Source: Flavimaricola marinus
Lineage (GTDB): Bacteria; Pseudomonadota; Alphaproteobacteria; Rhodobacterales; Rhodobacteraceae
Length of the DNA stretch: 64,000 nt
Reading direction: 5' to 3'
Assembly (NCBI RefSeq): GCF_900184895.1
Contig: NZ_FXZK01000001.1
Location: forward strand, 62,001 to 126,000
In this document: piece by piece, positions 1 through 64,000 of the stretch
Layout of the letters: each line of letters starts with the position of its first letter
Numbering within the stretch: the first letter of the stretch is position 1
Made by a program: the position numbers and the translations under genes
Notes under the pieces: generated by a model
Databases searched by the model: none
Seen by the model: only the letters and a program-made list of their open reading frames with translations
Told to the model about the DNA's origin: nothing

Positions 1-771
1 GAACGCTGGGGCTTTGATCTGCCCGCCGTGATCAGCGACGTCGAAGACGGTCAGGACTGCGTGATCGTCGACACCAACAACCCGGCCGAACTGCCCGCCA
101 ACATCAATGGCGCCAACGTCACCGCGATCATCGACCACCACAAGCTGGTCGGCGGCCTCGAGACCAAAGGCCCGATCGACATCACGATACGCCCTCTCGC
201 CTGCACCGCGACGATCATGCACGATCTGATGGGCGATGACCTTGCCAAAGCCCCCGAAGGCATCAGGGGCCTGATGCTGTCGTGCATCCTGTCCGACACG
301 CTGGAATTCCGTTCGCCCACCACCACCGATCACGACCGTGCCGTCGCAGAAGCTCTCGCCGCCGATCTCGGGGTGTCGATCGCGGACTACTCCGCCGAAA
401 TGTTCGCCGCCAAGTCCGACGTGTCGTCCTTCTCCGAAGCCGAGCTGATCCGCATGGACAGCAAGGAGTTCACGGTCGACGGCACCGGACTGCGCGTCTC
501 GGTTCTGGAAACCACCTCGCCTGCCGCGGTTCTGTCGCGCAAGGATGCGCTGATGGCCGCCATGCCCGGCGTGGCAAAGGAAGACGGCGCTGACGAAGTC
601 ATGCTCTTCGTCGTCGATATCCTGAACGAAGAAGCCACCCTGCTCGTCCCCAACGACCGGGTGAAAGCGATTGCAGAGGCATCCTTTGACTGCACCGTTT
701 CCGGCGACACGGTCGTGCTGCCCGGCATCATGAGCCGCAAGAAGCAGATCATCCCGAACCTCAAAGCCTGA
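1..771 (+). CDS. ppaC: Manganese-dependent inorganic pyrophosphatase, 5'-truncated by window edge
   Basis: Hydrolyses pyrophosphate to two phosphates in the cytoplasm, pulling biosynthetic reactions forward. The frame is open from base 1, so the N-terminus with the first DHH-family motifs lies outside the window; 256 residues remain. Visible are the metal-binding IIDHHK signature (about residues 43-48 of the fragment) and a C-terminal DHHA2 domain ending in the SRKKQIIP substrate-phosphate motif. These mark family II (Mn/Co) pyrophosphatase rather than the hexameric Mg enzyme. A strong hairpin follows the stop. The family assignment is secure; the true start cannot be seen. Confidence 0.93.
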   Translation, partial: ERWGFDLPAVISDVEDGQDCVIVDTNNPAELPANINGANVTAIIDHHKLVGGLETKGPIDITIRPLACTATIMHDLMGDDLAKAPEGIRGLMLSCILSDTLEFRSPTTTDHDRAVAEALAADLGVSIADYSAEMFAAKSDVSSFSEAELIRMDSKEFTVDGTGLRVSVLETTSPAAVLSRKDALMAAMPGVAKEDGADEVMLFVVDILNEEATLLVPNDRVKAIAEASFDCTVSGDTVVLPGIMSRKKQIIPNLKA

Positions 772-776
772 GTTCC

Positions 777-810
777 TTGCGGCGGCGTCGGTAAAACGAC
801 ACCGCCGCAA
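777..810 (+). terminator. Hairpin after ppaC
   Basis: A 14-base stem (777-790 with 797-810, one mismatch) with a 6-base loop begins 6 bases after the ppaC stop. No T-run follows, so it may be a weak or Rho-assisted terminator, or an RNA-stabilising 3' end. Confidence 0.5.
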
Positions 811-858
811 TACCGACGGCAGACCGACGTATTATCCAAACCATTTCAAGGGCCGAAC

Positions 859-1731
859 ATGACCGAGATCATCACCCAATTTTCCGACATCTCGGCCAAT
901 TACGATGCCGCTTTCGTCGACCTCTGGGGCTGTATGCACAACGGCGTGACAGCCTTTCCCGCGGCCGTCGCGGCGATGCAGGCCTTTCGCGCAAGTGGCG
1001 GAAAAGTCGTGCTTTTGACCAACGCCCCGCGCCCGCGCGGCCCCGTTGCCGCCCAGATCAAGGGGCTCGGCATCCCCGACGACGCATGGGACGTGATCGC
1101 CACCTCCGGCGATTCCGCACGCGCCGCGATGTTTCGCGGCGTGGTCGGCAAGAAGGTCTGGTTCATTGGCGAAGACCACGATCAAGCCTTTTTCGAACCG
1201 CTCCAACTCGTTGATAATCCAATTGAAATCACCCAAGTGCCGCTGGAAGAGGCCGAAGGCATCGTCTGCTGTGGCCCCGACGATCCCCATGCGGATCCAA
1301 GCGTCTACCGACCGCAATTCCTCTATGCCAAGCAGAAGGGGCTGAAGTTGCTCTGCGCCAATCCCGACATCGTCGTGGATCGTGGCGAAAGCCGGGAATA
1401 CTGCGCCGGTGCCCTGGCCGCGCTCTATACGGAAATGGGTGGCGAAAGCCTCTATTTCGGCAAGCCACACCCGCCGATCTACGACCTCGCGCGCCGGCGC
1501 CTCGATGCACTGGGCGTGTCGCCCAACAACGCCCGGATCATAGCGATCGGCGACGGTATCCGGACAGATGTGCTTGGCGCGAGTGGCGAAGACATGGATT
1601 GCCTCTTTATCACGGGGGGCCTCGCGGCTGTGGAAACCAAGACGACGACGCAACCCGATCCCGCCGCATTGCAGACCTATCTAGAGGCAGAAATGCTCAC
1701 GCCGACTTTCGCCATAGGCTATCTGCGCTAG
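859..1731 (+). CDS. HAD-superfamily class IIA phosphatase (TIGR01459-like)
   Basis: A 290-residue cytoplasmic HAD-type hydrolase. The nucleophile motif is FVDLWGCMHNG (Asp21), the variant typical of the TIGR01459 subgroup, in which Trp replaces the second Asp of the usual DxD. Motif II is LLTNAPRPR, the motif III lysine is in GKPHPPIYD, and motif IV is IAIGDGIRTDVLGA, binding Mg. This NagD/phosphoglycolate-phosphatase-like fold removes phosphate from small metabolites, but the substrate of this subgroup is not established. The missing DxD aspartate raises the question whether it is a phosphatase at all. It stands alone between ppaC and a MaoC hydratase, with ATG at 859 after a short AAGGGCCGAAC leader. 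Confidence 0.85.
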   Translation: MTEIITQFSDISANYDAAFVDLWGCMHNGVTAFPAAVAAMQAFRASGGKVVLLTNAPRPRGPVAAQIKGLGIPDDAWDVIATSGDSARAAMFRGVVGKKVWFIGEDHDQAFFEPLQLVDNPIEITQVPLEEAEGIVCCGPDDPHADPSVYRPQFLYAKQKGLKLLCANPDIVVDRGESREYCAGALAALYTEMGGESLYFGKPHPPIYDLARRRLDALGVSPNNARIIAIGDGIRTDVLGASGEDMDCLFITGGLAAVETKTTTQPDPAALQTYLEAEMLTPTFAIGYLR

Positions 1732-1820
1732 CCAAAATCCTTGACTTCGCGCGACGGCAGGGTAATTAAGTTTCAAAACCGATCCACGGATCGATCATTT
1801 GTTACCCACCGGAGTCAAAA

Positions 1821-2276
1821 ATGCTGGATGATCACACCCACAACCTGCCGAGAGGGACCATCTGCATCGAAGATATCGAAATCGGTATGCTCCGGTCCCT
1901 GACCAAAGAGATCACCCATCACGATATCGAACTGTTTGCCGAAGTGACAACAGACCGCAATCCTGTCCATCTGGACGAAAGCTACGCTCAGGACACGATT
2001 TTCGGCGGACGGATCGCGCATGGAATGCTGACTGCGGGCCTCGTCTCTGCGGTGATCGGCGAGCAGCTGCCCGGACACGGCACCGTCTATCTGGGGCAAA
2101 GCCTCAAGTTTCTGGCCCCTGTCAGACCCGGCGACGTGGTGACCGCCGAAGTCGAGGTCACCGAGATCGACCACTCGAAACGTCGCGTCATCATGCAGAC
2201 CCGATGCCTTGTCGACGGCAAGAAGGTTTTGACCGGCGAGGCGACTGTTTTGGCCCCGTCGCGCAAATTCGACTAG
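1821..2276 (+). CDS. MaoC-family (R)-specific enoyl-CoA hydratase (PhaJ-like)
   Basis: A 151-residue single hot-dog-fold protein. The catalytic hydratase-2 signature DRNPVH (Asp45, His50) is intact and is followed by the FGGRIAHGML stretch that forms the acyl-CoA pocket. Such enzymes hydrate trans-2-enoyl-CoA to (R)-3-hydroxyacyl-CoA, often feeding polyhydroxyalkanoate synthesis or acyl-chain metabolism. No PHA genes are nearby, so the physiological substrate is open. A CCGGAG ribosome-binding site lies 6-7 bases before ATG 1821. It precedes ribF by 54 bases on the same strand. Confidence 0.88.
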   Translation: MLDDHTHNLPRGTICIEDIEIGMLRSLTKEITHHDIELFAEVTTDRNPVHLDESYAQDTIFGGRIAHGMLTAGLVSAVIGEQLPGHGTVYLGQSLKFLAPVRPGDVVTAEVEVTEIDHSKRRVIMQTRCLVDGKKVLTGEATVLAPSRKFD

Positions 2277-2330
2277 ACCCGATCCGCGCAGAGCGCTTGC
2301 GCAGCGGAACCGGCCACGCTACGCACCGAT

Positions 2331-3278
2331 ATGCGCATCATCCGAGACTCTCTGTTCATAGATCCCTCCGACCGCGGCGCGGTCGCAGCCATCGGCAATT
2401 TCGACGGGGTTCATCTGGGCCATCAGGTCGTTCTGGACGTTGCCCGCTCCACGGCGAAGTCCCTTGATGCGCCGTTCGGCGTCATGACATTCGAACCACA
2501 TCCGCGCCAGTTCTTTGCGCCCCAATCGCCCGCCTTTCGCCTGATGAACGCCGAGGCGCGGGCGCACCGGCTTGAAAAGCTCCAAGTTGAAAAACTGTAT
2601 GAGATGCCGTTCAATGCAGCGCTTTCAGCGCTTTCTGCGCAGGAATTTGCAAGCCAGATCATTGCAGAGCGCCTTGGCTTGCGCCACGTCGTCGTCGGCG
2701 CGGATTTCTGTTTCGGCAAAGGGCGGCTGGGCACGGCGGATGATCTGATCGCACTGGGCGAGAAGCTGGGCTTTGGCGTGACCGTTGTGCCGATGCTCGA
2801 TCTTGGGGCTGGCGAAGTGTCGAGCACCGCCATTCGGCAGGCCTTGGAAGACGGCCGTCCACGAGATGCAGCGGCGATGCTGGGCCATTGGCACCGCATC
2901 GACGGAACCGTCATCAGGGGCGACCAACGGGGGCGCGACCTCGGGTTTCCCACCGCCAATATGTCGATCAGTGGCCTGCACCCACCCAAGTTCGGGGTCT
3001 ACGCCGTCACCGTCGACGTTTTGGATGGTCCCCATGCCGGTCACTACGGAGGCGCCGCATCGATCGGTGTCCGACCGACCTTCGGCGAGAATACTGCCAA
3101 CTGCGAGACGTTTCTGTTTGATTTCAAAGGCGATCTCTATGGGGCGTCGATGTCCGTCGCCCTTGTCGATTTCCTGAGACCAGAGCTCAAGTTCGAAGGC
3201 ATCGATGCATTGATCGTGCAGATGGATGCCGATTGCGCCCAGGCACGCGACATTCTGGCCGCCCTGCCCCATGGCTGA
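2331..3278 (+). CDS. ribF: Bifunctional riboflavin kinase / FAD synthetase
   Basis: Converts riboflavin to FMN (C-terminal kinase) and FMN to FAD (N-terminal adenylyltransferase) in the cytoplasm. At 315 residues it has the normal bacterial RibF length. The nucleotidyl-transferase signature IGNFDGVHLGHQ is at residues 21-32, with a second adenylyltransferase motif STAIRQAL near residue 165. The kinase PTAN motif (GFPTANM) is near residue 207 and is followed by the flavokinase beta-barrel. The stop overlaps the start of the YcgN-like gene by 8 bases, so the two are probably translationally coupled. Confidence 0.96.
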   Translation: MRIIRDSLFIDPSDRGAVAAIGNFDGVHLGHQVVLDVARSTAKSLDAPFGVMTFEPHPRQFFAPQSPAFRLMNAEARAHRLEKLQVEKLYEMPFNAALSALSAQEFASQIIAERLGLRHVVVGADFCFGKGRLGTADDLIALGEKLGFGVTVVPMLDLGAGEVSSTAIRQALEDGRPRDAAAMLGHWHRIDGTVIRGDQRGRDLGFPTANMSISGLHPPKFGVYAVTVDVLDGPHAGHYGGAASIGVRPTFGENTANCETFLFDFKGDLYGASMSVALVDFLRPELKFEGIDALIVQMDADCAQARDILAALPHG

Positions 3279-3726
3279 CGACATGCGGCACCGGTTCTGG
3301 GAAACGGTCCAGATGAATGCAATGACGCGCTCCGAATGGGAGGCGCTTTGCGATGGATGCGGCAAGTGCTGCCTCAACAAGCTCGAGGACGAAGACACGG
3401 GCGAGGTCGAGCTGACCCGCGTCGCCTGCCGATTGCTCGACGACAGCACCTGTCTGTGCAGTCATTATCAGACCCGTCATGACTATGTGCCCGAATGCAT
3501 CGTCCTTTCGCCGAAAACCATCGAGAAGAACCTCTACTGGCTGCCACAGACCTGCGCCTACCGTTTGATCCATCTGGGGCGAAAGCTTCCCGACTGGCAC
3601 CCGCTGATCACAGGTGACCCGACGAGCGTGCATCGGGCGGGCGTATCGGTGAAGGGACTGACCGTATCCGAACTCAGCGTCGACGACGACGACTGGGAAG
3701 ACCATATCATCGAGGAGCCACTCTAG
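3271..3726 (+). CDS. YcgN/YkgJ-like cysteine-cluster protein (UPF0260)
   Basis: A 151-residue protein with the family cysteine pattern CDGCGKCC near the N-terminus and further cysteines in CLC, ECI and TCAY contexts, suggesting a bound metal or Fe-S cluster. Its biochemical role is unknown. I chose ATG 3271, inside the end of ribF, because homologues begin shortly before the RFWE/CDGCGKCC region. An in-frame ATG at 3226 would need a 53-base overlap. A threonine aldolase gene starts 3 bases after its stop, so ribF, this gene and the aldolase probably share a transcript. Confidence 0.87.
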   Translation: MADDMRHRFWETVQMNAMTRSEWEALCDGCGKCCLNKLEDEDTGEVELTRVACRLLDDSTCLCSHYQTRHDYVPECIVLSPKTIEKNLYWLPQTCAYRLIHLGRKLPDWHPLITGDPTSVHRAGVSVKGLTVSELSVDDDDWEDHIIEEPL

Positions 3727-3729
3727 CCC

Positions 3730-4779
3730 ATGTTTTTCGCCTCGGACAATGCTGGCCCTGCCCATCCCAAAGTGCTCGAAGCCCTCACCATTGCCAATAC
3801 CGGCTATGCTTCCGGCTACGGCGCCGACGCGATCATGGACGAGGTCCGTGACGGCATCCGCACCGTGTTCGAGGCGCCGCGGGCCGAAGCGTTTCTCGTG
3901 ACCACCGGGACGGCGGCCAACTCCTTGATTTTGGCGACGATGTCAAAACCTTGGCAGACTGTCTTCTGCAGCGACGTGGCCCATATCCACGAGGACGAAT
4001 GCAATGCGCCGGAGTTCTTTTCGGGCGGCTCAAAGCTGACCCTTGTTCCGTCCCCATCCGCGAAACTGACGCCGGACGCCCTTCGCTCGGCAATTCTCGG
4101 TGAAGAAAACCGCGGCGTCCACGGCCCGCAGCGCGGCCCCGTTTCGATCACGCAAGCGACAGAGAAAGGCACGATCTATTCTCTGGAGGAACTGACCGCT
4201 GTGACCGCCGTTGCAAAGGACTTCGGCCTCAAGACCCATCTGGACGGCGCCCGATTTGCAAATGCCCTGGTCCGTTTGGGCTGCACGCCTGCCGAGATGA
4301 CGTGGAAGGCCGGCATCGATGCCGTCAGCTTCGGTGGCACCAAGAACGGATTGCTCGGGGTCGAAGCCGTCGTGCTGTTTGATCCCGAAACGGCATGGGA
4401 ATTCGAACTGCGTCGCAAGCGCGGGGCGCATCTGTTGTCAAAGCACCGCTATCTGTCGGCCCAAATGCGGGCCTATCTGGCCGATGATCTATGGCTGGAT
4501 ATGGCTCGGATGGCCAATGCCCGCACCGATCGGCTGGTGGCCGGACTGCGCAACACCTCGGGCATCGAGTTCCTCTTTGAGCCTGAAGCCAACATCATTT
4601 TCTTCAGCGCCACCAGAGGCTTGCACCGCAAGCTCCATGATGGGGGCGCCGTCTACTACATCATGTCGGGAGAGCTTGACGGCGACGATCCCGAGGAGAT
4701 GCTGACCGGCAGGTTGGTCTGCGACTGGTCGATGACCGAGGACGGCGTGGATGAATTTCTGGCGCTTTTCGACCGCTAA
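3730..4779 (+). CDS. Low-specificity L-threonine aldolase (PLP, fold type I)
   Basis: Cleaves L-threonine or L-allo-threonine to glycine and acetaldehyde. The 349 residues begin with the FFASDNAGPAHP substrate-site signature. The PLP lysine is Lys205 in SFGGTKNG, and HLDGARFANA supplies the Asp/Arg that hold the cofactor. Length and motifs fit LtaE/GlyA-independent aldolases of alphaproteobacteria; a related beta-hydroxy amino acid could be the real substrate. The start lies 3 bases after the YcgN-like gene. Its stop overlaps the stop of the convergent hydrolase gene by 4 bases (CTAA). Confidence 0.9.
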   Translation: MFFASDNAGPAHPKVLEALTIANTGYASGYGADAIMDEVRDGIRTVFEAPRAEAFLVTTGTAANSLILATMSKPWQTVFCSDVAHIHEDECNAPEFFSGGSKLTLVPSPSAKLTPDALRSAILGEENRGVHGPQRGPVSITQATEKGTIYSLEELTAVTAVAKDFGLKTHLDGARFANALVRLGCTPAEMTWKAGIDAVSFGGTKNGLLGVEAVVLFDPETAWEFELRRKRGAHLLSKHRYLSAQMRAYLADDLWLDMARMANARTDRLVAGLRNTSGIEFLFEPEANIIFFSATRGLHRKLHDGGAVYYIMSGELDGDDPEEMLTGRLVCDWSMTEDGVDEFLALFDR

Positions 4780-5558
4780 CCGATCGCTGCGGCCACGGTT
4801 CCCGGATGGGTCACGGGGACCATGTGCCCGGCGCCTTCGATCACGACCTCCCTGCCATGTCGGAGCCGCGCCAGAATAGCCGCGTGCACCTCCCGCATGA
4901 TCGGCTCGCTCCGCTCGCCTCGGATCAGGGTCACCGGGCAGGACAGCTGCTCCAACCGACCGGGAGCAAAGACCGCGCCGGGATCCCCCTCGGCCCCGGG
5001 CAAACCTTTGGCAATCATGTGGATTCGATCGGTGAGATCGGCTTTGACGTAGTACGGAAGAACGTCCCACGCCCCTTCGCCCCACTGGGTGTGAAACACT
5101 TCGGCCGCACGACTACGGTCGCCACGGGCCATCGCGCCGACATAGGGCGCAAAGCGATCGAGATAGTCGGCATAGGCTTTGGTCAGCAAGATCGGCGTAA
5201 AACAGACCGGCTCGCACAGCGTGACCCGCGAGACCAGATCGGGCCGTTCGACCGCCAAGCGCAAGGCGACCGTTCCACCGAAGCTATGCCCGATCACATG
5301 GCTGTCGGGTTCGATCAACTCCGTTGCGATTCTGGTAGTAAGGTCTTGGAAATCCACGCCATCTTCAAGCGGATCGCTCAGCCCGTGACCCGGCATGTCG
5401 AACAGGGTCACCCGGTGGGTCTTGCCGATCAGCCGCGCCAATCGCGCAAGCGCCTGATGTCGCCCCAACGAGCAATGGATCACCAACGCCGGCGCATCGC
5501 CGTCGCCTGTTCGGCCGAGGCCAACCGAAACCCCGGCGACCGAGATCGTTTCACTCAC
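4776..5558 (-). CDS. Alpha/beta-fold hydrolase
   Basis: A 260-residue alpha/beta hydrolase with the nucleophile elbow GHSFGG (Ser92), an oxyanion-region HCSLGRH near residue 28, a FDMPGHGLSD loop, and a likely catalytic His in GAGHMVPVTHP near the C-terminus. The substrate is unknown; carboxylesterase or C-C hydrolase activity is possible. I chose the GTG start at 5558 because it overlaps the TGA of the upstream isomerase gene (GTGA). Longer in-frame extensions run antisense into that gene's reading frame and look non-coding. The pairing with a 2-hydroxychromene-carboxylate-isomerase-like protein hints at aromatic-compound or glutathione-linked chemistry, but that is only inference. Confidence 0.85.
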   Translation of the reverse strand: MSETISVAGVSVGLGRTGDGDAPALVIHCSLGRHQALARLARLIGKTHRVTLFDMPGHGLSDPLEDGVDFQDLTTRIATELIEPDSHVIGHSFGGTVALRLAVERPDLVSRVTLCEPVCFTPILLTKAYADYLDRFAPYVGAMARGDRSRAAEVFHTQWGEGAWDVLPYYVKADLTDRIHMIAKGLPGAEGDPGAVFAPGRLEQLSCPVTLIRGERSEPIMREVHAAILARLRHGREVVIEGAGHMVPVTHPGTVAAAIG

Positions 5559-6154
5559 AAGTTGCCGGCGAGATGCGCGTCCAGATCCTCGATCCGGTCC
5601 TGCCCCCAAAACCGCTGATCGGTGTCCGTGATGTAGAACGGCGTGCCAAAGACGCCGCGGGTGACGGCCTCTTCGAGGTTGTTGGCGTATGTCTCCGCCC
5701 CGGCCATCAGGCCCTTGTCGGCCAGATCGGGATCGAACCCAGTCTCCGAGAGGCATTCCCGGATCACAGCATCGTCGGCGATGTCCTTTTCCTCGGCCCA
5801 GACACACGCACAAATGCGGTGGACGAGTGCGCCGACGTCGCCGCCACCAGCCGACTGAGCGGCGATGATGGCATAGGCCGCGGGCGCGCCGTTCGTCGGC
5901 CAGAAGGCCGGTTTGAGATTGAATGTAAGACCTACCTTTTTCGACTGCCGAAGCAGTTCCTGAGCGCGATACTCATTCCGGCTGGGGTGCCGTTCGGCCG
6001 GTGGTGTTCCGCCTGTCCGTCCGAAGAGAGCCACAACATCAAGTGGTTTATAGGTCACGGTCGCGCCATATTTTGCGGCGACGGCCTCAAGACGCGTGCC
6101 CGCCAAATAGACGTAAGGCGACAACGTGGCACAGAAATAATCGATATGGGGCAA
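5555..6154 (-). CDS. 2-hydroxychromene-2-carboxylate isomerase family (DsbA/GST-kappa-like)
   Basis: A thioredoxin-fold protein of the HCCA isomerase/kappa-GST group. It starts with the HIDYFCATLSPYVYLAG strand, has the LKPAFWPTNGAPA loop, and ends with GVFGTPFYI (cis-Pro motif) and FWGQDRIEDL. The classical reaction is glutathione-dependent isomerisation in naphthalene breakdown; in most alphaproteobacteria the substrate is unknown. I favour the TTG start at 6154 (199 aa): GAGGA lies 7 bases upstream, homologues begin at the HIDYF strand, and a TTGACA/TACCCT promoter would place the transcript start downstream of the alternative ATG at 6202 (215 aa). Translationally coupled to the downstream hydrolase. 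Confidence 0.84.
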   Translation of the reverse strand: MPHIDYFCATLSPYVYLAGTRLEAVAAKYGATVTYKPLDVVALFGRTGGTPPAERHPSRNEYRAQELLRQSKKVGLTFNLKPAFWPTNGAPAAYAIIAAQSAGGGDVGALVHRICACVWAEEKDIADDAVIRECLSETGFDPDLADKGLMAGAETYANNLEEAVTRGVFGTPFYITDTDQRFWGQDRIEDLDAHLAGNL

Positions 6155-6191
6155 TTTGGCATCCTCTGTCTGCGCCTGAATTCTTTGCCTT

Positions 6192-6219
6192 AGGGTAGGC
6201 ATGTGCTAGGCGGTGTCAA
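6192..6219 (-). promoter_or_regulatory. Candidate sigma-70 promoter for the isomerase/hydrolase pair
   Basis: On the reverse strand there is a perfect TTGACA (6219-6214), a 16-base spacer and TACCCT (6197-6192). Predicted initiation near 6185 falls between the two possible start codons. The -10 match is only partial. Confidence 0.4.
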
Positions 6220-6274
6220 CGTCATGATTCCGTCGCACATTGCCCTGCGCTGCTGCTCCTCAAAGGACCCCACC

Positions 6275-7294
6275 ATGCCCAATCTGACTGAACCCAAGTT
6301 GATCTCTGGTAATGCCAATAGGACCTTGGCGAAAGCAGTTGCGCGGCGGATGTCGATGCATCGCGGAATGAGCGTCGGGCTGGTCGATGCGCGGGTCGAA
6401 CGGTTCAACGATCAGGAGATCTTCGTCGAGGTTTTCGAGAATGTGCGCGGCGAGGATATGTTCATCATCCAGCCGACCTCGAATCCGGCCAACGACAACC
6501 TGATGGAACTGCTGATCATCTCCGACGCCTTGCGCCGGTCTTCGGCGGCGCGCATCACGGCCGTCATCCCGTATTTCGGCTATGCCCGGCAGGATCGCCG
6601 GACCAAGGCCCGCACGCCGATCACCGCCAAGCTGGTCGCGAACATGATCGCCGAGGCCGGCATCGAGCGCATTCTGACGATGGATTTGCACGCCGCTCAG
6701 ATCCAGGGGTTCTTCGACATCCCGGTCGACAACCTCTATGCCTCTCCCATCTTCTCCCTTGATATCATGCACAATTTCCGGTCCCAGATGGACAACCTGA
6801 TGATCGTGTCGCCCGACGTCGGTGGGGTGGCGCGGGCGCGGGAGCTGGCGCAGCGGATCGGGGCGCCTTTGGCGATCGTGGACAAGCGCCGTGAGAAGCC
6901 CGGTGAGATCGCGGAGATGACGGTGATCGGGGACGTGACCGGCAAGACCTGCATCATCGTCGACGACATCTGCGACACGGCGGGCACCTTGTGCAAGGCC
7001 GCAGAGGTCCTGATCGGAGCGGGCGCGACCGAGGTGCACAGCTATATCACGCACGGCGTTCTGTCTGGCCCGGCCGTGGGTCGCATCCAGAATTCCGTTA
7101 TGAAATCGCTGGTTATCACCGACAGCATCGAGGCGACCGACGCCGTCAAGGCGACCTCGAACATCCGCATCGTGCCCACCGCACCGATGTTTGCGCAGGC
7201 GATTCTGAACATCTGGAACGGCACGAGCGTGTCGTCCCTGTTCGATCATGAGACGCTGACCCCGATCTACGAAGGCATGTATTCCGCGGCCTGA
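6275..7294 (+). CDS. prs: Ribose-phosphate pyrophosphokinase (PRPP synthetase)
   Basis: Makes PRPP from ribose 5-phosphate and ATP, supplying purine, pyrimidine, histidine and NAD synthesis. The 339 residues include the ATP-site [10 protein letters not shown] region, the [10 protein letters not shown] flexible loop, the divalent-metal motif [12 protein letters not shown], and the PRPP-binding loop [12 protein letters not shown] placed the start at ATG 6275, preceded by AAAGGA 8 bases upstream. An upstream GTG-initiated frame (6203) would add a tail absent from the family. Divergent from the isomerase gene. Confidence 0.96.
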
Positions 7295-7337
7295 CGGGCC
7301 TGCGACTCATCGGGTTAACGGGCTAAAATCGGCTGCG

Positions 7338-7372
7338 GTAACCCGTCGGTCCGACGTCGGTATCCCGTCGGT
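7338..7372. repeat. Short direct repeat, 22-bp period
   Basis: GTAaCCCGTCGGT at 7338-7350 and GTAtCCCGTCGGT at 7360-7372 (12 of 13 identical), in the gap between prs and the convergent lectin gene. A chance low-copy repeat cannot be excluded. Confidence 0.45.
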
Positions 7373-7447
7373 GTCATTTGCGGCAATCGGGGTGTTACCG
7401 CACCGCTCTGTCACACCGGCCACCGCGCAACGGAACCGAAGGGAATT

Positions 7448-7798
7448 TCAATACAGTTCCCAGTCGTCCTCGTCGGTGACCGCGCCGATCGCCATCCATC
7501 CGACGCGGACCCGCGCCACCTGTGTATCGGCCCAGGTCCGAAACAGGATGGCGAAGCCCTTCTCCGTGATGTCCTGAGCCTGAACCTCCATCCGGGCGTT
7601 CGCGCTGTTGGATACATCCCACATCGAGAACCCGACATGCACCATGGGCGTTTCGCGGAACGACTCTGAAAATTCGACATAGACACGGGTCTGGCGCTGG
7701 CCGCTGCCAGTCCACATTTCGCCGTCTCGTTCGAAATCCGAAAACAACACCGTGTCGCCATTTTCAATACCGATGGCGTGCCTGCTAATTCTTCTCAT
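7448..7798 (-). CDS. H-type lectin domain protein
   Basis: A 116-residue single-domain protein resembling the H-type lectin fold (snail agglutinin/discoidin type, known for GalNAc binding in eukaryotes). Family features visible are the FSDFERDGEMWTGSG opening, the RVYVEFSESF strand, TPMVHVGFSMWDV and the closing RVRVGWMAIG strand. No signal peptide is evident, so a cytoplasmic or non-classically exported role is possible. I chose ATG 7798 because residues before it lack similarity and run into low-quality coding sequence; the ribosome-binding site is poor. It stands alone, convergent with prs. Its function in bacteria is essentially uncharacterised. Confidence 0.75.
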   Translation of the reverse strand: MRRISRHAIGIENGDTVLFSDFERDGEMWTGSGQRQTRVYVEFSESFRETPMVHVGFSMWDVSNSANARMEVQAQDITEKGFAILFRTWADTQVARVRVGWMAIGAVTDEDDWELY

Positions 7799-8054
7799 CT
7801 GAATGTCCGTCACATTTGCCGCCACTCTATTCGCATTAGAATCTGGCAGCAATTGGGAGCGACACCCGCCAGAGGCGATTGAACCCCGGCCTCGCAACCA
7901 GCGCCAGAGTGCGGCCGATCCCGGCGTCAAACTGCCGAGCCCGAGCGGCCGAGCGTTTGCCTTGTTCCGTGCATTGATCTAATGCTACTTTTTCTTTGAA
8001 GGTGCTGATCCCGGCCAGGGACGCCGATCTATGGTTTGAGACCCGGAGCGTTGA

Positions 8055-9047
8055 TTGAAGGTATTGGATAGTCGAGCCCGTCTGGAGCTTTTGAGCGACA
8101 GATCAATGGCCTACGCGGTTCAGCACGCCCGCGTTCCGCTTTGCATCACCGATCCGAAGCTGCCTGACAATCCCATTGTCTATGCCAATTCGTCGTTCTT
8201 CGACCTCGTCGGATATACGGAAGACGATGTGATCGGTAAGAACTGCCGGTTTCTCCAAGGCCCAGACACCGCCGAAGAGAGCATCGCCGCCGTACGCCTC
8301 GCCATCGTGGAACGGCGTGTCGAAACCGTGGAGATCCTCAACTATCGAAAAGACGGCAGCAGCTTTTTGAATGCGTTGCAGATCGGCCCGATCTACGACG
8401 ACGATGGTGCCTTGCTCTACTATTTCGGCTCGCAGCTCGACATCACCGCCAAGCGGATCCAAGAGCAGAAGGCCCGCGAGCTTGCCGACGCGGAACTCCT
8501 TCACCGCCTGCGCAATATCGTCAACGTGATGACCGTGGTCATCAGGCACACGATGCGCGAGGAATACGATGCCCAGACGCTTGGTCGGATCGTCTCGGAG
8601 CGGCTGCGCGCCTTGAGCGATGCCCATTTCTCGACGATCATCCAGCCCGAAGACCAGAACCTGACCTTTGCGGAACTGTCCAAGACGATCCTGTCCGCCT
8701 ACGCCCCGCTGGGCCCGCGGCAATTCCGTCTCGACGGCCCCGAGGTCGTATTGCCCAGACCGCTGCTGTCGTGTCTGGCCCTCGGCCTGCATGAGTTGGC
8801 GACCAACTCGGTCAAGCATGGCTCTCTCGGCGAGATGGACGGCTCTGTCGAGTTGAACTGGGAGGTGAACGCCAGCGGCACGCAATTGTCGATGTGCTGG
8901 TCAGAGCGCGGCGGCCCCGCGGTCGTCAAGCCGATGCGCCAGAGCGGATCGAAGATCGTTCTCGATCTCGTCACCGCGGTGAATGGCTCGATCGATTTCA
9001 ACTGGCGAGAGACCGGATTGATTGTCGAGGCGGTTTTCCCGCTGTGA
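8055..9047 (+). CDS. Blue-light LOV sensor histidine kinase (HWE type)
   Basis: A 330-residue soluble photoreceptor kinase. An N-terminal LOV/PAS domain (about 20-130) carries the flavin-binding motif GKNCRFLQG with the photoactive Cys64. A short linker helix (130-147) leads to a histidine-phosphotransfer helix, ELLHRLRN, with His150 as the probable phospho-acceptor. The C-terminal ATPase has an N-box HELATNSVKHGSL and a WSE tripeptide, which together define HWE-family kinases. No response regulator is adjacent, so the partner is unlinked. Start TTG 8055 has GGAG 7 bases upstream; a later ATG at 8106 would cut into the LOV N-cap. It may link light to general stress or lifestyle control, as HWE kinases often do; that is inference. 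Confidence 0.88.
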   Translation: MKVLDSRARLELLSDRSMAYAVQHARVPLCITDPKLPDNPIVYANSSFFDLVGYTEDDVIGKNCRFLQGPDTAEESIAAVRLAIVERRVETVEILNYRKDGSSFLNALQIGPIYDDDGALLYYFGSQLDITAKRIQEQKARELADAELLHRLRNIVNVMTVVIRHTMREEYDAQTLGRIVSERLRALSDAHFSTIIQPEDQNLTFAELSKTILSAYAPLGPRQFRLDGPEVVLPRPLLSCLALGLHELATNSVKHGSLGEMDGSVELNWEVNASGTQLSMCWSERGGPAVVKPMRQSGSKIVLDLVTAVNGSIDFNWRETGLIVEAVFPL

Positions 9048-9187
9048 CGGCAGCGCGGCCGAAGCCCTGCGCCGTGCGCATCGGTGCCACTCCCCTCGCC
9101 TCTTTCACCCAGCGCGGGCCCATCGTCCCAAAATGACCACTTTTCTCGTCTTTGACGTCCATCGACGCCCGCAACCGAGAGGACGAC

Positions 9188-9463
9188 ATGAAGAAGGACG
9201 ATGACGACTTTGCATCCAGCATGGCCTTTCTGGGCCGTGGCGTGTTGCGCACCCTGAAGCGCGACGTCATCACCACGGTGGCCGGTGCTGCCCTTGGTGC
9301 GATCCTTGGCCTTCTGGCAGCCGTTGTCCTGAGCTATCCGCTTCAGTCCTTGGTCAAGATCGGCGCCCTGCTCGGCGCTTTCATCGGCTTGGCATCCCGG
9401 TCGGTTACCTCGAAGCTCTTCGAGTATGACGAACCCGGATCCGACAAGGATAAAGCCCCCTGA
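9188..9463 (+). CDS. Small conserved-type membrane protein, function unknown
   Basis: A 91-residue protein with an acidic N-terminus (MKKDDDDF), a basic amphipathic stretch (about 15-27), and two hydrophobic, glycine-rich segments (about 28-50 and 56-72). It ends with a charged tail. Start ATG 9188 has GAGAGG 7-9 bases upstream. I do not recognise a family; the two Gly/Ala-rich segments suggest a small inner-membrane hairpin protein. It sits between the LOV kinase and the convergent atp operon. Confidence 0.6.
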   Translation: MKKDDDDFASSMAFLGRGVLRTLKRDVITTVAGAALGAILGLLAAVVLSYPLQSLVKIGALLGAFIGLASRSVTSKLFEYDEPGSDKDKAP

Positions 9464-9515
9464 CGGTGTGATCGGCCAGCCGAGGCCCACCGCCGAGACC
9501 GCGCAGAGGTCAGAA

Positions 9516-9545
9516 AAAAGGCCCCATCCGAGGATGAGGCCTTTT
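9516..9545 (-). terminator. Rho-independent terminator of the atp operon
   Basis: A 14-base stem with one mismatch and a 2-base apical loop. Read on the reverse strand it ends in a run of six T, 24 bases after the atpC stop. The other strand also has a short T run, so it may act in both directions and end the small membrane-protein transcript. Confidence 0.85.
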
Positions 9546-9568
9546 CGATTCTTGCGGTGCCAAAGCCC

Positions 9569-9979
9569 TTATTGGGAGCTGAGCCCCATATGCGTGCCCA
9601 CGGCCACCATATCCGCCAGCAGCTTTGCTGCGGCATCGACGGCGTCATGCTCCTCGGCCTTCGCGTGGTTCTCGCGCGCCGCGGTGAGCATACCGCTGTA
9701 GACTTCCTGCGTGACCTCGGCGCGTGGCAGCGCCTCTTCGGCCAGGACCGAAAGGCTGCCTGCGGTGATCTCGGCAAAGCCACCGGAGACGAGGTATTCG
9801 TCTGTTCCGCCGGAATGCACGACCCGCAGAATGCCCGGCCGCAGGGTGGTGATCGTCGGCGCATGGTTGGCCATGGCCGTCATGTCGCCGTCCGCACCCG
9901 GGATTTGCACCTCGGTCGCCTGAACGGAGGCAAGCCGCCGTTCGGGAGAGACGAGATCGAATTGCATCGTATCTGCCAT
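9569..9979 (-). CDS. atpC: ATP synthase F1 epsilon subunit
   Basis: Part of the central stalk of F1, regulating rotation and ATP hydrolysis. The 136 residues have the N-terminal beta-sandwich ([28 protein letters not shown], then the [10 protein letters not shown] strand) and a C-terminal helical hairpin rich in Ala/Glu. Last gene of atpHAGDC; its ATG is 9 bases after the atpD stop. Confidence 0.96.
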
Positions 9980-9988
9980 GTCGGCTCC

Positions 9989-12305
<2,317 letters not shown>

Positions 12306-12338
12306 GGGCCAAAGTCCTTTCGGTGGTTAAGCCCAAAC

Positions 12339-13877
12339 TCAAGCGAAGTCTTTGGCGAATTCTTCGATCGCGCCGCGGATTTTCTCCTCGGCTTCGCCTT
12401 TCACTTTGGGATCCTCGTTGGTGATCATATCGAGCACGTCACGGCGGGCATTGCGCAGGTGCTTGAGCAGACCGGCCTCGAAGGCGCCAACCTTGCTGAC
12501 GGGGATCTTGTCGAGGAAGCCTTTGGTCCCTGCGTAGATGACGCAGACGATCTCGGCGTTGGTCAGCGGCGAATACTGCGGCTGTTTCATCAGCTCGGTC
12601 AGACGCGCACCGCGGTTCAGCAGGGCCTGAGTGGACGCATCCAGATCGGAGCCGAACTGCGCGAAGGCAGCCATTTCGCGATACTGGGCGAGCTCCAGCT
12701 TCACCGGGCCTGCAACCGATTTCATCGAGTTGGTCTGAGCCGACGAACCCACGCGAGACACCGACAGACCGGTGTTCACGGCAGGCCGGATACCCTGGAA
12801 GAAGAGTTCCGTCTCGAGGAAGATCTGACCGTCGGTGATCGAGATCACGTTCGTCGGAATAAAGGCCGACACGTCACCACCCTGGGTTTCGATGATCGGC
12901 AGCGCCGTCAGCGAGCCCGAGCCGTGGTCTTCGTTCAGTTTGGCCGAACGCTCCAACAGCCGGGAGTGCAGGTAGAACACGTCGCCGGGGTAGGCTTCAC
13001 GTCCGGGCGGACGCCGCAGCAGCAGCGACATCTGACGGTAGGACACGGCCTGCTTGGAGAGGTCATCGTAGATGATCAGCGCATGCTTGCCGTTGTCGCG
13101 GAAGTATTCGGCCATCGCGGTTGCCGAATAGGGTGCCAGATACTGCATCGGCGCAGGGTCGGAGGCGGTGGCCGCCACGACGATGGTGTATTCGATGGCG
13201 CCGGATTCTTCGAGACGCTTCACCAGCTGGGCCACGGTCGACCGCTTTTGCCCGACTGCCACGTAGATGCAGTAGAGCTTCTTGCTCTCGTCGTCGCCGG
13301 CGGCGTCGTTATACGACTTCTGGTTCAGGATCGTGTCGAGTGCCACGGCGGTCTTGCCGGTCTGACGGTCGCCGATGATCAATTCCCGCTGGCCACGCCC
13401 GATCGGGATCATGGCGTCAACGGATTTGAGGCCGGTCGCCATTGGCTCGTGCACGGATTTACGCGGGATGATCCCCGGCGCTTTCACGTCTGCGACGCGG
13501 CGCTCTGACGTCAGGATCTCGCCTTTGCCGTCGAGCGGGTTGCCCAGACCGTCCACGACGCGGCCCAGCAGGGCTTCGCCGGCCGGCACGTCCACGATCG
13601 AATTGGTCCGCTTGACGGTGTCGCCTTCTTTGATGTCCCGGTCGGACCCGAAGATAACGCAGCCGACGTTGTCGGTTTCGAGGTTCAGTGCCATGCCCCG
13701 GATACCGCCGGGGAATTCGACCATCTCACCGGCCTGGATGTTGTCGAGTCCGTAGACCCGCGCAATACCGTCACCGACGGACAGCACCCGGCCGACTTCG
13801 GCCACCTCGGCCTCCTGGCCAAAATTCTTGATCTGGTCCTTGAGGATCGCGGAAATTTCCGCAGCTTGGATCGCCAT
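12339..13877 (-). CDS. atpA: ATP synthase F1 alpha subunit
   Basis: Non-catalytic nucleotide-binding subunit of F1 (512 residues). The P-loop GDRQTGKTA, the Walker B region [13 protein letters not shown] and the conserved [11 protein letters not shown] segment are present, as is the C-terminal helical domain. Its ATG overlaps the TAA of atpH by one base (TAATG). Confidence 0.98.
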
Positions 13878-14437
13878 TACCGGGCCTCTTTCATGCTGTT
13901 CTGGAGTGCTGTGAGCTTGGAAGCGATCGATGTGTCGATCATTTTGGAGCCCACTTTCACGACGAGACCGCCGATGAGGCTTTCATCAACGGTCGCTATG
14001 ATCTTAACGTCCTTGCCCGCCTGCTTGGACAGCGTGGCGGCCAGTTTTTCGGACTGGGTCTTCGTCAGCGCCTTGGCGCTGGTGACTTCGGCGGTGACTT
14101 CGCCCTTTTCGCTGGCGATCTTGTCGCGCAGGCTGGTCACCATTTGCGGCAGCACGAAGAGCCGCCGCTTGGATGCCATCAACGAGAGCACGTTCTGCGT
14201 GGTGCCGCTAAGCCCCATTTTCGCGGAAATCGCCTTGATGGCATTGCCTTGTTCTTCACGGCTGTAGAGCGGCGAATGGATAAGCGACCGGAGGTCTGCA
14301 CTATCTTTCAGCGCGCTGTCGAGCGCCTCGACATCCGCCTCGAGCGAGGGGAGCGCCTTGTCGTCCATGGCAAGCCCGAAGACTGCTGTGGCGTAGCGGT
14401 CGGCGATGCCGCTTGAAATCGAAGCTGGTTCGGACAC
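13877..14437 (-). CDS. atpH: ATP synthase F1 delta subunit
   Basis: Peripheral-stalk subunit joining F1 to the b subunits (186 residues, OSCP family). The N-terminal helical bundle starts [17 protein letters not shown]; the C-terminal motif is [21 protein letters not shown]. Two GTG codons lie 6 bases apart. GGAAGG directly abuts the first (14443) and is 6 bases from the second (14437), so I chose the second, giving the usual MSEPASIS start. First gene of the F1 operon; the F0 genes must be elsewhere, as is usual in Rhodobacterales. Confidence 0.93.
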
Positions 14438-14776
14438 GTCCACCCTTCCGATAATTTAGGGCCGTTTCCCCACCCGAGTGAAGGCGGTGATAAGGCAGCT
14501 TGAAGTGCCGTCGCGTTCACGGCGGCGTCAAAATCAGGGGCGATGTAGCAGAGCAATTCCCCTGTCGCAACCGCATAGACATCAAACTGGTCCAGAGATT
14601 AACGCTCGTTTCACAGTTCTTTGCATGCCACTTGCTCCGGAGCCTCGTGATCTGCGGCGCTTTGCCTCGTTTCACCACCGTTCCCGGATGCTTTGGCGAA
14701 TCTCTCTACCGTTTCGAGACCTGTTCAAGAGTGCGATTTTGCACCGACTTGAGTCTAGCCCCCATGACGCCCCGCC
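14438..14776. other. Intergenic region upstream of the atp operon
   Basis: This 339-base stretch lies between atpH and the methyltransferase gene (both reverse strand). It must carry the atp promoter. I found no close sigma-70 match: TTGCGA-17-TACATC on the reverse strand at about 14573-14545 is the best but weak. No convincing gene, tRNA or terminator was seen. Confidence 0.5.
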
Positions 14777-15541
14777 CTAGCCCTGCAGCGACCGCCCCGC
14801 GGGCGTGGGTTCGGGCGCGCCGAGCCCTTCGAGCACCCGCAGCGGACGGCTCACCCGCGCCGCCTGCCCCCGCTTGCGCGGCGCCGGCACCTGCTTGGTC
14901 GCCTCGACCATCAGCACCCCGCCCGCCGCAAAGGCCGGCAGGTGCCGCCCTGCCCGCTCCATCAGCGCCCCGACCCGCCGCCACATCTTGTGCGAAGACG
15001 GCGGCTGGTAGAGCGTCGAGATCGCCCGTTCGGTGACGAAGGCGTGGTCCCTGAGCTGTGCTTCGAGCTGGCTCATCGAATAGGGACGCCCATAGCCGAA
15101 GGGCGTACGGTCGGTCCGCGACCAAATCCCCGACCGGTTCGGCACGATGAACACCGCCCGACCGCCCGGCCCGAGCACCCGGTAGCATTCGTCGAGCAGC
15201 GCCCCCGGATAATCCGACGTCTCCAGCCCGTGCAGCACCACCAGCCGGTCCAGCGCCCCCGTCGCGATCGGCCAGAGCGTATCGTCGCAGAGCACGCTGA
15301 CGTTGGGCTGCCCCGCAGGCCAAGGCATCACCCCCTGCGGCGCCGGCATCAGCCCGATCACCCGCCGCGCCGAGCCGAGGTAGGGCCGCAGCAGCGGCAC
15401 GGCAAAGCCAAAGCCTGCCACGGTCATCCCCTTGGCGTCCGGCCACATTTCCTTGAGCTGGTCGCGGATCACCTTTTGTGCGGCTCGCCCCAGCTGGCTT
15501 CGGTAGTAAAAGTTGCGCAGGTCGAGCACGTCGAGATGCAT
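14777..15541 (-). CDS. Class I SAM-dependent methyltransferase
   Basis: A 254-residue protein beginning [19 protein letters not shown]. It has a degenerate glycine-rich SAM loop [11 protein letters not shown] (about 37-47), an acidic strand end near VLCDDT, the LVVLHGLE motif IV region, and [25 protein letters not shown] (motif V/VI), typical of Methyltransf_11. The tail is Arg/Pro-rich and probably disordered. The substrate is unknown. I placed the start at ATG 15541, with GAAGGG 9 bases upstream; in-frame ATGs at 15583 and 15592 are possible. Divergent from gloB. Confidence 0.85.
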
Positions 15542-15616
15542 TGCGGGCGGCCCTTCGATTTGCAAAGCTGTCTGTGCAGCCATCACGACCATAGCAACAG
15601 TCCATGAGGTATTGCC

Positions 15617-16384
15617 ATGCCCCTGCGCATTCTCACCGTGCCCTGCCGCACCGACAACTACGCCTTCGTCCTGCATGACGACGTGACCCGCAGGACCGCG
15701 CTGATCGACGCCCCGGAGGTGGAGCCGGTCATGGAGGTCCTTTCCGGCCACGGCTGGCACCTGTCGGATTTGCTGATCACCCATCACCACGGCGATCATG
15801 TCGAGGGCGTCGAGGAATTTCACCGGATCTACGGCTGCCGGGTGATCGGCGCCCGGGCCGACCAGCATCGCCTGCCCCCGCTGGATATCGCCGTCGATAT
15901 TTCGGACGTCGAAGCCGTCTGTGGCGAGGAGGTCCATGTGATCGACGTTCCCGGCCACACCGTCGGCCATATCGCCTATTACATGCCTGGCGCACAGGCG
16001 CTGTTCAGCGGCGACAGCCTGATGGCGATGGGCTGCGGCCGTCTGTTCGAAGGCACCCCGGCCCAGATGTGGGACAGCCTCAAGCGGCTGCGTGCCCTGC
16101 CGCCCGAAACGATGGTCTATTCGGGCCACGAATACACCGCCGCGAACATGCGCTTCGCCCTCTCCCTTGAACCGGACAATCCGGCACTTATTTCAAGAGC
16201 ACAAGAGATCGGTGATGCCCGCGCCGCGGGCCAGCCGACGGTTCCCTCAACCCTCAGCCTCGAAATCGCGACCAACCCGTTCCTGCGGTCCGATGACCCC
16301 GACCTCGCTGCCGCTCTCGACATGAGCGGGGCCGCCCCTGTGGACGTCTTTGCCAAAGTGCGCAGCTTGAAAGACAACTTTTAG
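15617..16384 (+). CDS. gloB: Hydroxyacylglutathione hydrolase (glyoxalase II)
   Basis: Hydrolyses S-lactoylglutathione to lactate and glutathione in methylglyoxal detoxification. The 255 residues show the metallo-beta-lactamase metal motif THHHGDH (His56, His58, Asp60, His61), a later metal His in [31 protein letters not shown], and [13 protein letters not shown], which contributes metal and glutathione ligands. Length is standard. Divergent from the methyltransferase gene 75 bases away. Confidence 0.95.
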
Positions 16385-16466
16385 TGAAACCCCCTGCCAA
16401 GTGCTGAAAAAAAGGGCCCGTCAGACACAACAACTTGTCACTTTGGCCAAAAATCAAAAGTTTTTG

Positions 16467-16494
16467 CTTGAAGCGGCGGTGATAACACCGATCT
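16467..16494 (+). promoter_or_regulatory. Candidate heat-shock (RpoH-type) promoter for clpA
   Basis: CTTGAA at 16467-16472, a 14-base spacer and ACCGATCT at 16487-16494 resemble the sigma-32 consensus (CTTGAA...CCCCATnT), about 70 bases before clpA. ClpA is a chaperone-protease component, so heat-shock control is plausible. The -10 match is imperfect. Confidence 0.35.
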
Positions 16495-16563
16495 TTAATA
16501 CCTAGAGGCCACGGTTGCCGCGGGGACCCTCCCGCCCAACCCCCGATCAGAGGAGCACACCAA

Positions 16564-18885
<2,322 letters not shown>

Positions 18886-18890
18886 TACGG

Positions 18891-18918
18891 AAAGGCCGGG
18901 CCATGCGCCCGGCCTTTT
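18891..18918 (+). terminator. Rho-independent terminator of clpA
   Basis: A perfect 11-base GC-rich stem (18891-18901 with 18907-18917) and a 5-base loop, followed by TTTTC, starting 5 bases after the clpA stop. Confidence 0.9.
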
Positions 18919-19197
18919 CAGTTCTGAACGGCGCCGCTGAATCTCCGACGATCCCGACGCCACTCGTGCCGCGCTAGTTCGGGCACGAGAACGGCGACCC
19001 GTTTGAGCACGGATAGACAGGACGAGTGGCTCCCTACGGGTCGCCCTCGCTGCGTCGTCCCATCCGCTCCTCAACCGCGCGCGCGCGCCACCTCAAAGCG
19101 TTTCAAGACACCCGCGAATAAGGGAGCTCCGCCCCTCGCGGTGCACGGACCTGCCCTTCATCTTGGCCAAAAAAACTCACGACACCGTCCCGACCGC
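18919..19197. other. Gap between convergent clpA and the coiled-coil OmpA protein gene
   Basis: About 280 bases with no convincing gene. A short inverted repeat (CGTGCC at about 18966 with GGGCACG at about 18981) could form a weak hairpin, and a GC-rich alternating tract CGCGCGCGCG lies near 19077-19086. No T-run terminator for the reverse-strand gene was obvious, although AAAAAA near 19168 gives a T tract on that strand. Confidence 0.4.
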
Positions 19198-21504
19198 CTA
19201 GCGCTCGGTCAGTTTCAACTCGATCCGCCGGTTCTGGGCCCGGGCCTCGTCTGTGTCGGCGGTGTTGATCGGCTGGTATTCTCCGAAACCATTGGCCGCC
19301 AGACGCTCCGGCGCGATCCCCTCGTTCTGGATCATGTATTGCACCACCGACAGAGCCCGCGCCTGACTGAGTTCCCAGTTGTCGGCAAAGGCCCCGTTCC
19401 CGCTGAGCGGCACGTTGTCGGTGTGCCCGTCGACCCGGATGATCCAATCGATCCCCTCCGGGATATTGGCGGCGATCTGGCGCAACAGCCGGGCGACATT
19501 GCCGATGTCGGCCTGACCCTCCGCAGACAGTTCCGCCGCTCCGGGCTCGAACAGCACTTCGGAGGAGAACACGAACCGATCGCCTTCGATCCGGATCCCC
19601 TCCATATCGTTCACGATGTCGCGCAGGTTTCCGAAGAATTCGGAGCGATACCGCTCGAGATCCTGCGCCTCGGCCTCCAGCCGCGCCCGTTCGAGCTCCA
19701 GTTGCCGCCGCAGTTGCTCCTCGACAGCGAGCCGCCGTTGGGTCTCTGTGGCGACGCGCGCCAGCGCGGTGTTCAACTCGGTGCCGAGCGACTGGATTTC
19801 GACGTCGGCGTCTGCGTCGGCCTCGTTCGCCAGATTGAGCAGCGATTGCAGCCGCTGCACATCGCCGCGCAGAGCCGCCACCTGTTCGTTGAGCACGGCC
19901 ACCTCGCGCTGGCTGGCCGCCGACAGGGCCTCCTCTTCGCTCAGCGCCTGGTTCGCGGCGCCCAGCAGCACGGCCTGCCGTTCCGCCTCGGTCATCTGAC
20001 TTTCCAACGCTTCTTGGGCCGCCAGCGTTTCGGCCAGAGCCTGTGCCAGCCGCGCCTCGAGTTCGGCACGGTCGGTTTCCGTTTCGGACCGACTTTGAGA
20101 CAGCGAGGCAACCTCCGCCTCGAGCGATTCCTGCAACAGGAGCGCCACCCGAAGCTGGTCTTCCATCGTCGCGGCTTGCGCCTGTGCGCTGCTCAGTTCC
20201 GTCTCTGTCGCGGCAAGCGCCGCGGCCCGCGCCTGTTCGGCCAGCAGAGCTTGCGCCAGTTGTTCCTCGATTTCGGCCTGACTCAGGGCGCTTTCGGCCA
20301 GTGCCGCCTCGAGCGCGGCCTGTGCGGTCGCCAGATCGGCCTCTGTGCCCGATTGCGCAGCGAGAGCGGCGGCCAATCGCGTCGACAGCGTCTCCCGTTC
20401 CACTTCCACCGCATCCAGCCGGGCCTGTGCCGCGTCGAGTTCCGCCTGTGTGCTGTCCTGCAAGCTGAGCGCCGCAAGCAGCCGCGCGTCGAGGTCGGAG
20501 CCCTCGTTCAGCGCCCGTTGCAGGTTGTTCTCCGCGGCCTGCCGCGCCAGCAGTGCTTCGGCCAGTCGCATATCGAGATCGTCCCGCGCCGCGTTGGCCG
20601 CGGCCAGCAGCGTCAGCGTGTTTTCCGCCGCGCGCCGCTGTTCTTCGAGCGCCAATGTCATGGCGGTCAGCTCCGCGTCGGCATCCTCGAGCCGCGCCCG
20701 AAGCGCCTCGGCGGCGGCGGCTTCGGCCAGACGCGCCGCTTCGGCCTCGCTGAGCGCCTCGGCCGTCTCGTTGGCTGTCGCTGTGAGACTTGCGATCTGC
20801 TCTTGGTCGGCGGCCGCCGCGCTTTGCAGATCCGCGATCAGCGCGTCGAGCGCGTCGGCACGCGCGGCGGCGAGCCTTGCGGCCTCGGCCTCGGCGCTGA
20901 TTTCGTCGCGGGCCTGCGCCAGCGCCAGATTGAGCGCCTCGGCCTCGCTGATCGCGACGGCCTGCGCCGCCTCCAGTGCTTCGATCGTCGCCCTCGCCTC
21001 GGTCCCCTGCGCCTCCAGATCGGCGATCTGGCTCGCGTCCGCTTCGGTCTGCGCCTCGAGGCTGGCGATCGTGGCCTCCGCCGCGCGCCGTTGCGCCAAG
21101 AGCCCTGCAACCTGCGCCTCGAAGCCCGTGATCTGGCTTTGCGCTTCGGAAAGCGCGGCGGCGGTTTGATCCCGTTCCAGCGTGAGCGAGGCGATCAGCG
21201 CGGACTGCTGTTCGGCAACGACGGCGGCGTCGGTCAGGTCGCGGTTCAGGTCGGTGACCTGCGTCACCAGCTCCGATGTCCGGGTCTGTTCCAACCCCAG
21301 CGCCCGCGCGAGGTTCGCCACCTCGTTCGACAGGTCGTCAAGCTCGGATTCCTGCCCGGAGATCGTATCCCGCAGCACGAATTGCACCACGGTGAAGATC
21401 GACAGCACGAACATCAGCACCAGCAAGAGCCCGGTCATCGCATCGACGAAGCCCGGCCAGATCGAGGCTTGGAAGCGGTTGCTGGAGCGTCGTTGCAGGG
21501 CCAT
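19198..21504 (-). CDS. MotB/ZorB-like OmpA-domain protein with giant coiled coil
   Basis: A 768-residue protein. A short cytoplasmic N-terminus leads into one transmembrane helix (about 16-43, WPGFVDAMTGLLLVLMF) with Asp21 placed like the ion-binding Asp of MotB/ZorB/TolR proteins. A continuous Ala/Glu/Leu/Gln-rich coiled coil follows (about 50-620). The C-terminus is an OmpA-type peptidoglycan-binding domain (about 640-768) with the VDGHTDNVPL and SQARALSVVQYM motifs and the final NRRIELKLTER. This architecture fits the peptidoglycan-anchored half of an ion-driven stator spanning the periplasm. The partner channel gene ends 3 bases upstream. It is too long for flagellar MotB and lacks flagellar neighbours; its role (envelope, cell division or transport) is unknown. 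Confidence 0.85.
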   Translation of the reverse strand: MALQRRSSNRFQASIWPGFVDAMTGLLLVLMFVLSIFTVVQFVLRDTISGQESELDDLSNEVANLARALGLEQTRTSELVTQVTDLNRDLTDAAVVAEQQSALIASLTLERDQTAAALSEAQSQITGFEAQVAGLLAQRRAAEATIASLEAQTEADASQIADLEAQGTEARATIEALEAAQAVAISEAEALNLALAQARDEISAEAEAARLAAARADALDALIADLQSAAAADQEQIASLTATANETAEALSEAEAARLAEAAAAEALRARLEDADAELTAMTLALEEQRRAAENTLTLLAAANAARDDLDMRLAEALLARQAAENNLQRALNEGSDLDARLLAALSLQDSTQAELDAAQARLDAVEVERETLSTRLAAALAAQSGTEADLATAQAALEAALAESALSQAEIEEQLAQALLAEQARAAALAATETELSSAQAQAATMEDQLRVALLLQESLEAEVASLSQSRSETETDRAELEARLAQALAETLAAQEALESQMTEAERQAVLLGAANQALSEEEALSAASQREVAVLNEQVAALRGDVQRLQSLLNLANEADADADVEIQSLGTELNTALARVATETQRRLAVEEQLRRQLELERARLEAEAQDLERYRSEFFGNLRDIVNDMEGIRIEGDRFVFSSEVLFEPGAAELSAEGQADIGNVARLLRQIAANIPEGIDWIIRVDGHTDNVPLSGNGAFADNWELSQARALSVVQYMIQNEGIAPERLAANGFGEYQPINTADTDEARAQNRRIELKLTER

Positions 21505-21507
21505 GGA

Positions 21508-22683
21508 TCAGCCCCCTGACGGCCCGCGTGGCGGCGTCGGACGCACCCCACGGATCGCCCGTGTCAGCGCCGAGATGTCGGTGCGCAGTTCGGCCATCGT
21601 CTCTTGCCGACCGGCGGCCAGTTCTTCGAGGATCCGCAGCATTTGCACGTCGATGGAGCGCAGCCGCATCCGGCTTTCGGGGTCCATCGACTCGCCGGTT
21701 TCGCCAAGCCGTTCGATCAGCTTTTCCTGCCCTTCGGCCACCCGCATCAGGGCTGCGGTGCTGTCGTTGGCCTCGATCCGTTCGGTCAGCCCGCCGATGG
21801 AGGTGGCCAGTTCGCCCAACCGCGCATCGACTTCGCTGCGCGCGATGTCCGATTGCGTGAACATCAGTTGCAGCGATTCCATCTGCTCGGCCAGATTGTC
21901 GATCACCGAGGCCATGACGCTGGCCTCCGAGCCGCCGCCGTCCTCGCCGGACGAGAAGCTGACCCGCGTGATCGTCGACATCCACTCCTCCAGCTCGCGG
22001 TAGAACCGGTTCTGACCGTGCCCGGCAAAGAGCTCCAATAGCCCCACCACCAGAGAGCCGGCGAGCCCCAGAAGCGACGAGGAGAACGCCGTGCCCATGC
22101 CGCCGAGCTGGCTTTCCAGCCCGGCCTGAAGCCGGGTGAACACTGCTGTCCCGCTCTCACCGGGGGCCGGGTTGAGCCCCTTGATCGTCTCGACCAGTGC
22201 CGGCACCGTCGTGGCCAGCCCGTAGAACGTGCCCAGAAGCCCGAGGAAAATCAGGACGTTGCCCAGATAGCGCGTGATTTCCCGATCCTCGTCGATCCGC
22301 TGCGCCACGGAATCGAGGATCGACCGCGACGACGAGGCCGACAGCTGCATCCGCGCCCCGCGTGACCGCAGCAGCGTGGCCAGAGGCGCCAAAAGCCCCG
22401 GTGCGATGGCGACATCCATCCCCGACCGGTCGGAGGCGAACCCTTCGATCCAGCCGACCGAATTGCCCAGTTGCACGACCTGCCGGAAACACGACAGCAC
22501 CCCGAGCACAAAGACCGCCAGGATCACGGTGTTCAGGTAGGGATTCGACCAGAAGATCGCGGCAATGGTCCCAAAGCCGAAATATCCCCCGACCGAGATC
22601 AACACGATCACCACCAGCATGGAGGTGAGTTGACGAACGGGCCGGGTGAACTGCGGATTTGCCTCGGTTGAACTGATGTCCAT
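21508..22683 (-). CDS. MotA/TolQ/ExbB-like proton-channel protein
   Basis: A 391-residue inner-membrane protein with hydrophobic segments at about 20-42, 46-62, 145-170 and 195-220. These flank a cytoplasmic region, and a long C-terminal cytoplasmic helical tail runs from about 230 to 391. The LIFLGLLGTFYGLATTVPAL and GMGTAFSSSLLGLAGSLVVGLLELF segments match the conserved pore helices of MotA/TolQ/ExbB. The tail is longer than in ExbB/TolQ and recalls ZorA-type proteins. Directly followed by the MotB-like gene, so the pair probably forms a stator complex. No ZorC/D, Ton or Tol partners are adjacent. Confidence 0.86.
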   Translation of the reverse strand: MDISSTEANPQFTRPVRQLTSMLVVIVLISVGGYFGFGTIAAIFWSNPYLNTVILAVFVLGVLSCFRQVVQLGNSVGWIEGFASDRSGMDVAIAPGLLAPLATLLRSRGARMQLSASSSRSILDSVAQRIDEDREITRYLGNVLIFLGLLGTFYGLATTVPALVETIKGLNPAPGESGTAVFTRLQAGLESQLGGMGTAFSSSLLGLAGSLVVGLLELFAGHGQNRFYRELEEWMSTITRVSFSSGEDGGGSEASVMASVIDNLAEQMESLQLMFTQSDIARSEVDARLGELATSIGGLTERIEANDSTAALMRVAEGQEKLIERLGETGESMDPESRMRLRSIDVQMLRILEELAAGRQETMAELRTDISALTRAIRGVRPTPPRGPSGG

Positions 22684-22752
22684 TTCGGACTGGACCCTTT
22701 GCTTTTCGCGTTGTCACATTGATAGGCCGGGACGCGCCGAAACCCAAATTAA

Positions 22753-23301
22753 TTATGCCTTTGCGCCCGATCGCTCGGCGGTGAGCGCCCGGACCCGGCT
22801 CACCAGCCACGTCATCTCGGCATCCTTGATCCCCATCTGGGTCAGATGCTCGGCGGTGTTGTAGAGGTATTCGTCGTTAGGCCCCCGCCCGCCGACGGCC
22901 CGCGCGATCATTTGCGCCTGCGTTTCAAGGTCGAACTGGCAATATTGCCTGTGGTTCTGGTCGATCACGTAGGCCAGCGCGTCGATCCGCCGCCCGTCGT
23001 TCAGCTCCAGCGGGACGTGCCGTTCGACATAGGCCGAGGAGATCAGCTCTCGCGCCCTGAGATCGGCCAGCACCTGTTCGGCCTCTTCGTCGGCCACCCG
23101 GAACGCCACGCCTGTGCATTGCCCGCCCGTCACCGCATCAAGCGCCAGCACCAACCCCGGCTCTTCCTCGCTCCCCCGGTGGTGGATGGACAACATGCAG
23201 AAGCTGCGGTGATAGTCCCCCAGCCGTGCCGTCACCGCTTCGGCCGGGGTGAACCCCGGATTCCACAGCAGCGATCCGTATCCAAAGACCCAGAGTGTCA
23301 C
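22753..23301 (-). CDS. ChaC-like gamma-glutamylcyclotransferase
   Basis: Cleaves gamma-glutamyl peptides, in this family usually glutathione, to 5-oxoproline and Cys-Gly. The 182 residues begin VFGYGSLLWNPGF, which binds the gamma-glutamyl group. The RSFCMLSIHHRGSEEEPGLVL region supplies the Arg/Glu typical of ChaC, and the C-terminus has PNDEYLYNTAEHL. Cytoplasmic. 69 bases upstream of the stator pair on the same strand, so co-transcription is possible. Confidence 0.9.
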   Translation of the reverse strand: MTLWVFGYGSLLWNPGFTPAEAVTARLGDYHRSFCMLSIHHRGSEEEPGLVLALDAVTGGQCTGVAFRVADEEAEQVLADLRARELISSAYVERHVPLELNDGRRIDALAYVIDQNHRQYCQFDLETQAQMIARAVGGRGPNDEYLYNTAEHLTQMGIKDAEMTWLVSRVRALTAERSGAKA

Positions 23302-23394
23302 GACATGCTCCTTGTGCTAGCTGAGTAGCTTGATGCTGGCCCTATCCTGCCTGTCCCTGTAAACACGCGCCACGCTCGGAAAGAAAGGCGTCCC

Positions 23395-24390
23395 ATGCGG
23401 TTTCTGATCATCCTTGTTGCAGCGTTTGCCGCTCTTTACGGCGGATATTGGTTCGTCGGCTCGGCGGCGTCGACCCGTGCGGCGACCGAAGTCATGACCC
23501 GGCTGGAGGCCGATGGCCTCGAGGTGGCCTATGAGGAGATCCGCACCATCGGCTTTCCCTCGCGCTTTGACACCACCCTGACCGACGTGACCATTGCCGA
23601 TCCTGCCCGCAATATCGGCTGGCAGGCCCCGTTCTTTCAGCTTTTCGCCCTGAGCTACAACCCCACCCATATCATCGCCGTCTGGCCCGATCGTCAGCAA
23701 TTCGACCTGCCCCGCGACACCGTGACCCTCGTGTCCGAGCGACTGCGTGCCAGTGTTCAAGCCCGCCCGACCCCCACTTTGCCGCTGCGCGAGGCGACCT
23801 TGGAGGGTGCAGACCTGCGCGTCCTGTCCCAGAACGGCTGGGAGGTCGATCTGACCACGGTTCTGGCCGCTCTGCGCGCGGTGACGGGGGGCGAGGTCGA
23901 CGATCACAGCTACGAGGTCTATGCCGAGGCGACCGAGATCAGCCTGCCGACGGTCTTGTTGCAGGCCTTGGGCGGTGCCGAGGTGGCGCCTTCGCTGATC
24001 GAGCGCATTCGCCTCGACGGTCGCCTGCGACTTGACGCGCCGCTCGACCGCATGGTCTCGCCGCAGGCTCTGCCCCGAGTGACCGCCCTGACCCTGCGCG
24101 ATGCGGCGTTTCGCTGGGGCGATATGTCGATCAATGCGGTCGGAGACCTGACCATTGATCCGGCGGGCGTTCCCGAGGGTCAGATCACCCTGACCGTCAC
24201 CAACTGGCGTCAGGTGATCGATGTGGCCCTCAGTGCCGGCCTGCTCGATCCCCGGTGGGAGCCGACCCTGACCCGCGCCGCCAGCGCGTTGGCCCAAGGC
24301 AGCGACCGTCTGGAGGCGCCGATCCGGCTTCAGAACGGATTTATGTCTCTCGGCCCGCTGCCTCTGGGCCCGGCCCCGCGCCTGCGATAG
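23395..24390 (+). CDS. DUF2125 domain protein, probably periplasmic/membrane-anchored
   Basis: A 331-residue protein with an N-terminal hydrophobic segment (LIILVAAFAALYGGYWFV) as signal anchor, then an AsmA-like beta-rich body. It shows the family openings RLEADGLEVAYEEIRTIGFP and TLTDVTI, and the late GFMSLGPLPLGPAPRLR. DUF2125 proteins are common in Rhodobacterales; the function is not established. Divergent from chaC and convergent with the extensin-like gene (14-base gap). Confidence 0.85.
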   Translation: MRFLIILVAAFAALYGGYWFVGSAASTRAATEVMTRLEADGLEVAYEEIRTIGFPSRFDTTLTDVTIADPARNIGWQAPFFQLFALSYNPTHIIAVWPDRQQFDLPRDTVTLVSERLRASVQARPTPTLPLREATLEGADLRVLSQNGWEVDLTTVLAALRAVTGGEVDDHSYEVYAEATEISLPTVLLQALGGAEVAPSLIERIRLDGRLRLDAPLDRMVSPQALPRVTALTLRDAAFRWGDMSINAVGDLTIDPAGVPEGQITLTVTNWRQVIDVALSAGLLDPRWEPTLTRAASALAQGSDRLEAPIRLQNGFMSLGPLPLGPAPRLR

Positions 24391-24404
24391 GCCCTGCGAT
24401 AGCC

Positions 24405-25919
24405 TCAGCGGCAGTAGCTGCCCGACCGATACCGGGCGGTGTCGAAGTGGAAGTGATCCCGGTGGGCCGCGTTCGCATCCGGCCCCAGCACCGTACCGAA
24501 CCGTCCGCAGGCCGCCCGATGCATCTGCCGCAGCGCCGCACCGTAGGCGTTGCTTCCCCAGTGCCGTAGCACGCTGATCTGATTGCCGTCGCGCAGGACG
24601 ATCCCGCCGATATCGAGCGCCCGCCCCTTGGCGTGCTCGGACAGCCGCGCCCCGCTCTGGTTGTTTCGCGTCCGGCAGGAGTAAGACCCCATGATCCGCA
24701 GCTCTGCGATTCCGCCGCCGGTATTGCCGATGGCGGGCCGCGCCCCCTGCCTCACCCAGCGGTTCAATGCCTCGGCGGTGGTGCAGTCGATCGTCGCCGG
24801 TGTCGACAGCCGCACGTCGCTGACCGATGTGACCCGGACCGGATTGGCGATGCCGCATCCGCCGCCCCCGCCGTTGCCCACAGGGTCGACGACCCGCCCC
24901 TGAATGTCGGGATTGCCGCAGACCGCCCCGCGCGCCCGCTCGGCCCGCGCGGCGATATAGGCCTGAGTGATCGCTTCGGGCCGGTTTGGCGGTACGAGCG
25001 CCACGGCGACCGCCTGCTCGGAGAGCGTCGGTGGTGCGATTGCCGCGCCGTCGCCGCCGGGTCGCGCTGCGTCCGGCCCGACAAACATGACCAGGTCTGC
25101 TCGTCTTTGCGCCTCTGGCAGCACAGGCCGCAACATGGGCCGCAATCCAGGCCGCACCGGCGCCTTGTTCGTCGTTCGCCCGGCCTCTTCCGCGACGCTG
25201 CCGGGGCGCGGCTGCGGCCGGACACCGGGCCGGTCGAGCGCGGCGCTGAGCATCGTTTCGTCCGGCACCACGATCACGTCGGGCCGCGATATTCGCACCC
25301 GGTTCGAAAGCGTCGAGGCGAACAGCCGGCTGAGCCGACCCACGTCGACTGACACGCGGCTGCCGTTGCGCAGACGCGCCTCCTGCCGAGAAAGCCGTGC
25401 GCCGGGGGCCTGCACCGACGACAGGACAGCCAGTGGCCCCGGCGCGATGCCGTTGCCGTCGAGCCCGGCGTAGCGCGGCAGCAGCGGTGCCGCCTGTGCG
25501 CGATGCTGTGTGTCGAGGATCAGCAACAACGGCAGCGGCAGCCCCTGATCGAGAGCCGCGATCCATTGCGCCGGGACCGGCGGCGGCCCGGCCTGCCTGA
25601 GCCCGCGCATCAACACCGCGAAGGGACGGGGCTGTGGCCCGATGCCCGGAGCCGCTGGGGCGACCTCCGCCACGGTCTCGGGGGCGGTGTCAGAGCCGGT
25701 CTCGGGGGCGGGGCTGGTGCCGCCGGTGGCCAGGATGCTGGCTTGCAAGGTCGCCGCGAGCTCTGATTCGGGAACCGTCGGGGTCACCCCTGCGGGCAAC
25801 GCTTCGGCCACGGTACGGGCGACCGGCCGGATCGCGGCATCTGGGGCGTCGCTCAGGGCGGCGTTTGCCATAAGGCCAAGCCCTGCGGCGAGGGCGATCC
25901 ATGTCGCCCGCCCGGTCAT
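24405..25919 (-). CDS. Extensin-like C-terminal domain protein (putative secreted peptidase fold)
   Basis: A 504-residue exported protein: signal peptide (WIALAAGLGLMANAALS), a long Pro/Ala-rich variable region (about 30-340), then the extensin-like C domain from about residue 365. This domain shares an M15/LAS-type metallopeptidase-like pattern, HAKGRALDI (His, Asp) and HRDHFHFD (His-x-His), plus paired cysteines (CGNPD, CGIANP, CTTAEA, YSCR, ACGRFG, SYC). A cell-wall role is likely but the activity is unproven. The start ATG 25919 overlaps the tyrA stop (ATGA). Confidence 0.84.
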   Translation of the reverse strand: MTGRATWIALAAGLGLMANAALSDAPDAAIRPVARTVAEALPAGVTPTVPESELAATLQASILATGGTSPAPETGSDTAPETVAEVAPAAPGIGPQPRPFAVLMRGLRQAGPPPVPAQWIAALDQGLPLPLLLILDTQHRAQAAPLLPRYAGLDGNGIAPGPLAVLSSVQAPGARLSRQEARLRNGSRVSVDVGRLSRLFASTLSNRVRISRPDVIVVPDETMLSAALDRPGVRPQPRPGSVAEEAGRTTNKAPVRPGLRPMLRPVLPEAQRRADLVMFVGPDAARPGGDGAAIAPPTLSEQAVAVALVPPNRPEAITQAYIAARAERARGAVCGNPDIQGRVVDPVGNGGGGGCGIANPVRVTSVSDVRLSTPATIDCTTAEALNRWVRQGARPAIGNTGGGIAELRIMGSYSCRTRNNQSGARLSEHAKGRALDIGGIVLRDGNQISVLRHWGSNAYGAALRQMHRAACGRFGTVLGPDANAAHRDHFHFDTARYRSGSYCR

Positions 25920-26842
25920 TCGACGCGAGCCTTGCTGATCTTGCTGCGGCCAAAGTCCGGGGCGTCGGTGTCTTGCCCGGCCTCGATGATCCCGCGCCGG
26001 ATCGCCCGTGTCCGGGTGAAGTAATCGTGCAGGTGTGCCCCGTCGCCGGTGCGGATCGCCCGTTGCAGCGCGAACAGCTCTTCGGTGAAGCGCCCGAGGA
26101 TTTCGAGCGTGGCGTCCTTGTTTGTCAGGAACACGTCCCGCCACATCGTGGGATCGGAGGCCGCGATGCGGGTGAAATCCCGGAAACCGGCGGCAGAGTA
26201 TTTGATGACCTCGCTATCGGTCACCCGCCGCAGATCGTCGGCCACCCCGACCATCGTATAGGCGATGAGGTGCGGCGTGTGGCTGGTGACTGCGAGCACC
26301 AGATCGTGGTGCTCGGCATCCATCTCTTCGGTATTGGCCCCGAGCCCCTGCCAGAACGCTTCGAGCCGCTCGACCGCCGCACGATCCGCGTCGCCGGGCA
26401 CGAGAATGCACCAGCGATTGTCGAACAGTTCGGCAAAGCCCGAGCGGGGCCCGGAATGCTCTGTTCCCGCCAACGGGTGTGCCGGGATGAAGTGAACGGT
26501 TTCAGGCAGATGCGGACTGACCGCTTCGATCACCGCCTTCTTGACCGAGCCGACATCGGACACCGTGGCCCCCAGCTTGAGCACGGGCGCAATCTCGGCG
26601 GCGACGTCGGACATCGCCCCTACCGGCACGGCCAGCACGATGAGGTCGGCCCCTTCGCACGCAGCCGCGGCGCTGTCGCAGACCCGGTCGACCAAGCCGA
26701 TCTCGGCCGCGGTGGCCCGCGTTTCGGCAGAGCGGGCATAGCCGGTGATCTCACCCGCCAGTCCGGCCCGCCGCATGGCATGGGACATGGAGCCTGCGAT
26801 CAGCCCCAGCCCGATCAGGGCCACCCGGTCGTAGATCGGCAT
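25916..26842 (-). CDS. tyrA: Prephenate/arogenate dehydrogenase
   Basis: NAD(P)-dependent oxidative decarboxylation in tyrosine synthesis (308 residues). The Rossmann motif is VALIGLGLIAGSM at about residues 8-20. LIVLAVPVGAM, SVKKAVIEAV and the substrate-site stretch FIPAHPLAGTEHSGP (with the catalytic His) follow. Start ATG 26842 overlaps the hisC stop (ATGA). Arogenate versus prephenate preference cannot be read from sequence. Forms a coupled hisC-tyrA pair. Confidence 0.94.
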   Translation of the reverse strand: MPIYDRVALIGLGLIAGSMSHAMRRAGLAGEITGYARSAETRATAAEIGLVDRVCDSAAAACEGADLIVLAVPVGAMSDVAAEIAPVLKLGATVSDVGSVKKAVIEAVSPHLPETVHFIPAHPLAGTEHSGPRSGFAELFDNRWCILVPGDADRAAVERLEAFWQGLGANTEEMDAEHHDLVLAVTSHTPHLIAYTMVGVADDLRRVTDSEVIKYSAAGFRDFTRIAASDPTMWRDVFLTNKDATLEILGRFTEELFALQRAIRTGDGAHLHDYFTRTRAIRRGIIEAGQDTDAPDFGRSKISKARVE

Positions 26843-27924
26843 CAGCGCAGCCCTTTGAATTGGCCCACGGCATGCGCCACCCGGCGGCATGCGCTTTCGT
26901 CACCGACGGTGATCCGCAGGCAGTTGGGCAGATTGTAGCCGGCCACCCGGCGCACGAGGATGCCTTCGTTGCGCAGATGGGCGTCGCAGGCTTCGGCCTC
27001 GGCCGCATCGGCAAAGCGGGCGAGGATGAAATTCGCGGTGGAGTGGTCCGACGGCACCCCCATCTCGGCCAGCGCACCGGCCAGCCATTCGCGCTGACGC
27101 GCGTTCTCGTCGCGGCATTTGGCCATATAGGCGGTATCCTGGACCGCAGCCTGAGCCGCCGCCAGTGCCGCCGAGGACAGGTTGAACGGCCCCCGGACCC
27201 GGTTGAGCACGTCGATGATCGCCTTGGGGCCATGTCCCCAGCCGACTCGCAGCCCGCCGAGCCCGTAGATCTTGGAGAAGGTCCGCGTCATGACGACGTT
27301 GTCCCGCTCTGCGATCAACGCCGCCCCGGCGTCGTAGCCCTCGACGTATTCGGCGTAGGCCCCGTCCAGCACGAGGATCGCCTTGCGTGGCAGCCCTTCG
27401 GCCAGCCGCCGCAGTTCGCCGGCGCCGATCATCGTCCCGGTGGGGTTGTTCGGATTGGCCAGAAACACCAGCCGGGTGCGCCCTGAACAGGCCTCAAGTA
27501 TGGCGTCAACATCGGTGACCCGCTCGCGCTCGGGCACCTCGACGGGGGTAGCCCCGGCAGCCAGCGCGCTGATCCGATACATCGCAAAGCCGTGCTCGGT
27601 GTGGATCACCTCGTCCCGTGGACCGGCGTAGGCCTGACAGAGGAAATGGATGATCTCGTCTGAGCCGACCCCGCAGATGATCTGCTCGGGGTTCAGTTTC
27701 CACACCGCCCCGATCGCCGCCCGCAGCGCGCCGTGGTCCGTCGAGGGATAACGGTGCAGGTCGTGGACCGCCCGTGAGAACGCCTCGCGCGCCGCATCGG
27801 ACGGCCCCAGCGGATTCTCGTTGGACGACAATTTGAGCACGTTGCTTTTGCCAGCGACGTGGCTGGCACCCCCTTCGTAGAGGGCAATATCCATGATGCC
27901 GGGTTGCGGCGTGATCTGGTTCAT
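26842..27924 (-). CDS. hisC: Histidinol-phosphate / aromatic aminotransferase HisC
   Basis: PLP fold-type-I transaminase (360 residues). The substrate/PLP region is [10 protein letters not shown], the cofactor-holding NPNNPTGT is near residue 165, and the Schiff-base Lys218 is in [14 protein letters not shown]. Such HisC proteins transaminate histidinol phosphate and often aromatic keto acids. Translational coupling to tyrA argues for a role in tyrosine/phenylalanine synthesis as well. I set the start at ATG 27924 (AGGAG 8 bases upstream) instead of GTG 27942, which would place the ribosome-binding site inside the gene. Confidence 0.92.
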
Positions 27925-28156
27925 CTGGGCAGCTCCTGTCACCGGGCCGTTCTAGCGAGGTGTGTGGCCCTGCGCCACCGTCAACTTGCAGTCGCAGGGC
28001 AGGTCTTGCACCGATATCGGGCCGGATCGGCCCTTGGCGCTCGACCAGCCACGATGGCCTGTTTTGGGTGGCGGGCGCCGCGTCATGGATATTTTTGACC
28101 CAAAGAAGCCGGGTGGCCCGCCCTTGCCCCGCGTCCAGGAGCTCCCGAGCCGCCGG

Positions 28157-29578
28157 TCAGGTGGCCAGCACGTTTCGGAATTGCCACGGATCGCTTTCGT
28201 CGATGTCTTCGGGGAAGTGCTCCCACCGGTCTTGCAGCGGCGTCCAGTCGGTATAGTGCGCCTCGACCGGGCCGAGGTAGGGCCGCTGCACTTCGAGGCA
28301 GCGGGCGTGGTCCATCTCGTCGGCCTCGACGATCCCGGCGTTCGGGTTTTCCAGTGCCCAGACCATTCCCGCCAACACCGCGCTGGTCACTTGCAGCCCG
28401 GTGGCGTTCTGCCAGGGCGCCAGTGCCTTGGTTTCCTGATTGGACAGCCGCGAGCCGAACCAGAGCGCGTTCTTGGCGTGTCCGTAGAGCAGCACCCCGA
28501 GCTCGTCGATGCCGGTGACGATTTCATCGACGTCGAGGATTTCGTGCACCTTCTGCTGTCGCCCGGAGCCGAACATCTCGTGCAGCGACAGCACCGCATC
28601 GTCGCACGGGTGGTAGGCATAATGGCAGGTCGGCCGGAATTCGGGCTCTGCCCCCTCGCCCACGGTGTAGTAGTCCGAAATCGAGATCGCCTCGTTATGC
28701 GTGACGAGAAAGCCGAATTGCGGGCCGGGCGTCGGGCACCATGTGTGCACCCGCGTGATCGCGCCGGGCCGTTCGATCCAGATCGCGGCCTGACAGCCGC
28801 TTTCGTGCCGGTGCCCGTTGTCGGGGAACCATTTTTCGTGCGTTCCCCAGCCTAGCTCGGCGGGCTGGAACCCTTCGGCGATGAAGCCTTCGACCGACCA
28901 AGTATTGACGAAGACGTCCCGTGGCCGCGGTTTGTCCCGCGCTTGGGTGTCCCGTTCGGCGATGTGCACGCCCTTGACCCCGAGCGATTGCATGAGACGC
29001 GCCCAGCCTGCCCGGTCGGTCGGCGCCGTCGCGTCGGCCCCGGTATCGCGCGCCAGTGTCAGCAGCGCGTCCTTGACGAACCAGCTGACCATGCCCGGAT
29101 TGGCGCCGCAGCAATTCACCGCCGTCGGCCCGCCCGGATTGGCCGCCGCCTCGTCGCGCACCGCTTGCCGCAGGGCGTAGTTGGTCCGCTCGGCATTGTT
29201 CTGCGTCTCGAAGTAGAACCCTTCCCACGGCTCGGCCACGGTGTCGATGTAGAGTGCCCCCAGCTCGCGGCAGTGCTTCATCATGTCGAGCGAGGAGATG
29301 TCGACGCTGAGGTTGACGCAGAAGCCCTTGCCCTCGGGGAACGCCTCGGAGAGCACCTGCTTGTAGTTCTCGCGCGTGACCTTGATCTGTTTGTGCGGGA
29401 TACCCTGTTCAGCCAGAAAGCCCGCTTCGGTATCACGCGGTTCGATCACGCTGATCGCCCCTTCGTCATAGTCGAAGTGCCGCTGGATCAGCGGCAATGT
29501 GCCTTTGCCGATGGACCCAAAGCCAATGATCACGATGGGGCCGTCGATCCGGCCATATGTCGGGTGGTCCTGTGTCAT
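28157..29578 (-). CDS. hss: Homospermidine synthase
   Basis: NAD-dependent aminobutyl transfer from putrescine (or spermidine) to putrescine, giving sym-homospermidine, the main triamine of many alphaproteobacteria. The 473 residues start with a Rossmann motif IVIIGFGSIGKGTLPLI, followed by ISVIEPRDTE, the saccharopine-dehydrogenase-like VNLSVDISS and VNCCGANPGMVS. A conserved C-terminal domain includes RPYLGPVEAHYTDWTPLQDRW. Start ATG 29578 has GAGGAA 7 bases upstream. Length matches the bacterial HSS family. Confidence 0.94.
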   Translation of the reverse strand: MTQDHPTYGRIDGPIVIIGFGSIGKGTLPLIQRHFDYDEGAISVIEPRDTEAGFLAEQGIPHKQIKVTRENYKQVLSEAFPEGKGFCVNLSVDISSLDMMKHCRELGALYIDTVAEPWEGFYFETQNNAERTNYALRQAVRDEAAANPGGPTAVNCCGANPGMVSWFVKDALLTLARDTGADATAPTDRAGWARLMQSLGVKGVHIAERDTQARDKPRPRDVFVNTWSVEGFIAEGFQPAELGWGTHEKWFPDNGHRHESGCQAAIWIERPGAITRVHTWCPTPGPQFGFLVTHNEAISISDYYTVGEGAEPEFRPTCHYAYHPCDDAVLSLHEMFGSGRQQKVHEILDVDEIVTGIDELGVLLYGHAKNALWFGSRLSNQETKALAPWQNATGLQVTSAVLAGMVWALENPNAGIVEADEMDHARCLEVQRPYLGPVEAHYTDWTPLQDRWEHFPEDIDESDPWQFRNVLAT

Positions 29579-29718
29579 GCTGCAGTTTCCTCTTGTAACG
29601 CTTGGTCTCAGGAATACCGACCGCCGCCCAGAATGGAAACCGGCACCGGCCGCCCTGATCGCCGCACCCTGCCCCGGTAATGTGTCCGGCCCCCGATCCG
29701 AGCCCGGCCAAAGCCCGC

Positions 29719-29749
29719 AAAAAACCCGCCGCAAGTGAATGCGGCGGGT
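29719..29749 (-). terminator. Rho-independent terminator of rpsD
   Basis: A perfect 10-base stem (29724-29733 with 29740-29749) and 6-base loop. On the reverse strand it is followed by a run of six T, 43 bases after the rpsD stop. Confidence 0.88.
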
Positions 29750-29791
29750 CCTGTCCCCCGAATTTTTCGGGATCGGGCGTTTTGCCCGAGA

Positions 29792-30412
29792 TTAGTTCTT
29801 GGCGTAGAATTCGACCACGAGGTTCGGTTCCATCATGACCGGATACGGCACATCGCCCAGCGACGGGGTGCGCACGAAGGTCGCGGTCATCTTGTTGTGG
29901 TCGACGTCCATGTAATCGGGCACGTCACGCTCAGGCAGACCGACGGCTTCGAGCACGACGGCCAGTTGCTTGGACTTTTGACGGACCTCGATCACGTCGC
30001 CTTCCTTGACGCGGTAGGAGGGGATGTTCACCCGCTGACCGTTCACGGTGACGTGGCCGTGGTTCACGAACTGGCGTGCAGCGAAGACGGTCGGCACGAA
30101 CTTGGCGCGGTAGACAACGGCATCGAGGCGACGCTCGAGCAGACCGACGAGGTTCTCACCGGTGTCGCCCTTGACCCGCTCGGCCTCGGCGTAGATGCGG
30201 CGGAACTGCTTTTCGGTCAGGTCGCCGTAGTAACCCTTCAGCTTCTGCTTGGCGCGCAGCTGGGTGCCGAAATCGGAAAGCTTGTTCTTGCGGCGCTGAC
30301 CGTGCTGGCCGGGGCCGTATTCACGACGGTTGACGGGGGATTTGGGGCGGCCCCAAATGTTTTCGCCCATACGGCGGTCGATCTTGTACTTGGCAGACGT
30401 GCGTTTGGTCAC
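29792..30412 (-). CDS. rpsD: 30S ribosomal protein S4
   Basis: Primary 16S rRNA-binding protein that nucleates small-subunit assembly (206 residues). S4 N-domain features are [13 protein letters not shown] and [18 protein letters not shown]. The S4 RNA-binding domain has [39 protein letters not shown] split across the motif, and the C-terminal LVVEFYAKN. It is monocistronic here, away from ribosomal-protein operons, as is usual in alphaproteobacteria. Confidence 0.98.
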
Positions 30413-30653
30413 GGCTGATCTCCTATCATGGGCCCGAGACGGGCGATGTAGGGCGTTGTCCTTTGGCCGAAGCCCGACAGGTCACCCCTTGCGGGGGCCA
30501 CCAACACCAATGAGAGGCGGCTTATAGAGGCGTTCGGGCCAGAGTCAACAACCCTGACCGAGCTTTTCGGCGGGCAACCGCAATTGCGCCGCCTCCGTTG
30601 CCGGATGCCGATCCGGGGCCTGTGCCTCTTGGCCCTTCCCGCCCCTTGGCCGA

Positions 30654-30968
30654 TCAGGTCCAGGCCAGCGCGGTGCCCGCGATCACCAGAACCAGCCCCG
30701 CCACTTCGCGCAATGAGAAGCTTTCATTGAACAGCAGGAGGGAGGCGGCGGCAATGATGATCACCTCGGCACCGAGGATGCCGACATAGACCATGCCGAG
30801 CCGTTCCTGCCGCAGGGCGATCACCTCGAGCAAGGCCCCACCGATCAGGGGGACGAGGATCAACAATGCAGGCAAGGGTCCGGGCATCGTCCACCATGAC
30901 TTCATGGCGACCATGGCAATGCAGTAGAATATCGCCGAAGCGACAATGACGGTCGGCGCAATAAACAT
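30654..30968 (-). CDS. Small multidrug-resistance-like (SMR/EamA) membrane protein
   Basis: A 104-residue protein with four hydrophobic segments (about 3-22, 32-48, 56-78, 84-103). The C-terminal half, LGMVYVGILGAEVIIIAAAS then LLLFNESFSLREVAGLVLVI, resembles SMR transporters. The membrane-embedded glutamate of EmrE-type pumps (TM1 position 14) is absent; TM1 reads PTVIVASAIFYCIAMVAMK. It may therefore be a non-canonical SMR or a half-EamA protein. Start ATG 30968 has GAGAGAA 7 bases upstream; the frame upstream of it is unlikely to be coding. Confidence 0.72.
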   Translation of the reverse strand: MFIAPTVIVASAIFYCIAMVAMKSWWTMPGPLPALLILVPLIGGALLEVIALRQERLGMVYVGILGAEVIIIAAASLLLFNESFSLREVAGLVLVIAGTALAWT

Positions 30969-31230
30969 CGGAAATTCTCTCAGTATCAATGCCGCCAGTA
31001 TGCCAGAAATCCGGCAGTCTGCCTAGCCGGGAATACCTGACCCGACGCCGTCGCGCTGTCGATATTCAGATTTGCCTGGCCTTTCGCCCGACGCCGAGGC
31101 GGGTGCGTTTGCCCGATGTGGCCCGCTGCAACGTTTCAATGGCATCGGCCGGCCAGAATGGCAGAGGCGATCTCACCGCCTCATGTGTGATCGGGATCAC
31201 CCGCATCGATCAAAGGATGGTGGGCCGGCC

Positions 31231-32298
31231 TCAGTTGACCATATCGTGGCGCAGGATCGCCGCTTCGGACTGGCTGAGCACGCGACGGGCATAGGCGCCG
31301 TAGGTCTGCGGATCGGTTGCCAGATCGGGGAGCCGCTCGAACATCTGGGCCAGTTGTGCGTCCTCCATCGTCGCCAGAGCGGCGCTGGCCGGATGAAAGC
31401 TCTCGGTCTCGACCCCGTTGGCAAACACCACCTGGTGATGCGGCAGGAGCAGGTGGATATAGGTGACCTCACGGACGGACCGGTCGACGGTGATCGACAG
31501 GTCGTTGACGAGATCACGCGCGGCCACGAGCACTTCGTCGGTGTTGAACAGCGCCTGCGCCCGCGCCCCGCGCAGCATCAGCCGGTGATCCGGCGAGACC
31601 AACAGCCCAGCATCGGGAACGCCCTTGTCCAAGGCCCCTTCGCGCAACCGGACCGGCGCGAGGTGCGGCATCGCATAGAGCCGCGCCCCGGTGATCCGGC
31701 GATAGCCGGTCCAGAGCACCTCTTCGCAGCCGTTGTCCTTGGTCTGGATCCGGGTGCCTTCACCGACGTGTTCGACCGGTAGCGGCCCGTCCTCGGTCAT
31801 GATCATGGTGCCGGGCGTAAAGCAGATCACACCGCCGGGCGCATCGCCGGGGCGCGAACGCTGATCGAGATCGATGTTGTGGCTGACGATCCAGAGATCC
31901 TTGTGCCGTGGCGGGATCTCTCCAACGAACATCACCAGCGGCGGCTTGCCCTCGGCGGTTTCGATCAGGGTGACGGTCCACGTCTCGCGCCCGTCCGTCA
32001 CGGTAAAGCCCGCCTCGAAGAGCGGCTCGTCGACGTCGATACCGTCAAGACTGGATGTCTCCGCGGCGACAGCACCCAATAGCCGTCGCACACCGAATGC
32101 GGCGCGTCTGCGTAGGTCTGCCATCCCGGTGGCCTCCCCCAACGGCAAGATGCCTGCGGGTCCGTCCACGCGCACTGCCTCTCCGGTCCAGCTCCAGGTC
32201 GTGCCGACCGCGAGGGCCGACAGCGGGGATGCCCACTGGCCGTCAAGTTCCGTCTGCGCCCAGGAGATGACAAACGTGCCACGAAAGCCCGTTTTCAT
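31231..32298 (-). CDS. Hint (Hedgehog/intein) domain protein
   Basis: A 355-residue protein. Residues 1-155 form an unrecognised, beta-rich N-terminal region with no signal peptide. A Hint module follows, beginning at Cys159 (VICFTPGTMIMTEDG), the position of the self-cleaving/splicing nucleophile. Later blocks are LLVSPDHRLML (His) and LPHHQVVFANGVETESFHP, which closes the fold. Hint_2-type proteins are frequent in Rhodobacterales, often fused to calcium-binding repeats; none is present here. Whether it autoprocesses is unknown. Neighbours give no functional hint. Confidence 0.84.
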   Translation of the reverse strand: MKTGFRGTFVISWAQTELDGQWASPLSALAVGTTWSWTGEAVRVDGPAGILPLGEATGMADLRRRAAFGVRRLLGAVAAETSSLDGIDVDEPLFEAGFTVTDGRETWTVTLIETAEGKPPLVMFVGEIPPRHKDLWIVSHNIDLDQRSRPGDAPGGVICFTPGTMIMTEDGPLPVEHVGEGTRIQTKDNGCEEVLWTGYRRITGARLYAMPHLAPVRLREGALDKGVPDAGLLVSPDHRLMLRGARAQALFNTDEVLVAARDLVNDLSITVDRSVREVTYIHLLLPHHQVVFANGVETESFHPASAALATMEDAQLAQMFERLPDLATDPQTYGAYARRVLSQSEAAILRHDMVN

Positions 32299-32425
32299 AC
32301 CTGTTTACCTGCCTAACTGCTCTCAATCTTCACACCCACGTCTGATGCGCGGGTTTATGCCGATAGGTTAACAGGTCTGATTCGTTTGGATCAAGTCACA
32401 TCAACAGCGCGCGTTAACTATTTAT

Positions 32426-33334
32426 TCAGAAGTTGAAATTCAGCTTCAAACCGCCGACGACCTGCCCCTCGCTCTGACCGACGAATTCCTCGGACAGATA
32501 GGTGACCCCGTAGAAGAAGGAGACCTCTTCAAAGAGCTGCCAATGCAGGCCGGCGCGCATCCGAAAACGCTCATCCTCCGGGGTAAACCCCTGATCTTCG
32601 GGGAGATATTCGCTGTTTCCGACGCTTGCCCAATCGCCGCCAAATAGCACCGACACGCCTCTGATCGGCGCTTCGATCCCCCGGATCAATTGCCCGGTGG
32701 TGGCATCGCGCAACAGCAGATCGTCATGCGCCACGGTGCCGACAATTATGTCACCCCCGACCCGCAGGATGTCTTCGACCCCGGCTTGCGCCTCGACGAA
32801 TGGACGCAGCGTCACCTGTTCCGAGACCCTGACCGGCCACGACATCTCGGCCGTGGCAGAGGCGAGGAAGGCGTTTTCCAACTGTGCCGACGTTCCCAGC
32901 GGGGCCGGCAGGCTGAACACGTCGTGGAAGGCATCCTGAAAGTCCGAGATCCCGGTTTGCGGCCCGATGGCCGTCAGGTCGATCCCGATGCTGGCATCGA
33001 GCGGCCCCAATGCGAATGGGCTATGCACCCCGGCGCTGAGCGCCCCGACATAGGGCCTGTCGCCGATCGGGCCGGTCCCTTTCGAGGGCGTGATGATCTC
33101 GGTCCGCAGCCGGTATTCGAGGATCTCGCCCGGTCGCGTCGGCAGCACGCCGGTCCATTCCGGTCCGTGCAGGATCGAGAACTGATAGCCGCCGGACCGC
33201 CACCTGTCTTCCCGGTCCCCGAAGAAGTCGTTGGTAAAGAGCCGCCCGAAGCCGAGTATCTCCCTGTCCTGTGCAGTGGCCGGTCCACTAAGGCTTGTGA
33301 TGGCGAGAACGGCGAGGACGGCAAAACGGTACAT
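32426..33334 (-). CDS. LpxR-like lipid A deacylase family outer-membrane protein
   Basis: A 302-residue protein with a cleavable signal peptide (LAVLAITSLSGPATAQ) and alternating beta-strands ending in aromatic GGLKLNFNF, as expected for an outer-membrane barrel. The start of the mature part, GRLFTNDFFGDREDRW followed by RSGGYQFS, matches the ND...D..(T/S)GG signature of LpxR/DUF2219 proteins. LpxR removes the 3'-acyloxyacyl chains of lipid A. Conservation of the catalytic residues should be checked by alignment. Confidence 0.8.
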   Translation of the reverse strand: MYRFAVLAVLAITSLSGPATAQDREILGFGRLFTNDFFGDREDRWRSGGYQFSILHGPEWTGVLPTRPGEILEYRLRTEIITPSKGTGPIGDRPYVGALSAGVHSPFALGPLDASIGIDLTAIGPQTGISDFQDAFHDVFSLPAPLGTSAQLENAFLASATAEMSWPVRVSEQVTLRPFVEAQAGVEDILRVGGDIIVGTVAHDDLLLRDATTGQLIRGIEAPIRGVSVLFGGDWASVGNSEYLPEDQGFTPEDERFRMRAGLHWQLFEEVSFFYGVTYLSEEFVGQSEGQVVGGLKLNFNF

Positions 33335-33527
33335 CTTGGTTTCCAGTTCGTGGCGCCCCCCGGCCCGTCGCCTATATCGGATTCGCCGTGACTGTGGACA
33401 GAAAAGTTTGGCAGTTTCGGCCCCATCCGGCCCCCCGCTTGCCCGTTATTGCAGCCGCGCCACAGTAAACGGGCTTGCCCCTGTCGGACCTGCAGCCTTA
33501 GAAGGCCACAACCAGAAGGATTTTGTT

Positions 33528-34061
33528 GTGCCGACCGACACCCCGATTGCCGAACCCTCCTCGGATGCCGTCGCCGATGCCACCCCCGCCCCGCGAACGA
33601 CCGATTTGATCCTCGCGTTTCTGAGCGGTGGCCTTCTGACCTTCATGATCCTCCTCAATGGCCGACTGGCCCTGTCGGGTGGTCCGGTCTTTGCCTCTTG
33701 GACGGCGCATGGCACCGGCACGGTCGCGGCGATCCTCTTTCTGCTCGTGCTGCGCACCCGCAAGCCCGCCGCCGCCGCCCCCGGCCCGGACACGCCGCGC
33801 CTGCCGGCGCCGCTCTGGGCCTATGCCGGCGGATTGGTCGGGGCCGTGACGGTGATGTTGTCGTCGATCACGGTGAACACCGCCCTTGCCCTGTCGGGCA
33901 CCCTGGCACTGGGACTTGCGGGTCAGGTGGCCTTCAGCGTGCTGGCCGACCGATTTGGCCTGTTTGGCCTGCCACGCCGCATTCCCGACAGGCGCGATGC
34001 TGCGGCGGTGGTTCTGATCGTTGCAGGAAGTCTGCTGATCATCTTTTCGGGCGGGGTCTGA
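33528..34061 (+). CDS. YdcZ-type (DMT superfamily) membrane protein, first of pair
   Basis: A 177-residue protein: a hydrophilic, Pro/Ala-rich N-terminus (about 25 residues), then five hydrophobic segments. It has the DUF606/YdcZ repeat FMILLNGRLALSGGPVFASW and an NTALALSGTLALGLAGQ motif. Start GTG 33528 has AGAAGGA 7 bases upstream; a longer in-frame extension toward 33231 overlaps the divergent gene and is rejected. The second YdcZ-like gene starts 2 bases downstream, so the two probably form a heterodimeric transporter of unknown substrate. Confidence 0.82.
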   Translation: MPTDTPIAEPSSDAVADATPAPRTTDLILAFLSGGLLTFMILLNGRLALSGGPVFASWTAHGTGTVAAILFLLVLRTRKPAAAAPGPDTPRLPAPLWAYAGGLVGAVTVMLSSITVNTALALSGTLALGLAGQVAFSVLADRFGLFGLPRRIPDRRDAAAVVLIVAGSLLIIFSGGV

Positions 34062-34063
34062 GC

Positions 34064-34501
34064 ATGGTGGTCTTTGTCCTTCTCGCCGTGTCGGCAGGCA
34101 TCTGCGTTGGCCTGTCGCGGCAGGTAAACGGGCGGCTGGCGCTCTCCGGCTCTCCGATGCAGGCGTCGTTCTGGAACCATATCGTCGGGTTTGGCGCGTT
34201 GACCCTCGTGGGGTTGATCGTCGGCGGCCTGTTGCCCCCCGCCGAGGCCGACATCCCGGTTTGGGCTTGGTTCGGAGGACCGATCGGCGTCGTCTTCGTG
34301 GCGTCCGGCAGTTGGCTGATCGCGCGGATCGGTGCGGCGAACACCGCGCTTCTGGTGATCGCGGGCCAGATGGTGACGGGCGTCGTGCTCGACATGATCA
34401 CCGGCGCGCCGGGCAACCTGTTGCCACGAGTCGCAGGCGTCGTGTTGATCCTGTGCGGAATGGCCCTGACCAACCGCCGGCCCGGCCAGAAGCGGCCCTA
34501 G
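34064..34501 (+). CDS. YdcZ-type (DMT superfamily) membrane protein, second of pair
   Basis: A 145-residue protein with five hydrophobic segments. It repeats the partner's sequence motif (SRQVNGRLALSGSPMQASFW; then ANTALLVIAGQMVTGVVLDM), showing the pair arose by duplication. Start ATG 34064 lies 2 bases after the partner's stop. Its TAG overlaps the stop of the convergent Crp/Fnr gene by 4 bases (CTAG). Confidence 0.84.
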   Translation: MVVFVLLAVSAGICVGLSRQVNGRLALSGSPMQASFWNHIVGFGALTLVGLIVGGLLPPAEADIPVWAWFGGPIGVVFVASGSWLIARIGAANTALLVIAGQMVTGVVLDMITGAPGNLLPRVAGVVLILCGMALTNRRPGQKRP

Positions 34502-35205
34502 CTCGGCTCCGCCAGATTTGCCAGAGCGTCGATATCGCATTGCAGCTCTTGCCCATTGCGCACGATCGCCCCGACTTCGGCAAGCTTGTGCAGTGCCCGG
34601 TTCACCTTGGGCCGGCTCGCGCCCAGGACCAGCGCCAGATCGCCCTGCCCCATCGGCAATTCAATGGTCGCCTGCGCGGGCGCGTCTTGCAGTGATCCCA
34701 CGCCGTGCTGACGTGCCACCTCGCCCAGCAGAAACCGGGCCAGCCGCGCTTCGAGCCGGTAGAGCGCGACGGATTCGAGCCGATCGTTGGTGATCCGCAT
34801 CAGACCTGCCAGATGCCGCAACATCGCCAAGAGCAAATCGGGATGGTCCTTGGCGACTCCCATGAAGCCGTCCCGGGTGAGCACCTGAGCGGTCACCGGG
34901 CCCATCGCAGTACAATCGGCCGAGCGTGGCTGATCGCCCACCACCGCCAATTCACCGACCAGATCGCCGGGCCCCGCGTGGTGGAGCGTCAGCTCCTGCC
35001 CCTGCGGCGTCGTCAAGGACAGCCGCAGTTGCCCGGAGCGGATCACCATCAGGTAATCGCCCTGATCGCCTCGTTGAAACAGCAGCGCCCCGTCATCCCA
35101 GCGCCGGGACTGCGTGACCTCGGCCAAGCGGGCGTGAACCTCCGGGCCCAGATCCTGAAGCGGCCTGCATGCACGCCAAACGTCATCGGCCCCGAAATCC
35201 CGCAT
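34498..35205 (-). CDS. Crp/Fnr-family transcriptional regulator
   Basis: A 235-residue regulator with an N-terminal cyclic-nucleotide-binding fold (about 18-125, LFQRGDQGDYLMVIRSGQLRL, PGDLVGELAVVGDQPRSADCTA) and a C-terminal winged helix. Its recognition region is LPMGQGDLALVLGASRPKVN. It lacks the N-terminal cysteine cluster of FNR. The PRSADCTA stretch resembles, but is not identical to, the cAMP-contacting CRP motif, so the effector is uncertain. An ATTAC-N5-GTAAT palindrome 29 bases upstream of the ATG could be an autoregulatory site. Confidence 0.88.
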   Translation of the reverse strand: MRDFGADDVWRACRPLQDLGPEVHARLAEVTQSRRWDDGALLFQRGDQGDYLMVIRSGQLRLSLTTPQGQELTLHHAGPGDLVGELAVVGDQPRSADCTAMGPVTAQVLTRDGFMGVAKDHPDLLLAMLRHLAGLMRITNDRLESVALYRLEARLARFLLGEVARQHGVGSLQDAPAQATIELPMGQGDLALVLGASRPKVNRALHKLAEVGAIVRNGQELQCDIDALANLAEPS

Positions 35206-35756
35206 ACCGCCACACCTCTGATCTTCCCTTTGAATTACTTAGCGTAATGTTCCCTCGGTAACAGCCCCAATCCTCAGAATCGGCCAATATGACCACATCG
35301 CAATTGATCTGCGAGACAGAGGGTCTTGCCGCATCGCCTTGAACGGCAGGGTGTTGGCAATACTGAATTATTCTCCTTCTGTCAGGGGCGAAGCGTGGCT
35401 GTTTCCCGATGCAAGTGTCTCTGCTTGTCTGGCCACGTTTCGTCCTTGAATATTGGCGATGGCAGAGGCGGCGTCCCGTGCCCCTCGATCAGCGTCTACG
35501 GCCATTGAAAGTGCGGTCATTGAACGCCCCTTCCCCACACGTGTGTTTCACGGGGGTGCGCATTTAGACCCAGTCACCGATCTGATCCATCGTGCAGCGC
35601 GCCTTCCGGTGTTTGCACGGCTGGGTCCAGCATCGGTGTCTACCCCGGCGGTGCAGGGTTGAGCTCTCTGTCCCTGTGCCGCCACCCGCCCCACGAGTTG
35701 TGATGACACGGTCTGCTCTGTCAAAGCGCATGGCCGTGGCCGGACGCCAGATCGAA
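35206..35756. other. Long non-coding gap between the Crp/Fnr gene and nrdJ terminator
   Basis: About 550 bases. I see the regulator's promoter-proximal region, a perfect CACACGTGTG palindrome at 35536-35545, and no open frame with gene-like composition. The short frames near 35326-35508 and 35453-35662 lack ribosome-binding sites and recognisable folds. No tRNA cloverleaf or riboswitch core was recognised. A small RNA is possible but unsupported. Confidence 0.45.
35234..35248. promoter_or_regulatory. Candidate operator upstream of the Crp/Fnr gene
   Basis: The perfect 5-base-arm inverted repeat ATTAC-N5-GTAAT is centred 36 bases before the ATG. Position fits autoregulation; the sequence is not a canonical CRP (TGTGA-N6-TCACA) or FNR (TTGAT-N4-ATCAA) box. 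Confidence 0.3.
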
Positions 35757-35787
35757 AAAGGGACGGCGTGATCTGCGCCGTCCCTTT
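35757..35787 (-). terminator. Rho-independent terminator of nrdJ
   Basis: A perfect 12-base stem (35757-35768 with 35776-35787) and 7-base loop. On the reverse strand the T run is five bases, 28 bases beyond the nrdJ stop. Confidence 0.88.
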
Positions 35788-35814
35788 GGGGTGATTACGA
35801 TCGGTGCGTGGGCC

Positions 35815-38130
35815 TTAGCCGCATTTGGAGTAGCCGCAGCTCCCGCAGGTCATGCAGCCTTCGACCATCCGCAATTCATACGCGCCGCAGGACGTGCAAG
35901 CCTTTCCACGGTTTCCAGAGAGGCTGACCACGTCGGCCTTCGGGTCGGACTTGAGCCCCTTGCCCTCACCGGCGAGGAAGCCTGTCGCGATCATGTGCTT
36001 TTCGATCACGCCACCGATGGCCGCGAGGATGGAGGGCACGTATTTGCCCTGCATCCACGCCCCGCCGCGCGGATCGAAGACTGCTTTGAGTTCTTCGACC
36101 ACGAAGGTCACGTCACCGCCCCGCCGGAACACCGCCGAGATCATTCGCGTCAGTGCGACCGTCCAGGCGAAGTGCTCCATGTTCTTGGAATTGATGAAGA
36201 CCTCGAAGGGCCGTCGTTGCCCGTGGTGAATGATGTCGTTGATCGTGATGTAGATCGCATGCTCGGAGTCGGGCCATTTCAGCTTGTAGGTCGCTCCGTC
36301 GAGCTCTTGCGGCCGGTCGAGCGGTTCGGTCATGTAGACGACGTCGCCGTCGGAGGTGACCTCGGCCAGTTGCGTGGCGGTGCTGTCGGAGCCTCCGGCG
36401 GCCGTATTTTGGGCCAAAAGAGGCTTTGACTCCGGCTCTGACACGGAGAGAACAGATCCCGTCACGTCGTTGGGCCGGTAGGTGGTGCAGCCTTTGCAGC
36501 CTTGGTCCCAAGCGGCCATGTAGACCTCTTTGAAGTCGTCGAAGCTGATGTCTTCGGGGCAGTTGATCGTCTTGGAGATCGACGAGTCGATCCATTTCTG
36601 GGCCGCTGCCTGCATCCGCACATGTTCCAGCGGCGCGAGTGTCTGGGCGTTGACGAAGTAGTCGGGCAGATCGGCGTCGCCCTTCAGATCCCGCCACATC
36701 TGCACGGCGTAGTCGACGACCTCTTCTTCGGTCTTGGTCCCGTCCTTTTGCAGCACCTTCCGGGTGTAGGCATAAGCAAAGACCGGCTCGATCCCCGACG
36801 ACACGTTGCCGGCGTAGAGCGAGATCGTCCCGGTGGGTGCGATGGAGGTGAGCAAGGCATTGCGGATGCCGTGTTTGGCGATGGCCTCCCGCACGTCCTC
36901 GTCCATGCCCTGCATGGCGCCGGAGGCGAGGAATTTGTCGGCCTCGAAGAGCGGAAAGGCGCCTTTTTCCTTGGCCAGATCGACCGAGGCAAGATAGGCG
37001 GCGCGGGCGATCTGCTTCATCCAGGCTTCGGTCTGAGCCGCCGCCTCTTCTGAACCATAGCGCAGCCCCAGCATCAGGAGCGCGTCGGCCAGCCCGGTGA
37101 CCCCGAGCCCGATCCGCCGCTTTGCCTGCGCCTCGGCCAGCTGTTCGGGCAGCGGGAATTGCGAGGCGTCGACCACGTTGTCCATCATCCGCACGGCGGT
37201 TGCGACAAGATCGGTCAGCGCGTCCCCATCGAGTTTGGCGGCGTCGTCGAAAGGATCGGCGACCAGCCGCGCGAGGTTGATCGACCCCAGCAGGCAGGCC
37301 CCGTAGGGCGGCAGCGGCTGCTCCCCGCAGGGATTGGTCGCGGCGATGGTTTCGCAATAGCTCAGGTTGTTGGCCTGATTGATCCGGTCGATGAAGATGA
37401 CGCCCGGCTCGGCATAGTCGTAGGTGGACTGCATGATCCGGTCCCACAGGTCGCGGGCCTGCACGGTCTGATAGACCTTGCCGTCGAAGACCAGATCCCA
37501 TGGCTTGTCAGCCTTGACCGCCGCCATGAACGGATCGGTGATCAGCACCGACATGTTGAACATCCGTAGCCGCGCCGCATCGGATTTGGCGGTGATGAAG
37601 GATTCGACATCCGGGTGATCGCAGCGCATCGTCGCCATCATCGCCCCGCGCCGGGAGCCAGCCGACATGATCGTCCGGCACATCGCATCCCAGACATCCA
37701 TGAAGCTGAGCGGGCCGGAGGCGTCGGCGGCCACGCCGTGCACCGTTGCCCCCTTGGGCCGGATCGTCGAGAAATCATAGCCGATGCCGCCGCCCTGCTG
37801 CATCGTCAGAGCGGCCTCTTTGAGTGCGTCGAAGATGCCGGACATGGTGTCGGGCACCGTCCCCATCACGAAGCAGTTGAACAGCGTGACCGACCGAGCG
37901 GTGCCGGCGCCGGCGGTGATCCGCCCGGCGGGGAGGTATTTGAAATCCTCGAGGGCGGAGTAGAACTTGTCCTCCCACCCTTTCTTGTCCTTTTCGACCG
38001 TGGCCAGCGCCTTGGCGATCCGACGCCACGTATCTTCGACGGTTTCGTCCAACGCCTTGCCGTCGGCTTCTTTGAACCGGTATTTCATATCCCAGATTTG
38101 CTCGGCAATGGGGGCGGCGAAACGGGTCAT
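35815..38130 (-). CDS. nrdJ: B12-dependent (class II) ribonucleotide reductase
   Basis: Reduces ribonucleotides to deoxyribonucleotides using adenosylcobalamin, independent of oxygen (771 residues). Substrate-site residues are visible: Cys86 in FNCF (redox Cys) and the radical motif NPCGE with Asn266, Cys268 and Glu270. Further conserved parts are GGGIGYDFS and SAGSRRGAMMATM. The C-terminal tail has two CxxC pairs (CTSCGAY and CMTCGSCGYSKC), the redox-active/zinc-like tail that regenerates the active site. This is the shorter NrdJ type, not the ~1200-residue form. No cobalamin riboswitch core was recognised upstream; a CTAC-N5-GTAG palindrome lies about 90-105 bases upstream. Confidence 0.93.
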   Translation of the reverse strand: MTRFAAPIAEQIWDMKYRFKEADGKALDETVEDTWRRIAKALATVEKDKKGWEDKFYSALEDFKYLPAGRITAGAGTARSVTLFNCFVMGTVPDTMSGIFDALKEAALTMQQGGGIGYDFSTIRPKGATVHGVAADASGPLSFMDVWDAMCRTIMSAGSRRGAMMATMRCDHPDVESFITAKSDAARLRMFNMSVLITDPFMAAVKADKPWDLVFDGKVYQTVQARDLWDRIMQSTYDYAEPGVIFIDRINQANNLSYCETIAATNPCGEQPLPPYGACLLGSINLARLVADPFDDAAKLDGDALTDLVATAVRMMDNVVDASQFPLPEQLAEAQAKRRIGLGVTGLADALLMLGLRYGSEEAAAQTEAWMKQIARAAYLASVDLAKEKGAFPLFEADKFLASGAMQGMDEDVREAIAKHGIRNALLTSIAPTGTISLYAGNVSSGIEPVFAYAYTRKVLQKDGTKTEEEVVDYAVQMWRDLKGDADLPDYFVNAQTLAPLEHVRMQAAAQKWIDSSISKTINCPEDISFDDFKEVYMAAWDQGCKGCTTYRPNDVTGSVLSVSEPESKPLLAQNTAAGGSDSTATQLAEVTSDGDVVYMTEPLDRPQELDGATYKLKWPDSEHAIYITINDIIHHGQRRPFEVFINSKNMEHFAWTVALTRMISAVFRRGGDVTFVVEELKAVFDPRGGAWMQGKYVPSILAAIGGVIEKHMIATGFLAGEGKGLKSDPKADVVSLSGNRGKACTSCGAYELRMVEGCMTCGSCGYSKCG

Positions 38131-38221
38131 AGGCAGGCTTTCCGGGCTGGATGTGGAGGATCAGGAGGCTATGATTAGCAACGGCTGGCCCGGCAAACAA
38201 GCAAAAACGAGGGCCACCACA

Positions 38222-38234
38222 CTACATTTCGTAG
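38222..38234. promoter_or_regulatory. Palindrome between nrdJ and the divergent DUF1489 gene
   Basis: CTAC-ATTTC-GTAG at 38222-38234, inside the context ACACTAC...GTAGGT. This vaguely recalls an NrdR box (acaCwAtATaTwGtgt) but has different spacing. It is a candidate only. Confidence 0.25.
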
Positions 38235-38294
38235 GTTGATGCTGCCGGGCAACAAGATATGCTATTGGCGACAAAAGAATCTGGCGGAGGCCAT

Positions 38295-38717
38295 ATGCTG
38301 CACATTCAAAAACTGTCGGTCGGCACCGAGGCCGTCGAGGATCTGGTCGCCTGGCAGGCCAGTCGCCGTGCCCTGACCGATGACGGATTGCCCCGCCATG
38401 TCACCCGCATGTGGCCTCGCCGGGAGCCTGAGATACTCGACGGCGGCTCGATCTATTGGGTCATCAAAGGCCTCGTCCAGTGCCGCCAGCGGATTGTCCG
38501 GTTCGACGAATATCGCGGAGCGGACGGTGTTCTGCGATGCGCGATGGTGCTGGAACCCGAGATCGTGCGCGTTGCCGCGACCCAGCGCCGCCCGTTTCAG
38601 GGCTGGCGATACTTGCAGCCCGCCGATGCGCCCCCCGATTTGACCGAAGCCAAGGCCGGAGAAGACACATTGCCGCCGGAGCTTTCGTCGGCACTGGCCG
38701 AGATCGGGGTGCTCTGA
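38295..38717 (+). CDS. DUF1489 family protein, function unknown
   Basis: A 140-residue soluble protein with the family's signature segments: VEDLVAWQASRRA, HVTRMWPRREPEILDGGSIYWVIKG and CRQRIVRFDE. Nothing indicates catalysis directly; the WVIKG and CRQRI region is the most conserved. Start ATG 38295 has GGCGGAGG 4 bases upstream; an in-frame start at 38259 is less likely. Divergent from nrdJ, convergent with hisG. Confidence 0.85.
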   Translation: MLHIQKLSVGTEAVEDLVAWQASRRALTDDGLPRHVTRMWPRREPEILDGGSIYWVIKGLVQCRQRIVRFDEYRGADGVLRCAMVLEPEIVRVAATQRRPFQGWRYLQPADAPPDLTEAKAGEDTLPPELSSALAEIGVL

Positions 38718-38735
38718 GAAAGACTTGCCCGAGGG

Positions 38736-39425
38736 CTAGTCGATCATCGCCTCGAGCCGCGCCATGACCGCCCTGTCGTCGTCGGACCACTCGGCCATCC
38801 GGCTCTTGAACAGCGTCGCCTGACTGGCGTGAATCAAGCCGTCGGAGAGGATCTTGAGGCCGTTGGCCCGCAGGGTCTCTCCGGTCGAGGTGATGTCTGC
38901 GATGGCCTCGGCGGTCTCGTTCTTGACGCTGCCTTCGGTGGCGCCTTGGCTGTCGACCAGTTGATAATCAGCCACCCCGTTGTCGCGCAGAAAATCCCGC
39001 ACGAGCCGGTGGTATTTCGTGGCGATCCGCAGCCGGAAACCATGCCGCGACCGGAAGGCGGCGGCGGCGGCGTCCAGATCGTCGAGCGTGTCGACGTCGA
39101 CCCAGAATTGCGGCACGGCGATAATGAGGTCGGCCCCGCCGAACCCCATGAGCGCCACTTCGCCCAGACGTTGTTCCCAGATGGCGACCTTTTCGCGGAC
39201 GAGGTCAGAGCCGGTCACCCCGAGGTGCAGCCGGCCCGCCGCAAGTTCCCGCGGGATCTCACCGGCCGAGAGCAGGACGAGTTCGACACCGTCGATCCCC
39301 TCGACCACCCCGGAGTATTCCCGGTCTTGCCCGGATTTGCGAAGCGTCAGGCCGCGCGCGGCGAACCAATCGAAGGTTTTCTCCATCAGCCGCCCTTTGG
39401 ACGGCACACCGAGCTTGATCGTCAT
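38736..39425 (-). CDS. hisG: ATP phosphoribosyltransferase, short form
   Basis: First step of histidine synthesis (ATP + PRPP to phosphoribosyl-ATP). The 229 residues lack the C-terminal regulatory ACT-like domain, which identifies the HisGS form that works as a hetero-octamer with HisZ. KLGVPSKGRLMEKT starts the chain. The PRPP-loop region is DSQGATEGSVKNETAEAIAD, with the GITGSDLV-equivalent as GVTGSDLV. Start ATG overlaps the hisZ stop (ATGA), so the two partners are made together. Confidence 0.95.
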   Translation of the reverse strand: MTIKLGVPSKGRLMEKTFDWFAARGLTLRKSGQDREYSGVVEGIDGVELVLLSAGEIPRELAAGRLHLGVTGSDLVREKVAIWEQRLGEVALMGFGGADLIIAVPQFWVDVDTLDDLDAAAAAFRSRHGFRLRIATKYHRLVRDFLRDNGVADYQLVDSQGATEGSVKNETAEAIADITSTGETLRANGLKILSDGLIHASQATLFKSRMAEWSDDDRAVMARLEAMID

Positions 39426-40501
39426 GCCTGCCCCCTGATCTCGGCCAAGAGGCCGGGCCGGATCACTCCGCCGACCGCCGGCACCGACCGCCCGCGCCCG
39501 AGCACGGCGGTGAGCGCGTCATAGCGCCCGCCGGTTGCGACTGGCGGCAGGTCGGGTCGGTCGGCGGCATAGAGCCCGAAGACGAACCCGTCGTAATATT
39601 CGAGCGACGTGCGCCCGAAACTGCCTTCGAACTCGAGGCTGTCGACGTCGACACCGTGCCTCGAAAGCGCATCGAGCCGACGCGCCATTTGCGACACGGC
39701 GGAGTCGATGGCGGGCAGATCAAGGGCGATGTCCCGCAGGATGCTGAGCACCATCGGTGCGGTTTCACGCAGGCCGAGAATGGTGTCGAGCAGGTCGAGC
39801 TCCTCGGCCGAGACCGGCGGCGCCTTGGCATCGGCCCGCAGCGCGTCTATCCGGACAGAAACCTCGGCCCGGCTTCGCAACCCCGCCTCACCCACGGCCT
39901 TTGCCATCGGGTCGTCCATCGCCAGAAGCGCGGCACGGGTCGCCGGGACCGGCGTCTTGCCGCCGAACCGGTCGAGCAATGCCCTGAAGCGGCGCGGGCG
40001 CCAGATGTGCCTCAACAGCGCCGATTTGCGGTCGTCGGTGGTGCGCAGCCCCCTCACCGCCGCCATCAGGATGCCGATATCGCCGGTCGCCGCCCGCAGC
40101 GGGGTGCCTTCGAGCGCCTCGGAGATAAGCGTGAACACCTCAGCATCCGCCTCTGCGGGATCGTGCCCCCCGAAGAGTTCGTAGCCCACTTGGCTATACT
40201 CGATCGGCCGCGACGGATCGTGCTCTTGCCGCCGGAACACCTCGCCCGCGTAGGTATAGCGCGCCGGATCGGCGCCGCTGTCCATGTGCATCTGCACGAC
40301 AGGCACCGTGAAATCGGGCCGCAGCATCATCTCGCCCCGAAGCGGATCGGAGGTGACATAGGCGCGCGCCCGGATGTCTTCGCCGTAAAGATCGAGCAAG
40401 GTTTCGGCCGGTTGCAGGATATCAGCGTGCACGACCTGCGCACCGTGTTCTTGGAACAGCGTCAGAAGCCTGTTGGTTTCGAGGGTTGGTTTGACCGTCA
40501 T
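39422..40501 (-). CDS. hisZ: ATP phosphoribosyltransferase regulatory subunit
   Basis: A HisS-like protein without tRNA-synthetase function; it activates and gives histidine feedback to HisGS (359 residues). It keeps the class II synthetase fold: motif-2-like MLRPDFTVPVVQMH and RYTYAGEVFRRQ, and the histidine-site-like VATGGRYDALTAVLGRG. Start ATG 40501 overlaps the stop of the 61-residue membrane-protein gene upstream (ATGA); a longer in-frame extension to 40588 runs into that gene and is rejected. Confidence 0.94.
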   Translation of the reverse strand: MTVKPTLETNRLLTLFQEHGAQVVHADILQPAETLLDLYGEDIRARAYVTSDPLRGEMMLRPDFTVPVVQMHMDSGADPARYTYAGEVFRRQEHDPSRPIEYSQVGYELFGGHDPAEADAEVFTLISEALEGTPLRAATGDIGILMAAVRGLRTTDDRKSALLRHIWRPRRFRALLDRFGGKTPVPATRAALLAMDDPMAKAVGEAGLRSRAEVSVRIDALRADAKAPPVSAEELDLLDTILGLRETAPMVLSILRDIALDLPAIDSAVSQMARRLDALSRHGVDVDSLEFEGSFGRTSLEYYDGFVFGLYAADRPDLPPVATGGRYDALTAVLGRGRSVPAVGGVIRPGLLAEIRGQA

Positions 40502-40683
40502 GGTTGGTCCTCGGACCAGAGACACGGGCCAACGCCCGCTAAGAAAAGAGGGGCGCCCAAGAGGCCCCACCAGCTTTGCCCGATCCATCCGACCGCGACG
40601 CCCCAGAGCAATCCCGCCGAGCCGAGGGCGTATCCGGCAATGTATGTGGCCGAGTTACCGAGGAGAGACAGGAGGCGTTTCAT
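40498..40683 (-). CDS. 61-residue hydrophobic protein embedded in the his operon
   Basis: [20 protein letters not shown] opens a protein with two Gly/Trp-rich hydrophobic segments (about 11-34 and 38-54) and an acidic end (SEDQP). Its ATG overlaps the hisS stop and its TGA overlaps the hisZ start. It is thus precisely threaded by two 4-base overlaps, which is strong evidence for real translation. No recognised family. It is likely a small inner-membrane protein; a link to histidine or tRNA-histidine metabolism is implied only by its position. Confidence 0.72.
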
Positions 40684-42164
40684 GATTGGCTGCTAAGGAT
40701 CTCTTGCACTTTTGCAACCAAATCACCCCTAGAGACCTCATATTGGCTGGGTCTGTCTTTCCATTCTTCGACGGTCGCGCTTTCGGCGATCTTGGCACCG
40801 AGGATCAGGTCCTTGATCTGGACGACCCCGCGCTCTTTCTCGTCGCCGCCTTCGATGATGGCGATGGGAGAGCCGCGTTTGTCGGCGTATTTCATCTGGT
40901 TTCCGAAGTTCTTCGGGTTGCCCAGATAGACCTCGGCCCGGATGCCCGCGTTGCGCAGTTCCGACACCATCGTCTGGTAGTCCGCCATGCGGTCGCGGTC
41001 CATCACCGTCACCACGACGGGGCCTTGGGCGGTTTGCCCCAAGCGGCCCTTGGCATGGAGAGCGGCGAGCAGCCGGTCAACACCGATGGAGATGCCCGTG
41101 GCGGGGACTTCCTGCCCGGTGAAGCGCTTGACCAGATCGTCATAGCGTCCGCCGCCTGCGACGGAGCCGAAGTTACGGGGGCGGCCCTTTTCGTCCTCGA
41201 TCTGGAAGGTGAGTTCTGCCTCGAACACGGGGCCGGTGTAGTAGCCGAGGCCGCGGACGACCGCCGGGTCAATCTCGATCCGGTCAGGACCGTAGCCTTG
41301 GGCGTCGAGCAGCGTCGCGATTGTTTCCAATTCGGAAACGCCAGCCTTGCCGGTTTCCGAGCCGGAGACGAGTTCGGTGAGCCGCTGTAGCGTGGCCTGC
41401 CCAGTGCTTTGCCGCGCCTGCATGAAGCCCATGACGACTTCGGCCTGCTCGGCCCCAAGTCCTGCCCCCTTGGTGAAATCGCCGCTTTCGTCTTTGCGCC
41501 CCTCTCCCAAGAGCTGCCGCACGCCGTCGAGGCCCAGACGGTCGAGCTTGTCGATGGCCCGCAGGACGATGCCCCGTTCGTGGGCGAACTTGTCCGGATC
41601 GGAGGGGTCGAGCACGCCTGCGACCTCCATCACGCCGTTGAGCACCTTGCGGTTGTTGACCTTGACGACGTAGTCGCCGCCGAGGCCGAGGCTTTCGAAC
41701 ACGTCCGACAGCATGGCGCAGATCTCGGCGTCGGCGGCGACGGAGGGTGCGCCGACGGTATCGGCATCGCATTGATAAAATTGGCGGAACCGACCGGGAC
41801 CGGGCTTTTCGTTGCGCCAAACAGGCCCCATCGCATAGCGGCGGTAGGGCGTCGGCAGGTCGTTGCGGTGTTGCGCGTAGACACGTGCGAGCGGGGCCGT
41901 CAGGTCATAGCGGAGCGCAAGCCAGTCCTTGTCCTCTTCCCACGCGAAGACCCCTTCGTTGGGCCGGTCCACGTCGGGCAGGAACTTGCCCAGAGCCTCG
42001 ACCGTCTCGACGCCGCTCGTCTCGAGTGCGTCGAACCCATAGCGATGATAGACCTCGGCGATCTTGGCCAGCATGGCGGACCGTTCGGTCACCTCTGCGC
42101 CGAAGTAATCACGGAAGCCTTTGGGCGTTTCGGCCTTGGGGCGGCGGGGTTTGTCTTTGGCCAT
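40680..42164 (-). CDS. hisS: Histidyl-tRNA synthetase
   Basis: Charges tRNA-His (494 residues). Class II motifs: motif 1 around [12 protein letters not shown], motif 2 [30 protein letters not shown], the histidine-specific [14 protein letters not shown], and motif 3 [14 protein letters not shown]. The C-terminal anticodon domain starts near residue 395 ([13 protein letters not shown]). The sequence is of the alphaproteobacterial type. First gene of the coupled hisS-orf61-hisZ-hisG series. Confidence 0.97.
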
Positions 42165-42292
42165 GGCTCTGCCTCTGTCACTCTGTGCCCGCGTTTAGCG
42201 CGATGGGCGTGGGAGGGCAACGCGGCTTTGCGTTTGCCGCACGCATGATCGAAACCGCTTGCATCCTTGTCCGGTTCGGCTTTTGTGCGCCT

Positions 42293-42496
42293 ATGACTGA
42301 TCCGACCATATACGAAGAACGCCTGGCCCATCTGATCCGCACCGTGGATGAGTTGTCAGATGTCGTCGCCCGCCAAGATCGCGAGATTGCCGTTCTGACA
42401 CGTCGTGTCGAAATGCTGATGCAGCGTGAGGCCGAACGCGAGACCGACGCTAGCGGAACGGTGCCCTTGGCGGACCAACGGCCACCGCACTGGTAG
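42293..42496 (+). CDS. slyX: SlyX family protein
   Basis: A 67-residue protein, almost entirely one amphipathic coiled-coil helix (YEERLAHLIRTVDELSDVVARQDREIAVL then RRVEMLM). It ends in the family's PPHW terminus. Molecular function is unknown; it is named for its position next to slyD in enteric bacteria, which is not seen here. Start ATG 42293 lacks a strong ribosome-binding site. It is divergent from hisS. Confidence 0.85.
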   Translation: MTDPTIYEERLAHLIRTVDELSDVVARQDREIAVLTRRVEMLMQREAERETDASGTVPLADQRPPHW

Positions 42497-42510
42497 GCGG
42501 CGAGGGCGTT

Positions 42511-42661
42511 TAGACGGGGCTCCGCCCGTGAAACGCTGAAAGTCGTCGATTTTCCGAAAGGAAATTCAACGGTGTCCACTGGACGTTTTCCGGGACGCGT
42601 CTAGCCGGGGCTTCGCCCGTGAAACGCTGAAAAGGTCCACTGGACCTTTTCCGGGACGCGT
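42511..42661. repeat. Duplicated palindrome-containing intergenic element
   Basis: Two sequence blocks each occur twice between slyX and the reverse-strand lipoprotein gene. Block A (GGGGCTyCGCCCGTGAAACG, extended with CTGAAA) is at about 42515-42541 and 42607-42632. Block B (GTCCACTGGACsTTTTCCGG, extended with GACGCGT) is at 42574-42600 and 42635-42661. Block A holds a GGGGC/GCCC hairpin. Block B centres on the palindrome GTCC-ACT-GGAC, which in the second copy extends to a 9-base-arm stem AAAAGGTCC/GGACCTTTT that could end transcripts from both sides. The arrangement suggests a tandemly duplicated REP-like element; it abuts the lipoprotein stop codon. Confidence 0.85.
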
Positions 42662-42662
42662 T

Positions 42663-43583
42663 TCACCCCTTGAAATCCATGGCGACGACGTCTCCGTCGG
42701 AGAGCAGGATATCGGCCCATTCCGGGTTCAGTCCGAAATTGGCGTAGACGGTCAGGAACGTGGTCCGCCTTGCGAGACGGTCGAGCGCAGAGCCGCAGGG
42801 CTGCCCGGACGAGACCCGGCACACCCGTGCCTTGATCTCTTCATAGGCGTTGTCGGTATCCGAATAGGGCAGATCGCGGGTGCCGTCGCTGTAGCGGATG
42901 ACCTCATGCGTGCCGACATCGCCAAACAGCACGAGTGCCGCCCGGAATTGCCGGGCGCAGCCATCGTCAAAGCCCGTCACGTAATGCGTGCGCTGCCCGG
43001 TGCTGGCGGGGTTCGTGTCATAGACGGTGTAGCCCGATTCCGATCCGACGACTCGCCCCAGATCGCGCGTCCGGAGGCCGCAGACCGTGGCGATCTGTCC
43101 GTAGGCGAGGGTTGTTCCCGGCTCGATAATCTGCGCATCCGGCCCGGTGCTCGCCGGGCCTGCGCCTTGCGGGCTGGTCCCCAGTTGATTGAGCAAACCG
43201 AATATGCCCTGCCGCCGCTCGGCGGGCTCCACCGGGGCGGAGGCTGCGGCCATCTCTTCATCGCCGGGAATCATATCGGTGCCGATGGGAGGCACCACAT
43301 CGACGGAGCCGACGGGCACGACCTCGGCCTCCACCGCGGTTCCATCCGGGGAGACGACGATGGCCGTCGTCGGCTCCTGATCGGTGAGCGACCCGCCCAG
43401 AAGGCGGGAGAGAAAGCCGGGCGCATCGGCCTGCTCGGAAGGCAGCGGCGCGACCGTGGCGGCGGCGGCGTCCTGCGCGATGTCCACTTCCGAGAGCCGG
43501 TCCACGTCGCGGAGCGGATCCCCGCAGGCGGCGATTGCCAATGGCAGGGACAGCATCAGAAATGTGCGCGGATTGAGCAGCAT
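42663..43583 (-). CDS. Putative lipoprotein, function unknown
   Basis: A 306-residue protein with a lipoprotein signal: LSLPLAIAAC with Cys20 followed by Gly-Asp. Asp after the +1 Gly is not in the +2 position, so outer-membrane sorting is likely. A variable, acidic, Ala/Pro-rich stretch (about 25-150) precedes a conserved C-terminal domain (about 155-306). That domain has four cysteines (TVCGLR, DGCARQ, ARVCRVSSGQPCG) that may form disulphides. Conserved-looking but unrecognised. The stop abuts the duplicated repeat. Confidence 0.72.
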   Translation of the reverse strand: MLLNPRTFLMLSLPLAIAACGDPLRDVDRLSEVDIAQDAAAATVAPLPSEQADAPGFLSRLLGGSLTDQEPTTAIVVSPDGTAVEAEVVPVGSVDVVPPIGTDMIPGDEEMAAASAPVEPAERRQGIFGLLNQLGTSPQGAGPASTGPDAQIIEPGTTLAYGQIATVCGLRTRDLGRVVGSESGYTVYDTNPASTGQRTHYVTGFDDGCARQFRAALVLFGDVGTHEVIRYSDGTRDLPYSDTDNAYEEIKARVCRVSSGQPCGSALDRLARRTTFLTVYANFGLNPEWADILLSDGDVVAMDFKG

Positions 43584-43658
43584 GTAGGATCCTTCGTCCC
43601 GATTTACGGCGTGTTTACCGGAATGTAGTGACCGCGTCCATGTTGCCGCCGGGTCGGG

Positions 43659-46600
43659 TCAGACCTCCTCGACCTCGATCACCCCGTCGAGCGAGCGGAT
43701 CGCCCCCTTGATCTGGGGGTTCACAGGGAATTCCGCGCCACAGTCGATCTCGACCTCGCCGGGCAGTCCTGCGCTCATCAGGTTGATGTAGATCGGACCG
43801 GCGCCGCCGCGCACCTTGTCGCGCTTGGCCCCCTCGAGCACGCTGGCTACATGGGCGACCGCCCCCTCCGCATCGACGAAGATTCTCAGGCCAATGCTGC
43901 CTGCATCGGCCACCACACCGTCGATCGGAACGACCGACCGCCCGAGCAGTTTGAGCTGATCGGATTCCATCGTTGCTTCGACCGTGAGCACCACCTGTGA
44001 CCCGGTGTCGAGATGCTCGCGCGCGAGCTCCAGCGTGTCGGAGAACATGGTCACTTCGTATTGCCCGGTGGGGTCCGATAGCTGCACGAAGGCGAACCGG
44101 TTGCCGCGAGCGGATTTCCGCTCTTGCCGCCCGGCGACGGTGCCCGCCATCTTGGCGATGCAGGGCCCGCGTTCGGCCTTTGCGGTGACCTCGTCGAGCG
44201 TGAGCACGTCCTTGCGCTTGAGGGGAATCATGTAGTCGTCGAGCGGGTGGCCGGAGAGATAAAAGCCGACGGCCTTGAACTCTTCTGCCAGCCGTTCAGC
44301 CGCTTGCCAGTCAGGCAGGTTGGTCAGCCGTGGTTCCGGCAGATCGTCGCCCGCCTCACCGAAGAGGCTCACCTGATTGGACGCCTTCTGTTCGTGGATC
44401 GCGGCCGAGTAGCCGACCAGCGCGTCGAGACTGTCGAAGACCCGTCGCCGGTTGCTGTCGAGCACGTCGAAGCCGCCGGCCCGGGCCAGCATTTCGAGCG
44501 GCCGTTTCCCGACCCGTTTGAGATCGACTCGGCGGGCGAGGTCGAACAGCGTGGCGAAGGGTTTGTCGCCGCGCCCGGAGGTGATCAGCCGCATCGCCTC
44601 GACGCCGACGTTCTTCAATGCGCCCAGCGCGTAGACCAGCTTGCCTTCGTGCACCGTGAAGGTCGCCTCGGACCGGTTGACACAGGGTGGCGTCCAACCG
44701 AGGCCCAGACCCTTGCGCACCTCCTGGAAGTAAATCCCAAGTTTATCAGTGAGGTGGATATCACAGTTCATCACGCCAGCCATGAATTCAACCGGGTGAT
44801 TGGCCTTGAGCCAAGCGGTCTGGTAGCTGACCACCGCATAGGCTGCGGCGTGCGATTTGTTGAAGCCGTAGTTCGCGAATTTCTCAAGAAGATCAAAGAC
44901 TTCTGCGGCTTTCTTCTTGTCGACGCCGTTCTCCATCGCGCCTTTTTCGAACTTGGGTCGTTCTTTCGCCATCTCTTCGGCGATCTTCTTACCCATGGCC
45001 CGGCGCAGCAGGTCGGCGCCGCCGAGAGAGTAGCCCGCCATGACCTGCGCGATCTGCATCACCTGTTCCTGATAGACGATGATCCCTTGCGTCTCTTCCA
45101 GAATGTAGTCGATGGAAGGGTGAATGGATTCAAGGGGTTTCAGACCGTTCTTGACCTCGCAATAAGTCGGGATGTTCTCCATCGGGCCGGGCCGGTAGAG
45201 CGCCACAAGGGCGACGATATCCTCGATACAGGTCGGCTTCATCCGCTTGAGCGCGTCCATCATGCCGGAGCTTTCCACCTGAAACACGGCCACGGTCTTG
45301 GCGGAGGCGTAGAGCTTGTAGGAGGCTTCGTCGTCGAGCGGGATCGCGCCGATGTCATACTCGAACCCCTCGGGCGGGGTGTAGAGCTCGGTCCCGTCGA
45401 TCCGGGTGTTCAGCGTCCGCCCGGAGGCCCGGATCAGGTCGACCGCATTCTGGATCACGGTGAGCGTCTTCAGACCCAGAAAGTCGAACTTCACCAAGCC
45501 GGCCTGCTCGACCCATTTCATGTTGAACTGGGTGGCGGGCATGTCGGAGCGCGGGTCTTGGTAGAGCGGCACAAGCTCGTCCAGCGGCCGATCACCGATC
45601 ACCACGCCGGCGGCGTGGGTGGAGGCGTTGCGGAGCAATCCCTCGACCTGCTGGGCGTAAGTGAGCAGCCGGTTGACGACCTCTTCGTTCTTGGCTTCTT
45701 CGCGCAGCCGCGGCTCGTCGGCCAGCGCCTTTTCGATGCTGACCGGTTTGACCCCCTCGACGGGGATCATCTTGGACAGTCGGTCGACCTGCCCATAAGG
45801 CATTTGCAGAACCCGGCCCACGTCGCGCACGGCCGCCTTCGACAGCAGCGCGCCGAAGGTGATGATCTGCCCCACTTTGTCGCGCCCGTATTTCTCTTGG
45901 ACGTAGCGGATGACCTCTTCTCGCCGGTCCATGCAGAAGTCGATATCGAAGTCGGGCATGGAGACCCGCTCGGGGTTCAGGAACCGCTCGAACAGCAGGC
46001 TGTATCGCAGGGGATCGAGGTCGGTGATCAGCAGAGCGTAGGCCACGAGCGAGCCGGCCCCGGAGCCCCGCCCCGGCCCCACGGGGATCTCATGTTCCTT
46101 GGCCCATTTGATAAAGTCGGCCACGATCAGGAAATAGCCGGGGAACCCCATCTTTTCGATGATCCCCAGCTCGAATTCGAGCCGTTTCTCATATTCTTCG
46201 ACCGATGTGGCATGGGGGATGATGGCCAGACGCGCCTTGAGCCCCTCCTGTGCCTGACGCCGCAGTTCGGCGACCTCGTCATCGGCAAATTTCGGCAGAA
46301 TCGGCGCCCGCTTGTAGACCTTGAAGGCGCAGCGCCTGGCGATCTCGACGGTGTTTTCCAGCGCCTCGGGCAGATCGGCAAACAGGGTCGCCATTTCTTG
46401 TGGGGTCTTGAAATAGTGCTGCGGCGTGAGCCTGCGCCGCGGCTCCTGCTGATCGACATAGGCCCCGTCCGCGATGCATAGAAGCGCGTCATGCGCCTCG
46501 TAGAGCGCGGATTTCGGGAAGTGGACGTTGTTCGTCGCGACCAAGGGCAGGTCCATGGCATAGGCCATCTCGACATGGCCCTGCTCGGTCGGTTCGTCGC

Positions 46601-47150
46601 CGCCTTCTTCGCCGGGGTGCCGCTGCAGTTCGACATAGAGCCTGTCGGGATAAATCCCGGCAAGCCGGGTCATCAGCGCCTGCGCCTTGGGCATTTGCCC
46701 CGATTTCAGCAGCCGCCCGACCGGGCCGTCGGGGCCGCCTGAAAGACAGATCAGGCCCGCGTTGTATTTCTCCAGTTCGTCGAGGCTCACTTGCGGCAGT
46801 TCTCCGCCCGCGTCGAGATAGGCGCAGGAGTTGAGCTTCATCAGATTGAGATAGCCCTGCTCGGTCTGAGCCAGCAGCACGATGGCTGCCCGCGGCTCCG
46901 GCCGCTTGCCCGGTTCGGCGGCCAGATAGGTGAGCGACAGCTGGCAGCCGATGATCGGCTGCACCCCCGCCTTGGACGCGGTCTCCGAGAATTCGAGGGC
47001 CGCGAACATGTTGTTGGTATCGGTCAACGCCACGGCGGGCATCCCTGCCCCGGCCGCCAGACCGGGCAGCTTCTTGACCGGCACCGCCCCTTCGAGGAGC
47101 GAATATTCGGAGTGGACACGCAGGTGAATGAATCGGGGATCAGTGCTCAT
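43659..47150 (-). CDS. dnaE: DNA polymerase III alpha subunit
   Basis: Replicative polymerase catalytic subunit (1163 residues, DnaE1 length). An N-terminal PHP domain begins FIHLRVHSEYSLLEGA, with ALTDTNNMFA. The polymerase catalytic motif is MPDFDIDFCMDRREEV (about 396-411), with GRGSGAGSLVAYAL and NRLLTYAQQVEGLLRN. The thumb and fingers follow; a helix-hairpin-helix lies near 850 (ALKNVG) and an OB-fold near 990-1070 (GTVAGRQERKSARGNRFAFV). The N-terminal start MSTDPRF is family-typical. Confidence 0.97.
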   Translation of the reverse strand: MSTDPRFIHLRVHSEYSLLEGAVPVKKLPGLAAGAGMPAVALTDTNNMFAALEFSETASKAGVQPIIGCQLSLTYLAAEPGKRPEPRAAIVLLAQTEQGYLNLMKLNSCAYLDAGGELPQVSLDELEKYNAGLICLSGGPDGPVGRLLKSGQMPKAQALMTRLAGIYPDRLYVELQRHPGEEGGDEPTEQGHVEMAYAMDLPLVATNNVHFPKSALYEAHDALLCIADGAYVDQQEPRRRLTPQHYFKTPQEMATLFADLPEALENTVEIARRCAFKVYKRAPILPKFADDEVAELRRQAQEGLKARLAIIPHATSVEEYEKRLEFELGIIEKMGFPGYFLIVADFIKWAKEHEIPVGPGRGSGAGSLVAYALLITDLDPLRYSLLFERFLNPERVSMPDFDIDFCMDRREEVIRYVQEKYGRDKVGQIITFGALLSKAAVRDVGRVLQMPYGQVDRLSKMIPVEGVKPVSIEKALADEPRLREEAKNEEVVNRLLTYAQQVEGLLRNASTHAAGVVIGDRPLDELVPLYQDPRSDMPATQFNMKWVEQAGLVKFDFLGLKTLTVIQNAVDLIRASGRTLNTRIDGTELYTPPEGFEYDIGAIPLDDEASYKLYASAKTVAVFQVESSGMMDALKRMKPTCIEDIVALVALYRPGPMENIPTYCEVKNGLKPLESIHPSIDYILEETQGIIVYQEQVMQIAQVMAGYSLGGADLLRRAMGKKIAEEMAKERPKFEKGAMENGVDKKKAAEVFDLLEKFANYGFNKSHAAAYAVVSYQTAWLKANHPVEFMAGVMNCDIHLTDKLGIYFQEVRKGLGLGWTPPCVNRSEATFTVHEGKLVYALGALKNVGVEAMRLITSGRGDKPFATLFDLARRVDLKRVGKRPLEMLARAGGFDVLDSNRRRVFDSLDALVGYSAAIHEQKASNQVSLFGEAGDDLPEPRLTNLPDWQAAERLAEEFKAVGFYLSGHPLDDYMIPLKRKDVLTLDEVTAKAERGPCIAKMAGTVAGRQERKSARGNRFAFVQLSDPTGQYEVTMFSDTLELAREHLDTGSQVVLTVEATMESDQLKLLGRSVVPIDGVVADAGSIGLRIFVDAEGAVAHVASVLEGAKRDKVRGGAGPIYINLMSAGLPGEVEIDCGAEFPVNPQIKGAIRSLDGVIEVEEV

Positions 47151-47216
47151 GCGGCCACCGTATCTTGTGGTGATGTGCCTCGCCAGCCCCCGATGCGGCC
47201 GCTGCGCCGGAAATAG

Positions 47217-47280
47217 TTAGCCACATCACTAAGTATCTTGACTCGAATCGCGGCCCGTAGATACTTAGCCGCATGACTAA
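47217..47280 (+). promoter_or_regulatory. Promoter with paired operators of the ArsR-SRPBCC operon
   Basis: A TTGACT -35 (47238-47243) and GATACT -10 (47260-47265), 16 bases apart, predict initiation near 47272, directly at the ATG 47273. Two 16-base direct copies, TTAGCC(A/G)CAT(C/G)ACTAA, lie at 47217-47232 and 47265-47280; each is itself TTAG...CTAA symmetric. A separate perfect 10-base inverted repeat, CTAAGTATCT (47229-47238) / AGATACTTAG (47259-47268), flanks the promoter core. ArsR proteins bind such palindromes to repress their own operon. Confidence 0.7.
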
Positions 47281-47620
47281 CCATTTAGATTCCTTTTTCG
47301 CGGCTATTTCTGACCCGACCCGCCGTGCCGTGATCGAGCGATTGACCCGAGGCCCGCTGCCGGTCTCGGATCTGCATGCTCCGCACGACATCGCGTTGCC
47401 GACATTCCTGCGACACCTGAAGGTGTTGGAAGCGGCCGGCTTGGTCCGATCCGAAAAGGTCGGCCGCGTTCGCACGGTTCATATCGAAGCCCAACCTCTG
47501 GCCGAGGCCGAGGATTGGCTCCGCCGCCAACGTCAAATCTGGGAGGGTCGTCTGGATCGACTGGACGCCCTCGCTCGATCCATCAACTCTGCCGAAAAGG
47601 GCCAGCAGCATGACAACTGA
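47273..47620 (+). CDS. ArsR/SmtB-family transcriptional repressor
   Basis: A 115-residue winged-helix regulator: FFAAISDPTRRAVIERL (helix 1-2), PVSDLHAPHDIALPTFLRHL (recognition helix) and VLEAAGLVRSEKVGRVRTVHI (wing). It lacks the ELCVC metal site, so it is of the non-metal type commonly paired with SRPBCC/AHSA1 proteins. No ribosome-binding site precedes the ATG and the promoter predicts a leaderless mRNA. It overlaps the next gene by 11 bases. Confidence 0.9.
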   Translation: MTNHLDSFFAAISDPTRRAVIERLTRGPLPVSDLHAPHDIALPTFLRHLKVLEAAGLVRSEKVGRVRTVHIEAQPLAEAEDWLRRQRQIWEGRLDRLDALARSINSAEKGQQHDN

Positions 47621-48089
47621 TACCGCGACATTCGAAATGCACCGCAGCTTTCCGCTGCCCCAGGACCGGCTTTGGCAGGCGCTGACCGATCCGTCCGAGC
47701 GCTGCCTGTGGAACGCCCCGATGGCTGACATGACCGCGACGGTCGAGACCGCCGACCTGCGCGTCGGCGGCCTAGAGACGCACCATTACAGCGGCAGCCA
47801 AAGCGAGGAGATGCCCGATTTCTCTGTCGGCACAAGGTGGTATCAACTCGATCGCCCGGGCCGCGCCGTGTTCACCGAGACGGTCGAGATCGCGGGCACC
47901 CCCCAGTTCACCAGCTTTGTCACCTATGTCCTGACCCCCGCGGGAGAGGCCACCACTCTGACGATTTCCGTCGCGACCTCGTCGTTTGCGGGGCCGGAAT
48001 TCCTGGACGGTCTGTCGCAGGGCTGGGACAGTGCCTTGGACAACCTGAACAATCACATTGCAACCCTGACCTCAAAGGCGAACTCATGA
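47610..48089 (+). CDS. SRPBCC (START-like) domain protein 1
   Basis: A 159-residue helix-grip-fold protein of the AHSA1-like subgroup: RSFPLPQDRLWQALTDPSERCLW, ADLRVGG and a C-terminal helix FLDGLSQGWDSALDNLNNHI. The fold binds hydrophobic ligands; the ligand is unknown. It sits in the ArsR operon with a second SRPBCC gene, overlapping on both sides (11 and 4 bases). Confidence 0.85.
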   Translation: MTTDTATFEMHRSFPLPQDRLWQALTDPSERCLWNAPMADMTATVETADLRVGGLETHHYSGSQSEEMPDFSVGTRWYQLDRPGRAVFTETVEIAGTPQFTSFVTYVLTPAGEATTLTISVATSSFAGPEFLDGLSQGWDSALDNLNNHIATLTSKANS

Positions 48090-48565
48090 CCGACGATCTG
48101 ACCCTCAGTTTCACCCGCACCCTTGCGGCCTCTCCCGCCAATGTCTGGCGCTGCTGGACGGAGCCCGACCTGCTCAAGCAGTGGTTCGCGCCAAAGCCCG
48201 TCGAGGTGCCGGTGGCCGAAATCGACGCCCGCCCTGGTGGGAAGTTCCATATCGTGATGGTCGTTCCCGATCACGGCAGAATGGAAGGTGCGCCTGGATG
48301 TATCCTCGTTGCCGAACCGGGCAAGCGGATTGTCTGGACCAATGCGCTCGGCCCTGACTTTGCCCCAAACAAGCTTGGCGACGGCCCGACGGATTTCGCC
48401 TTCAGCGCGGACATCGTGATCGAACCGGATGGCGCGGGCTGCACCTATCATGTGACCGTTCGCCATGCCACGGCGGAGGCAGCCCGCAGCCACGAAGGCA
48501 TGGGCTTTTACGATGGTTGGGGCACCGTCACCACCCAATTGGGAGAGCTCGCCGCGACACTTTGA
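48086..48565 (+). CDS. SRPBCC (AHSA1-like) domain protein 2
   Basis: A 159-residue protein with the canonical AHSA1-like pattern: FTRTLAASPANVWRCWTEPDLLKQWFAP, DARPGGKFHIVM, GCILVAEPGKRIVWTNAL and a final amphipathic helix HEGMGFYDGWGTVTTQLGEL. Start ATG 48086 overlaps the previous stop (ATGA). It is a homologue of, but clearly diverged from, its neighbour. The ArsR context suggests induction by an unknown small molecule. Confidence 0.88.
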   Translation: MTDDLTLSFTRTLAASPANVWRCWTEPDLLKQWFAPKPVEVPVAEIDARPGGKFHIVMVVPDHGRMEGAPGCILVAEPGKRIVWTNALGPDFAPNKLGDGPTDFAFSADIVIEPDGAGCTYHVTVRHATAEAARSHEGMGFYDGWGTVTTQLGELAATL

Positions 48566-48694
48566 TCGCCATACCCCCTTGCCATCGGGGCTATGTGCCG
48601 CTTTCATCACCGATCAGAGACAGGGGCGCGCCATCTACGCCGCATCGATGGCGCGATTTCCCTATGACTTCGGTATGGTGGCAGGTTTCATACG

Positions 48695-50095
48695 ATGGGA
48701 ATCGACTTTGTTCTGAATGGACAAGCGGTGCGTGCCGAAGGGCGCGCCACGACCACTCTGCTCGATTGGCTTCGCGAAGAGCGCGGCCTTTGCGGCACCA
48801 AGGAAGGCTGTAACGAAGGCGATTGCGGTGCCTGCACGGTCATGGTGACGGACGCCGACGGCTCCAAGGCGCTGAACGCCTGCATTCTGTTTTTGCCGCA
48901 ACTCGCGGGCAAGGCCGTCCGCACGGTGGAGGGCATTGCCGGACCGGAGGGGACGTTGCACCCGGTGCAGGAAGCGATGGTCGCCCATCACGGCAGTCAG
49001 TGCGGGTTCTGCACACCGGGGTTCGTGGTGTCGATGGCGACGGCGCATTTGAACAGGCGTCAGGATTTCGACGATCAGTTGGCGGGCAATCTGTGCCGCT
49101 GCACCGGATATGCCCCGATCGTCCGTGCCGCCGAGGCCGCCTCGCAAAAGCCTGTGCCCGAGTGGATGCTGGCCGATGGCCGTCAGATTGCTTCGGCCGG
49201 GGCCGAACCGGCAGCAGCTGACGCTACGACAGGTCAAGCCGCCCCCTACATGCCCACGAGCAGCGACGATCTGGCGAAATGGTATCTGGCCCACCCTGAC
49301 GCGACGCTGATCGCCGGTGCCACCGATGTCGGACTTTGGGTGACCAAGCAATTCCGCGATCTGGGCGAAGTGGTCTTTCTCAACCGCTGCGCCGACATGC
49401 GCGCCATTGAGCGCGATGGTGAGGCCCTGCGCATCGGGGCAGCGGTCACCATGACCGAGATGTATGACGCGATGTTGCCGCTTCATCCGTCCTATGCCGA
49501 ATTGATCCGCCGATATGGCTCCGTGCAGGTCCGCAATGCCGCCACCCTTGGCGGTAGCCTTGCCAACGGCTCGCCCATTGGCGACAACGCGCCTGCCCTG
49601 ATCGCGATGGGGGCGACGCTTCACCTGCGCCGTGGCGATGACCGCCGGGAGCTGCCGTTGGAAGCGTTCTTCATCGAATATGGCAAGCAGGACCGCGCCA
49701 CTGGTGAATTCGTGGAGGCCGTTCGCATCCCCACGTCCGCGCCCAATCTGCGCTGCTACAAGCTCTCCAAGCGTTTCGATCAGGACATTTCCGCCGTTTG
49801 CGGCTGTTTCAACGTGGAAATCGAGGGCGATACCGTTGCGGCCGCCCGCATCGCCTTTGGTGGCATGGCGGGCACACCGAAGCGGGCCAGTGCGGTTGAG
49901 GCCGCGCTGATCGGCAAGCCGTGGTCGGCCGAGACGATCGCGGCCGCACTGCCTGCCTTTGCGCAGGACTATTCCCCGATGACCGATATGCGGGCCTCGT
50001 CCGACTATCGACTGAGAACGGCGCAAAACCTGTTGTCCCGGTATTTTGCCGACCTTGCGGGTCAGCCCACCAGCGTTCTGGCGGTGCAGCCATGA
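48695..50095 (+). CDS. xdhA: Xanthine dehydrogenase small subunit (2Fe-2S and FAD)
   Basis: Oxidises hypoxanthine/xanthine to urate with XdhB. The 466 residues hold an N-terminal [2Fe-2S] ferredoxin domain ([13 protein letters not shown]), a second 2Fe-2S helical domain ([22 protein letters not shown]) and a C-terminal FAD/CO-DH-flavoprotein domain ([31 protein letters not shown]). Start ATG 48695. First gene of a seven-gene series; its stop overlaps xdhB (ATGA). Confidence 0.96.
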
Positions 50096-52530
50096 CCGTT
50101 TCAAAGCCTCTGCCCCACGACGCCGCGCCGCTGCATGTCACCGGGGCCGCCCGTTATGTCGACGACATTCCGACCCCGGCCAATTGCCTGCATCTGGCCT
50201 TTGGCCTGTCGGAGATCGCGGCGGGGCGGATCACCTCGCTCGATCTCGACCCTGTTCGTGCCGCCCCCGGCGTCGTGGCGGTCTATGCCGCCAGCGACCT
50301 GCCCGGCCCCTGCGATTGTTCGCCGTCGAACCATGATGAACCGCTCCTGAGCGATGGCAGCATCCACTACCTCGGTCAGCCGGTGTTTCTCGTTGCCGCG
50401 ACGAGCCACCTTGCTGCCCGCCAAGCCGCCCGTCTGGCCAAGATCAGCTATGACGCAGCCCCTGCCATCCTGACAATCGAGGCCGCGCTGGCCGCCGACA
50501 GTCGGTTCGAGGAAGGCCCGCGCGTCTGGACCAAGGGCGATGTCGCGGCCGAGATGGCCACCGCCCCGCACCGCCTGAGCGGCTCGATCGAAATCGGTGG
50601 GCAAGAGCATTTCTATCTAGAAGGTCAGGCCAGCCTCGCCCTGCCCCAGGAGAACGGCGATATCGTCGTTCATAGCTCGACCCAGCACCCAACCGAGATC
50701 CAGCACAAGGTGGCCGAGGCGCTGAACCTGCCGATGCACGCTGTCCGCTGCGAAATCCGTCGGATGGGCGGAGGCTTTGGCGGCAAGGAGAGCCAGGGCA
50801 ACGCGCTGGCCATTGCCACATCTGTCGTGGCCCATGCCACGGGCCGCCCTGCCAAGATGCGCTATGACCGTGACGACGACATGACGATCACCGGCAAGCG
50901 TCATGATTTCCGCATAGACTATGAGGTCGGACACGACGCGGACGGTCGCCTCTTGGCCGTTGATTTTACACAGTTTACCCGCTGCGGCTGGGCGATGGAC
51001 CTGTCCTTGCCGGTGGCCGACCGGGCGATGCTCCATGCCGAGAACGCCTACCTGATCCCCGCCGTCCGCATCACCTCGCATCGTTTGCGCACCAATACCC
51101 AGTCGGCCACCGCCTATCGCGGCTTTGGTGGCCCGCAGGGGATGCTGGGAATGGAGCGCGTCATGGACCATCTGGCCCGCAGTCTTGGCCGCGATCCGGT
51201 GGAGATCAGACGCCTGAATTACTATCGCCCGGCGGAAGCGGTTGCCCCTGTGGCGTCAAATGCCTCGTCGACGACTTCGCTGGATGGTGTTGACCCAAGC
51301 GATCAGGATCTGACCAGTCGCGGTGCCACGCCGGAGCGGACGGCCGGTTCCGCCCGTCGCTTTGGTGGCGCGCATTCCCCCAAGTCCCGCATGGGTGCCG
51401 AGAACACGACGCCCTACGGCATGGAAGTCACCGACTTCTTGCTCCACGAGATGACGGATGCCTTGCTGGTCTCGTCCGACTATGCCCACCGTGTGAACAA
51501 GGTGGCCGAGTGGAATGCCGCCAATTCGATCCTGAAGCGTGGCATCGCCTTTTCGCCTGTGAAGTTCGGCATCTCCTTTACCTTGACCCACCTCAATCAG
51601 GCCGGCGCTCTGGTGCATGTGTATCAGGATGGCTCGGTCCACCTGAACCACGGTGGCACGGAGATGGGCCAGGGCCTGTTTCAGAAGGTCGCGCAGGTCG
51701 CGGCGAGCCGGTTCGGCATTGATCCCGCCCAGGTGCGCATCACGGCGACCGATACCGGCAAGGTGCCGAATACCTCGGCGACGGCGGCCTCTTCTGGCAG
51801 CGATCTGAACGGGATGGCCGCGCAGGCCGCCTGTGACACGATCCGCGGCCGGATGGCGGACTGTCTGGCCGGTCTCTATCAAGCCCGCCCGGATCAGGTG
51901 CTGTTCGAGGCCGGAATGGTCCGGATGCCCGGCCATGAGATGACCTTTGCCGAGGCCGCCGCAACCGTTTACGCCCAGCGCGTGAGCCTGTCGGCGACCG
52001 GGTTCTACAAGACCCCCGGCCTCGACTGGGATCGCATCGCGGGTCGCGGTCGCCCGTTCTTTTACTTCGCCTATGGCGCGGCTGTCACCGAGGTGGTGAT
52101 TGATACCTTGACCGGAGAGAACCGCATTCTGCGGGCCGATCTGCTCCATGATGCTGGGTCGAGCCTGAACCCGGCGCTGGATATCGGCCAGATCGAGGGT
52201 GGCTATGTGCAGGGCGCAGGCTGGCTGACCACCGAAGAGCTGGTCTGGGATGGCAAGGGCCGTCTGCGCACCCATGCCCCTTCGACCTACAAGATCCCGG
52301 CCTGCAGCGACCGCCCGGACGTGTTCAACGTCGCGCTCTGGGATGCCCCGAACCGCGCCGAGACGGTCTATCGCTCAAAGGCGGTTGGCGAGCCGCCGTT
52401 CATGCTTGGCATTTCGGCGTTTCTGGCGTTGAGCCACGCGGCCTCGGCCTGTGGCCCGCACTATCCCGATCTGGTGGCCCCGGCGACGGCCGAGAACATC
52501 CTCGCGGCCGTCAACCGGGCCCGCGGGTGA
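50092..52530 (+). CDS. xdhB: Xanthine dehydrogenase molybdopterin-binding subunit
   Basis: Moco catalytic subunit (812 residues): [10 protein letters not shown] start, [10 protein letters not shown], the Moco-site [36 protein letters not shown], and the catalytic-Glu region [12 protein letters not shown] near the C-terminus. Residues about 384-436 ([17 protein letters not shown] then [10 protein letters not shown] onward) form a Ser/Thr/Gly-rich insertion just before the [12 protein letters not shown] stretch, where most homologues have a short turn. Start ATG 50092 overlaps xdhA. Confidence 0.95.
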
Positions 52531-53270
52531 GCGGCATCCGCATCTCTGTGGCCCGCACCGCCGGGTCGGTGCCCCGAGAGGCGGGCACGCAGATGATGGT
52601 CTGGCCCGATTGCACCGAGGGCACCATCGGCGGCGGTGCGCTGGAATGGCAGGCCATGCAGGACGCACGCGCCATGATGACCGACGGCCGCGACCGGATG
52701 GAGCGCACGGTGCCGCTCGGGCCCGATCTCGGCCAGTGCTGCGGCGGGTCGGTGACCCTGCTGTGGGAACGGGCGGAGGCGCTCGTCGCGCCGGAAGCCG
52801 CCCCCTTGTGGATATGGGGTGCGGGCCACGTGGGCCGGGCCATCGCGGGGGTGATGGCCCCGCTGCCGCAATGGTCGGTGACCGTCGTCGAGACCAGCCC
52901 GGACCGAATGCCTGAGCTACCGGACGGCGTGACGCCGTTGATCGCCGCAGACCCGGCGAGGATGGTGCCTCACGCCCCTAGGGATGCGGATCACCTGATC
53001 CTGACCTATTCTCACGCGATTGATCTGGCGCTCTGCCATGCCCTTCTGAGCCACGGGTTTGCCAGCGCGGGCCTGATCGGGTCTGCCACCAAGTGGGCCC
53101 GGTTCCGGAGCCGTTTGGCCGCAATGGGCCATTCAATTGACCAAATTTCGCGCATTGCCTGCCCGATCGGCGATCCCGCCTTGGGTAAACATCCTCAAGC
53201 CATTGCTGTCAGCGTTGCGGCGGCGTTACTGGGCGGGGGACTTCGGGCCAAAAGGGAAGCGACCGGATGA
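52527..53270 (+). CDS. xdhC: Xanthine dehydrogenase accessory protein XdhC
   Basis: Binds and delivers sulfurated molybdenum cofactor to XdhB and protects it. The 247 residues have an N-terminal domain with SVPREAGTQMMVW and TIGGGALEW, a QCCGGSVTLLWE motif, and a C-terminal Rossmann domain starting LWIWGAGHVGRAI. A GLIGSATKWARF segment follows. Start GTG 52527 overlaps xdhB (GTGA). The first strand of the usual N-terminus is short, so the protein is slightly truncated at the N-terminus compared with typical XdhC. Confidence 0.92.
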   Translation: MSGIRISVARTAGSVPREAGTQMMVWPDCTEGTIGGGALEWQAMQDARAMMTDGRDRMERTVPLGPDLGQCCGGSVTLLWERAEALVAPEAAPLWIWGAGHVGRAIAGVMAPLPQWSVTVVETSPDRMPELPDGVTPLIAADPARMVPHAPRDADHLILTYSHAIDLALCHALLSHGFASAGLIGSATKWARFRSRLAAMGHSIDQISRIACPIGDPALGKHPQAIAVSVAAALLGGGLRAKREATG

Positions 53271-54790
53271 CTGACGTATTGCTGAGCCTCAGCGGTCTGA
53301 CAAAGGCCTATCCCGGTGTCGTCGCCAACAGCGACGTCAGCTTTGATATCCGCCCCGGCGAGGTTCATGCCCTGTTGGGCGAGAACGGCGCGGGCAAGTC
53401 GACGCTGGTCAAGACGATCTACGGTCTGGTCCGGCCGGACGCGGGCCAGATGACCTTGCGCGGCGCCGCCTTTGCCCCGTCCGAGCCGCGCGCCGCCCGC
53501 GCGGCCGGGGTGGCGATGGTGTTTCAGCATTTCTCGCTGTTCGACGCGCTGGACGTGGCCGAGAACATCGCGCTGGGCATGGAGAACCCTCCCCCAATGC
53601 GCGATCTTGCCGCGCGTATCCGCGACGTGTCAGAGCGCTATGGCCTGCCGCTGGACCCGTCGCGAGTGGTGGGCGATCTGTCCGCAGGTGAGCGCCAGAG
53701 GGTCGAGATCATCCGGTGCCTGCTGCAAGACCCCAAGCTGTTGATCATGGATGAGCCGACCAGTGTGCTGACCCCGCAGGAAGTCGACATCCTGTTTGCG
53801 ACCCTGCGCAAATTGCAGGCCGAAGGCACGGCGATCCTCTACATCAGTCACAAGCTCGAAGAGATCCGTGCTCTGTGCCAGCACGCCACGATCCTGCGGC
53901 TGGGCAAGGTGGTGGGCACCTGTGACCCCCGCGAAACCTCGGCCCGCGATATGGCCGAAATGATGGTGGGCACGGTTTTGCAAGTGCCAAGCCGAGAGGC
54001 TGCGGTTGCCGGAGAGGTTGTGCTGGCGCTGACGGGCTTGACAGCGCCGCCCCCTCGCCAATTTGGCACGGCGTTGTGTGACATCACCGTCGAGGTCCGC
54101 AAAGGCGAGGTTCTGGGCATTGGCGGCGTTGCCGGCAACGGGCAGGACGAATTGCTGCTGGCGCTGTCGGGCGAGATGAGGGTCGGCTCGGAGATGGTTC
54201 GGCTGAAGGGCCAGCCCATCGGACACCTCCCCCCGAATGCCCGTCGGTCGCGGGGCCTGCTGGCCGCACCCGAAGAACGGATGGGTCATGCTGCTGCCCC
54301 CGATATGAGCCTGACCGAGAATGCGGTCCTGACCGGAGTGGTCCGCGAAGATCTCAGTGACCGCGGATTTCTACGCTGGGCCAAGGCCCGCACCTTTGCC
54401 GAGAGCGTCATTGCCAAGTTTGACGTGCGCACCCCCGGCCCCGGCAGCACCGCCCGGTCGCTGTCGGGCGGCAATTTGCAGAAGTTCGTCATCGGCCGCG
54501 AGATCATGCAGCGCCCTGAGGTGCTTGTGGTCAATCAACCAACATGGGGTGTGGACGCCTCGGCGGCGGCATTCATCCGGCAGGCCCTCTTGGATCTGGC
54601 CGAAGCCGGTGCTGCGGTCATCGTCGTCAGTCAGGATCTCGACGAGTTGATGGAGATCTCGGACCGGTTTGCCGCGCTGAACGGCGGCCGCCTGTCGCCG
54701 CCTCGCCCCGCGCAAGGGCTGACGGTGGAAGAGATCGGCCTGATGCTGGGCGGTGCGCATGATATGGAGGTGGCCCATGTGGATGCGTAA
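53267..54790 (+). CDS. BMP-type ABC transporter, double ATPase subunit
   Basis: Drives uptake by the downstream permeases (507 residues, two fused ABC cassettes as in RbsA/nucleoside importers). Cassette 1 has Walker A GENGAGKSTLV, the signature LSAGERQRVEI and Walker B LLIMDEPTSVL. Cassette 2 has a degenerate Walker A (GVAGNGQDELLL), the signature LSGGNLQKFVI and Walker B VLVVNQPTWGVDASA, where the usual Asp-Glu is Asn-Gln, so it is probably not catalytic. ATG overlaps xdhC (ATGA). Confidence 0.93.
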   Translation: MTDVLLSLSGLTKAYPGVVANSDVSFDIRPGEVHALLGENGAGKSTLVKTIYGLVRPDAGQMTLRGAAFAPSEPRAARAAGVAMVFQHFSLFDALDVAENIALGMENPPPMRDLAARIRDVSERYGLPLDPSRVVGDLSAGERQRVEIIRCLLQDPKLLIMDEPTSVLTPQEVDILFATLRKLQAEGTAILYISHKLEEIRALCQHATILRLGKVVGTCDPRETSARDMAEMMVGTVLQVPSREAAVAGEVVLALTGLTAPPPRQFGTALCDITVEVRKGEVLGIGGVAGNGQDELLLALSGEMRVGSEMVRLKGQPIGHLPPNARRSRGLLAAPEERMGHAAAPDMSLTENAVLTGVVREDLSDRGFLRWAKARTFAESVIAKFDVRTPGPGSTARSLSGGNLQKFVIGREIMQRPEVLVVNQPTWGVDASAAAFIRQALLDLAEAGAAVIVVSQDLDELMEISDRFAALNGGRLSPPRPAQGLTVEEIGLMLGGAHDMEVAHVDA

Positions 54791-54832
54791 CGCCGTGAGT
54801 TTTCTGACCAAGATGAAGCCGGAGGCCGCGCC

Positions 54833-55915
54833 ATGATCCGTCTGGAAAAGCGACCACAACCGAGCAAGGTGTGGACTTGGGCCACCCCGGTGCTGGCCGT
54901 TGTCGCCACTATGATCTTTGGCGGTTTGATGTTTGCTCTGCTGGGCAAGGATCCGGTGCTGGCCATTCGGACGATCTTTTACGATCCGCTGTTCGGCGAG
55001 TTTTCCAGCTATTCCCGTCCGCAGTTGTTGGTCAAAGCCGGGCCGTTGATCCTGATCGCCACGGGGCTCGCGATGGGCTTTCGCGCGGGCATCTGGAATA
55101 TCGGGGCGGAGGGGCAGTATATCATCGGTGCCGTCTTTGCCGCCTCTGTCGGTCTTGCGGCCTATCCCGCCGAGAGCGTTCTGATTTTTCCGGCCATGGT
55201 GATTGCCGGCGCTGTGGGCGGCACTTTGTGGGCGATGATCCCTGCGGTGTTGCGCGTGAAGTTCGGCACCAACGAGATCCTCGTGTCGCTGATGCTGGTT
55301 TATGTCGCGGAGAACATTCTGGCCTATGCCGCGCTTGGCCCGCTGCGCAATCCAGACGGCATGGGTTTTCCGGGATCGCGCAACCTGTCGCAATATCCCT
55401 CTGCGGCCAATCTGGACCTGATCCCCGGAACCGGCATGCACTGGGGCGTCGTCGCTGCGCTGATCGCGGTGATTTTCGGGTATATCCTGCTGTCGCGCCA
55501 TATCCTTGGGTTTCAGATACGTCTGGCCGGGCAAGCCCCGAGGGCGGCGGCGTTTTCCGGGGTGAACCCGGGGCGGCTGGTTCTGATCTGCATGGGCATT
55601 GCAGGCGCGTTGGCCGGATTGGCCGGCATGTTTGAGGTGGCCGGTCCTGCGGGCCGCATCTCGATTGATTTCAATGTCGGCTATGGCTTTACCGCGATCA
55701 TCGTGGCGTTCTTGGGCCGCCTTCATCCAGTGGGCATTCTGCTGGCCGGATTGTTGATGGCGCTGACCTATATCGGCGGCGAGGTGGCCCAGCTGACCTT
55801 GGGCCTGCCGGTGGCTGCGATCCAGTTGTTTCAGGGCATGTTGTTGTTCTTCCTGCTAGCTGTGGATGTGTTGACGAATTATAGCCTGCGCTGGTCGGGC
55901 CGGGAGGTGGCATGA
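54833..55915 (+). CDS. BMP-type ABC transporter permease 1
   Basis: A 360-residue inner-membrane permease of the BPD_transp_2 family with about ten hydrophobic segments. It carries the family-conserved GLAMGFRAGIWNIGAEGQYI and VKFGTNEILVSLMLVYVAEN. GGAGG lies 6 bases before ATG 54833. It forms a heterodimer channel with the next gene. The series position next to xdh suggests purine base or nucleoside transport. Confidence 0.92.
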   Translation: MIRLEKRPQPSKVWTWATPVLAVVATMIFGGLMFALLGKDPVLAIRTIFYDPLFGEFSSYSRPQLLVKAGPLILIATGLAMGFRAGIWNIGAEGQYIIGAVFAASVGLAAYPAESVLIFPAMVIAGAVGGTLWAMIPAVLRVKFGTNEILVSLMLVYVAENILAYAALGPLRNPDGMGFPGSRNLSQYPSAANLDLIPGTGMHWGVVAALIAVIFGYILLSRHILGFQIRLAGQAPRAAAFSGVNPGRLVLICMGIAGALAGLAGMFEVAGPAGRISIDFNVGYGFTAIIVAFLGRLHPVGILLAGLLMALTYIGGEVAQLTLGLPVAAIQLFQGMLLFFLLAVDVLTNYSLRWSGREVA

Positions 55916-55943
55916 TGATGACCGATAGTCTGCGAGGCTCGAC

Positions 55944-56873
55944 ATGGACCTGAGCGCGATTTCACCCGTCTTGCTGTTGGCTGCTCTGATGGTTGCCGCC
56001 ACCCCGATCCTGCTGGCCGCGATCGGCGAATTGGTCGTCGAGCGGGCGGGAGTTCTGAACCTCGGCGTCGAGGGGATGATGATCACCGGAGCGATCTGCG
56101 GCTTCATCACGGCCGTGGCGACCGGATCGCCGATGCTCGGTTTTGTGGGCGCGGCGCTGGGCGGGGCGGCGCTGTCGCTCTTGTTTGGGGTGCTGACCCA
56201 ATATCTGCTGTCGAACCAGGTGGCGACCGGCCTCGCCCTGACCCTGTTCGGGATCGGCCTGGCGTCTCTGCTGGGCCAAGGCTACGTGGGTGTTCGCGCG
56301 CCTTCGGTGCCAAAGCTCGATATCCCGGTGCTGAGCGATTTGCCCTGGCTCGGCCCGATCCTGTTTCGCCATGACATCATCGTATATCTGGGCCTCGCCA
56401 TCGTGGCGGCGGTCTGGTGGTTCTTGCGCCATTCGCGCGGCGGACTGGTGCTGCGCGCGGTGGGCGAGAACCACGAGGCGGCCCATGCGCTGGGCTATCA
56501 TGTCACAAGGGTGAGGATGGCGGCCATCGCCTTTGGCGGCGCCTGTGCGGGCCTCGGCGGAGCCTACCTGAGCCTCGTGCGGGTGCCGCAGTGGACCGAG
56601 GGCGTCACCGCCGGCGCCGGTTGGATCGCGCTGGCCATCGTCGTCTTTGCCTCGTGGCGTCCGGGCCGGCTTGTCGTCGGTGCCTTTCTTTTCGGCGGCA
56701 TCACCGTTTTGCAGCTTAACCTGCAGGCAGCCCGGGTGCAGATTCCTGTCGAGGTCTTGTCCATGTCTCCGTATATTGTCACCATCGTGGCGCTCGTGGC
56801 CTTGTCCGCTCGGAAGGGGCGCGGTTCCGCTGCGCCGGGGTCATTGGGCCAATCATTTCATGCAGCCCGCTAA
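55944..56873 (+). CDS. BMP-type ABC transporter permease 2
   Basis: A 309-residue membrane permease of the same family as its neighbour: ERAGVLNLGVEGMMI, GLALTLFGIGLASLLG and LRAVGENHEAAHALGYHV are typical. It has about nine hydrophobic segments. Start ATG 55944; only 28 bases follow the first permease. A GGGGG/CCCCC hairpin lies just downstream. Confidence 0.92.
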   Translation: MDLSAISPVLLLAALMVAATPILLAAIGELVVERAGVLNLGVEGMMITGAICGFITAVATGSPMLGFVGAALGGAALSLLFGVLTQYLLSNQVATGLALTLFGIGLASLLGQGYVGVRAPSVPKLDIPVLSDLPWLGPILFRHDIIVYLGLAIVAAVWWFLRHSRGGLVLRAVGENHEAAHALGYHVTRVRMAAIAFGGACAGLGGAYLSLVRVPQWTEGVTAGAGWIALAIVVFASWRPGRLVVGAFLFGGITVLQLNLQAARVQIPVEVLSMSPYIVTIVALVALSARKGRGSAAPGSLGQSFHAAR

Positions 56874-56886
56874 GGGACGCAACTTC

Positions 56887-56902
56887 GGGGGTCTCGGCCC
56901 CC
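56887..56902 (+). other. Hairpin between permease 2 and the substrate-binding-protein gene
   Basis: GGGGG (56887-56891) and CCCCC (56898-56902) form a compact stem with a 6-base loop and no T run. Such structures between ABC genes often protect mRNA or set different expression of the binding protein. Confidence 0.5.
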
Positions 56903-56921
56903 TTCAACGGGAGAACGTTAA

Positions 56922-58013
56922 GTGAAAAGAAGAACTCTGCTTGCCACCGGTGCCTCTGCTGCTGTGGCTGCCGCTATGGGAATGCCCGTTCGGGCCGAAG
57001 GCCATGAGCCGCTCAAGGTCGGCTTTATCTATATCGGGCCAGTGGGCGATGGCGGCTGGACATATCAGCACGATCAGGGCCGTCTGGCCGTCGAAGAGCA
57101 TTTCGGCGATGCCGTCGAGACGATCTATCAGGAAAACGTACCGGAGTCGGCGGATGCCGAGCGTGCCATCACTCAGATGGTTCTGTCCGGCGCCGATCTG
57201 ATCTTTACCACATCGTTCGGTTACATGGACGCGACCAACACCGTCGCGGGCAAATTCCCGGACGTGAAGTTCGAGCATGCGACCGGCTATCGCCGCGATC
57301 ATCCGAACGTGTCGACCTATGACGCCCGCTTCTATGAAGGCCGTGCCGTCATCGGCCACATCGCGGGCAAGATGACCAAGACCAACAAGATCGGCTACAT
57401 CGCCTCCTTCCCGATCCCGGAAGTCATTCAGGGCATCAACTCGTCCTTCCTGCACGCCAAGAAGGTCAACCCCGATGTCGAGATGGTCGTGATCTGGGCC
57501 TACACGTGGTTTGACCCAGCCAAAGAGGCCGACGCTGCCAAGGCGATGATCGAACAGGGTGTCGACGTGATCCTGCAGCACACCGATTCGACCGCCCCGC
57601 AGGCGGCCGCAGCGGAAGCGGGCAACGTGTTCACGTTCGGTCAGGCCTCCGACATGGCCGCGTTCAAGCCGTCTCCGCGCATTGCCTCGATCATCGACAA
57701 CTGGAACCCCTATTACATCAAGCGGGTGCAGGACGTCATCGACGGCACTTGGGAGAGTGGTCACAGCTGGGGTGGCATGGCCGAAGGCGAAGTCGTCATC
57801 GGCGAGATCACCGATGCCGTTCCTGCCGATGTGAAGGCAGAGGCCGAGGCCATGATCGCCGCCATCACGGCCGGCGAGTACCATCCCTTTACCGGACCGA
57901 TCAACAAGCAGGACGGCACGCCGTTCCTTGCCGAGGGCGAGGTCGCCACTGATCTGCAACTGGTCCAGATGGACTTCTACCTCGAAGGGATGCTGGGCGA
58001 CATTCCGTCCTGA
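56922..58013 (+). CDS. BMP-family ABC substrate-binding protein (purine uptake, probable)
   Basis: A 363-residue periplasmic binding protein. The N-terminus MKRRTLLATGASAAVAAAMG is a Tat-like signal (RR before a hydrophobic core). The mature part starts LKVGFIYIGPVGDGGW and has FTTSFGYMDATN, the sugar/base-site region WAYTWFDP and VDVILQHTDST, and a C-terminal FTGPINKQDG. Family members bind nucleosides, purines or related compounds. GTG start 56922 has GGGAG 8 bases upstream. A terminator follows. Confidence 0.92.
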   Translation: MKRRTLLATGASAAVAAAMGMPVRAEGHEPLKVGFIYIGPVGDGGWTYQHDQGRLAVEEHFGDAVETIYQENVPESADAERAITQMVLSGADLIFTTSFGYMDATNTVAGKFPDVKFEHATGYRRDHPNVSTYDARFYEGRAVIGHIAGKMTKTNKIGYIASFPIPEVIQGINSSFLHAKKVNPDVEMVVIWAYTWFDPAKEADAAKAMIEQGVDVILQHTDSTAPQAAAAEAGNVFTFGQASDMAAFKPSPRIASIIDNWNPYYIKRVQDVIDGTWESGHSWGGMAEGEVVIGEITDAVPADVKAEAEAMIAAITAGEYHPFTGPINKQDGTPFLAEGEVATDLQLVQMDFYLEGMLGDIPS

Positions 58014-58046
58014 CCCCCTTTTCGGTTTGACCGATGTGACGCTACG

Positions 58047-58072
58047 AAAAGCCCGCCGAAAGGTGGGCTTTT
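58047..58072 (+). terminator. Rho-independent terminator of the xdh-BMP operon
   Basis: An 11-base stem (58047-58057 with 58062-58072, one G-T pair) and GAAA tetraloop with a TTTT end, 34 bases after the stop. Confidence 0.88.
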
Positions 58073-58214
58073 CCATACTTCGGGCCCGTTGCGACGCGAC
58101 CGCCCCTGCCTTAGCCTTTTGATACGCTTTGCATTTTCAAGTCGTTCATCGGTTTTCGCAACCACATGTGTCCAGAGCTGAACTGGCCCGTGTGACCTCA
58201 TATTGGATTAATCC

Positions 58215-58835
58215 ATGACATTTTACGCTCTCCGCCGCGCGGCCTCGGCCGCGATCCGACCAGCTTTGCCTCTTGCCATTGCCGGGGCCCTGGCTCTCTC
58301 GGCTTGTGTCCCCATCCCTATTCCACAGGGAACGCGCTTTTTACCCAACCCGGCGGATCTGATCGCGACCGACACGGGGGATTTCAACGTCTGTGGTTAC
58401 GATTCCGGCACCACGAGCCAAGGCTACCGCGATATCGGCACTGTCCGCGTCATCGCATCGTTTTTCGCCCCGGACGACCGGACCGATGCGAATGCGAGCA
58501 CCTCGGCGGGTTTGACGCTCACTTTGGTGGAGCTCTCTGGCGACGTCCCATCCGAGGGTTTCGCGGTGAACCCCGCGCTGATCCGGCTGGAGGAAGCCGG
58601 ACGATCCTACCCGGTGGCGGAGTTCTCCGATTCGGAACAGCGGGTGAAGAGCAGCGGCACTGGCCAAATCTTTAGCCTGCAGTTTCCCGCCGGCACCGGC
58701 GTCGACGACGCGGCACGCATCGTGTTCGAAGCAGGAGCGATCCTGCGAGACGGGCAGCCCGTGGCGCTTGAACAGCTCAGGTTTCAGCGCAGGGCGACCA
58801 TGTCGGTCTATATGTTCCCCTGCATCCCGTCCTAG
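58215..58835 (+). CDS. Putative outer-membrane lipoprotein, function unknown
   Basis: A 206-residue protein with a lipoprotein signal (PLAIAGALALSAC, Cys31 followed by VPIP). It has a beta-rich mature body with two cysteines (NVCGYD and FPCIPS) that may pair. No recognised domain. Start ATG 58215 lacks a clear ribosome-binding site. A terminator follows 33 bases after the stop. Confidence 0.65.
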   Translation: MTFYALRRAASAAIRPALPLAIAGALALSACVPIPIPQGTRFLPNPADLIATDTGDFNVCGYDSGTTSQGYRDIGTVRVIASFFAPDDRTDANASTSAGLTLTLVELSGDVPSEGFAVNPALIRLEEAGRSYPVAEFSDSEQRVKSSGTGQIFSLQFPAGTGVDDAARIVFEAGAILRDGQPVALEQLRFQRRATMSVYMFPCIPS

Positions 58836-58868
58836 CCGGGGCTCAGCCGCGTCCTGGCTGCCAAAAGG

Positions 58869-58893
58869 AAAACCCGCCGGAAAGGCGGGTTTT
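58869..58893 (+). terminator. Rho-independent terminator after the 58.2 kb lipoprotein gene
   Basis: A perfect 10-base stem (58869-58878 with 58884-58893), a 5-base loop and a T-rich end. It also reads as AAAACCC... on the other strand, so it may serve the convergent bactofilin gene too. Confidence 0.88.
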
Positions 58894-58918
58894 TCTACTT
58901 TGCAGCGATGGTGAACGG

Positions 58919-59239
58919 TCAGGCTTTTGCCGCGCCGCCGATATCGACCTTGCCAGTCACCCGCGCGCCCTTTTCAGAGGACATTTCGCCTGCGGTCACG
59001 TCGGCATCGACGTTGGCGTGGGCGTAGAGGTCAACCGACTTGGCCGTCAGCGAACCTTTGAGGTGCCCTCGCACATGGGCTGTGTCGGAGCTGATGTTGC
59101 CCTCGACCCGACCGCCGGTCAGGATGTCGACCGACTGTGATTTGATATCGCCTTTGACCGTTCCCTGAACCTCGATTGTCCCGGTGCCGGTGATGTCGCC
59201 GGTGATCGTCAGCTCTTCGCTGATGGTAGACTTTGACAT
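58919..59239 (-). CDS. Bactofilin-type cytoskeletal protein
   Basis: A 106-residue small bactofilin: repeated short beta-strand units (ITGDITGTGTIEVQGTVKGD, IKSQSVDILTG, VEGNISSDTAHVRGHLKGSL and onward) form the right-handed beta-helix that polymerises into filaments without nucleotides. Only short termini flank the core. Upstream AAGGA is about 11 bases from ATG 59239. In other bacteria bactofilins help shape cells, stalks or envelope growth; the role here is unknown. Confidence 0.87.
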   Translation of the reverse strand: MSKSTISEELTITGDITGTGTIEVQGTVKGDIKSQSVDILTGGRVEGNISSDTAHVRGHLKGSLTAKSVDLYAHANVDADVTAGEMSSEKGARVTGKVDIGGAAKA

Positions 59240-59377
59240 GTACGTGTCGTCCTTTCGTGCGCGTTTGGCTTACAATGACACAGGTCGTGGCCGTCTGCGA
59301 CCAATTTTGTGCGGCTTCGGCAAGGATCTGTCGTCTGCGGGCTTTCCCCGCACGACGCGTCGTGGCACCAATCGCAT

Positions 59378-60310
59378 ATGACCCGACTGACCCTCGCCTC
59401 CGGTGCGCCCGCCTCACATTATGCCTTTGGCACGATGCAATGGGGAGGCACCGCCACGCCCGCCGCATCCCGCGCCTTGTATGATCGCTGCCGCGCCGCG
59501 GGCATCACCCATTTCGACACGGCCGTCGGCTATACCGACGGCGCCTCCGAGACCTTGCTTGGACAGTTTGCGGGGCCGGACCGGGCCGACCTCTTTCTGG
59601 CCACCAAGGTCGCCTATATGGGCGGCGCCGGGCGCGCAAATATCCTGGATCAGTGGGACCGTTGCCGCCGCCAATCCGGCCTCGACAGCTATGATTTGCT
59701 GTATCTGCACCGATGGGATCCGGAAACGCCGGTGGAGGAGACGTTCGAGACCATGGCCGAACTGCAGGCCAGCGGCGCGATCCGCCATATCGGTGTCTCG
59801 AACTATGCGGCGTGGCAGGTGATGAAGGCGCAAGCGGCGTGCAAGGCCCTTGGCACGAGGATCGACGCGGTGCAGCCGATGTACAACCTCGTCAAACGGC
59901 AGACAGAGGTCGAGCTGTTGCCGATGGCGATGGATCAGGACATTGCCGTCGTGCCCTATTCGCCGCTGGGCGGTGGTCTGCTGACTGGCAAATACGCAGC
60001 CGGCGGGAGTGGCAGGCTGAGCACCGACGATCGTTATGCGGCCCGCTATGGCGTGCCCGAGATGCATGCCGCCGCGGAGGGCCTGACGGCTTTGGCGGCT
60101 GAATGGGGCGTAAACCCCGCCACCCTCGCCGTGGCTTGGGTGGCGGCCCACCCCGGCAAGCCGCATCCAATCTTGTCGGCCCGTTCCGTTGAGCAGCTGG
60201 AGCCGTCATTGGCGGCCATGGATATGGTGCTGACTGCCGAGCAATATGCCGCGCTGTCGGCACTCTACCCCAGCCCGCCACCTGCAACGGACAGGATCGA
60301 AGAAGCATGA
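59378..60310 (+). CDS. Aldo/keto reductase
   Basis: A 310-residue NADPH-dependent oxidoreductase (TIM barrel): FGTMQWGGTATP, catalytic tetrad parts HFDTAVGYTDGASE (Asp, Tyr), ATKVAYMGG (Lys) and LLYLHRWDP (His). IRHIGVSNYA and the cofactor-binding VPYSPLGGGLLTGKY follow. I chose ATG 59378, as an upstream extension to 59309 looks non-coding. The stop overlaps the flavoprotein start (ATGA), implying a shared substrate pathway, unknown. Confidence 0.9.
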   Translation: MTRLTLASGAPASHYAFGTMQWGGTATPAASRALYDRCRAAGITHFDTAVGYTDGASETLLGQFAGPDRADLFLATKVAYMGGAGRANILDQWDRCRRQSGLDSYDLLYLHRWDPETPVEETFETMAELQASGAIRHIGVSNYAAWQVMKAQAACKALGTRIDAVQPMYNLVKRQTEVELLPMAMDQDIAVVPYSPLGGGLLTGKYAAGGSGRLSTDDRYAARYGVPEMHAAAEGLTALAAEWGVNPATLAVAWVAAHPGKPHPILSARSVEQLEPSLAAMDMVLTAEQYAALSALYPSPPPATDRIEEA

Positions 60311-61383
60311 TCGACTTTCTGGTCATTGGCGGCGGCATTGCCGGCGTCTCGGCCGGTGCGCGGCTGTCTCATCTGGGCAAGGTGACCTTGCTGGAGCGGG
60401 AATCGGCGCTTGGCTATCACGCCTCGGGCCGGTCGGCGGCCCTGTTCGAAGAAAATTACGGCAAGCCTAGCACCATCGCGCTGAACATGGCGTCCAAGGC
60501 CTATCACCAAACGGCCAATGGGGGCGTCCTGAGCCAGCGCGGGCTGATGCTGATCGGAACGGCGCAGACCGACGAGGCGTTCGACACTGATTGTGCCGTC
60601 ATGAAGCTGCCTGAGATCTCGGTGGCCGAGGCCCGCGGGCATATCCCGATCCTGAACGATGCCGTGACCCGTGCTGCGCTGGATACCGAGGCTTGGGATA
60701 TCGATACCGACCGTCTGATCCAGAACTTCGCCGCCGAAATCCGCTCGAACGGAGGCGCGGTGGTTCCTAAATCCGAGGTCACCGCGATCGAACGCAGGCC
60801 GCACGGGTGGCAGGTGCGCTGCGGAGAGGCGAGCTATGAGGCCAAGACCTTGGTCAATGCCGCGGGCGCATGGGTCGATCAGATCGCGAGGCTGGCCGGG
60901 ATCACGCCGCTCGGCGTGACACCGCTGCGACGCTCGATGGCGCGCATCCCCGCCCCCGGCGGACATGACGTCGCCCGCTGGCCAATGCTCTTTGGCCCCG
61001 GCGAAGACTGGTACGCCAAGCCGGACGCCGGGGCCTTGATCGTTTCGCCCGCCGAAGAGGACCCCAGCGAGCCGATGGACGCCTGGGCGGACGATATGGT
61101 GCTGGCCGAGGGCCTTGCGCGATACGAGGCGCATGTGACCGAACCCGTGACCCGGTTGCTGACCTCATGGGCCGGTCTTCGCACCTTTTCCCCTGACCGG
61201 CAGTTGGTACTTGGCCGCTCGGTCGACGATCCGGGCTTTGTCTGGAGCGCCGGACAAGGCGGCTATGGGTTCCAGACCGCCCCGGCAGCGAGCCAGTTGA
61301 TCGCAGAGCTGGTGGCAGGTGAGCAGACGACACTGGATGCCGAGATGGTCGCCCGATTGTCACCGGCGCGTTTCCGCCAGTAG
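60307..61383 (+). CDS. FAD-dependent oxidoreductase, DAO family
   Basis: A 358-residue flavoenzyme of the D-amino-acid oxidase/glycine oxidase type. An N-terminal FAD motif DFLVIGGGIAGVSAGARL is followed by LLERESALGYHASGRSAALF. A further FAD/substrate region TLVNAAGAWVDQIA is near residue 177, and a C-terminal GQGGYGFQTAPAASQLIAEL closes the FAD pocket. Substrate could be a D-amino acid or an N-methylated amine. Coupled to the aldo/keto reductase gene by a 4-base overlap. Confidence 0.91.
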   Translation: MIDFLVIGGGIAGVSAGARLSHLGKVTLLERESALGYHASGRSAALFEENYGKPSTIALNMASKAYHQTANGGVLSQRGLMLIGTAQTDEAFDTDCAVMKLPEISVAEARGHIPILNDAVTRAALDTEAWDIDTDRLIQNFAAEIRSNGGAVVPKSEVTAIERRPHGWQVRCGEASYEAKTLVNAAGAWVDQIARLAGITPLGVTPLRRSMARIPAPGGHDVARWPMLFGPGEDWYAKPDAGALIVSPAEEDPSEPMDAWADDMVLAEGLARYEAHVTEPVTRLLTSWAGLRTFSPDRQLVLGRSVDDPGFVWSAGQGGYGFQTAPAASQLIAELVAGEQTTLDAEMVARLSPARFRQ

Positions 61384-61464
61384 CCGCGCCATCACGGCCT
61401 TGTCGGGATGACAGGCAGACCGGCTGCTGGCAATGTGGCCGTCTCGTATTCAGATCGGTTTCCC

Positions 61465-62259
61465 ATGCGCATTGTCGTCCTTTTCACGGTGTTGCTCCTT
61501 GCCGCTTGTTCGCGGCAGGCCCCGCCTTCAGAGCTTGCACAGGCCCGCGAGGTTGCGCCCGTTACCGTCTTTGACGCCAATTTCGGCGACGCCGATCCAT
61601 ATGACTGGACCGGCCGCAGACCAGAGTCCTATCCGGTTCACGGTATTGACCTGTCGCGGTGGCAATCGCAGGTCGATTGGCCGACCGCCCGCCGCAACGG
61701 CGTCAACTTTGCCTTTATCAAGGCAACCGAAGGCGGCGATATCCTCGATCCGGCATTCGAGCGGCACCGTCAGTCGGCAGCGGCCGCCGGCGTCCCACAT
61801 GCGGCCTATCATTTCTTCTACTGGTGCACTCCGGCGGAGGTGCAGGCCCGTTGGTTCATTGCAAATGTGCCACGCGAACCGGGGCATTTGCCGCCGATCC
61901 TCGACGTGGAGTGGAACGCTCATTCCCCGACGTGCACCCGTCGCCCGCCCCCCTCGACGGTGCGGGCCGAGATGCGGACGTTTCTCGATATCCTCGGTCG
62001 CCACTATGGCCAGCGTCCGGTGATCTATACCACCGTAAACTTCTGGAAAGACAACGATCTGAACGACTTGCAGGGCGAGGAATTCTGGCTGCGCTCCACC
62101 GCGGGTCACCCGTCGGAAACCTATGGCCCGGCACGCTGGAGCTTTTGGCAATACTCCGGCACGGGGCTGGTTCCCGGTATCGCGGGCCGCGTCGATCTGA
62201 ACGTCTTTGCCGGGTCCGAGGCATCATGGGCCGCGTGGCTTGCGCAGCGGCGACAATAG
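61465..62259 (+). CDS. GH25 lysozyme-like lipoprotein
   Basis: A 264-residue protein with a lipobox (VVLFTVLLLAAC, Cys15) followed by a GH25 catalytic domain: VHGIDLSRWQSQVDWPTARR, NFAFIKATEGGDILDP, AAYHFFYW and the acidic LPPILDVEWNAHSP (catalytic Asp/Glu), then WSFWQYSGTGLVPGI. GH25 enzymes cut the MurNAc-GlcNAc bond of peptidoglycan. A tethered lipoprotein form suggests wall remodelling or defence at the cell surface. Start ATG 61465 has no strong ribosome-binding site; an earlier start near 61408 is possible. Confidence 0.88.
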   Translation: MRIVVLFTVLLLAACSRQAPPSELAQAREVAPVTVFDANFGDADPYDWTGRRPESYPVHGIDLSRWQSQVDWPTARRNGVNFAFIKATEGGDILDPAFERHRQSAAAAGVPHAAYHFFYWCTPAEVQARWFIANVPREPGHLPPILDVEWNAHSPTCTRRPPPSTVRAEMRTFLDILGRHYGQRPVIYTTVNFWKDNDLNDLQGEEFWLRSTAGHPSETYGPARWSFWQYSGTGLVPGIAGRVDLNVFAGSEASWAAWLAQRRQ

Positions 62260-62303
62260 CGCGTGTTGAAACTTTAGGCGAAGCCGCATAAATCCGCGTC
62301 ATA

Positions 62304-62612
62304 ATGACAAGCCAAGCCAAACCATCCAGATTTGACCGGCAGTTCACCGTTCTGGAGCGGCAGTTCCCGGCATTTCGCGGCGCGCTCCGCTCGATCCGGA
62401 CCGGACGCGGGCGGTTTGTTCGATTGCCATTGGCAATCTTGCTGATCTTCGGAGGGATGCTGGCCATCCTGCCCGTGTTGAATCTCTGGATGCTGCCGGT
62501 GGGCCTGTTGTTGCTGGCGATCGACCTGCCGTTCCTGCAGGGCCCTATCGGGGCGCTGATCGTCTGTATGCGCCGCCGCGCCAGCAAGGTGTCGCGGCGG
62601 CTCAGGCGCTAG
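62304..62612 (+). CDS. Small membrane protein (PGPGW-like)
   Basis: A 102-residue protein with a basic N-terminus (RSIRTGRGRFVR), two closely spaced hydrophobic helices (about 41-60 and 62-80, with the LPVLNLWMLPVGLLLLAI repeat and DLPFLQGP), and a very basic tail (RRRASKVSRRLRR). It resembles the putative PGPGW transmembrane family; function is unknown. Its TAG overlaps the stop of the convergent flavoenzyme gene (CTAG). Confidence 0.7.
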   Translation: MTSQAKPSRFDRQFTVLERQFPAFRGALRSIRTGRGRFVRLPLAILLIFGGMLAILPVLNLWMLPVGLLLLAIDLPFLQGPIGALIVCMRRRASKVSRRLRR

Positions 62613-64000
62613 CCGTCGATCCTGATTCTCGCGTTTGCCGGATCGTAGGGGCTGTCTTCGACGACTTCCGCGTCCCACAGCTCCTTGAACATGCGCACTT
62701 TGAGTTTGGTCCCGACTGCGGCCAGATCAGGGCGGACATAGCCCATGCCGATGCTCTTCCCGAACGCAACGGAATAGCCGCCGGACGTCAGACGCCCCAC
62801 CCGGCTGTCGCCCGCATAGAGCGCCTCGCGCCCCCATGGGTCGGCCCCCTCGGGACCGTCGATCAGCAGAGTGACGCAGGTCGAGCGGACGCCGATGGCC
62901 TGCATCGCCTCCTTGCCGTGGAAATCCTTGCTGAGATCGACAAATCGAGGCAAATCCGCTTCGAGCGGCGTCGCATCACGGCCGAGTTCGGTGCCAAAGG
63001 CGCGATAGGATTTCTCCTGCCGGAGCCAGTTTTGCGCCCGCGCGCCGACCAGCTTCATCCCGTGCGGCTCGCCTGCCTTCTCCAAGAGATCGAACAGATA
63101 GTTCTGCATCTCCATCGGATGATGCAACTCCCAGCCGAGCTCTCCGGTATAGGCCACGCGGATGGCATTGACCGGGCACATGCCCAGTTCGATCTGCCGT
63201 GCGCTCAGCCATGGAAACCGCTTGTTGGATAGCGCGGTCTCCGGGTCGGCGTCCTTGATCACCGACTTCAGGACCTCGCGTGATTTCGGACCGGCGATGG
63301 CAAAGACGCCCCACTTGGTTGTCACGTCCTCGACGTTGATCCGGCCGAATTCCGGCTCCTTGTCCGCGATCGCCTTGAACAGGTAATCTTGGTCATAAGC
63401 GGTCCACGCCCCTGCACTGACGAGGTAATACTCATCCTCGGCCAGCCGAACGATGGTGTATTCCGTCCGCGTCGTGCCTGCGGCGGTCAACGCATAGGTC
63501 AGATTGATCCGGCCAATCTTGGGCAGCTTGTTGGTGGTGAACCAATCGAGGAACGCGGTCGCGCCCGGGCCGCTGACCCGGTGCTTGGTAAAGGCGGTCG
63601 CGTCGATCAACCCGACCCCTTCGCGGATCGCTTTGGCCTCTTCCACCGCATATTGCCACCAGCCGCCGCGCCGGAATGACCGGCTGTCGTGGTCGTTGAA
63701 TCCAACCGGAGCGTAGTAGTTCGGGCGATCCCAGCCATTCACCTGACCAAATTGCGCTCCACGCGCAGCCTGCCGATCATAGGCCGGAGAGGTGCGCAGC
63801 GGACGACAGGCGGGCCGTTCTTCGTCCGGGTGGTGCAGGATGAAGACATGCTCATAGGCCTCTTCGTTCTTGCGAGCGGCGTATTCGGTCGTCATCCACG
63901 AGCCGTAGCGCTTGGGATCGAGGCTGGCCATGTCGATCTCGGCCTCGCCCTCGACCATCATCTGGGCAAGGTAATATCCGGTGCCGCCCGCGGCCGTAAT
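62609..64000 (-). CDS. GcvT-type / dimethylglycine-dehydrogenase-like flavoprotein, 5'-truncated by window edge
   Basis: 463 residues of the C-terminal part; the frame stays open to base 64000, so the N-terminal FAD domain lies outside. The fragment begins ITAAGGTGYYLAQMMVEGEA, the end of a FAD-dependent oxidoreductase domain, then has a GcvT_N folate-binding region (GLIDATAFTKHRVSGPGATA, EYTIVRLAEDEYYLVSAGA, GELGWELHHP) and the C-terminal aminomethyltransferase beta-barrel (LTSGGYSVAFGKSIGMGYV). Such fusions demethylate dimethylglycine or sarcosine-like substrates, passing the methyl group to tetrahydrofolate. Substrate cannot be fixed without the N-terminus. Confidence 0.9.
   Translation of the reverse strand: MTAAGGTGYYLAQMMVEGEAEIDMASLDPKRYGSWMTTEYAARKNEEAYEHVFILHHPDEERPACRPLRTSPAYDRQAARGAQFGQVNGWDRPNYYAPVGFNDHDSRSFRRGGWWQYAVEEAKAIREGVGLIDATAFTKHRVSGPGATAFLDWFTTNKLPKIGRINLTYALTAAGTTRTEYTIVRLAEDEYYLVSAGAWTAYDQDYLFKAIADKEPEFGRINVEDVTTKWGVFAIAGPKSREVLKSVIKDADPETALSNKRFPWLSARQIELGMCPVNAIRVAYTGELGWELHHPMEMQNYLFDLLEKAGEPHGMKLVGARAQNWLRQEKSYRAFGTELGRDATPLEADLPRFVDLSKDFHGKEAMQAIGVRSTCVTLLIDGPEGADPWGREALYAGDSRVGRLTSGGYSVAFGKSIGMGYVRPDLAAVGTKLKVRMFKELWDAEVVEDSPYDPANARIRIDG

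Follow-up and report, generated by a model that had tools for sequence, protein, structure and literature searches.

What is the function of two adjacent genes that look like the halves of an ion-driven motor, with none of the known systems of this kind beside them? The window analysed here, a 64,000-nucleotide stretch of Flavimaricola marinus DNA, contains such a pair on its reverse strand, and the products are called A and B below (Table 1). According to the ORF coordinates the two genes are separated by 3 nt. A preliminary description made from the DNA alone had proposed pore helices in A and, in B, a membrane aspartate (Asp21), a long coiled coil and an OmpA end, and the ORFs, the TM counts, the Pfam OmpA match and the measured periodicity all agree with this layout. 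The neighbours scanned in the window with Pfam were ChaC, DUF2125, an extensin-like protein, prephenate dehydrogenase, an aminotransferase, glyoxalase II and ClpA; no flagellar, Tol, Ton or Zorya gene was found among them, as the same description had stated. TolA, TolB and Pal were also absent from the annotated neighbours in the window and in one relative (L138). A phage origin of the pair was rejected, as PHROGs gave no match for A at E 0.01; the PHROGs families matching B, in its last 200 residues, were all of unknown function. Apart from work on Komagataeibacter hansenii, no paper on the pair was found in open-licence PMC articles. The words 'coiled' and 'alphaproteobacteria' did not occur in the main text of a 2025 stator phylogeny (PMC12505986), and the passages on the Sinorhizobium meliloti Rgs proteins (PMC7327166) and on the DalA partners (PMC10470522) held nothing matchable to the pair.

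Table 1. Features of the A-B locus, with positions in the window
Feature	Position	Strand	Basis
A, MotA/TolQ/ExbB/ZorA-type pore subunit (predicted), 391 aa	21508..22683	-	ORF, Pfam in relatives, AF2 fold
A residues 16-244, TM bundle and cytoplasmic loop between TM2 and TM3	21952..22638	-	AF2 helices
A residues 147-153, LGLLGTF, TM3 motif	22225..22245	-	invariant in 23 aligned sequences
A residues 252-379, helical cytoplasmic tail	21547..21930	-	AF2 helices, low pLDDT
B, MotB-like axle, coiled coil and peptidoglycan-binding protein (predicted), 768 aa	19198..21504	-	NF006542/PRK09039.1-1
B Asp21, TM helix, candidate ion-binding residue	21442..21444	-	conserved in relatives
B residues 46-620, proline-free heptad coiled coil, treated as continuous	19645..21369	-	periodicity, lengths
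B residues 651-759, OmpA/MotB-type peptidoglycan-binding domain	19228..19554	-	Pfam E 3.5e-19
ChaC-like gene	22753..23301	-	same strand, upstream of A, 69 nt gap

Hydropathy analysis gave four TM stretches in A, and in the AF2 model residues 16-244 had pLDDT values mostly above 80 per ten-residue block, except at about 81-120. When the model was compared using VIA-align, rows 1-25 were all TolQ, ExbB, ZorA or MotA chains with Z from 11.7 (TolQ) to 9.5, although unrelated helical proteins came just behind (Z 9.5 for AhlC and 9.4 for a designed bundle) and Z values under about 13 may be common among helical bundles. Foldseek also placed the TolQ/ExbB/ZorA/MotA families first, with no match below E 0.001. 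A sequence search of the PDB with A gave no match, and a profile of A found other helical proteins and no motor among the best 60 of 62 chains. The A protein of the window was above no curated family cut-off in Pfam or NCBIfam, its match to Pfam MotA_ExbB (E 0.012) reaching 15.8 bits vs a cut-off of 22.9. Its relatives scored better: all 23 scanned matched MotA_ExbB at E up to 1 (best 1e-6), and the A genes adjoining B in three genomes (G025, G030 and G037) exceeded the curated cut-off. These relatives were decisive for the assignment of A, from sequence and model, to the TM fold of the 5:2 ion-driven motor superfamily (MotA/TolQ/ExbB/ZorA class). The stator-like character proposed earlier is supported by Pfam, the AF2 fold, Foldseek, VIA-align and the relatives above the cut-off. 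In the alignment, the TM3 motif resembled the TolQ/ExbB rows, and the C-terminal helix of the tail (residues 335-379) was partly conserved.

B reached 762 bits against NF006542 (PRK09039.1-1; cut-off 388) and also exceeded the cut-off of NF006543. Judged by this score it is a full member of NF006542, a family that carries the name 'peptidoglycan -binding protein' and no function. One TM stretch was found by hydropathy at residues 13-50, with Asp21 in the motif WPGFVDA. The motif was not found in 4 of 150 relatives; in the other 146 the position was always Asp, although the search pattern had left it free, confirming the residue singled out before. For the OmpA domain the nearest solved sequence was a putative MotB, 3khn (E 4.2e-18), and the motifs GH(T/S)D and N(R/K)RI were present in 149 and 147 of the 150 relatives, respectively. 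Between these two ends lies a coil of about 575 residues, proline-free between residues 17 and 654 and with a hydrophobic periodicity peak at 3.50 (power 3.08; highest of 200 shuffles 1.93). Its heptad phase was mostly coherent, with a drift after about residue 400.

The pair is class-wide and not an oddity of the F. marinus genome. By hand count, at a threshold chosen in this analysis (E at or below 1e-30), the specific domain was present in 182 of 289 genomes of the class and absent from 107, some of them incomplete; the A-B pair counts as a core trait, carried by most of the sampled alphaproteobacterial genomes. A adjoined B in all of the 80 Rhodobacterales loci retained, which scored highest among at least 582 relatives, and the ChaC-like gene was a conserved Rhodobacterales neighbour, present at 78 of these 80 loci. 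In other families A stood beside B at 37 of 40 loci, where the usual order was efp-suhB-C-A-B (efp at 28, suhB at 32 and C at 30 of the 40), C being a secreted OmpA-like protein. The name 'orphan' given to the pair holds in that no known system lies beside it, but not at the many loci that carry C. No C homologue was found in the F. marinus genome, where the C profile gave just weak matches to OmpA parts (best 28.3 bits), and for six pairs from outside the class a search of 12-kb stretches at E 1e-5 did not recover C, efp or suhB. The identities of A correlated with those of SuhB (r 0.46, n 32, 0 of 999 permutations), and the locus is conserved and does not resemble an island. Its presence was independent of flagellar MotB (2x2 table 47/25/23/18, p 0.42), the table taking 115 genomes as G000-G114 with G002 and G101 omitted as ambiguous; the 23 genomes without a match lacked individual listing.

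Across the relatives the B rod measured 138-985 residues, equal to 20-146 nm, and about 89 nm in the window. The 96 distinct lengths were distributed over classes 0 to 6 modulo 7 as 5, 43, 5, 0, 17, 19 and 7 (chi-square p 5.8e-18), and moduli 3-6 and 8-12 all gave p 0.2 or above. This test used 136 of 150 proteins, since nine failed a strict TM/DGHTD rule and five had no SEFF anchor; six of the nine, measured separately, comprised five of class 1 and one of class 5. Of the 136 rods, 61 were outside the main class; classes 4 and 5 account for 44 of these, and the rod of the window is itself in class 5. For a flagellar MotB control (26 of 30 loci, 22 distinct lengths, taken to a GHTD-like motif rather than SEFF) no heptad quantisation was found (p 0.36), whereas 95% of B subsamples of 22 lengths gave p below 0.05. 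Closely related proteins were compared as disjoint nearest pairs, skipping those more than 99.5% identical. Among the 55 of 68 pairs with different lengths, 22 differed by a multiple of 7 (7.9 expected, p 2.7e-6), 22 more by 3 or 4 modulo 7 (15.7 expected) and 11 by other values (31.4 expected). In the non-Rhodobacterales loci, rods without C were by eye not longer than rods with C. The heptad-quantised lengths together with the mostly coherent phase argue for an unbroken rod. Most probably the B coil runs continuously and in register, and the earlier statement that so long a coil has to be folded back or segmented is not supported.

The best explanation, which we hold to be fairly probable, is a membrane motor of the 5:2 class with a wall-anchored, unbroken rod and a housekeeping role in the cell envelope. 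Five A subunits would ring two B helices, and ions crossing at Asp21 would rotate the ring relative to these helices. Outward, the two B chains would continue as one two-stranded coiled coil and end in two peptidoglycan-binding domains. With both of its ends kept in fixed register, the coil may act as a stiff, orientation-keeping shaft or tether. An unbroken rod of 20-146 nm is too long to stand straight between membrane and wall; it would have to slant or run along the wall, probably fixing the motor to the wall some distance away. On the cytoplasmic side the likely output is the helical tail of A, and outside Rhodobacterales C is a likely periplasmic partner. The role may be exerted at the poles and division sites, as the K. 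hansenii overexpression and fusion data described below would suggest. A bolder version is possible but tentative: a third widespread envelope motor of Alphaproteobacteria beside Tol and Ton, rotary (A5B2), with a stiff 20-146 nm shaft that lies along the wall and evolves in length mainly by whole helical-register steps, and with C as the ancestral periplasmic partner. With its shaft along the wall, such a motor would turn or pull far wall sites along the cell surface and not straight across the periplasm.

The same parts could also form a wall-sensing ion channel, in which tension or damage at the peptidoglycan-binding domains would be passed through the register-keeping coil to gate A, and the tail would signal inward with no sustained rotation. 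The partly conserved A tail could serve as such a signal output, and the Zorya authors propose that peptidoglycan binding opens the channel (PMC11890865). The register-keeping coiled-coil linkers of phytochrome cyclases have a length pattern like that of B, multiples of 7 and -4, and linkers of these length classes (0 and -4 modulo 7) are known in signal transmission, as described in passages of PMC9587094. We nevertheless consider a sensor unlikely, as the membrane fold of A matches proven motors, subject to the caveats on Z among helical bundles, and rods of up to 985 residues appear needlessly long for this purpose.

In a further reading the motor is the same, but its coil folds back or kinks into a bundle, a passive spacer merely filling the periplasm. 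The AF2 model of B, a single chain without its partner, had low-confidence helix breaks at 167-168, 299-305 and 431-439, about every 130 residues and so at a spacing near the width of a periplasm, which is evidence against an unbroken rod; the very variable rod length and the phase drift in the latter half of the coil in the window point the same way. Against a bundle are the quantisation of lengths in heptads, the absence of proline from 93 of 96 coils (present in 3) and the length histograms, in which no clustering at odd multiples of a single span was visible by eye, with no formal test. A folded bundle is accordingly regarded as improbable.

An anti-phage motor of the Zorya type was judged very improbable, and Zorya is retained as the nearest kin of the pair and not as its system. 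In PADLOC, for which no cut-offs are given, the profile nearest to A was ZorA1 (38.0 bits, 2.1e-10), and ZorB3 matched B with 74.2 bits, the best stretch being residues 594-764, the OmpA end. NCBIfam ZorA models gave weak matches in 19 and 17 of 23 A relatives. In the tree, calculated without the long-branched row L003, A formed its own clade (support 98/97) and grouped with the ZorA-type rows on one side of a 99/95 branch, with TolQ/ExbB/MotA opposite, a grouping that carries a long-branch warning and in which only one of eleven ZorA-type rows (L198) was above its family cut-off. The TolQ/ExbB rows were split off by a 95/94 branch with A outside. However, A reached only 19.7 bits against ZorA_4, whose cut-off is 500. 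No ZorB model was among the best 25 of 39 families for B. PADLOC found no ZorC, ZorD or ZorE in the ten neighbouring ORFs, and no other convincing defence gene was present there, only ClpA matching AAA models. Synteny of the pair is conserved and its presence broad, whereas a ZorA homologue occurred in just 11 of 289 genomes at E 1e-10, one of them above the cut-off. With A on the ZorA side of the tree and the locus conserved, the suggestion of a housekeeping or uncharacterised ZorAB cousin is supported.

A spare flagellar stator, that is a MotAB paralogue, can be dismissed despite the MotA-like four-TM layout of A and the OmpA domain of B, because the MotB plug model (PF13677) had no match at the locus and a sole match in the genome on another contig (C42), presence of the pair is independent of MotB, and the MotA rows grouped by themselves (100/99), separated from A by the 99/95 branch.

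With these results a protein that had no name of its own, a 'peptidoglycan -binding protein', becomes one half of a probable ion motor present across the class, and the heptad quantisation of rod length is a new result. If the rod carries torque or orientation, insertions of 7 residues would be tolerated and those of 2 would not. A stiff rod of up to ~146 nm in a thin periplasm poses the question of fit, and a household motor next to ZorAB would bear on the origin of the Zorya motor.

Among known entries, NF006542 (PRK09039.1-1), as shown, does not mention the partner A, a motor, C or a quantised rod. The flagellar pairs MotA-MotB and PomA-PomB share the four TM helices of A and the TM Asp and OmpA domain of B, but here there is no plug match and no flagellar context, and MotB lacked heptad quantisation. 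The motA/motB genes of K. hansenii are similar in being an adjacent pair in a non-flagellated alphaproteobacterium, with a four-TM A and an OmpA-ended B. In the passages of PMC6570709 and PMC6315621 they encode proteins of 348 and 321 aa and are described as MotAB homologues; overexpression gave longer cells in chains, and GFP fusions were located at the poles. All of these K. hansenii data come from overexpression, under which fusion proteins can form artefactual foci at the poles. PMC6570709 does not use the word 'coiled' in its main text, and C does not appear in the passages of either paper. By layout, not by sequence, the K. hansenii genes are probably orthologues of A and B. TolQ-TolR-Pal and ExbB-ExbD resemble the pair in the fold of A (Z 10-11.7), the TM3 motif and the envelope setting, and the secreted C invites comparison with Pal. 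In contrast, B bears a coil and its own peptidoglycan-binding domain, A is in a separate clade, and the F. marinus genome encodes a separate TolQ-like protein (L001). Zorya ZorA-ZorB (8qyd, 8vvn; PMC11890865) is like the pair in the clade nearest to A, the helical tail of A, and the TM Asp and peptidoglycan-binding domain of B. It differs in that the A-B locus has no Zorya effector gene and occupies a conserved chromosomal place, and in that the long element here is the coil of B (138-985 residues), the tail of A having only ~150 residues.

The two genes lie 3 nt apart, and the preliminary description of them as an adjacent pair, with a stator-like pore subunit (A) and a MotB-like partner carrying a coil and an OmpA domain (B), was right. 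By hydropathy A has four hydrophobic helices. B has a single transmembrane helix with Asp21; the coil that follows contains no proline and runs to around residue 620, and Pfam places an OmpA domain at residues 651-759. With 762 bits (cut-off 388) B clearly belongs to NCBIfam NF006542, an entry titled 'peptidoglycan -binding protein' that gives no function. The A of the window was under every curated family cut-off in Pfam and NCBIfam, with PADLOC ZorA1 (2.1e-10) and NCBIfam ZorA_4 (19.7 bits vs a cut-off of 500) as the strongest leads. Pfam MotA_ExbB was matched at E <=1 by all 23 aligned A relatives (23/23, best 1e-6), and its curated cut-off was passed by the B-adjacent A genes of three genomes (G025, G030 and G037).

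Coordinates of the gene pair in the window
Gene	Position	Strand	ORF
A	22683-21508	minus	391 aa
B	21504-19198	minus	768 aa

The pair is conserved across the class Alphaproteobacteria, which adds to the preliminary description. The NF006542 model matched 249 of 289 class genomes at E <=1e-3, generic OmpA proteins included, and 182 of 289 at E <=1e-30. A family-specific profile reached at least 150 bits in 92 of 398 phylum genomes, the next-best score being 108. Six of these 92 genomes are outside the class; all six also carry the A-B pair (L238-L243), possibly acquired by transfer. Among the same-family genomes listed, 26 of 27 matched the specific profile, the exception being G444, with no match at E 1e-20. 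The presence of B does not track that of flagellar MotB: across 113 of 115 genomes, 47 had both, B alone was present in 25, MotB alone in 23 and neither in 18 (p 0.42).

An AlphaFold2 model of A built on 23 sequences had a mean pLDDT of 73, with most membrane-helix positions above 80. Foldseek placed ExbB, ZorA and TolQ at the top, yet at E 0.009 or worse. VIA-align gave Z values of 10-11.7 for TolQ/ExbB, about 10 for ZorA and 9.5 for MotA, a size that the tool warns can be common among helical bundles; rows 1-25 were of the TolQ/ExbB/ZorA/MotA class throughout, followed by unrelated helical chains at 9.5 and 9.4. In the tree, A rows formed one clade (support 98/97), and a branch of 99/95 parted A and the ZorA-type rows from TolQ/ExbB/MotA, with a long-branch warning from the tool and only 1 of 11 ZorA-type rows passing its family cut-off. 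Among the kinships proposed earlier, a housekeeping cousin of ZorAB fits best. Three out-of-class A rows placed in the tree nest among alphaproteobacterial A rows. Another ExbB/MotA-like protein of the window's own genome (L003, G000:C16:1128298-1128522, ~250 aa), which is uncharacterised, sits on a very long branch outside both the TolQ and MotA groups.

By analogy with the family, A would form a ring with a pair of B as the axle within it, ions would act at Asp21 of B, the peptidoglycan-binding domains of B would serve as anchor, its coil as a register-keeping shaft and the tail of A as output. It is kinship with the family that makes it probable that the complex assembles in this way, conducts ions, rotates and acts through the tail of A. 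The main rival to a motor is a reading of the pair as a sensor-channel.

A further addition is evidence, drawn from rod length, for an unbroken coil that keeps its register. For 136 of the 150 B proteins, rod length was taken as the distance between the transmembrane Asp and SEFF, a conserved motif at the base of the peptidoglycan-binding domain; it ranged from 138 to 985 residues. The distance from SEFF to DGHTD was fixed (71 residues in 135 proteins, 72 in one), therefore the length variation sits in the coil. The 96 distinct rod lengths fell into classes 0 to 6 mod 7 as 5, 43, 5, 0, 17, 19 and 7 (p 5.8e-18), while moduli 3-6 and 8-12 gave no signal (p 0.2 or above). The flagellar MotB control, with 22 distinct lengths, gave p 0.36 at modulus 7; subsamples of 22 B lengths gave p <0.05 in 95% of draws. 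When disjoint nearest pairs were taken to reduce the effect of shared ancestry, the length differences in the 55 differing pairs were a multiple of 7 in 22, 3 or 4 mod 7 in 22 and other values in 11; the secondary classes match what a stutter or stammer produces. The out-of-class rods fit the pattern, five being in class 1 and one in class 5, with three of the six from one genus.

Taking 0.1485 nm as the helix rise, the rod of the window converts to ~89 nm, those of 79 Rhodobacterales proteins to 41-146 nm (median 68) and those of 57 non-Rhodobacterales proteins to 20-72 nm (median 34). Since the periplasm is some 20-30 nm thick, an unbroken rod cannot stand upright and may slant, follow the wall or bend. 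The earlier claim that the coil must fold back or be segmented finds support in the single-chain AlphaFold model of B (partner left out), a nearly unbroken helix whose interruptions have low confidence, and in the heptad phase of the window's coil, steady to about residue 400 and slowly drifting beyond, but the heptad-quantised lengths point instead to a continuous, in-register rod.

The 80 best-scoring named loci, drawn from at least 582 relatives, belong to Rhodobacterales or lie near that order, and this gives the placement of the window. Among them A was found in 80, ChaC in 78, DUF2125 in 67 and ClpA in 66, some loci being incomplete and these counts thereby lowered. None of the ten ORFs neighbouring the pair in the window was a convincing defence gene. 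Among 40 loci of other families, A was found in 37, SuhB in 32, a third gene, C, in 30 and elongation factor P in 28, and the prevailing order, efp-suhB-C-A-B, was likewise absent from the preliminary description. Identities of A and SuhB correlated (r 0.46, n=32, 0/999 permutations), as expected under vertical descent; joint travel of linked genes could also produce this.

In most of the loci examined outside Rhodobacterales (L120-L159), C (e.g. L138:3792-4727) separates suhB from A. Most of 30 C proteins have a signal-like N-terminus, judged by eye and a simple rule, together with a linker rich in proline and an OmpA-like domain (identified by Pfam in L138 and by OmpA-like NCBIfam models in 19/20). 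The Asp of the H(T/S)D motif has a role in holding peptidoglycan. Because this motif was found in the last 110 residues of none of the 30 C proteins and GH(T/S)D is kept by 149 of 150 B proteins, C might not hold peptidoglycan in the usual manner. Two secreted-looking B paralogues (L142 and L154, from two genera of one family) combine a signal-like N-terminus, a coil and the same peptidoglycan-binding domain without the transmembrane Asp motif, and no A match was found in the stretches fetched around them. A 948-aa ORF (L037) carries the B coil and peptidoglycan-binding domain near its end, its middle resembling Sel1-type repeats.

In their length classes the B rods resemble published register-keeping linkers, for which 54% multiples of 7 and 38% at -4 are reported (PMC9587094). 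Two papers (PMC6570709, PMC6315621) describe a motA/motB pair of K. hansenii (348 and 321 aa, four transmembrane helices, no flagellum). Its size and layout, along with the BLAST hits across the class that are cited there, make it probably orthologous to A and B. On overexpression, cells were reported to be longer and in chains, with a looser net of cellulose, and GFP fusions were at the poles; these phenotypes hint at the cellular role of the A-B pair.
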